A stretch of 34,362 bases of DNA from Gammaproteobacteria bacterium (GTDB lineage: Bacteria; Pseudomonadota; Gammaproteobacteria; Eutrophobiales; Eutrophobiaceae), in contig JANQJZ010000027.1 of the NCBI GenBank assembly GCA_028281365.1, positions 1 to 34,362 of the forward strand, given 5' to 3'. The position numbers and the translations under genes are program-made. Position 1 is the stretch's first letter; every line of letters starts with the position of its first letter. The notes beneath the pieces were generated by a model that was not told the DNA's origin, searched no databases, and saw nothing but the letters and a program-made list of their open reading frames with translations. Below, one piece after another: positions 1-34,362 of this stretch.

Positions 1-29
1 GGTGCATTCAACCACTCTGCCACCTCTCC
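1..29 (-). tRNA. tRNA-Ser, 5' portion only (cut by window edge)
   Basis: Read on the minus strand from position 29, the sequence starts GGAGAGGTGGCAGAGTGG and continues TTGAATGCACC. This is the acceptor 5' strand, the D arm and the start of the long-variable-arm class typical of bacterial tRNA-Ser, close to E. coli serT around the D loop. The anticodon lies beyond the window edge, so the isoacceptor cannot be stated. The serine call rests on the resemblance of the 5' half and is fairly firm. Confidence 0.8.
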
Positions 30-68
30 AGAACGATATTTTTAAATAGTCACTCTATATTATTTCAC

Positions 69-99
69 TTTATATGCACCGGTTTCCGGTGCACTACAA
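69..99 (-). promoter_or_regulatory. Perfect dyad between promoter-like hexamers, facing the tRNA
   Basis: Positions 75-93 read TGCACCGGTTTCCGGTGCA, a perfect 8-bp inverted repeat around TTT. On the minus strand it lies exactly between TTGTAG (99-94) and TATAAA (74-69), giving a 19-bp spacer. A dyad filling a 19-bp spacer is the architecture of MerR-family promoters. No MerR-type gene is in the window and a tRNA would be an unusual target, so the promoter reading is inference. The dyad itself is certain. It has no adjacent T tract, so it is not an ordinary terminator. Confidence 0.35.
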
Positions 100-205
100 G
101 CTACGTCAGTGTGTCGTGATCAAGAGGCGTGAGGATACATGATCACAGGCACAGGGAAAAGTATGATGATATAATTGAATTTAAAGAAAATTTCATAAAA
201 CTAAC

Positions 206-234
206 TTGAAATTTTCAACTCAAAGCATTACATA
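206..234 (+). promoter_or_regulatory. Possible sigma-70 promoter for the YccA-like gene
   Basis: TTGAAA (206-211) is followed after 17 bp by TACATA (229-234). The -35 matches consensus at 5 of 6 positions and the -10 is weak. The -35 lies within a 13-bp palindrome, TTGAAATTTTCAA (206-218). Placement about 30 nt before the start codon is reasonable. It is a pattern match only. Confidence 0.3.
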
Positions 235-266
235 TTAGGATATGTTTATTAACGAGGTGTAATTAA

Positions 267-938
267 ATGAACGAAACGTCAACAGTTGTAGTTCGTAGAT
301 CAGAATCGGTATTAGCAACGAATAAGCTAATCCGTAATACCTACATGTTGTTATCAATGACATTACTTTTCAGCGCGTTTACGGCTGGACTGTCAATGGT
401 TTTTAATCTTCCTCACCCGGGAGTTTTTCTTACATTAGTTGGGTATTTTGGTTTGTTGTTTCTCACTTCTGCACTTCGTAATAGTGCGTGGGGGCTAGCA
501 GCAGTCTTTGCACTAACAGGATTCATGGGCCTTACTCTTGGACCAATCATTAGTGCCTATCTGACAATGTTTTCCAATGGCACCCAGTTGGTAATGACGG
601 CTTTGGGTGGTACAGGTGCAATTTTCCTTGGTTTATCAGGCTACGCTTTAACGACACGTAAAGACTTTAGTTTTATGGGCGGTTTCCTGATGGTGGGTAT
701 ATTAGTGGCATTTCTTGCTGGATTAGGAGCGATGATATTTAGTATTCCTGCCCTTTCATTAGCCGTTTCAGCGATGTTTGTTTTACTAATGTCAGGTTTA
801 ATCCTTTATGAGACGAGTCAAATGATTCATGGAGGGGAAACCAATTACATCATGGCGACTATTGCACTTTATGTCACAATTTATAATTTATTCACTAGCC
901 TGTTGCATCTTCTAGGTGCATTTGCTGGCGAAGATTAA
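267..938 (+). CDS. yccA: Bax inhibitor-1 / YccA family inner membrane protein
   Basis: This 223-aa, almost entirely hydrophobic protein has seven predicted membrane segments, the length and architecture of E. coli YccA (219 aa). The C-terminal signature YETSQMIHGGETNYIMAT followed by LYVTIYNLF matches the family; E. coli YccA has FDTS where this has YETS. Established knowledge: YccA binds the membrane protease FtsH and slows degradation of its substrates, and family members such as BsYetJ are pH-sensitive calcium leak channels. The ATG is preceded by GAGGTG at a good distance. It stands alone, closed by a terminator, between a divergent tRNA and pntA. Family assignment is secure; the exact role here is inferred. 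Confidence 0.92.
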   Translation: MNETSTVVVRRSESVLATNKLIRNTYMLLSMTLLFSAFTAGLSMVFNLPHPGVFLTLVGYFGLLFLTSALRNSAWGLAAVFALTGFMGLTLGPIISAYLTMFSNGTQLVMTALGGTGAIFLGLSGYALTTRKDFSFMGGFLMVGILVAFLAGLGAMIFSIPALSLAVSAMFVLLMSGLILYETSQMIHGGETNYIMATIALYVTIYNLFTSLLHLLGAFAGED

Positions 939-962
939 TGTATTAGATTATAAATAGCATAT

Positions 963-988
963 AAAACCCGGTTTTTACCGGGTTTTTA
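963..988 (+). terminator. Rho-independent terminator after the YccA-like gene
   Basis: AAAACCCGG (963-971), a six-base loop and CCGGGTTTTT (978-987) form a strong stem followed by a T run, 25 nt after the stop codon. The hairpin repeat array begins directly at its T run. Confidence 0.85.
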
Positions 989-1167
989 TTTACACGGACG
1001 TAATGTATTTCGCGTGAGGGCACGACTGCATGGATGCAGGAGGTAGAACGAATCAGGACACCTACACGGATGTAGGTGGTAGAAAATGCCGGGGGGTGCG
1101 TTTCTAGCCTACCTGTAGGTACACATTTTCGAGACAGAGTCGAGGAAGCCCGAAGCGGCGCGATACC
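985..1167. repeat. Three-unit, 36-nt-period hairpin repeat array with flanking palindromes
   Basis: This covers most of the gene-free stretch between the YccA-like gene and pntA. Three units begin at 990, 1026 and 1062, each 36 nt, and each opens with a short stem closed by a YGGA loop: TTACA-CGGA-CGTAA (one A.C mismatch), CTGCA-TGGA-TGCAG and, from 1061, CCTACA-CGGA-TGTAGG. Units 2 and 3 also share the tail GGAGGTAGAA or GGTGGTAGAA. Beyond the array, 1110-1121 is the palindrome TACCT-GT-AGGTA, and 1158-1167 (GCGCGATACC) recurs at 4486-4495 in the element after pntB. The first 24 nt (985-1008) recur at 4321-4344 with two changes. A minus-strand open frame across it looks like a by-product of the repeat. 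Function is unknown. Confidence 0.75.
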
Positions 1168-1315
1168 TAAAAATCGCAATATAACCTTCTTTTGTAACGA
1201 GCCCAAAAACCTTACCTATGACTTAAACCCCTAATCATGCTAGCATCCCCCGTTTTTTTATTAGAACAAATATAACTACACCTAAATAAATCCAACACAA
1301 GTGGGAGGTAACACG

Positions 1316-2857
1316 ATGAAGATCGGGGTGCCTAAGGAGACATACGCAGGTGAAAAACGTGTAGCAACGACACCTGAAGTTATTAAATGGCTACAAAAGC
1401 TCGGGTACGAAGTAGCAGTTGAATCCGGCGCAGGGATGGAAGCCAACTTTTCTGATAATGCTTATCGTGAGGCCGGGGCTGAAGTTATTGGCGACACCAG
1501 GGCCTTATGGGATGCAGCAGACATTATATTTAAAGTCCGTGCTCCGGACGATAACGAAGTTGAATTACTTCATGATGGACAAACTTTAATCAGTTTTATC
1601 TGGCCAGCGCAAAATGAAGCGCTGATGCAAAAGCTTTCTTCGAAAAACGTAAATATCCTGGCGATGGATAGCGTACCTCGTATTTCACGAGCACAAAAGA
1701 TGGATGCACTAAGCTCGATGGCAAATATTGCGGGTTACCGGGCTGTTGTAGAAGCATCGCATGTCTTTGGTCGATTCTTTACCGGGCAAATTACTGCGGC
1801 CGGTAAGGTCAACCCTGCAAAAGTGTTGATTATTGGTGCAGGCGTCGCTGGTCTGGCCGCGATAGGTGCTGCCAATAGTATGGGCGCGATTGTCCGTTCA
1901 TTTGATACCCGACCTGAAGTTAAAGAGCAGGTTGAATCAATGGGCGCTGAATTTTTAATGCTGGATTTTGAAGAAGACGGCAGCGGCGAAGGCGGCTATG
2001 CCAAGACGATGAGTGATGAATTCATCGCAGCAGAAATGGCACTCTTTGCAGAACAAGCCAAAGAAGTCGACATTATTATTACCACTGCCCTGATACCAGG
2101 TAAACCGGCACCGAAATTAATCAGTGCCGACATGGTTAAATCAATGAAGAACGGCAGCGTGATTGTCGATTTGGCAGCAGAACAAGGCGGTAACTGTGAA
2201 TTAACCCTACCGCATGACATTACCGTTACCGATAACGGTGTGACAATTATTGGTTACAGTGACCTACCAAGTCGCTTGCCAACACAATCCAGTCAATTGT
2301 ATGCAACTAACTTGCGTCATTTGTTAACTGACATGACACCTGAAAAGGACGGTCAGATGACGATAGATTTCGAAGACGAAGCAGTACGTGGTGCAACAGT
2401 CATTAAAGCAGGCGAAATAACCTGGCCACCACCGCCACCAAAATTATCAGCGGCGGCCCCTGCACCTAAAGCAGCAGAAACAGCACCGGCTGTAGTTGAA
2501 GAACCGAAAAAACCGAGTGCGTTTAAGCAAGCAATACCATTAATTATTGGTGCGCTTCTTTTACTTGGTCTGGGTTCAGTCGCACCCGCCTCATTCATGC
2601 AACACTTTATTGTGTTCGTTCTGGCCTGCTTTGTCGGTTACATGGTTATCTGGAATGTCACACCCTCATTACATACACCGTTGATGAGTGTGACCAATGC
2701 GGTGAGTAGTATCATCATCATTGGTGCATTAATACAGATATCCTCTGACAATACATTGCTTATGGGCATTGCAGCCTTCGGCGTCCTTATAACCAGTATC
2801 AACATTGCGGGCGGCTTTGCCGTTACCCGACGTATGTTGGAAATGTTCAGGAAATAA
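1316..2857 (+). CDS. pntA: NAD(P) transhydrogenase subunit alpha
   Basis: The product (513 aa) is the NAD(H)-binding subunit of the membrane transhydrogenase, which uses the proton-motive force to reduce NADP+ with NADH. Visible parts are the N-terminal MKIGVPKE, the conserved [19 protein letters not shown] loop region, the Rossmann motif IGAGVAG, an acidic/proline-rich linker (PPPPPK followed by Ala/Pro), and C-terminal membrane helices ending in RRMLEMFRK. Length and domain order match E. coli PntA (510 aa), the single-chain alpha type. The start is taken at the ATG at 1316 because GGGAGGT (1303-1309) sits just upstream; the GTG at 1301 would overlap that ribosome binding site. pntB follows after 11 nt, so the two are co-transcribed. 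Confidence 0.97.
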
Positions 2858-2868
2858 GGGGGCGCATC

Positions 2869-4266
2869 ATGTCAGCAGGTTTAGTTACAGTTTCTTATAT
2901 TGGTGCGACGATCTTATTCATCCTGACACTGGGTGGATTAAGTCATCAGGAATCAGCCCGTAAAGGTAATGTCTACGGCATGATCGGTATGACGGTTGCG
3001 ATATTGGCAACGGTATTCGGTCCTGAAGTCACCGGTAATTTTGAATACATCATTATTACGATGTTAATCGGTGGCTCGATCGGTATCATCCTCGCGAAAA
3101 AAGTCGAGATGACGCAGATGCCCGAGCTGGTTGCGATACTGCACAGTCTGGTTGGATTGGCGGCAGTATTAGTCGGCTTTGTTAACTTCATGGGCGAAAG
3201 CACTCTTACCGGTGTCGAAAAAGTCATTCATGAAGTTGAGATCTATGTCGGTGTCTTAATTGGTGCCGTGACATTTTCAGGTTCGGTGATCGCCTTTGGT
3301 AAATTAAGCGGCAAGATTGGTGGTTCACCAATGCTGTTACCCGCACGCCATTGGTTAAACCTGGGCTTGCTTATCGCATCGATCTATTTTTGTTACGACT
3401 TTGTGCATCAAGCCGAAACCGGTGGTGGTATGACACCGTTAATCATTATGACCGTCATTGCCCTGTTGTTTGGTATTCACATGGTCATGGCGATCGGTGG
3501 TGCCGATATGCCTGTCGTGGTTTCGATGTTAAACAGTTATTCCGGTTGGGCTGCATCGGCAACCGGCTTTATGTTAGGCAATGACTTATTAATCGTTGTC
3601 GGTGCCTTGGTCGGTAGTAGTGGTGCTATCCTGAGTTACATCATGTGTCGCGCTATGAACCGAAACTTTATCTCGGTCATTGCCGGTGGTTTTGGTACCG
3701 ACACAGGTGCTGTTGCTGCAGGTGGTGATGAAGAACAAGGTGAAGTTGTTCCAATTGAAACGGATGATGTTGCCGGACTCCTGGTTAATGCGAAAGAAGT
3801 CATGATTATCCCGGGTTACGGTATGGCGGTTGCACAAGCCCAACATACTGTGAATGAAATTACCCAGGCCTTACGTGAAAAAGGTGTGAATGTGCGTTTC
3901 GGTATTCACCCGGTTGCAGGTCGTATGCCCGGCCACATGAATGTGCTATTAGCAGAAGCAAAAGTCCCGTATGACATCGTGTTTGAAATGGATGAAATCA
4001 ATGAAGACTTCCCGGATGTGGATGTCTCCGTTGTGATCGGCGCAAACGATATCGTTAACCCTTCTGCACAGGAAGATCCCAATAGTCCAATTGCGGGTAT
4101 GCCTGTACTGGAATGTTGGAAAGGGACAACCACAATTGTCCTGAAACGTAGCATGGCAACCGGTTATGCTGGGGTACAAAACCCGCTGTTCTTTAAAGAG
4201 AATACACGTATGTATTTTGGTGATGCTAAGGAAAGTTTGGATGCTGTACTCAAGGAGATTTTATAA
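2869..4266 (+). CDS. pntB: NAD(P) transhydrogenase subunit beta
   Basis: The product (465 aa; E. coli 462) carries the remaining membrane helices of the proton channel and the NADP(H)-binding domain III. The N-terminal 260 residues are hydrophobic. A short acidic linker ([16 protein letters not shown]) leads to domain III with [11 protein letters not shown], the fingerprint for NADP binding, then [25 protein letters not shown] and [16 protein letters not shown]. All are standard for PntB. It follows pntA after 11 nt with a GGGGGCG-rich ribosome site, and a strong terminator closes the operon. I see no anomaly. The pair would supply NADPH for biosynthesis and for thioredoxin reductase, which is encoded elsewhere in this window. 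Confidence 0.97.
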
Positions 4267-4298
4267 AAGCATTTCTTATAAAAACTTTTTAAAAATAG

Positions 4299-4323
4299 AA
4301 GCGCCCTACTTGGGCGCTTTTTT
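4299..4323 (+). terminator. Rho-independent terminator of pntAB
   Basis: AAGCGCCC (4299-4306), loop TACTT and GGGCGCTT (4312-4319) form a GC-rich stem running into a T tract, 33 nt after the pntB stop. Confidence 0.9.
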
Positions 4324-4344
4324 ATTTACATGGACGTGATGTAT
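4321..4344 (+). repeat. Second copy of the post-terminator YGGA hairpin unit
   Basis: These 24 nt match 985-1008 at 22 positions and contain ACATGGACGT, the same YGGA-loop hairpin core. Both copies start in the T tract of a terminator, after the YccA-like gene and after pntB, so the placement is shared as well as the sequence. The rest of this copy (4345-4380) has diverged from the 36-nt array. Confidence 0.7.
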
Positions 4345-4400
4345 GCTGCGGGCGCAGGACGCACAGGAGCAGCGATTGATTATTAATTTTTTTAACATAA

Positions 4401-4594
4401 GGTTTCGCCTGATGGCGAGTCACTTTTCTTTGCGTGGCCAAAGAAAAGTAACCAAAAGAAAGGCCACCCCCGATGCCTTGTCGCTGCGCGATACCCTCCT
4501 CCTTGTTTTATTTCATAACGGCACGCGCATAGATGACGTCCTGTCATCAATGCGCTTTCGCAACGTCCATGTTGCTCGCCTTGAAATAAAACAA
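4401..4594. repeat. Dense fold-back element, probably a dispersed intergenic repeat
   Basis: This fills most of the 550-nt gap between pntB and the next gene. In order: TCGCC/GGCGA (4405-4418); an 11-bp perfect stem ACTTTTCTTTG (4422-4432) with CAAAGAAAAGT (4439-4449); a 13-bp inverted repeat TTGTTTTATTTCA (4503-4515) with TGAAATAAAACAA (4582-4594). Inside the last lies a nested stem 4525-4555, GCGCAT-a-GATGAC, loop GTCCT, then GTCATC-a-ATGCGC, and the small stem GCAAC/GTTGC (4560-4575), whose complement carries the loop ATGGAC seen in the other repeats. The first half resembles, from memory, intergenic sequence repeated in many beta- and gammaproteobacterial genomes. Open frames on both strands across it (89 and 78 codons) are probably not genes. 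No transposase is present. Confidence 0.65.
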
Positions 4595-4723
4595 CGCCTC
4601 GGCAAGCCATAAGGGGGAATAAAATCAAACGTCGCTGATATTAAAAGCATATGCTAGTCTTTATGAAGCAAACGGAATACGGAATGGAGATAAAGGGATT
4701 GAATATACCCCATCAACTTTTCA

Positions 4724-4790
4724 CTTTAACAAAACATATGGAATCCATGTTTAACATGCTATGCTGATTCCAGATAACATACTGTTAAAG
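4724..4790. other. attC-like fold-back upstream of the accessory block
   Basis: CTTTAACA (4724-4731) pairs perfectly with TGTTAAAG (4783-4790), enclosing GGAATC (4740-4745) paired with GATTCC (4766-4771) and a central 13-nt palindrome CATGTTTAACATG (4746-4758). Two stems separated by unpaired spacers, with AAC and GTT at the outer boxes and a total of 67 nt, resemble an integron attC site. The right box GTTAAAG departs from the consensus GTTRRRY at its last base, the spacers are long (8 and 11 nt), and there is no integrase in view. I hold it as a fold-back with an attC-like layout, not an established attC. Confidence 0.3.
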
Positions 4791-4796
4791 CGCAAA
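4775..4796. repeat. Dyad repeat copy 1, upstream of the 383-aa gene
   Basis: TAACATACTGTTA (5-bp arms around TAC) ends 29 nt before the ATG and is followed by AAGCGCAAA. The same 13-mer and a GCGCAAA tail recur at 5977-5997 before the next gene. An operator shared by the two genes is one explanation; a recombination remnant is another, since this copy overlaps the right arm of the attC-like fold-back. Confidence 0.55.
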
Positions 4797-4816
4797 TCAA
4801 ATCGAAATGGAATGTT

Positions 4817-5968
4817 ATGAGCTTTGAAGTAGAGTTAGCAAATTTAAATGAAGATTACTTCTTCAAGGAATTTACGTTCTCGAAAACCACATTTCAACCA
4901 ACACCAAAAGATGAAGTAGAGTTAGCTGATAATATTATTTGGGTTGATAGTTTTTTAATTGCCTTTCAGCTCAAAGAGCGAAATATTACCGGCGAAACAA
5001 CATCGGAGGAAGAAGAGCGTTGGTTTTCTCGCAAGGTTATTACAAAGGGTACTAAACAGATACGTGATACACTTAATTACCTACAAGAAAACGAAAAAAT
5101 AGAACTAGAAAACCACCGTGGACACTCCTTCCATCTTGAAAGTAATAAAATAGATACTGTGCATAAAGTTGTATGTTACTTACCAAATTCAGTGCTCTCC
5201 GAAGAGAGCAGGATGAAAAAGTATCATACAAGTAGCACTGCTGGTGTGATACATATCATCACTGCTATTGACTATCTTGGTTGTGTACAAACACTACTTA
5301 CACCGTCAGAACTATCAGAATATTTGTCCTTTAGAGAAGAGTTAATAAACATATGGGGCGAGAAAGTTAACTCTGTTCCAGAACCAGCAATCATGGGACA
5401 GTATTTAGAAGGGAATGAACAATCTGAACCTTCAATTGAATACATTGAAATATTGAAGACGCTTGAACATAGAGCACATGAGTGGGATATGTCAGGCATC
5501 ATAAATAAATTTCCAGATAGAGTAACAACAGATAATGAACCTACTGATTACTATCATATCGTTCGTGAAATCGCTAAATTGAAACGCAACGAACTTCGGG
5601 AGCTTAAAAAGCGATTCGAATTATCGATGGAAAAGTCCCGGAAAAATGAATTTGCTATGCCGTATAGAATGGCTATTCCACGTACAGGCTGCGGTTTTGT
5701 ATTTATACCTTTAGAAGCTGAACTCGTACCTCACCGCAGACAAGGGTTACAAAATTTGACCCATGTATGTAAGTACGATTTAAAATTAAACAAATGTCTT
5801 GGTGTGTCATTTGCGCCAGAGTCAGATGCATGGTTTTCAGTCGAGTGGTGCTTTATTGAAAGCCAATGGGAATATGATCAAGAGCTTGATGAACGGTTAA
5901 AAAATGACAACCCTTTTAGAGAAGTAAGCACTAAGGAAATTGGCAGATATGATTATAAAGACGCTTAA
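4817..5968 (+). CDS. Hypothetical protein with probable PD-(D/E)XK nuclease-like core
   Basis: I do not recognise a named family for this 383-aa, soluble, charged protein. Residues 35-53 read ELADNIIWVDSFLIAFQLK, which fits the acidic-residue plus QxK active-site pattern of Mrr-like PD-(D/E)XK enzymes: candidate metal ligands D38 and D44 and the Q51-x-K53 pair at the end of a hydrophobic strand. The middle (around 60-110) is a charged helix with RWFSRKV. The C-terminal third contains RTGCGFVFIPLE and a WFSVEW-type strand pair, with no domain I can name. There is no signal peptide and no membrane segment. The ATG is taken as start; GGAATG upstream is a weak ribosome site. It opens the accessory block and sits 43 nt before the exported small gene. 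Nuclease activity is inference from a short motif. Confidence 0.75.
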   Translation: MSFEVELANLNEDYFFKEFTFSKTTFQPTPKDEVELADNIIWVDSFLIAFQLKERNITGETTSEEEERWFSRKVITKGTKQIRDTLNYLQENEKIELENHRGHSFHLESNKIDTVHKVVCYLPNSVLSEESRMKKYHTSSTAGVIHIITAIDYLGCVQTLLTPSELSEYLSFREELINIWGEKVNSVPEPAIMGQYLEGNEQSEPSIEYIEILKTLEHRAHEWDMSGIINKFPDRVTTDNEPTDYYHIVREIAKLKRNELRELKKRFELSMEKSRKNEFAMPYRMAIPRTGCGFVFIPLEAELVPHRRQGLQNLTHVCKYDLKLNKCLGVSFAPESDAWFSVEWCFIESQWEYDQELDERLKNDNPFREVSTKEIGRYDYKDA

Positions 5969-5976
5969 ATACGCTC

Positions 5977-5997
5977 TAACATACTGTTATGCGCAAA
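5977..5997. repeat. Dyad repeat copy 2, upstream of the small exported gene
   Basis: TAACATACTGTTA (5977-5989) followed by TGCGCAAA is identical over 13 nt to 4775-4787, and the GCGCAAA tail is offset by one base. Here the tail runs directly into the AAAAGGAG ribosome binding site of the gene starting at 6012. Confidence 0.55.
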
Positions 5998-6011
5998 AGG
6001 AGTATTCGCAA

Positions 6012-6350
6012 GTGTTGATAAGAAGATTAATCCCAGTAGCCTTATCATTAATAGTGTTTTGGTCGGGTACCGTGTTTGCAGATACGGCAGGCGACTTTCG
6101 TGGCATGGAAGGATGGACGATTATAGCAACCACTCAAGTCGAGGATGAGTTTGAAGGTTGTGATTTCGATAAAGTCATCAAATTTTTGAATGGCATGGCA
6201 CTAGAGTGTTCAACTTTCAGTTACACATACTCATTTATGCCGAATGCTGTGATTTTCGCAAAACCTGCAAAACATAAAGATATGGAGTTTTACCAAATTA
6301 AGGCGTTGATTGGCGATAAACTCTACGACATGTCTCCTCGGCTAAAGTGA
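6012..6350 (+). CDS. Small exported protein of unknown function
   Basis: The start is set at GTG 6012, nine nt after AAAAGGAG (5995-6002), giving 112 aa. The open frame extends to 5940, but that longer form overlaps the preceding gene and buries the signal peptide. From GTG the protein begins MLIRRLIPVALSLIVFW with a cleavage site near TVFA/DT, a clean Sec signal peptide. The mature part is about 88 residues with two cysteines, in EGCDFDK and ALECSTF, that could form a disulfide in the periplasm. I recognise no family. It follows the nuclease-like gene and shares its upstream dyad; the two may be co-regulated. The assignment as a real gene rests on signal peptide plus ribosome site. Confidence 0.6.
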   Translation: MLIRRLIPVALSLIVFWSGTVFADTAGDFRGMEGWTIIATTQVEDEFEGCDFDKVIKFLNGMALECSTFSYTYSFMPNAVIFAKPAKHKDMEFYQIKALIGDKLYDMSPRLK

Positions 6351-6433
6351 TAATGAATGCACATCACAAGTCACTCCAAAGCGACGCGCTAAAGGTGCGC
6401 CGATGAGCCTGATCGTTACATTGCATAATTAAA

Positions 6434-7120
6434 GTGCCATATATCACTAAAAAAGAACTAGAAGTTCCACGCAGTGCGGCGGAAGTAAAGGCTTGGGTAG
6501 ATACAAAACTTGAGGAAATTAGCAAGACTGAAGAAGGAAGGCATGCAGTAAGAACTCGAGAAGGATATTTGAAAGAATTAACGGAAGAAGCGTTACCGCT
6601 TGGCATATTTTGTGAACATTATTTTAAGAGTAGTAAATGTGTAACTTTAAATCACATAATTGGCAATCAAAATCATGATGTAGTAATTACAGACAAACGT
6701 TTGCGAAAATCACCTTTAAAGTATCTAGAAATAACACAGGCACATGATGGAGAAGATGCCCATCTTCGTATGGTAAAATTAAATGAAGAAGGACATGCAA
6801 ATGCATTTGGCAAAGTTAAGAAAAGTGGAACTAAGCATACTGGACTAACTATAGAAATCAATAACGAGGCCATTGAACACGGTGAACTGGTAAGAAAGGA
6901 ATTAAAAAGAATATATGAGGCAGCAGATAGAAAAAAAAGAAAGGAATATCCGGAAGGCACAGGCCTTATAATTATTTGTGATGATTATATTGCTTTCAGG
7001 AAGCCAGAAGATATTGAACAATTGAAAGAATACATAGAAAAAAATGTGTTAGCTGGTATGAGCAATTTTACGAAAATATTTGTTATAGGCTGGTCATCTA
7101 AAATTTATTTAGAGTATTAA
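6434..7120 (+). CDS. Hypothetical protein, possible degenerate PD-(D/E)XK fold
   Basis: The product is 228 aa from GTG 6434, the first usable start after an in-frame stop at 6410; there is no strong ribosome site, so the start is uncertain. The N-terminal 60 residues are helical and charged. Residues 80-101 give a strand pair with D82 (HDVVI) and E99-I-T101 (KYLEIT), the spacing of motifs II and III in PD-(D/E)XK nucleases but with Thr in place of the catalytic Lys. Later strands are GLIIICDDY (about 177-185) and KIFVIGW near the C-terminus. No signal peptide or membrane segment is present. The fold is inferred; if correct, loss of Lys suggests a non-catalytic or unusual enzyme. The neighbours are an exported small protein and a STAS protein. 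Confidence 0.65.
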   Translation: MPYITKKELEVPRSAAEVKAWVDTKLEEISKTEEGRHAVRTREGYLKELTEEALPLGIFCEHYFKSSKCVTLNHIIGNQNHDVVITDKRLRKSPLKYLEITQAHDGEDAHLRMVKLNEEGHANAFGKVKKSGTKHTGLTIEINNEAIEHGELVRKELKRIYEAADRKKRKEYPEGTGLIIICDDYIAFRKPEDIEQLKEYIEKNVLAGMSNFTKIFVIGWSSKIYLEY

Positions 7121-7156
7121 TTTAATACAAGATAACCAATCGTTGATAGAAGAAAG

Positions 7157-7555
7157 ATGGTAAAAAAAATTATCACAAAAGACGATATTGAATTACCGGC
7201 TTTATTTGAATGCGTAGAAGACTATGGCGGTTATGTTATTGTTCGATTAACAGGGATTGACGACTCCACAGTGGTTTCTCAGCACGATCGAGAAATTGAT
7301 GCCGTAAAAAAAGAACTGGACCTTCTTAATAGACATATCATTGCAGATTTTTCAAATGTCACAAAAATCGATAGTTCTACTGTGGCGGCCATATTATTAC
7401 GGGTAAAAGAACTTATGGAACATGGACGTCAGCTCTTCTTTATCAATGCTTCCGAAGAACTAAAGGGTTTGGTGGCTGTGCATAAGCTTTCTAATATTAT
7501 AAAGTTTTACGAGACAGAAAAAGATGCGCTCAGGGCTTTAGAGGTTATAGAATAA
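7157..7555 (+). CDS. Single-domain STAS protein (anti-sigma factor antagonist-like)
   Basis: This 132-aa protein is one STAS domain. The strand-turn IADFSNVTKIDSSTVAAIL (about 62-80) carries D72-S73-S74, matching the Asp-Ser-Ser turn where SpoIIAA/RsbV proteins are phosphorylated by a partner kinase; FFINASEEL and the C-terminal helix complete the fold. Known relatives switch anti-sigma kinases or act as modules in transport and lipid-asymmetry systems. Neither a kinase/phosphatase partner nor an Mla transporter is nearby, so its partner is unknown. It follows the 228-aa gene by 36 nt with an AGAAGAAAG ribosome site. The 178 nt after it, up to serS, show no feature I can support. Confidence 0.82.
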   Translation: MVKKIITKDDIELPALFECVEDYGGYVIVRLTGIDDSTVVSQHDREIDAVKKELDLLNRHIIADFSNVTKIDSSTVAAILLRVKELMEHGRQLFFINASEELKGLVAVHKLSNIIKFYETEKDALRALEVIE

Positions 7556-7733
7556 ATTATATATTTTTATCAATTAGACGAAAATAAACTATCTGGCCCA
7601 CTATTACCTCTGCTAGTTGTACTTCTTTATAGGTATTTTTAATGTTACGTTATGTGATTGAAAAAACTACCTGAGTCGAGACATCAACAATACCTCAAAG
7701 GCAATATTTAATTTCCAGATAAAATTTTTCGAC

Positions 7734-9330
<1,597 letters not shown>

Positions 9331-9334
<4 letters not shown>

Positions 9335-9705
9335 ACTTGCCTCCCAAGGATCATTCCCAGCCAGCAACCTGACACACATAATGTTACGCTAAGCAGAATA
9401 TTCATACCGGCTTTAAATGTTTCACCTGCTTCAAGTAAATTTAATGTTTCAATTGAGAACGTTGAAAAGGTAGTAAATGCACCTAATAAACCTATGGTTA
9501 TACCTGCTCGCCATTCGGTACTGATGTTCATTCTTTCAACCATCATGACATAAACAGTACCCATAATAATTGAACCGACAATATTTACTGCCAAGGTACC
9601 GTAGGGAAATCCACGACCGAGCAGCATATAGACACCATTAGACATTCCATAACGGCAAAGCGCTCCAACAGCACCTCCTATAGCGATAGCAATTAATTGA
9701 AACAT
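9331..9705 (-). CDS. crcB: CrcB/Fluc fluoride ion channel
   Basis: This 124-aa, four-helix membrane protein is the usual size for the family. It carries GAVGALCRYG near the N-terminus, GTLAVNIVGSIIMG (helix 2 with the conserved Asn) and GLLGAFTTFSTFSIET (the Phe/Thr track of the pore). Fluc proteins assemble as antiparallel dimers in the inner membrane and export fluoride passively. It lies 4 nt after rarA and overlaps DUF190 by 4 nt. I see no fluoride riboswitch; the gene has no leader of its own. Confidence 0.95.
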
Positions 9706-9709
9706 AAGT

Positions 9710-11023
9710 CTAATTTTTGGTTTCTTTTGCTTTTTTATCCTGTTCTCTTAACATTGCCAGTTTTTCTGCGATTTTTATTTCTAAACCGCGATTAACAGGC
9801 AGATAATACTCTCTCGCATCCATATCGTCCGGGAAATAATGTTCCCCTGCTGCATAGGCATCTGGTTCATTATGCGCATAGCGATAATCTTTTCCATAAT
9901 CAAGTGACTTCATTAATTTGGTTGGTGCATTACGTAAATGAAGTGGAACTTCCCTGGAACCTGATTGTTTCGCATCCTGCATAGCAGCTTTGTATGCAGT
10001 ATATACTGCATTACTTTTCGCGGCGCATGCAAGATATACAATTGCTTGTGCAATTGCCAATTCACCTTCAGGTGAACCCAGACGTTCCTGTGTTTCCCAG
10101 GCATCCAGAGCAAGCCGTATAGCTCGTGGATCAGCATTTCCTATATCTTCTGATGCCATTCTGACAACACGGCGTGCAATATATAAGGGATCACAGCCCC
10201 CATCAATCATTCTTGTAAACCAGTAAAGCGACGCGTCCGGATTGGAGCCTCTTACTGATTTATGCAAGGCAGAAATTTGATCGTAAAAAGCTTCACCACC
10301 TTTATCAAATCGTCTTAAAGAACCATCCACCAATACTTCATCAATCAGTTTTTCTGTTATTTCTCCTTCTTCTGCCAGATCTGATGCAATTTCCAACAGG
10401 TTAAGTGCACGACGTGCATCGCCATCAGAAACATTGGCTAATTTTATTAATACATCTTCATTGAGTGATAGGGATTGTTGACCCAGGCCCTTTTCCTTAT
10501 TACTTAACGCTTTTTGTAAAATGGACTTTATATGTTCACTATCTAAAGCTTTAAGTACATATACACGCACACGGGATAATAAGGCATTATTTAATTCGAA
10601 TGATGGATTTTCTGTAGTTGCTCCAATAAATGTTATGGTCCCGTCTTCAACGTATGGTAGAAATGCATCTTGTTGAGCCTTGTTGAAACGATGAACTTCG
10701 TCGACAAATAATACGGTATCTTTCTCATAGACTTCACGATATTGTTTTGCCTGTTCAATCGCTGCTCTGATATCTTTAACGCCACTTAATACAGCAGAGA
10801 CAGTTAGAAATTGAGCTTCACAAGATGAACTTATTAATTTTGCCAGTGTTGTCTTACCTGTTCCCGGTGGACCCCAAAATACCATGGAGTGCAGACGCCC
10901 CTGCTCTATTGCTATTCTGAGTGGCTTGTCCTTTCCAAGAATATGTTCCTGTCCCGTAAAAGAATCAATCGTGGCAGGACGCATGCGATCAGCAAGTGGA
11001 TGATAATCAATATTACTCGCCAT
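9710..11023 (-). CDS. rarA: Replication-associated recombination protein A (AAA+ ATPase)
   Basis: The product (437 aa; E. coli 447) is the MgsA/RarA/WRNIP1 clamp-loader-like AAA+ ATPase that acts at stalled replication forks. Walker A is GPPGTGKTT (51-59), Walker B FVDEVHRFNKAQQDAF, sensor 1 IGATTENPSFELNNALLSR, and the C-terminal tetramerisation region contains GSREVPLHLRNAPTKLMK and DYRYAHNEPDAYAAGEHYFPD. The N-terminus LADRMRPATIDSFTGQEH is typical. It sits between the diguanylate cyclase (64 nt upstream) and crcB (4 nt downstream); in E. coli rarA lies between lolA and serS. Confidence 0.96.
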   Translation of the reverse strand: MASNIDYHPLADRMRPATIDSFTGQEHILGKDKPLRIAIEQGRLHSMVFWGPPGTGKTTLAKLISSSCEAQFLTVSAVLSGVKDIRAAIEQAKQYREVYEKDTVLFVDEVHRFNKAQQDAFLPYVEDGTITFIGATTENPSFELNNALLSRVRVYVLKALDSEHIKSILQKALSNKEKGLGQQSLSLNEDVLIKLANVSDGDARRALNLLEIASDLAEEGEITEKLIDEVLVDGSLRRFDKGGEAFYDQISALHKSVRGSNPDASLYWFTRMIDGGCDPLYIARRVVRMASEDIGNADPRAIRLALDAWETQERLGSPEGELAIAQAIVYLACAAKSNAVYTAYKAAMQDAKQSGSREVPLHLRNAPTKLMKSLDYGKDYRYAHNEPDAYAAGEHYFPDDMDAREYYLPVNRGLEIKIAEKLAMLREQDKKAKETKN

Positions 11024-11087
11024 ATAGTAAAGAATATAGATTTCAGAAAGAAACTAATCTTAACGATTAATGAAAGAAGTATATCAT

Positions 11088-12281
11088 TTATACAACGAGT
11101 CGTGGGGTTGGATTTTTCTCGAGCAACTCTTTGGTTCTGATGATATTTCTGCCATCGTTTTTAGCATTATAAAGCGCCTTGTCACTGGTATATATCAAAT
11201 CCATATAACTATCTGTATTATTAGGCACAACGGATGCAATACCTATACTAATAGTCAGGTATTTACTTATTTCTGAACGAGGATTAGGAATATTCAGTTC
11301 TCTGACACCGGAGTGAATTTTTTCTGCAAAATTAATAGCGCCACTTAAGTTTGTGTCAGGCATGATGATAGAAAATTCCTCACCCCCATAACGTGCAATA
11401 AAATCTCCAGGACGGTTCAGGTTGTCTTTTAGATATTGTGCGATAAATATTAAACACTCATCCCCTTTTACATGGCCGTACTCATCGTTATATTGTTTAA
11501 AATAATCTAAATCAATCATAAGTAACGATATTGGTGTATTTGTACGCTTTGCACGTGACCATTCTCGCTCCAGGTTTTCATCCAGACTTCTGCGATTTGC
11601 AACTTTGGTTAATTCATCTATTACAGTTAACTCTTTTAAACGATCATTCACACCCTTTAAATATGTTAATAATTGTTCATTAAGAAACTTTAACCTGACC
11701 GCATCAATCAAGGCATTATGATTCCAGATAAACAGTTTTCTAACTATCAAGATATATATGATCCCGACTATACCCAGGTTAAAATATTGAGCCTGTCCTA
11801 TAGACAGCAGCTTAATGATTACTGGTAATGTTAGGCAATATTGATAAAGATAAAATGAATATTTGTCTGAAGAAAATGAAACAAGCCCTGCTGGTGTCAT
11901 CAATGCTAATAATGACAATAGATATACTTGGTTGATAAGTGGTAAGTCATTAAAAAAGAAAACGAGTCCCCATCCATATATCGAACCTAATAAACCTGCG
12001 CATACTGCATAACGGATATGTAAAATTTTAAAATCATTTATATCATTCAAATTCTTTTGAGTTTTATAAGTATCTATAAAACGATAAACATTTAAACCTA
12101 TTAATAGTAATGCCCATGTAAATGCATAGACATAATTTACATAATCAATTATTACCAGAATAAAAACTGTTAAAGAAATTATATGTAAAGCTGGACGGGA
12201 TATTGAACCTTTATAAAGCAGGCTAACTTGTTCAATATAGATACGATTTTCCAGTTCTGCAAGAGATTCCTGATTAAGCAT
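11088..12281 (-). CDS. Membrane-anchored diguanylate cyclase (GGDEF)
   Basis: The product is 397 aa. Residues 30-185 hold about six hydrophobic segments with no sensory domain I can name. After a short coiled stretch (about 190-218) the GGDEF domain begins at LTVIDELTKVANRRSLDE. The active-site loop is RYGGEEF (G299-F303), and the RxxD inhibitory site (R290-P-G-D293) stands five residues before it, so c-di-GMP product inhibition is expected. The substrate-binding IDLDYFKQYND and ALYNAKNDGRN motifs are intact. This should be an active cyclase making c-di-GMP from GTP. It interrupts the otherwise standard lolA-rarA pair, 88 nt after lolA. There is no c-di-GMP hydrolase or effector nearby. Confidence 0.93.
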   Translation of the reverse strand: MLNQESLAELENRIYIEQVSLLYKGSISRPALHIISLTVFILVIIDYVNYVYAFTWALLLIGLNVYRFIDTYKTQKNLNDINDFKILHIRYAVCAGLLGSIYGWGLVFFFNDLPLINQVYLLSLLALMTPAGLVSFSSDKYSFYLYQYCLTLPVIIKLLSIGQAQYFNLGIVGIIYILIVRKLFIWNHNALIDAVRLKFLNEQLLTYLKGVNDRLKELTVIDELTKVANRRSLDENLEREWSRAKRTNTPISLLMIDLDYFKQYNDEYGHVKGDECLIFIAQYLKDNLNRPGDFIARYGGEEFSIIMPDTNLSGAINFAEKIHSGVRELNIPNPRSEISKYLTISIGIASVVPNNTDSYMDLIYTSDKALYNAKNDGRNIIRTKELLEKNPTPRLVV

Positions 12282-12369
12282 TTGTTATTGTCTTTTTAGC
12301 AATCATTGTTAACTGAATAAATGACTTTCATTTAATTTATTATGTAATTTTCCTGATTATTATAAAAGA

Positions 12370-13002
12370 TTATTGTTGTTCTCTTTCATCAATTACATCG
12401 ACATTTTCAGGTATTTCCAGTTTAAATAATTCAGTTGGCAATTTGGAGTTTTTATTTATTCCTTCAAAATCTATTCGTGTCACTTGTCCAAGGTTATCTG
12501 CAATAATCATCATGCCAAGCCTGTTTTTATCAAAGCCAAAACGGATATTTTTATACTGTGCTTCCAGATCGCGTGGTGTTAATTCAATCCAGTCGTACCC
12601 CTCAATTTTTCCCATATCAATTGTAACAAAGTGTATATTTATATCGGAGTTACCAAGAATAATACCCGCCGGAGTTTGATCAATTGTATCACCCATTGGT
12701 TTAATGGTGACCTGTTCCAGGTCTTCATCATAGATCCACAAATTATCCCCATCAGAAATTATTTTTTGTGAGTACGGTTCCTGATAGGACCAATGAAATT
12801 TTCCCGGTTGCTGTAAATATAAAGTGCCTGATGTTTTTTCAAGTTGTTCGCCATCTTCATTAATCAATGTTTGAACAAAATTTGCCTGCATACTTTTAAA
12901 GTCTTTTAAAAAAGCTTTTAAAGGATCGCCAGAATCGACAGCTAAAGCTGATTTAAAGAATAATAAAAATATAACGGGTAATGTATATCTATAGATGTGC
13001 AT
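12370..13002 (-). CDS. lolA: Outer-membrane lipoprotein carrier protein
   Basis: The product (210 aa) has a signal peptide ending SALA/VD (after residue 21). LolA is the periplasmic chaperone that takes lipoproteins from the Lol ABC transporter to LolB at the outer membrane. The family pattern is clear: FKSMQANFVQTL, SGTLYLQQPGKFHWSYQEPY with the conserved Arg region replaced by a Lys-containing PGKFHW, DGDNLWIYDEDLEQVTI, and ELTPRD. It is 6 nt downstream of ftsK, as in E. coli and Pseudomonas, and probably co-transcribed. The transporter subunits are encoded in this window at 32072-33986. Confidence 0.95.
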   Translation of the reverse strand: MHIYRYTLPVIFLLFFKSALAVDSGDPLKAFLKDFKSMQANFVQTLINEDGEQLEKTSGTLYLQQPGKFHWSYQEPYSQKIISDGDNLWIYDEDLEQVTIKPMGDTIDQTPAGIILGNSDINIHFVTIDMGKIEGYDWIELTPRDLEAQYKNIRFGFDKNRLGMMIIADNLGQVTRIDFEGINKNSKLPTELFKLEIPENVDVIDEREQQ

Positions 13003-13008
13003 AATAAT

Positions 13009-15315
13009 TTAATCAATTGGTGGAGGTGGTGCCGCAAGAACTTCCCGGCTTCCATTGGATTCAAGTGGTCCAACTAATCCACTATTTTCCATTTCTTCAA
13101 CAATTCTTGCAGCTCGATTGTAACCTACCTTTAAACGTCGCTGGATATATGATATCGATGCCTTACGCGTTTCCGTTACAATTCGAACTGCTTCATCATA
13201 CAAAGGATCCATGTCATCCCTTGGCGTATCTAATCCCGGTATTGCTTCTGCTCCGCCCTCTGACGGCCCACGTAAAATATCATCAATATATTCGGGCATG
13301 CCACGTGATTTTAAATCATTTACAACATTATGAACCTCGTTATCCGAGACAAACGCACCATGTACACGTTCCGGAATGCTTTTACCACCAGGTAAAAACA
13401 ACATATCACCATGCCCCAGAAGATGTTCAGCGCCCATTTGATCCAATATAGTTCTTGAATCAACCTTGGATGAAACCTGAAATGCAATACGACTTGGGAT
13501 ATTTGCTTTAATTAAACCTGTTATTACGTCAACAGATGGTCTCTGGGTAGCTAAAATAAGATGAACGCCTGCTGCTCTCGCTTTTTGTGCGAGTCTCGCA
13601 ATCAGCTCTTCAACCTTTTTACCAACAGTCATCATCATATCTGCTAACTCATCAATGATGACGATAACAAAAGGTAATTTTTCTAATGTGGGTATTTCAT
13701 CATCTTCACCAAGCGGTGTATAGAAAGGATCAGGAATACCGGTACCTCTTTCAGTTGCCTCAATTATCTTTTTATTATACCCACCAATATTTCTTACACC
13801 TAAAGCAGCCATTAATTTATAACGTCTTTCCATTTCAGCAACACACCAACGTAAGGCATTGGCTGCTTCTTTCATATCAGTTACAACTGGTGTTAATAAA
13901 TTTGGTATCCCTTCATAAACAGATAATTCAAGCATCTTTGGATCGATCATAATCAATCGAACATCTGCAGCAGTTGATTTGTATAACAAACTTAAAATCA
14001 TGGCATTTAAAGCAACTGATTTACCTGAACCCGTTGTTCCTGCAACTAAAAGGTGGGGCATCTTTGCCAGATCAGTAACAATTGGTTTACCACCTATGTC
14101 TTTTCCCAATGCAAGTACCATTGGAGATTTTAAAGATTCGTATTCACCGGTATTTAAAATTTCTCCCAGCGTAACCAGTTCACGACTTTCATTTGGTATT
14201 TCCAGTCCGATATAAGGCTTGCCGGGTATAACATCGACAATACGCACGCTCACAACTGATAAAGATCGTGCAAGATCTTTTGACAGGTTCATGATCGTGC
14301 TGCTCTTTACTCCGGGAGCAGGTTCCAGTTCAAATCGGGTAATAACGGGACCCGGGTGTACAGCAACAACTTCAACGGTTACACCGAAATCTTTTAGCTT
14401 CAGTTCTACTTGTCGGGACATCGCTTCCAGGGCTTCTTTTGAATACTGCCCTTTGGCAGGCGGTGGTGCATCAAGTAAACCTAATGTTGGTAAAACTGTA
14501 TCTGCAGGCGGTTCAAACAGGCTTTCCTGTTTTTCTTTTACTGCGCGTATACTTGGTTTAACTTCAGGAGTGACGGTTTGTATCTTTGGCGGTATACGTT
14601 GTACTTCAATTTCTTGTTCCTGTTTCAGGACGATTTCCCTGTCTTTCCTGGCGCGACGGCCTTGTGCTGCATCTTTAAGCTCAACAAACTTTTGACGAAA
14701 AGTTGCGAATGAATCCAGAGTTAATTTACCAGTAGAATCAATCAGCCATAACCAGGAAAGGCCGGTATAAAGTGTTATACCAATTAGAAACATGGCTAGC
14801 ATTAACAAGGTACTACCTGTATCACCAGTAGTATTTAATAACAGACTACCTGCAACATTACCCAGGATTCCCCCTGCACCTCTTACTTCATGGGGTAATG
14901 CTGCTCCAGGATAAAAATGCATCCAGGCAATTCCACAACCTCCGATAAGGCCTAAAAGAATGCCTATCCCACGAATAGAAAAGAGTAATTGATTAAATCT
15001 TTCCTTATTTTTTCTGGATTGAAATAGCCGCCAACCACTAACAATGAACAAAACCGGGAATAGATAACCAAAATAGCCAAAGATGTAGAGTAGGATATCT
15101 GCTATCCACGCGCCAACAGAACCTGCACTGTTGTGAATTATATTTGTCGTGACTGAGTGCGACCAACCCGGATCATCAGGATGATAGCTAAATAACGCGA
15201 TTAGTAAATATACTGCAACTATCAATAATCCAAAGACAATAACCTCTCGAACATTGCTGATAACCTGATCAGAGAGCGGTTTGGCTGCTTTTTGCTTTCT
15301 GGACGCTTGACTCAC
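13009..15315 (-). CDS. ftsK: DNA translocase FtsK
   Basis: The product (768 aa) has four N-terminal membrane segments (about 24-190) that anchor it at the septum, a short linker (about 195-290) and the motor. The alpha/beta RecA-like domains contain Walker A GTTGSGKS (426-433) and Walker [11 protein letters not shown]; the C-terminal gamma winged helix (about 700-760) has [24 protein letters not shown], which reads KOPS sites and activates XerCD at dif. The linker is far shorter than the roughly 600 residues of E. coli FtsK but is common outside the enterobacteria. It starts the ftsK-lolA operon and diverges from trxB. The 179-nt gap to trxB holds no promoter I can place with confidence, and there is no lrp gene as in E. 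coli. Confidence 0.97.
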
Positions 15316-15449
15316 ATTAAACCTATTTAAAAGAAAACATCTGTAATTATATGTTTATTAAAGAAATAATTAAACAATATTTTTAAAATAAATTTATCTC
15401 GGAGAGGTTTTGTCAATTTTGCTGATCATACTGCTTTAACGTACCATAG

Positions 15450-16451
<1,002 letters not shown>

Positions 16452-16460
16452 AATAAATAC

Positions 16461-17255
16461 ATGGATTTAAAAATCAAGTATTTTGGTTGGTCAAGCATAG
16501 GTATTTATTCCGATTCTCATTCGCTTTTTTTTGATCCATTCCATCGACAATATTGCGGCGTTAAATGGTCCAACATCAATGATTATCTTGATGCTGATGT
16601 TGTTTGCATAACACACGGACATGAAGAGCACTTCGTCGATACGCCTGAAATTATCAGACGTTCCGGTGCAAAAGTTATTTCATCACCACATATTTGCCGG
16701 TTTTTACGAAAAAGAAATAAAATTTCAAATGATCAGCTTATTTCAATTAATTATTTTGAACCGCTCGAAGTTGGTAGTTTTAAAATCACTGCATTTAAGT
16801 GGAAACATAGAGATATTAATCTACCGCGTGCAATCACTCGCGCTGTATTTACAGGTAATACGGCTCAAATCAAATGGGCGTGGAATGGTGCTATAAATGC
16901 ACCATTTTATGCGCCCTATGTTGGTTATGTCATAGAACTTAAAAATGGCACAACAATCATGAATTATAATGAGGGTTTTAACACCAAGATGACCGATCAG
17001 GAGATCCAATACCTGGGTAAACAATTTAATGTGGACATTTTACTTGTCGGCATGCAACTAAATTTTGTTAATGATGTAGCGCGAGGGGTATCAGCACTGT
17101 CACCAAAAAAAGTTATTTTGTACCCTCCGCACGAAAAATTTCATGAGATGATGGGTGTCACCTCATTACCATGGTCAGATTTCGTTGAAGCGGCACAAAA
17201 GGCTGTACCGGAAATGAAAGTCTATTCAGCGGAACCAGGCTGTACTTACTCTTGA
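16461..17255 (+). CDS. Metallo-beta-lactamase-fold hydrolase, UlaG-like
   Basis: The product (264 aa) belongs to the MBL superfamily branch near UlaG (L-ascorbate-6-phosphate lactonase) by its GWSSIGIYSDSHSLFFDPF start and its THGHEEH motif (51-57). The canonical metal motif is HxHxDH; here H52, H54 and H57 are kept but Asp is replaced by Glu56. Further ligand candidates are H94 region VISSPHICRF and YPPHEKFHEM near the C-terminus. There is no signal peptide. The substrate is unknown. It is 9 nt after trxB and 1 nt before the oxidoreductase, so it belongs to this operon. The fold is confident; activity and substrate are not. Confidence 0.85.
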   Translation: MDLKIKYFGWSSIGIYSDSHSLFFDPFHRQYCGVKWSNINDYLDADVVCITHGHEEHFVDTPEIIRRSGAKVISSPHICRFLRKRNKISNDQLISINYFEPLEVGSFKITAFKWKHRDINLPRAITRAVFTGNTAQIKWAWNGAINAPFYAPYVGYVIELKNGTTIMNYNEGFNTKMTDQEIQYLGKQFNVDILLVGMQLNFVNDVARGVSALSPKKVILYPPHEKFHEMMGVTSLPWSDFVEAAQKAVPEMKVYSAEPGCTYS

Positions 17256-17256
17256 T

Positions 17257-18252
17257 ATGAAAGTAGTTCAATTACATGAACATGGAGGACCTGACCTTTT
17301 AACAAGCGGCGAAATTGATGATCCGGTTATACAAAAACCAACTGAAATAAAGGTTAGATTAAAAGCGGCAGGAATTAACCCGATTGATACCAAACTCAGG
17401 GCCGGGCTTTATCCAGTTGAAAATTTTCCTGTTATTTTAGGTTGTGATGGTTCAGGCATTATTGAAGAACTCGGTTCTGAAGTAACGCATTTCAAACAAG
17501 GTGATGAGGTTTTCTTTTTTCACGGTGGCGTGGGCGGCATTCAGGGTAATTATGCTCAATTTAAGGTTCTTGATGAGCACTTCATAGCACATAAGCCCGA
17601 ATCAATTGACTTCAATGCAGCGGCTGCTGCACCTCTTGTTTTATTAACCGCCTGGGAATCATTATTTGACCATGCACAAATAAAACAGGGACAGACTGTA
17701 TTTATTAATGCGGGTGCGGGTGGTGTCGGTCATATTGCTATCCAACTGGCTAAATATGCAGGTGCAAGCGTTTGTACTACCATCAGTAATGATGAAAAAG
17801 CAGCGTACGTTAAACGACTTGGTGCAGACTATATTATTAACTATAAAGAGCAGGACGTTGCAGAAGCTGTTTTGGAATGGACCAATGGTGACGGTGTTGA
17901 TATCGTCATTGATAATATTGGTAGTAGTGAAATTCAATCGGCATTTTCTTTTATCAAGCACTATGGAAAGATAGTAACGCTGTTACAACCTGATAAAGAT
18001 ATAGATTGGAGTTTGGCAAGGTTCAAAAATGTTCAGTTTCATTTTGAAGTTATGCTTTCACCACTTTTATTTGATTTAAGTGAAAAACAAAAGCATCAAA
18101 CAGAAATATTAGGGAACTGCGCCAGATTAATTGACGATGGAAAATTACAGGTTAATGTGAGCAAACAATTTGATTTAGAGTATGCTGCCGAAGCACACCG
18201 CTTAATTGAAGAAGGACATACTACGGGCAAGATTGTTTTAACGATTGTTTGA
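17257..18252 (+). CDS. NADP-dependent MDR oxidoreductase (quinone reductase-like, zinc-free)
   Basis: The product (331 aa) is a medium-chain dehydrogenase/reductase. The GroES-like N-terminal part contains VRLKAAGINPIDTKLRAG and ILGCDGSGIIEELG; the Rossmann part has INAGAGGVGHIAIQLAK (150-166). The catalytic and structural zinc Cys clusters are missing, placing it with the quinone oxidoreductase/zeta-crystallin branch that reduces quinones or activated alkenes with NADPH. It starts one nt after the MBL gene, so translation is probably coupled. The exact substrate is not evident. Its position in a trxB operon suggests redox or electrophile detoxification, which is inference. Confidence 0.9.
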   Translation: MKVVQLHEHGGPDLLTSGEIDDPVIQKPTEIKVRLKAAGINPIDTKLRAGLYPVENFPVILGCDGSGIIEELGSEVTHFKQGDEVFFFHGGVGGIQGNYAQFKVLDEHFIAHKPESIDFNAAAAAPLVLLTAWESLFDHAQIKQGQTVFINAGAGGVGHIAIQLAKYAGASVCTTISNDEKAAYVKRLGADYIINYKEQDVAEAVLEWTNGDGVDIVIDNIGSSEIQSAFSFIKHYGKIVTLLQPDKDIDWSLARFKNVQFHFEVMLSPLLFDLSEKQKHQTEILGNCARLIDDGKLQVNVSKQFDLEYAAEAHRLIEEGHTTGKIVLTIV

Positions 18253-18291
18253 TGAAAATATGATTTAAAATCCCTGAAATCCGGAACAACG

Positions 18292-19125
18292 GTGAACCCA
18301 ATATTAAAAAGTATGTTTCAATCAGCCCTGTTCATTCTCATCAGTGTCTGGATACTACTATCAATATTACTTTATTTGTTCCAACCTGGTTTTATATATT
18401 ACCCATATAAAAAAGTTGAAGTTACACCGGCAGCAATACAGTTAAAGTATGAAGATGTATTTTTGACTACAAGCGATAATATTAAGCTTAATGGATGGTG
18501 GATCCCCAGGCTGAATTCCAGAGCCACCCTGCTCTTTTTACATGGTAATGCAGGTAATATCTCTCATCGTCTTGATAGTATAAAAATATTTCATGATCTC
18601 GGCTTATCAGTATTTATTATTGACTACCGCGGTTATGGAAATAGTGAAGGAAAACCTTCAGAAAAAGGAACTTACCTGGATGCTGAGGCAGCCTGGCAAT
18701 ACCTGGTTAATGAAAAAAATATAGCCAGCGATGAAATAATAGTTTTTGGCCGTTCTTTAGGTGGTGCTGTGGCAAGCTGGTTAGCGACAAAGCATACCGT
18801 TGCAGGATTAATACTGGAATCTACATTCACATCAATTGAAGACATGGGCAGACATTATTATCCTTACTTGCCTGTTAAATTTTTGGCAAGAATTAAATAT
18901 CCAACTCTAAAAAGAATTAGTCAGGTTAATTCTCCGGTACTTGTTATTCACAGCCCTGATGATGATATTGTACCCTATCAACTGGGAAAAAAGTTATTTG
19001 TACAAGCCAATGAGCCTAAACAATTTCTCAATTTAACTGGTGGTCATAATGAAGGTTTTCTAAGCAGTGGTAATTTATATATCCAAGGTCTGAATAATTT
19101 TTTAAATAGTATTTTTAGTAAATGA
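18292..19125 (+). CDS. Membrane-anchored alpha/beta hydrolase (BEM46/YfhR-like)
   Basis: The product is 277 aa from GTG 18292, with GGAAC upstream; ATG 18313 is a less likely start that would trim the anchor. An N-terminal helix (about 10-30) anchors it to the membrane. The fold shows the oxyanion HGNAGN (84-89), nucleophile elbow GRSLGG with S155, acid near D223-D225 (SPDDDIVP) and H252 (GGHNEG), a complete serine-hydrolase triad. BEM46-type proteins are esterases or lipases with poorly known substrates. Its last codon overlaps the transporter start (ATGA), so the hydrolase and transporter are coupled. Confidence 0.88.
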   Translation: MNPILKSMFQSALFILISVWILLSILLYLFQPGFIYYPYKKVEVTPAAIQLKYEDVFLTTSDNIKLNGWWIPRLNSRATLLFLHGNAGNISHRLDSIKIFHDLGLSVFIIDYRGYGNSEGKPSEKGTYLDAEAAWQYLVNEKNIASDEIIVFGRSLGGAVASWLATKHTVAGLILESTFTSIEDMGRHYYPYLPVKFLARIKYPTLKRISQVNSPVLVIHSPDDDIVPYQLGKKLFVQANEPKQFLNLTGGHNEGFLSSGNLYIQGLNNFLNSIFSK

Positions 19126-20606
19126 AATTTTTATCTTATATTGAAAAGGCAGGTAATAAATTACCTGATCCTGCCAGCTTGTTTGTGGTTGGAACAGTTA
19201 TCGTATTTATCCTATCAATGATTGTTGCCAATCTTGGTTGGGTAACTATTGATCCTAAAGGCAATACAATCAATGCATTCAATCTGGTATCTTCAGATGG
19301 AATCTGGTGGTTATTATCAACAATGGTTGATAATTTTATTCGTTTTCCGCCATTGGGAATTGTTTTGGTAGGAATGTTGGGGATTGGCTTAGCTGAAAAA
19401 ACAGGTTTCATTCCTGCTTTACTACAATACGCTATTACGCATGTTCATCTAAAATTATTAACACCCGCAACAATGCTGTTAGGTATACTTTCGTCAATCG
19501 CACTTGATGCCGGCTATGTCGTATTAATTCCTATAGCTGCTGCTCTTTATATTGCGGCTGGTCGTTCACCATTAACAGGCATCGCTGTATCTTTTGCCGG
19601 AGTTTCTGCCGGATTCAGCGCAAACTTTTTTATTACTGCACTTGATCCTTTATTAGCCGGTTTCACTCAATCAGGAGCACAAATTATTGATAGCAGTTAT
19701 CAGGTCGCTGTTACCGGTAATTGGTGGTTTATGATAGTTTCAACAATTATATTGACACTCGTTGGCTGGCTTATTACGGATCGATTTGTTGAACCATCGA
19801 TTCAAGGTGTTGCCAATCAGAACCTTAAGAGTGATTTTACTCAACTGGAAAATAAAGAGTTACGTGCACTAAAGTATTCTGTCTTATCAGTCATACTATT
19901 GCTGGTTCTTTATTTAATTGCAATAACATATAGTGGTGGACCATTATTCGGAATCGGGAAGAGATTCGATCGCTGGATTGAAGTCACTGTACCATTATTG
20001 TTTATTAGTTTTTTTATCCCTGGAATAATCTATGGCATTCTAGTTGATAACATAAAGTCCGATCGTGATATTGCCGGTATTCTTGGTGATGTTATGAGTC
20101 GTTTGGGACCCTATATTGTGTTGGCTTTTTTCGCAGCACAATTTATTGCAGCATTTAACCAATCCGGTCTTGGACAAATGTTGGCAATTGCAGGTGGACA
20201 ATTTCTTCGTGATCTTATGGTGCCGGAGGCAACATTATTAAGTTGTTTTATATTAATGGTTGTTATGATTAACCTTATAATAGGTTCTGCTTCGGCCAAA
20301 TATGCTTTTTTTGCTCCTGTTTTTGTACCGATGTTGATGCAAATTGGTATCAGCCCGGAATTAACACAAGCTGCATACCGGGTTGGTGATTCAGTAAGTA
20401 ATGTTATCACTCCTATGAATCCCTACATGATTATTATCATAATGGAAGTAAGAAAATATGTGCATGGTTCAGGACTCGGTACAGTTGTTGCAATGATGTT
20501 ACCTTATACGATTGGTTTTTTAATTATCTGGTTATTATTACTAATTATCTGGGTTCAGACAGGCTTGCCTTTGGGACCGGGCGGAGAATTGGTTTATGGA
20601 ATATAA
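19122..20606 (+). CDS. abgT: AbgT family transporter
   Basis: This 494-aa membrane protein has the family opening YIEKAGNKLPDPASLF, followed by about nine to eleven hydrophobic segments including two re-entrant-like stretches, GSASAKYAFFAPVFVPM and RVGDSVSNVITPMNPYMIIIIMEVRKY. AbgT proteins take up p-aminobenzoyl-glutamate in E. coli, while MtrF and YdaH export sulfonamide-type antimetabolites using the proton gradient. No folate hydrolase (abgA/abgB) is adjacent, so an efflux role is as likely as uptake. It overlaps the hydrolase gene by 4 nt. The family is secure; the symbol is by family. Confidence 0.9.
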   Translation: MKFLSYIEKAGNKLPDPASLFVVGTVIVFILSMIVANLGWVTIDPKGNTINAFNLVSSDGIWWLLSTMVDNFIRFPPLGIVLVGMLGIGLAEKTGFIPALLQYAITHVHLKLLTPATMLLGILSSIALDAGYVVLIPIAAALYIAAGRSPLTGIAVSFAGVSAGFSANFFITALDPLLAGFTQSGAQIIDSSYQVAVTGNWWFMIVSTIILTLVGWLITDRFVEPSIQGVANQNLKSDFTQLENKELRALKYSVLSVILLLVLYLIAITYSGGPLFGIGKRFDRWIEVTVPLLFISFFIPGIIYGILVDNIKSDRDIAGILGDVMSRLGPYIVLAFFAAQFIAAFNQSGLGQMLAIAGGQFLRDLMVPEATLLSCFILMVVMINLIIGSASAKYAFFAPVFVPMLMQIGISPELTQAAYRVGDSVSNVITPMNPYMIIIIMEVRKYVHGSGLGTVVAMMLPYTIGFLIIWLLLLIIWVQTGLPLGPGGELVYGI

Positions 20607-20611
20607 ATAGA

Positions 20612-20643
20612 GGCGGTATTTATGATATTATGCGCCGTTTTTT
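20612..20643 (+). terminator. Weak terminator-like hairpin after the AbgT gene
   Basis: GGCG (20612-20615) can pair with CGCC (20633-20636) across a 17-nt loop, followed by a T run (20638-20643). The stem is short, so this may only be a partial terminator. Confidence 0.3.
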
Positions 20644-20681
20644 GGAACAATACTCTTCCAAGGTAATCTAAACTACTGACA

Positions 20682-21020
20682 ATGCCTGATAAACAAATTT
20701 ATAAAATTATCTTTCATAACCAGGGCAAGATTTATGAGATCTATGCCAAAAATGTCCATCATAGTGCGATGTTCGGCTTTATTGAGGTTGAAAAACTGCT
20801 TTTTGGTGAGCGCACATCTGTTGTAGTTGATCCTACAGAGGAAAATCTTAAATCTGAATTTGATGGTGTTGATAGAACATATATCCCCATGCATTCCATC
20901 ATTCGTATAGATGAAGTACAAAAAGAAGGCACCGCGAAAATCACCGAAAGCAGCGAAAAAGGTGAAAATATTATGCCCTTCCCTGTTTATACAAAATCAG
21001 GAAGCACACCTGAATCCTGA
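20682..21020 (+). CDS. DUF1820 family protein
   Basis: This 112-aa soluble protein matches DUF1820, a small family of gammaproteobacteria: KQIYKIIFHNQGKIYEIYAKNV, then GFIEVEKLLFGE, VVDPTEENLKSEFDGV and TYIPMHSIIRIDEV. The fold suggests a ligand- or RNA-binding beta barrel with a disordered Ser/Glu-rich tail, but no function is established. It stands alone between abgT and an exported protein gene. Confidence 0.85.
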   Translation: MPDKQIYKIIFHNQGKIYEIYAKNVHHSAMFGFIEVEKLLFGERTSVVVDPTEENLKSEFDGVDRTYIPMHSIIRIDEVQKEGTAKITESSEKGENIMPFPVYTKSGSTPES

Positions 21021-21087
21021 AATTAATCATTTTAAAATAAACAAATAATTGCCATTTAAATTAAATAAGGAGTTCCATAATTGAATT

Positions 21088-21666
21088 ATGAAATTCTGGT
21101 TTTGTTTAGAATTAATATTATTAGGTTTTGTTACTAATATTACCTATGCTGCGACCTTATCTAATGTCAACGTAGAAAAACAGGGTGAGAAATATATTTT
21201 ACATGTACAAGCCCGGGTTTTTGCAGAGGCTGAAATAGTAAAAGATATAATCACTGATTTTAGTAACCTTCCGTCAATAAATCCCTATCTTAAAAAAAGT
21301 CAGATAATTAACAGGGATGGCAAATCTACTACTGTTAATATGTTAACAGAAGCCTGTGTATTAATAATTTGTTATAAAATTAATGATACCCAGTCATTCA
21401 GGTTCCTGAATAATGAAACTTTATTTAGTAATACAATACCCAATATGAGTGATTTTAAATACGGCTGGTATAGATGGATAATAAGAAAAAATGACTCTTT
21501 CCCTGAAAAAACAATAACCGAAATTACTCTGGACAGTGAAGTTATTCCTGATTTTTTTATTCTTCCAATAATCGGGACATATCATTTAAAGAAGAAGATT
21601 CTTGATATAGCAGAGATAACAATCAAAAATCTTGAAATTACGGCACAAAAAAAAGCAGTTAACTAA
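21088..21666 (+). CDS. Exported SRPBCC-like (polyketide cyclase/START fold) protein
   Basis: The product (192 aa) has a signal peptide ending ITYA/ATL (about residue 22). The mature part starts with a beta strand and then ITDFSNLPSINPYLKKSQIINRDG, which resembles the first helix and strand of SRPBCC/Bet v 1-type lipid-binding domains; the C-terminal long helix (KKKILDIAEITIKNLE) fits that fold. Two cysteines lie in ACVLIICYK. AAGGAG is 15 nt before the ATG, slightly far. A periplasmic hydrophobic-ligand carrier is a reasonable guess; no pathway partner is visible. The stop codon overlaps the stop of the convergent HDAC-like gene. Confidence 0.7.
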   Translation: MKFWFCLELILLGFVTNITYAATLSNVNVEKQGEKYILHVQARVFAEAEIVKDIITDFSNLPSINPYLKKSQIINRDGKSTTVNMLTEACVLIICYKINDTQSFRFLNNETLFSNTIPNMSDFKYGWYRWIIRKNDSFPEKTITEITLDSEVIPDFFILPIIGTYHLKKKILDIAEITIKNLEITAQKKAVN

Positions 21667-22664
21667 TCACCAAGTAATGTCCTTACATGTGCTACTACTG
21701 CCCGGGCATTGCCGGAAAGGTTATATCCCCCTTCAAGAATTGAAACTAATTTACCATTACAATGTTGCCTGGCAATCTGCATGACGATCCTGGTCAATTC
21801 TATAAATCCATTATCGGTAATATTAAAACAACCCAGCAGATCATCCTTACGACTATCAAACCCGGCAGAAACAAGGACCATGTCAGGTTTAAAACTATCT
21901 GCTACAGGTAATAACTCTTTATTAAAAACATCAATTATTTTTTCGTCGGTAGTTCCGCATGGTAAATGAATATTAATATTATATCCTTCTCCTGCTCCAC
22001 TGCCTTTCCTGTCGGGATGACCCGTGCCGGGATAAGCATAAAAATCATGCGTAGAAAAAAACAAAACACTGGGATCATCATAAAACATTACTTCGGTTGC
22101 ATTGCCGTGATGGTAATCCCAGTCAATGATAAGTATCTTTTTTAGTCCATATCTTTTTTGCGCATATTTTGCTGCTATTGCTATATTATTGAAATAACAG
22201 AAACCTTCTTCCTTGCCTGTATTCAAAGCATGATGTCCGGGTGGTCTTGTTGCACAAAAAGCATTATCAATCTTATTCTCGTTAATTAAATCTACTGCAG
22301 ATAGACAAGCGCCTACTCCAGAGGTGGCGACACGATAGGCAATTGGATTATGTCGTTTAATAGAAACAATATGATTATCAGTATGGACCGAATTAAGCCA
22401 TGCTTCAGTATCCTGTTTTATCTGTAATGAGACAATTTTCTCTACCAGACCGGAATCAGCCATTGCAGTTTGAATATACCTGAACCTTTCCGGACTCTCC
22501 GGGTGACCTGCATCGATATGGTGTTGTAAAAAAACAGGATCATCGATAAACCCGGTCATGTTTTTACTGCTATTCGTATTTGTTTTGTCTGCAGCAAAAA
22601 TACGTGTCTGGTAAGACAGCAACATTGATGATAAAACGCCTGAAATAAAGGTTCTGCGGTTCAT
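21663..22664 (-). CDS. Histone deacetylase-like amidohydrolase with Tat-type signal
   Basis: The product (333 aa) has an N-terminus MNRRTFISGVLSSML, a twin-arginine-type signal with a hydrophobic core and possible cleavage near FAA/DK. The enzyme domain is a class I/II HDAC-like fold: PPGHH (141-145), zinc ligands D183 and H185 in DWDYHHGNAT, third ligand D270 in SAGFD, and the catalytic Tyr Y314 in LEGGYN. All active-site residues are present, so it should deacetylate an acyl-lysine, acetylpolyamine or similar amide. Export of a folded zinc enzyme by Tat is consistent with the signal. Relatives such as HDAH and acetylpolyamine amidohydrolase are usually cytosolic. It stands alone on the minus strand. 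Confidence 0.88.
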   Translation of the reverse strand: MNRRTFISGVLSSMLLSYQTRIFAADKTNTNSSKNMTGFIDDPVFLQHHIDAGHPESPERFRYIQTAMADSGLVEKIVSLQIKQDTEAWLNSVHTDNHIVSIKRHNPIAYRVATSGVGACLSAVDLINENKIDNAFCATRPPGHHALNTGKEEGFCYFNNIAIAAKYAQKRYGLKKILIIDWDYHHGNATEVMFYDDPSVLFFSTHDFYAYPGTGHPDRKGSGAGEGYNINIHLPCGTTDEKIIDVFNKELLPVADSFKPDMVLVSAGFDSRKDDLLGCFNITDNGFIELTRIVMQIARQHCNGKLVSILEGGYNLSGNARAVVAHVRTLLGD

Positions 22665-22728
22665 TTTTTCATGTAATACTGTTATTTTTGATAGTTATGT
22701 CAATTATAAGTATAAAGTTTTGTTCGAT

Positions 22729-23229
22729 ATGATTTTAGTGCGAAAGCTGGTTTTAATACTATTGTTTTGTCCGCTGACCGTTTTGGCTGAATGGAAAGTT
22801 ATCACTCATACAGATACTAATAGTCAAACTGAAACCCAGGTCGCGTATACAAAGAATGATGAGGGATACAGCCTGGAAATATATAAGGACAGTGTTGGCG
22901 CTGTCCGTTCACGTTTTAGCCTCAATGCCGCATTAGACATGTTCGCAAAGCGTAGCTGCCCAACTTATCAGGTCGATACCAGATTGCTTGATAATCGTTC
23001 AATAAATGATGCGCCTTGTTTAACAGATTTCACCTGGAGTGAATTTGTTCTAGGTTATATTGTGGATAACCAGGTTACTTCCGGACGGCTTAATGCTCTG
23101 ATGAATGGCAGCAATATCACGTTCCGTTTTATGCTGGAAAATGGTGAATACCGTGAGACATCATTTTCTCTTGCAGGGTCAAAGCGTGCGACCTTAAATG
23201 TCATAGGGAATATAACAATCATTCCCTGA
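22729..23229 (+). CDS. Exported protein of unknown function
   Basis: The product is 166 aa from ATG 22729. The frame begins at TTG 22720 and a GTG at 22738 is also possible; none has a clear ribosome site. The N-terminus MILVRKLVLILLFCPLTVLA is a signal peptide cleaved before EWKV. The mature protein is rich in beta strands (SLEIYKD, VRSRFSLN) with two cysteines in RSCPTYQ and APCLTDF that could pair. I recognise no family. It ends 18 nt before the FemAB-like gene and may be in one unit with it, aat, bpt and infA. Confidence 0.65.
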   Translation: MILVRKLVLILLFCPLTVLAEWKVITHTDTNSQTETQVAYTKNDEGYSLEIYKDSVGAVRSRFSLNAALDMFAKRSCPTYQVDTRLLDNRSINDAPCLTDFTWSEFVLGYIVDNQVTSGRLNALMNGSNITFRFMLENGEYRETSFSLAGSKRATLNVIGNITIIP

Positions 23230-23247
23230 CTTATTAGTAATTATTTA

Positions 23248-24414
23248 ATGTCAACTTGTCGTATTGTTACAGATCTAAAAACAATACAAGCTGAACAATG
23301 GCAAGAACTTGAATATGATAACAACCCTTTTCTTTCCTACCCTTTTTTGTCAGGACTTGAAGAATACAAGTGTCTCTATAGTCAATATTGGCAACCCCGG
23401 CATCTTGTTATTGAAGATGGATCAACGCTATTAGGCATCTTACCGTTATACCTGAAACATGATTCCTATGGGGAATTTGTTTTTGATTGGTCCTGGGCAG
23501 ATGCCTATCAACAGGCAGGCAGAAATTATTATCCAAAACTGGTCTCGGCTATTCCATTTACTCCCGTCTCCGGACATCGTTTGCTAATAAACAGAAATCA
23601 CGATGCAAGACTTATTAAGAATGAATTAACTTTGGCAGCAATTTCATTGATGGAAGATAATAAACTATCGTCACTACACTTTCTTTTTCCGAATGAACAA
23701 GACGTAGAAATATTAAAGGAAAACCAGGGCCTGAAAAGAACTACCTGTCAATACCACTGGTTTAATAAAAGTTATCGGGACTTCCAGGATTTTACGGATT
23801 CTTTAACGTCAAAGAAAAGAAAGGCGATATTAGCTGAAAGACGAAAAGTAGAAAATGCCGGAATCGAGATAGAACGGCTAAATGGCAATGATGTTCTTCC
23901 TGCGCAATGGGAAATTTTTTACGAATTTTACTGTTCTACTTTCCAGAAAAAATGGGGAGAACCCAGATTGACCCTGGATTTTTTTATGTCGATAGGTGAA
24001 AAACTATCCGACCAGGTATTATTAATACTGGCAAAGGAACATAGCGAATATATCGCAGGTGCCTTCGCAATGAGTGACAATACTACTTTGTACGGCCGTC
24101 ATTGGGGATGCAAACGATACGTGCCTTTTTTACATTTTGAGCTATGCTACTATCAAACGATTGAATATACGATTCAATCGGGTTTGAAAAAACTCGACGC
24201 AGGTGTGCAGGGAGAGCATAAACTTGCCCGTGGATTCCATCCGGTTGCAATGTCGTCATTGCACTGGATTAGAGATGCAGATTTTCGAGTAGCTATAGAA
24301 GATTATCTGAATAGAGAAACCAGGCTTATGGGTGAACATTTAGAGAATTTAAAATTACATTTACCGTTTAAAACAAGTTATGACAACCAGCAATTACGAA
24401 CAAAGCAGCAATAA
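23248..24414 (+). CDS. FemAB-like acyltransferase (GNAT-fold, PF04339 type)
   Basis: The product (388 aa) matches the COG3146 family: N-terminal NPFLSYPFLSGLE, DGSTLLGILPLYLKHDSYGEFVFDW, and the middle SLTSKKRKAILAERRKV followed by GIEIERL. The C-terminal FHPVAMSSLHWI is also typical. The fold is predicted to be two GNAT-like domains, as in FemX/FemA, which transfer aminoacyl groups from tRNA to peptidoglycan precursors. No reaction has been established for this branch. Its end overlaps aat by 35 nt, which ties it to Aat and Bpt, both of which use aminoacyl-tRNA with a GNAT-like fold. Confidence 0.85.
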   Translation: MSTCRIVTDLKTIQAEQWQELEYDNNPFLSYPFLSGLEEYKCLYSQYWQPRHLVIEDGSTLLGILPLYLKHDSYGEFVFDWSWADAYQQAGRNYYPKLVSAIPFTPVSGHRLLINRNHDARLIKNELTLAAISLMEDNKLSSLHFLFPNEQDVEILKENQGLKRTTCQYHWFNKSYRDFQDFTDSLTSKKRKAILAERRKVENAGIEIERLNGNDVLPAQWEIFYEFYCSTFQKKWGEPRLTLDFFMSIGEKLSDQVLLILAKEHSEYIAGAFAMSDNTTLYGRHWGCKRYVPFLHFELCYYQTIEYTIQSGLKKLDAGVQGEHKLARGFHPVAMSSLHWIRDADFRVAIEDYLNRETRLMGEHLENLKLHLPFKTSYDNQQLRTKQQ

Positions 24415-25090
24415 ACTTTATTGGGTAAAGGATAATATTCTGGCTGTTGGCTTTCCCGAAATAGAAAAGGCATTGCGTGATCCTGACGGGTTGCTGGCAA
24501 TTGGTGGTGATCTAAGTGAGGAACGTCTTTTAGAAGCTTATCAAGCAGGCATTTTCCCCTGGTACAATGAGGGTCAACCTATCTTGTGGTGGTCACCGGA
24601 TCCCAGGTGTGTGCTGGTTCCTGACGAAATTAAAATCTCACGAAGTCTGGCTAAAAAAATACGTAAAAAACAATTCAAGGTTACTTTTAATACAGCATTT
24701 AGTAACGTGCTTGAAAGCTGTTCATCAGCGCGTAGCGGAATTAACGATACGTGGATTACAAATGAGATTAAACTTGCCTATGTAAATCTATTTAATACAG
24801 GTTATGCACATTCTGTTGAATGTTGGTATGATGGGAATTTGGTTGGTGGTTTGTATGGTTTGGCTTTAGGTAAAGTTTTTTTTGGTGAATCCATGTTTTA
24901 TCGTGAAACTGATGCATCTAAAATTGCACTTGTATCCCTTGCAAAAAAACTTGAAGAAAAAAAATTCAGATTAATTGATTGCCAGGTTCATTCCAGACAT
25001 CTTCAATCACTCGGGGCAAAACCTGTCCATAGAAAATTATTTATTCATATACTGCAAAATTTTTGTTCTGTTGAGAAAACAGTTTTCTAG
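24380..25090 (+). CDS. aat: Leucyl/phenylalanyl-tRNA-protein transferase
   Basis: The product (236 aa) transfers Leu or Phe from tRNA to proteins with N-terminal Arg or Lys, marking them for ClpS-ClpAP. The family signature is plain: DPDGLLAIGGDLSEERLLEAYQAGIFPWYNEGQPILWWSPDPRCVL with the conserved WWSPDPR, then SGINDTWITNE, HSVECWYDGNLVGGLYGLALGKVFFGESMF, and LIDCQVHSRHLQSLGA. It begins inside the FemAB-like gene and is followed 9 nt later by bpt. In E. coli it lies next to cydDC and infA. Confidence 0.96.
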   Translation: MTTSNYEQSSNKLYWVKDNILAVGFPEIEKALRDPDGLLAIGGDLSEERLLEAYQAGIFPWYNEGQPILWWSPDPRCVLVPDEIKISRSLAKKIRKKQFKVTFNTAFSNVLESCSSARSGINDTWITNEIKLAYVNLFNTGYAHSVECWYDGNLVGGLYGLALGKVFFGESMFYRETDASKIALVSLAKKLEEKKFRLIDCQVHSRHLQSLGAKPVHRKLFIHILQNFCSVEKTVF

Positions 25091-25099
25091 TTAGCCAGC

Positions 25100-25822
25100 A
25101 TGGATAGTCAATCCCAAAAACTGCGATTTTTTATTACACCACCACATAAATGTAATTATATCGAAAATCGTGAAGCTACCAGCCTGTTTGCTGATCCAAT
25201 CTTTCCAAAAGACAAATCATTATATTCTGCTCTGGTAGTTAATGGATTCAGGCGTAGTGGTGAGCATCTATACAGACCATATTGTTCTTCATGTTCTGAA
25301 TGTGTGCCGGTAAGGATACCTGTACACAAATTTACGCTTAATCGAAATCAAAAAAGAACTTGGAATAAAAATCAGGATTTAACTGTTATTGAAAAAGAAG
25401 CAAATTTTTATGTCGAGCATTTCGAACTTTATGAAAAATATTTATCCAGACGCCATCCGGATGGTGGTATGGATAACCCAACAAAAGAAGCCTATAAAAG
25501 TTTTCTTTGGGCATCATGGTCAGACACACGATTATTTGAATTCAGGTTAGAAGATAAGCTGGTCGCTGTAGCAGTTATTGATCGGTTGAATCATGCCCTG
25601 TCGGCAGTATATACATTTTTTGATCCGGACCTTAATAAGCGAAGCCTGGGAAAATTTGTAATATTATATTTAATAAATTTAGCAAAACAGCAAAATTGTA
25701 TCTGGCTTTATCTTGGTTACTGGATATCCGGATGTAGCAAAATGAATTACAAGATTGAATATCAACCAATCGAGTGTTTTATTAATGATGAGTGGAAAAA
25801 ATTTGTTAACACCCCGCCTTAA
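25100..25822 (+). CDS. bpt: Aspartate/glutamate leucyltransferase
   Basis: The product (240 aa) is the Bpt/Ate-type transferase that adds Leu from tRNA to N-terminal Asp or Glu. Visible are the N-terminal TPPHKCNYIENREATSLFADP, the Cys-rich RPYCSSCSECVPVRIPV, SRRHPDGGMD, and the C-terminal YWISGCSKMNYK. It lies 9 nt after aat, so both N-degron transferases are made together. The gene is often labelled arginyltransferase; the bacterial enzyme is leucyl-specific. Confidence 0.94.
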   Translation: MDSQSQKLRFFITPPHKCNYIENREATSLFADPIFPKDKSLYSALVVNGFRRSGEHLYRPYCSSCSECVPVRIPVHKFTLNRNQKRTWNKNQDLTVIEKEANFYVEHFELYEKYLSRRHPDGGMDNPTKEAYKSFLWASWSDTRLFEFRLEDKLVAVAVIDRLNHALSAVYTFFDPDLNKRSLGKFVILYLINLAKQQNCIWLYLGYWISGCSKMNYKIEYQPIECFINDEWKKFVNTPP

Positions 25823-25882
25823 GGCTTTTCAGCTACACAAAATTAGTGCAAAATTCGCAGTTTTTTAACTTACGGGGTTTAT

Positions 25883-26101
25883 ATGGCTAAAGAAGACCAA
25901 ATCGAAATGGAGGGTACTGTTGTAGAAACATTACCAAATACCATGTTCCGCGTTGAACTGGAAAATGGTCACATCATTACAGCGCATATTTCAGGGAAAA
26001 TGCGCAAACATTACATCCGAATTTTAACCGGTGATAAGGTCACTGTTGAAATGACGCCTTATGATCTGAGTAAAGGACGTATCACATACAGGGAGAGATA
26101 G
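25883..26101 (+). CDS. infA: Translation initiation factor IF-1
   Basis: The 72-aa OB-fold protein is full length: [20 protein letters not shown], then [27 protein letters not shown] and [12 protein letters not shown]. It binds the ribosomal A site with IF-2 and IF-3. GGGG lies a few nt before the ATG. It follows aat and bpt as in Pseudomonas, and ends only 5 nt from the convergent kdsB, with no terminator between them. Confidence 0.98.
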
Positions 26102-26106
26102 GACAT

Positions 26107-26838
26107 TCATGCAGTTCTGGCGCGTTCCAGATCATCATTCGTATCAATTCCAATACCTGTTTTTCCCAATGCAATATCCACGTGGATTTTTCCACCATAA
26201 TATAAAACACGTAATTGCTCTAACGCTTCAGATATTTCAATCGGGCAAGGCGGTAACCGGGTAAATTCCTTTAAATAGCCCGCCCGATAGGAATACAAGC
26301 CTATATGTCGATAGACATTCTCCGGGATTTCGTTTGTTCGGCTCGCCGGAACTGGTGAACGGCTGAAATAAAGTGCTGAATTAGTTTTATCAAATACAAC
26401 TTTAACAATATTACTATCTTTATAGTTGTCGTATTCGTCAATCGTTTCACATAAAGTTGCAACCTGCATTTCGGGGTGATGATGTAAATTTTTTGCTACC
26501 TGGTTTAATAATGAGACGGGTAATGCATATTCATCTCCCTGTAAATTGACAATAATCTCATCATCGTCAATATCCTCTTTTTCAATAACTTCAGCCAGGC
26601 GGTCAGTGCCGGATCGATGTTCTGTCGAGGTCATAATAACTTCTGCACCAAATTCCTTTGCAACAACAGAAATTCTTTCATCATCTGTCGCTATATAGAT
26701 TTGTTTTGCATCACTGCTTTTGGCAATCTCATACACGTTTTGTATAAGTGATTTACCCTTGATTTCCAACAGGGGTTTACCCGGCAATCGGGTAGATGCA
26801 TAACGACAGGGAATAATTATTGTGAACGGGACAGTCAC
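26107..26838 (-). CDS. kdsB: 3-deoxy-manno-octulosonate cytidylyltransferase
   Basis: The product (243 aa) activates Kdo as CMP-Kdo for lipopolysaccharide. The CTP-binding start IIIPCRYASTRLPGKPL (8-23), TSTEHRSGTDR and the end KTGIGIDTNDDLERAR are typical. One departure: the usual QGDEP is Q100-G-D-E103-Y104 followed by ALP, so Pro is replaced by Tyr next to the nucleotide and sugar pocket, and FSRSPVPASR has Ala where the family often has Trp or Tyr. It is the last gene of the comEC-exbBD-lpxK-trm112-kdsB run. Confidence 0.95.
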   Translation of the reverse strand: MTVPFTIIIPCRYASTRLPGKPLLEIKGKSLIQNVYEIAKSSDAKQIYIATDDERISVVAKEFGAEVIMTSTEHRSGTDRLAEVIEKEDIDDDEIIVNLQGDEYALPVSLLNQVAKNLHHHPEMQVATLCETIDEYDNYKDSNIVKVVFDKTNSALYFSRSPVPASRTNEIPENVYRHIGLYSYRAGYLKEFTRLPPCPIEISEALEQLRVLYYGGKIHVDIALGKTGIGIDTNDDLERARTA

Positions 26839-26840
26839 AA

Positions 26841-27026
26841 TTACAGCTTTTCAGCTTCTTCTTCGCTTATGCTACGTGCTTCATCTTCCAGCATAACAGG
26901 AATGCCATCTCTAATCGGATATGCAAGCCGTGCAGATTTGGAGATCAGTTCCTGCCTGGCCTTATCATAGATCAAGGGACCTTTGGTCACCGGGCAAACC
27001 AGTATTTCAAGTAATTTCTTATCCAT
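26841..27026 (-). CDS. Trm112 family protein (YcaR-like)
   Basis: This 61-aa protein, [14 protein letters not shown] followed by [17 protein letters not shown], is the bacterial Trm112/UPF0434 family. E. coli YcaR has three zinc-type cysteines; here only the first remains (CPVT), as in Pseudomonas. Archaeal and eukaryotic Trm112 activates methyltransferases, while the bacterial role is unclear. It overlaps lpxK by 8 nt and sits 2 nt from kdsB, so it is fully embedded in the Kdo/lipid A operon. Confidence 0.93.
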
Positions 27027-28014
27027 TCAATATGTCCTTCATTAAAGAATCAAGTCGATATGTAAATGTTTCCGGTAAATTTGCTTTTATGGGCAAATAC
27101 CAATGTTGCACACTGGCAAACGGTACACATTTTACTGCATCTTTTTCGGTCATCACTACCGGTAATTCATCATCAAAATATATATCTTCTTCACGATAAA
27201 CATAATGGTCCGGATATTCATGCATGATAATCTTTATCTTCCGGTTTCGTAAATAGGCGAAGAACCTGTCAGGGTTACCTATACCGGCAATGGCATGTAC
27301 ATTTTTACCACTCCACTCTTCTATTGATAATGTCTGACTGGGTTCCGCTACTGATCTCGGTTCACTATATATATATTCCATTTTAAATTCGTGCCTGCCT
27401 GCAATATTCTTACTGACAACCAGATCAAAGGACCCCAGACGACTGACCGGTTCTCGTAAAGGTCCCGCTGGTAAACAGCGTCCATTTCCAAAACGGCGTT
27501 GACCATCGATAACTGCAATTTCTATATCCCTGTCCAGTGAATAATGCTGTAGTCCATCATCACAGATAATTAAATTACAACTACAATGATCCAACAATTC
27601 TTCAGCAGCTCTTCTTCGTTGAGTAGCGATTGCAACAGGACAACCGGTGTTTTTAGCAATCAATACCGGTTCATCACCGACAACGACAGGGTTGCTGTCC
27701 GCCCTGACCTGTTGAGGTTTTTTTGATGGTTTACCTCCATAGCCACGGCTAATAATGCCAGGCTTGAACCCTTTCTGTTTAAAATATTCAGCCAACCAGA
27801 TGACGAGGGGTGTTTTACCTGTTCCGCCAACGGATATATTACCCACAATAATAACAGGGGCATCGATTTGGTTTACAGCCAATAAACCGGTTTGGTAACA
27901 AATACGCCTTAATAAAACGATTAATGAATATAACCAGGAAAAAGGAAGTAGTAACAAACTGACTATGTGCCTGCTGTACCAGACATCATTAATAAAATCA
28001 TCAGGCAGTTTCAT
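27019..28014 (-). CDS. lpxK: Tetraacyldisaccharide 4'-kinase
   Basis: The product (331 aa) phosphorylates the lipid A disaccharide at the 4' position in the inner membrane. After the N-terminal membrane helix (about 15-37), the P-loop reads [13 protein letters not shown] (59-71); GIISRGYGG and [21 protein letters not shown] are the other LpxK signatures, with the catalytic Asp in the DDGLQH stretch. FPDHY-type and MTEKDAVKC motifs near the C-terminus are present. It lies 35 nt downstream of exbD. There is no msbA next to it as in E. coli; the gene order is the Pseudomonas one. Confidence 0.95.
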
Positions 28015-28049
28015 TACTTATTTACTTTGCAAAAACAGGTTTTGCAATT

Positions 28050-28475
28050 TTACTCATCATCCGCCTTAATTTCCTGTGTAGCAAAAGTAATTTTAACCAG
28101 ACCCAATTGCCGGGCAGCATCCATAACACGAACCACTGATTGATGACTGGCTTCAGCATCTGCACTAATAATGATAGGGGGTTCATTTAGTCCGACTAAT
28201 GCATCGGATAAAGCAGTCTTGATTGTTTCAATTTGTGCATTAACTAATGCATTATCATTGATATAAACATTACCCTGGGCATCAAGACCGACATTGACTG
28301 CGTCCGGTTTCGCTTCGGTAATTTCTTTCGATGATGTTGGTAACGTTATATTTATTTCTGAATTGTGTTCAAATGTTGTTGATACCATAAAAAAAATCAA
28401 TAATAAAAATACTACGTCAATCAGGGGTGTAATATCGAGGTTTACTTCATCTCGTCTTTCGGATCTAAAATTCAT
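28050..28475 (-). CDS. exbD: ExbD/TolR family proton-channel subunit
   Basis: The product (141 aa) has one membrane helix, LDITPLIDVVFLLLIFFMV, with the essential Asp at residue 20, then a periplasmic domain of TolR/ExbD type. With its partner it couples proton flow to work across the envelope. It follows exbB by 11 nt and precedes lpxK. No tonB is in view, so the energised partner is unknown. Confidence 0.92.
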   Translation of the reverse strand: MNFRSERRDEVNLDITPLIDVVFLLLIFFMVSTTFEHNSEINITLPTSSKEITEAKPDAVNVGLDAQGNVYINDNALVNAQIETIKTALSDALVGLNEPPIIISADAEASHQSVVRVMDAARQLGLVKITFATQEIKADDE

Positions 28476-28486
28476 TTATTAATACC

Positions 28487-29110
28487 CTAGTGATGCCCCT
28501 CATGTTCGCGAATCCCATGCATGACCTCTACCATCTTTAATGCTTCCTGTTCCATAGCAATAATTAATTCATCTACTCTGCCACGAAAATATCGATGAAA
28601 CATCAGGCTTGGAATAGCAACCGATAAACCTGCTGCGGTAGTTATCAACGCCTCCGATATACCCTCAGATAAAACGCTGGGGTCACCAACACCATGTGCG
28701 GTGATTACAGTAAAGACTTTTATCATGCCGATAACTGTACCCAAAAGACCCAGTAAAGGAGAAATTGATGCGATTGTGCCTAGTGTATTCAGGAAACGTT
28801 CGAGTTCATGCGCAACGTGACGCCCGACCTCTTCAATGCCCTCTTTCATTATTTCACGGGAATGTTTGCGGTTTACCAAGCCTGCAGCCAGAATCATCCC
28901 CAAAGGTGAACTTTCGCGCAGATCCTGAATTCGCTTGGCATCCAAATGCCCTACTTTTTCCCATTGCCAAACCCTGGCTACAAGATTTCTGGGGGCAATT
29001 TTACTTTGCCTTAAAGACCAGAATCGCTCAGCGATAATTGCCATAGCAATGATGGAACATAAGATAATCGGCCACATCAGTAAGCCGCCGGCCTTGATTA
29101 ATTCAAGCAC
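28487..29110 (-). CDS. exbB: MotA/TolQ/ExbB family proton-channel subunit
   Basis: The product (207 aa) has three membrane segments: the first near the N-terminus, and the second and third around LGTIASISPLLGLLGTVIGMI and EALITTAAGLSVAIPSLM, the signature stretches of the family. It forms the pentameric channel around ExbD/TolR helices. It lies 65 nt downstream of comEC in the same orientation. In Pseudomonas the same pair is next to comEC and lpxK. Confidence 0.93.
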   Translation of the reverse strand: MLELIKAGGLLMWPIILCSIIAMAIIAERFWSLRQSKIAPRNLVARVWQWEKVGHLDAKRIQDLRESSPLGMILAAGLVNRKHSREIMKEGIEEVGRHVAHELERFLNTLGTIASISPLLGLLGTVIGMIKVFTVITAHGVGDPSVLSEGISEALITTAAGLSVAIPSLMFHRYFRGRVDELIIAMEQEALKMVEVMHGIREHEGHH

Positions 29111-29175
29111 TTAATTTACTCCAAAATGATTATTATTGATTTGGTTCCCCAGGATATAAATATAATATGCCAACA

Positions 29176-31464
29176 TCAGTCAGTCGCAAAATGCCAGATT
29201 TTCTGATTCTGCTTGCGGTACTCAGCTATTTCCAGACCACCTTTTCTGACCTTGACCAGTAAAGCACCGGATTGGTAACTAAATCTTGTATCCACCCCAA
29301 GATCCTCATAGCGCTGTATTATATCCTGTTTCGGGAAACCGAAGCGATTTCTATATCCAACCGGGAAAAAGGCATATTTTGGATTGACTTTTTTTATAAA
29401 CTCCGGCGTTGACGAGGTCTTACTACCATGATGAGGCACAATGAGAATATCTGCCTTTAATCTGGAAGGGTTATTATTTGTTAACGTAAATTCGGCCTGT
29501 TTTTCTATATCTCCTGTTAATAATATCGAACCATTTTGACTTGAAACCTTGAGTACACACGATGCATTGTTTCCTTTTAATTTCAATTTCCCCGGATGTA
29601 ATATTTCAAAATCGACGCCATCCCAATTCCATTTTTGCCCGGCATAACAGTGTTCTGTAACAGGGTTATTTATTTTGTCAGGTACGCTACTGAAAATATT
29701 TTTAATCTCGTAATCAATCAATAATGCATCTGCCCCGCCGATATGATCATTGTCGCCATGGCTGACAATGAGTGTAGAAATCTCATTAACCCCTTCAGAT
29801 TTTAGATACGGAATAATGATATTCGCACCTGCATTAAAACGATCTGAAAATTTTGCGCCTGTATCATAAACAAGCACCTCATTTTTTGTCTGGATAACTG
29901 CTGCAAGACCTTGCCCGACATCAAGCAGTGTGAAATTAAATTCGTCAAACTCCAGTTTGGCTTGCATCTGAAATAGTAGAGGCAACAACCAGATCACACC
30001 TAAAAATCGTATTGCAACACCTTTAGGTGTCAGTAAAAACAAAACGCCTGCAATCGAGAGTGATAATATTAATAAATTAGGTATGGAAATATTAACAAGA
30101 CTATAATTATTGTTTGCTATTATATTCAAAATGTACCAAACAATATGATTAAGCACTTCAATTAAATCAAATAATTTTTCTGATATAGATGGAAGAAAAA
30201 ATAACAAAATAATAGCAAGCAACAGAACCGGCAAAATAATAAATCCGATTACTGGAATTGCTATCAGGTTAGCGAGAAAACTATAAACAGGGATATGGTT
30301 AAACCAATAAACTAAAAATGGAAGCAAGGCAAAACTCAAATAAAGTTGTATCTGAATCCACTGTTTATACTTTGATATGGCGACATAACGAAAACGTGTT
30401 AAATATATAATTAGAAAAACAGCCGTAAAAGAAAGCCAGAAATCTATCGCCAATACCGCTAATGGGTCGAGTATTAATATCAGAAAAATTGCCAGTGAAA
30501 TAATATCTGAAATTTTATATCTCAGACCTGATAATTGACTTAATAAAAACAAACTAATCATTATCAACGCACGTTGAGTTGGCAATGAAAAACCGGCTAA
30601 TCCCGCATAAAACAGGATTGCCGTAAATGATATCAATGAAGCAAACAATGGAACTGACAAATAATGCATCTTAAAGAGAAAAAATCTACATACAAAAATA
30701 CTGCATAAATAGACAATTCCACAGATTAAAGACAGGTGTAAACCTGATATAGCTATTAAATGATTGGTACCGGTTTTGGTTAGAAGTTGTCTGGTATCTA
30801 TTTGTAATAAACTTCTGTCGCCAAGACTTAAGGCTATAGCAAAACCCAGTAAGGGCTGTTCAAGACTTTGTTTTAATTTATTGGCAATGTTATATCTTAT
30901 CGTCTGAATTAAATATCCGGATTGCATCCCTATTTTTTGGTTATTTGCATCATTTTTAACATATGCGATATAAGCAATACCTTGTCTCAACATCCAGGCT
31001 TCGTAATCAAACCCGCCCGGATTCATGAAACTGTATGGACGCTTCATCTTTATTTTTAATTGCCACCGTTCTCCGGGCCTGGGAAATTGTGTTGGACGAT
31101 ACCAGCTTACCCGTATTTTCCCTTTGATCTTTATTTTTTTATTATCCACTGTTTCTACATACGCCTTATCCAGAATAAACCTGTATTGATCTTTATAGGT
31201 TTCAGGTAGAGAGACGACTGTCGCGCTGACTATTTTTTCATTTTGATCAAATGATTTATCTGATGCGGGTATTAGGGCATAATCCACGCGGATTAGTGCC
31301 CAGCTAAACCCCAGGCAAAATAAAAGAATTGGCTTGAACCAGGTGTAATATCTGTCGGCTATATATAAAACGGGTAAGACCAGGACAATTTTTAAAGGAG
31401 GTAATGCAGCAAGATGCAACAGGCATATACAACCCAATACAAATGCCAGCGTCCCTGCGAGCAT
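29176..31464 (-). CDS. comEC: DNA internalization competence protein ComEC/Rec2
   Basis: The product (762 aa, full length) forms the inner-membrane channel for transforming DNA. The N-terminal DUF4131 region (about 1-190) includes an OB-like stretch; the Competence domain (about 205-475) shows HLIAISGLHLSLICG and GLAGFSLPTQRALIMI; the C-terminal metallo-beta-lactamase domain (from about 510) has LLDVGQG and SHGDNDHIGG with H569, D571, D573 and H574, plus VPHHGSKTS. The catalytic motif is intact, so the nuclease function proposed for this domain may be active. No pilus or comEA gene is in the window. Confidence 0.94.
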   Translation of the reverse strand: MLAGTLAFVLGCICLLHLAALPPLKIVLVLPVLYIADRYYTWFKPILLFCLGFSWALIRVDYALIPASDKSFDQNEKIVSATVVSLPETYKDQYRFILDKAYVETVDNKKIKIKGKIRVSWYRPTQFPRPGERWQLKIKMKRPYSFMNPGGFDYEAWMLRQGIAYIAYVKNDANNQKIGMQSGYLIQTIRYNIANKLKQSLEQPLLGFAIALSLGDRSLLQIDTRQLLTKTGTNHLIAISGLHLSLICGIVYLCSIFVCRFFLFKMHYLSVPLFASLISFTAILFYAGLAGFSLPTQRALIMISLFLLSQLSGLRYKISDIISLAIFLILILDPLAVLAIDFWLSFTAVFLIIYLTRFRYVAISKYKQWIQIQLYLSFALLPFLVYWFNHIPVYSFLANLIAIPVIGFIILPVLLLAIILLFFLPSISEKLFDLIEVLNHIVWYILNIIANNNYSLVNISIPNLLILSLSIAGVLFLLTPKGVAIRFLGVIWLLPLLFQMQAKLEFDEFNFTLLDVGQGLAAVIQTKNEVLVYDTGAKFSDRFNAGANIIIPYLKSEGVNEISTLIVSHGDNDHIGGADALLIDYEIKNIFSSVPDKINNPVTEHCYAGQKWNWDGVDFEILHPGKLKLKGNNASCVLKVSSQNGSILLTGDIEKQAEFTLTNNNPSRLKADILIVPHHGSKTSSTPEFIKKVNPKYAFFPVGYRNRFGFPKQDIIQRYEDLGVDTRFSYQSGALLVKVRKGGLEIAEYRKQNQKIWHFATD

Positions 31465-31534
31465 ATTTCAACTCCCTGTTAGAAATAATGGGCTATAATA
31501 GCGCGCTTTTTTTTGGGCTGTAAATTGTATAACT

Positions 31535-32068
31535 ATGAGTTTAAGAAATTTTCTAAAAAAATACTTGCCACACAGAGACCATATCCAGAAGCAAGGTGGC
31601 ATGCATTTACTGTCGGATCATTTGCATGATCCCAATATCTGGCATCTTCATCGGCGTTCATCTGCCGGTGGCGCCGCTATTGGAGTATTTTGCGCATTTA
31701 TTCCACTACCCATCCAAACCATAGGTTCTGCAATCCTGGCCATTATTTTTCGAGTCAACTTGCCAGTTGCGGTGCTTTTTTCTCTATTTAGTAATCCGAT
31801 CACCATTCCGCCCATTTTTTATTTTTCTTATCAAGTCGGTTCAAAATTACTTAACATTGAGGAAAAACAGATCGAATTCACGATTTCCTGGGACTGGTTT
31901 AGCAACACACTGGTCCATATCTGGGAGCCACTGTTATTGGGTTGTTTTTTGCTTGGTACGATTGCCTCTTTGGCAACTTATTTTTTGGTTCGTTTAATCT
32001 GGCGTATTACAGCAATTAATAAATGGGAAAACAGACGCAATCGAAATAACGGAATTGATCCGGATTAA
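31535..32068 (+). CDS. DUF2062 domain membrane protein
   Basis: The product (177 aa) has a short basic N-terminus, then WHLHRRSSAGGAAIGVFCAFIPLPIQTIGSAILAI and SNPITIPPIFYFSYQVGSKLL, the DUF2062 signatures, and a final hydrophobic segment (about 130-155). It is an inner-membrane protein without a known function; the Gly- and Pro-rich loops suggest a transporter-like fold. Its stop codon is 3 nt from the convergent lolD stop. A TATAAT at 31494-31499, about 35 nt upstream of the ATG, could be its -10, but no -35 is evident. Gene order with comEC and lol genes matches Pseudomonas. Confidence 0.88.
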   Translation: MSLRNFLKKYLPHRDHIQKQGGMHLLSDHLHDPNIWHLHRRSSAGGAAIGVFCAFIPLPIQTIGSAILAIIFRVNLPVAVLFSLFSNPITIPPIFYFSYQVGSKLLNIEEKQIEFTISWDWFSNTLVHIWEPLLLGCFLLGTIASLATYFLVRLIWRITAINKWENRRNRNNGIDPD

Positions 32069-32071
32069 TTT

Positions 32072-32749
32072 CTAATTATGTAAAGCACCCTCTTTTAATT
32101 CCAGAACACGATCTACTCTTCTTGTTAACTCCAGGTTATGTGTCACCATAAGTAAACTCGTACCCAATCCCTTGTTTAACTCCAGAAATAAATTGAATAC
32201 CTGATCTGCTGTTTTTTCATCAAGGTTGCCAGTCGGTTCATCTGCAAGAATATATTCGGGTTCAGTGACCAATGCTCTTGCAATAGCAGCACGTTGACGC
32301 TCTCCACCGGATAATTCACCGGGCTTGTGATCGAGTCGTTTGGATAAACCAACCTTATCTAATAACGTTTTAGCTTTATCTAAAGATGACTCCAGATTAT
32401 CTCTTCGAACTAATAACGGCATTGCTACATTTTCAAGTGCAGTAAATTCAGGTAAAAGATGATGAAATTGGTAAACAAAACCAAGATGTTTATTGCGTAA
32501 TTGACCACGCTTTTCATCACTTAATTCACTCATTACATTTCCATTGACATGAACTGCGCCATTGCTCGGAATATCCAGTCCGCCAAGTAAATGTAACAAG
32601 GTGCTTTTTCCAGATCCTGACGCACCAATGATCGCGACACTCTGTCCAGACTCAATCATAAAGTTAACATCCTTCAACACATCTACACGTAACTCACCTT
32701 CATTGAAAGACTTACTCAAGTTTCGGCATTCCAGTTTACGATCACTCAT
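32072..32749 (-). CDS. lolD: Lipoprotein-releasing ABC transporter ATP-binding subunit
   Basis: The product is 225 aa, starting at MSDRKLE (ATG 32749); the longer frame reads into the permease gene. It has Walker [13 protein letters not shown], the Q-loop [20 protein letters not shown], signature [15 protein letters not shown] and Walker [14 protein letters not shown], all LolD-like. It drives extraction of lipoproteins from the inner membrane to LolA. It overlaps the permease gene by 8 nt, giving coupled translation. Confidence 0.96.
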
Positions 32750-33986
32750 AACGTAATGCCTCTGCAGGCTGTGTTTTTGAAGCACGTAGTGCCGGATAGA
32801 TTGTCGCTAATAAACATAGGACAAAAGCAACAATACTAATCGTAATTACATCTTGCCAATGCATATCAGACGGCAGGTCACTAATGTAATACACATCCGG
32901 TGACAAGAACTTTTGTCCTATCATTGATTCGATTGCGGGAACAAGTGTTTCAACATTTGAAGCCAACCAGACACCGCCAATGACCCCAAGAACAATTCCA
33001 ACAACACCAATGATCGTTCCCTGAATCATAAATATTTTAAGAATACTGCCTGGGCTTGCGCCCAATGTTCGTAATACAGCTATATCAGCCTGCTTATCGG
33101 AAACCATCATGACTAATGTTGAAATGATATTAAAAGCAGCAACTGCGACAATTAACGTTAGAATAACAAACATGACAGTCTTTTCTGTTTTAAGTGCGCG
33201 GAAAAAATTGGCATGACGTTGGGTCCAGTCGACAACCCAATAGCGTCCAGGTAATTGTGCAACGATTTCGCGGCTGATTACCGGTGCCTTCAAAATATCA
33301 TTTGTTTTCAAACGTAAACCTGTAGGACCCGTTTTGCGAAATAATCTCAGAGCATCATCCATATGAATTAATGCCAAACCACTATCAAATTCATGCATAC
33401 CCACCTCAAAGATACCGGCAACAGTAAAACGTTTTAATCGAGGTAAAATTCCCGCCGGTGTGACATTTGCCTGAGGTGCAACCAATGTCACTTTATCACC
33501 CAGGGTTACAGCAAGTTTTCGAGCCAGTTCTTTTCCAAGAATAATCGTAAAACTACCCGCCTCAAGATCATTTAAATCGCCGAGTATCATTTTTTCAGTA
33601 ACTACGGCAACCTTTGGTTCTTCTTCCGGTAATATGCCACGAATAATCGTGCCATTAACGCGTTTATCATTTACCAACATGCCTTCTGCATGAAAATAAG
33701 GCGCAACTCCTATTATTTCAGGATGATGCAGTACTTCTTCAGCAATAGGGCGCCAATCACTCAGGACATTACCATCTTCAATAACAGTTGCGTGTGAGGC
33801 CATACCTAAAATGCGTTCTTTTAACTCTTTTTCAAACCCATTCATGACGGATAAAACAGTGATCAATGCCATCACACCCAAACCCACGCCAAGCATGGAA
33901 GTCAGAGAGATAAAGGAAATAAAATGATTTCGGCGCCGGGCCCGTACATAGCGCAACCCGATCATGGATTCGAATGAATTAAACAT
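32742..33986 (-). CDS. lolC: Lipoprotein-releasing ABC transporter permease, LolC/E (LolF-like)
   Basis: The product (414 aa) has the MacB-type layout: a first helix ([10 protein letters not shown] to [17 protein letters not shown]), a large periplasmic domain (about 45-265) and three C-terminal helices, ending [17 protein letters not shown]. Only one permease gene flanks lolD here, whereas E. coli has lolC-lolD-lolE; a single LolC/E-type protein (LolF) working as a homodimer is the likely arrangement, unless a second gene lies elsewhere. There is no ribosome binding site before the ATG. It diverges from tsaB. Confidence 0.93.
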
Positions 33987-33994
33987 GGGCTGGC

Positions 33995-34023
33995 ATTATA
34001 AAGTGCTTAAGACAATGATTAAA
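33995..34023 (-). promoter_or_regulatory. Likely promoter of the lolC-lolD operon
   Basis: On the minus strand, TTTAAT (34023-34018) and a perfect TATAAT (34000-33995) are 17 bp apart. The -10 ends only 8 nt before the lolC start codon, so a transcript from it would begin at or close to the ATG. Confidence 0.5.
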
Positions 34024-34099
34024 CAAAAGAAAAGCTTATAATGTTCTACTTAATATTTATGCTATTTTTCGAAATAATTCCTGACAATTAGAACAAGCA

Positions 34100-34362
34100 A
34101 TGAAGATACTTGCCATTGAAACCGCAACAGAGGCCTGTTCGGCTGCCTTGAGTATTGATGATGATTGTCAATACCGGCATGAAATAGCGCCAAGAAAACA
34201 TACCGAATTAATCTTACCGATGGTTGATGAATTGCTTTTAGAAGCAAACTGTAAAGTTGGTGAACTCGACGTCATCGCATTCGGACAAGGTCCAGGTGCA
34301 TTTACAGGAGTCCGAATTGCAATTGGTGTTATACAAGGATTGGCGTTTGCGCATGATATTCC
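34100..34362 (+). CDS. tsaB: tRNA t6A synthesis protein TsaB, 5' portion (cut by window edge)
   Basis: The first 87 codons are present: MKILAIETATEACSAALSID, RKHTELILPMVDELL and GQGPGAFTGVRIAIGV, the standard TsaB/YeaZ N-terminal ASKHA-fold motifs. TsaB with TsaD and TsaE installs threonylcarbamoyl on A37 of ANN-decoding tRNAs. The gene runs off the window at 34362 without a stop. A TATAAT at 34037-34042 may be its -10; no -35 is clear. Confidence 0.94.
   Translation, partial: MKILAIETATEACSAALSIDDDCQYRHEIAPRKHTELILPMVDELLLEANCKVGELDVIAFGQGPGAFTGVRIAIGVIQGLAFAHDI

Follow-up and report, generated by a model that had tools for sequence, protein, structure and literature searches.

An HDAC-superfamily protein with a conserved Tat-type signal and a truncated L2 loop, predicted to belong to an exported bacterial branch

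Enzymes of the histone deacetylase (HDAC) superfamily are usually described as cytosolic, nuclear, organellar or injected into hosts. Graf et al. (2024, PMC11532494) describe the bacterial HdaH, AcuC-type and ApaH enzymes (clusters 1, 2 and 4), whose deacetylases have the motifs RPPGHH and EGGY in common and in which the L1 and L2 loops drive oligomer formation and specificity. They also describe cluster 3 deacetylases, with GLPSHH in place of the RPP motif, and the Legionella protein LphD, a bacterial HDAC secreted into host cells by type IV secretion. The main text of that paper mentions neither periplasm, signal peptide, signal sequence, twin-arginine nor Tat signal, and neither Methylophaga nor Thiotrich. 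Among the titles and abstract beginnings listed in searches of the openly licensed PubMed Central literature, a collection outside which most subscription journals lie, none describes an exported HDAC. The protein described here has the RPPGHH and EGGY motifs; unlike the HdaH, AcuC and ApaH deacylases it belongs to a clade with a truncated L2 loop. Like LphD and the cluster 3 enzymes it would act away from its own cytoplasm, and it differs from them in its RPPGHH motif and its Tat-type signal.

The gene was found in a gammaproteobacterial contig, of which the whole stretch analysed (34,362 nucleotides) is called the window. Its open reading frame on the minus strand starts with ATG and encodes an HDAC-fold product of 333 amino acids plus stop. 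The profile PF00850 (Hist_deacetyl) matched residues 54-330 with 289.5 bits (cut-off 27.9). The gene and its active-site residues, the latter placed by alignment, are as follows.

21663..22664, minus strand: CDS of the predicted exported HDAC-superfamily protein (Pfam Hist_deacetyl 3.8e-86; AlphaFold2 pLDDT 89.9)
22230..22235, minus strand: catalytic His pair H144-H145 (RPPGHH)
22110..22118, minus strand: zinc ligands D183 and H185 (DWDYHHG), with the clade-specific Y184 between them
21855..21857, minus strand: zinc ligand D270
21723..21725, minus strand: catalytic Tyr Y314 (EGGY)

The His pair, the Asp-His-Asp zinc site and the Tyr were invariant in all 83 non-redundant members of the clade described below, and the first-pass annotation was right in taking the zinc and catalytic residues to be complete. 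The AlphaFold2 model, made with 61 aligned sequences as input, aligned over 289 residues with 5ji5, an HDAC-superfamily protein of Burkholderia phymatum (Z 42.6, rmsd 1.5), and gave Z scores of 41-43 with Pseudomonas aeruginosa HDAH and HDAC6 CD1 (~42 for the latter). According to the model, the window protein has the arginase-deacetylase fold. By sequence, the closest solved structures were HDAC6 domains. The HDAC6 catalytic domains (class IIb) and 5ji5 share the fold over nearly the whole mature chain and the same catalytic residues, in a comparison of PDB chains that left export signals on those chains aside. Compared with the clade, HDAC6 has its L2 stretch as an insertion and a shorter loop after HH; the clade adds the signal, a Cys pair, Y184, E153 and R272. 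RPPGHH and EGGY are tied to deacetylases and not to long-chain deacylases by Graf et al. (PMC11532494), and the window protein, having both, may thus prefer acetyl over long acyl chains.

We searched 58 genomes, the own genome and its relatives, and found a full copy in 20; besides the window copy there were 19, with identities of 52-68%. One more genome, G018, has a partial copy that also begins with RR (L032, G018:C1, ~648000). There the match to the HDAC ends at residue 165, having begun at residue 1, and the reported open frame of 24200 amino acids may stem from unread bases. A search of 369 genomes of the class, the own genome among them, gave 14 with a match of at least 361 bits, the next match having 299. 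The lowest of the 14 (L235, 361 bits) was a sister outside the clade (support 98/97) with an intact L2 loop. The phylum survey comprised 29 best-scoring loci, 60 that were hand-picked with no random draw, and 10 paralogues; the class search added 19. From the scan of named genomes the best 80 of 216 relatives were kept, leaving the outer edge of the clade unsampled, and the sample leans heavily on metagenome-assembled and single-cell genomes. Methylophaga, Methylohalomonas and Methylonatrum are among the named carriers. A plasmid search gave 171 records, all below 60% identity, the best among the matches listed having 40.1%.

In a tree of 79 HDACs, a branch with SH-aLRT 100 separated the 45 clade rows from the rest, and a second, more carefully built tree (42 rows) supported the clade, there represented by 16 rows, with 100/100. 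The window protein thus sits in a well-supported clade, mostly of Proteobacteria. Two Aminicenantes members, L122 and L133, nest with Chitinivibrionales within the clade (98 in the 79-row tree, 99/95 in the 42-row tree). Their genomes were the only 2 of 99 relatives of the Aminicenantes carrier with a clade member; 15 further matches there reached 306-329 bits and had normal loops. The own genome also encodes an HDAC paralogue (G000:C32, L001; 40% identity), which shares with the window protein the HDAC domain. This paralogue and its family orthologues differ by an intact L2, by showing no signal and by forming a separate, well-supported clade of their own.

The N-terminus of the window protein, MNRRTFISGVLSSMLLSYQTRIFA, is of the Tat type. 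It is composed of N-R-R-T-F, an uncharged stretch of 16 residues (T5-T20), the basic R21 before the end of the signal, and I-F-A/A.

22593..22664, minus strand: predicted Tat-type signal peptide, residues 1-24, with probable cleavage after A24 (from the sequence; kept in orthologues)
22653..22658, minus strand: twin arginine R3-R4

R3 and R4 were invariant, and F6 nearly so, in the 20 aligned full copies from whole genomes (window copy included), one of which (L022) must begin farther upstream, the usual site being without an ATG. The arginine codons of the pair vary synonymously in 19 of the 20 rows checked. For the wider clade we used a heuristic rule (not TatP/SignalP), namely RR-x-[FLIVM] at most 35 residues from a possible start (M, V or L), followed by at least 11 uncharged residues. 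It was passed by 60 of the 78 complete clade N-termini, vs 2 of 118 other HDAC rows. The 78 come from the 80 kept relatives, without L069 and L103, in which the contig cuts the 5' end; the 118 include two duplicates and leave out L235 and the distant HDACs L252-L254. With Met starts alone none of the 118 passed, a count made on those rows and not on the clade. By eye, an RR-x-hydrophobic signal was recognized in 65 of the 78, the five beyond the rule (L079, L102, L104, L115 and L131) having runs of 9-10. An earlier, looser rule had flagged 4 of 99 HDAC rows, each time within open frame that precedes a plausible start. The Met-start form was passed by 61 of 81 clade ORFs, vs 33 of 1075 other nearby ORFs of at least 100 amino acids, and several of these 33 look like genuine Tat proteins. 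Judged from the N-termini, the export tag is a trait of the clade, not of one odd gene, and the Tat-type signal that the first-pass annotation had read in the window protein alone holds for most of its clade relatives.

Tat-type starts were also found in the three distant HDACs L252, L253 and L254 (G209:C45, G337:C18 and G293:C65), which begin with MSISRRQFI, MPSSRRQFI and MNRRQFLATT, respectively. Their L2 loop is normal, the clade signature is absent, GGGY replaces EGGY in L252 and L253, and they stand apart from the clade in the tree. A grouping of L252-L254 with the clade was rejected (p-AU 0.0019; L254 has a long branch and the group was named after the first tree was seen), which suggests that Tat-type signals were probably acquired at least twice.

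Two cysteines accompany the signal.

21957..21959, minus strand: C236, near-invariant in the clade and present in 0% of the other HDACs aligned
21828..21830, minus strand: C279, the proposed disulfide partner of C236 (by alignment)

C236 was present in 97% and C279 in 99% of 92 clade rows (duplicates included), vs 0% and 3% of 101 others. Among the aligned, readable members (L068 has an unread base and L127 was unaligned), the full pair was missing only in L122 and L133. Both have Pro at 236; L133 also has Ser at 279, and L122 keeps C279. It is L122 and L133, too, that show no export signal at all, and losing the cysteines together with the signal is what a periplasmic disulfide would predict. 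As L122 and L133 nest inside the clade, it is simpler to assume that they lost both traits; the correlation comes from this one nested lineage of two sequences, one of them still with C279. We infer that C236 and C279 form a disulfide.

The first-pass annotation had named the presence of tatABC as a check. In the own genome (G000:C56) two TatA/B-family genes (28583-28723 and 28833-28934) and TatC (29160-29792) were found close together, and there were also DsbA-family matches. A TatC match was present in 45 of the 50 genomes holding a clade member (drafts among them) and was not found in the other five (drafts). The Aminicenantes genomes of L122 and L133 have TatC. One of the 45, G517, has a TatC match with five stop codons, pointing to a broken gene, a frameshift or an assembly error. 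Export, likewise proposed at first pass, is thus well backed in silico by the conserved signal, the tat genes and the Cys pair that accompanies the signal.

The rim of the active site sets the clade apart from other HDACs at two places.

22338..22355, minus strand: residues 104-109, the site at which the L2 rim loop is ~14 residues shorter than in other HDACs (from the length of segment 98-118)
22206..22229, minus strand: clade loop ALNTGKEE, residues 146-153, one residue longer, with N148, G150 and E153 near-invariant (by alignment)

Segment 98-118 had 20-22 residues in 83/83 clade members, vs 33-67 in 99/99 other HDACs, and the stretch from H145 to F155 had 11 residues in 83/83, vs 10 in 99/99. 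These counts and those of the signature leave out duplicates, L127 (no HPE found) and, of the 99 HDACs from the survey, the 17 that matched the profile from position 60 or later, and they keep L235 and L252-L254 apart. Measured without an alignment, the distance from HPE to RPPGHH was 85-89 in 83 of 84 clade members, one being without a motif. Of 116 other HDACs, 55 were without a motif, 9 fell below this range (61-63) and 52 above it (97-151). The clade-specific residues include H98, N148, G150, E153, Y184, D207, C236, R272, C279 and D284 (83 vs 99 rows). In the 15 later-fetched HDACs from relatives of the Aminicenantes carrier, the two stretches had 35 and 10 residues and the signature was absent. 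Because L2 is truncated, an ordinary protein or acetylpolyamine deacetylase cannot simply be assumed. Without a full L2, we would expect a wider tunnel mouth that lacks the classical grips for peptides and polyamines.

We consider it probable that the window protein is a Tat-exported, open-pocket member of a distinct exported HDAC branch, working as a periplasmic deacetylase on short acyl amides. The protein would fold and take up its metal in the cytoplasm, and the Tat system would carry the folded, metal-loaded enzyme across the inner membrane. The signal would be cleaved near A24 and the C236-C279 disulfide would stabilise the protein. In the periplasm it would hydrolyse short N-acyl amides (probably N-acetyl ones) through the mechanism common to HDACs, with Zn2+ held by D183, H185 and D270, the His pair H144/H145, and Tyr314 polarising the carbonyl. 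The shortened L2 rim would give a more open tunnel mouth, and the substrate would probably be held by other residues, for which the N148/G150/E153 loop and R272 are candidates. Such a substrate need be neither peptide nor polyamine; it may be a small acyl amine from the environment, an acetylated peptide of the periplasm or a compound of a new kind. The first-pass annotation had suggested acylated amines, exported or environmental, or envelope amides as possible substrates.

Alternatively, the protein could be an exported lysine deacetylase that acts on acetylated proteins or peptides in the periplasm. HDAC6 domains and the Burkholderia HDAC-superfamily protein are the closest solved relatives, the RPP and EGGY motifs are present, and the gatekeeper Leu277 (82/83; Ile in one) aligns with the Leu of HDAC6 CD2. 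The L2 loop speaks against it. According to PMC10157890, the L2 residue D101 of KDAC8, D99 of KDAC1 or S568 of KDAC6 binds the substrate backbone. In the HDAC6 chain 9k91, the residues around 'nfdsiyic' are inserted with respect to the clade profile. We take the 'ds' to be D567-S568 of HDAC6, and with this numbering the peptide-type backbone anchor (D99/D101/S568) would fall in the stretch that is absent from the clade. Furthermore, no system for lysine acetylation of periplasmic proteins is known to us, and we regard a periplasmic lysine deacetylase as unlikely.

The N-terminal helix could also be an uncleaved anchor or a Sec signal, with the domain membrane-bound or exported unfolded. This would suit ten members in which KR or KK replaces RR (L083, L087, L092, L109, L114, L117, L119, L120, L124 and L126), all uncultured Alphaproteobacteria with Phe-rich cores; L129 has KK only in place of RR and is carried by G517. 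In the ten alphaproteobacterial members the N-terminus may be a Tat signal that tolerates lysine, or they may have switched to Sec. The Cys pair is kept in the KR/KK members shown, suggesting that they are still exported, and TatC was seen in 9 of 10 of their genomes. A short, moderately hydrophobic core, a basic residue before the cleavage site and an intact RR are typical Tat features. The window protein has such a core, with R21 before the cleavage-like A24 and RR intact, and the signal helix in the AlphaFold2 model is uninformative about cleavage. We therefore hold an anchor or Sec signal to be rather improbable.

A third possibility is an acetylpolyamine deacetylase that moved to the periplasm, where it would free polyamines from scavenged acetylpolyamines. 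Small acylated amines are plausible periplasmic solutes, and acetylpolyamine amidohydrolases belong to the HDAC superfamily (PMC11532494). There, L2 of the polyamine deacetylases is described as the polyamine-specificity loop, with a Glu106-type residue. Both are features of a loop that the clade has in shortened form: instead of the extended L2 of cluster 4 ApaH we found 20-22 residues, fewer than in any of the 99 other HDACs. The gatekeeper, too, is Leu277 and not the Glu (PEG motif) of HDAC10. An exported acetylpolyamine deacetylase is, in our view, quite improbable.

If the true start were Met36, or the N-terminus went unrecognised, the protein would be an ordinary cytosolic HDAC-like deacetylase. 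An in-frame ATG is indeed present at residue 36, and the two Aminicenantes members are without a signal. Curated Tat profiles also scored weakly in a search of 20 members: PF10518 (TAT_signal) matched one (E 0.13) and NCBIfam TIGR01409 two (best E 0.11), and the window protein itself was matched by neither. Against this stand the RR pair, invariant in 20/20, and the signal-less HDAC paralogue that the genome already holds. The first-pass annotation had regarded a downstream start in most homologues as a result that would speak against export. The start at residue 36 is not conserved, however: in 48 of 64 RR-bearing homologues the stretch from the signal to the domain contained no ATG, GTG or TTG, and in six it contained an ATG. 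A cytosolic location is very unlikely.

With respect to genome context, clustering of 1253 ORFs from 81 loci (several with short flanks) gave no gene partner common across lineages. One block, which 17-26 loci of the Thiotrichaceae-like family (window included) have in common, encodes AbgT, a DUF1820 protein, a secreted uncharacterised protein and a FemAB-like protein. It also holds genes that by eye resemble aat, ate and infA, and with these housekeeping genes in it we read it as plain synteny. AbgT was considered as a clue to a folate-type substrate and dropped, as it was found beside the HDAC gene in one family only. In 12 Methylophaga loci an enoyl-CoA hydratase-like gene lies downstream, and in 7 loci an EAL/GGDEF-type gene lies directly upstream. 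The marine alphaproteobacteria have, in 10 loci each, a lipoprotein-like gene without assignment directly upstream and an HD_4 gene downstream. No neighbour gene points to a substrate.

In the window, a secreted-looking SRPBCC-like protein (Polyketide_cyc, 1.5e-05) is encoded convergently at 21088-21666 on the plus strand, its 3' end overlapping that of the HDAC gene by 4 bases. A small secreted-looking protein without Pfam match is encoded divergently at 22720-23229 (plus strand), and its homologue adjoins the HDAC gene in 22 other loci. Farther away, at 4817-7555 (plus strand), a STAS-like protein and two large proteins without assignment are encoded between what by eye resemble transhydrogenase genes and serS; this region may be an inserted island.

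Removal of N-acetyl groups from envelope sugars (peptidoglycan, LPS) or an exported polysaccharide would fit the predicted periplasmic location and the truncated rim loop, but HDAC tunnels suit a thin alkyl-amine arm, the sugar deacetylases known to us have other folds and no cell-wall gene partner was found outside one local syntenic block, making this reading hardly credible.

Returning to the reading as an exported, open-pocket deacetylase, its extension to the family is more tentative. We see about an even chance that the clade is a monophyletic periplasmic HDAC branch, which acquired a Tat signal and a disulfide, lost the L2 loop that holds the substrate and so hydrolyses acyl amides unlike those of known HDACs, and that the L252-L254 lineage gained its Tat-type signal independently. 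If true, HDAC-type acyl-amide hydrolysis would take place in the bacterial envelope, among others in marine and methylotrophic bacteria, on substrates that nobody has sought. The export signal is easy to assay, and several carriers are named strains. The truncated L2 of the clade would serve as a natural test of the role of this loop in specificity across HDACs.
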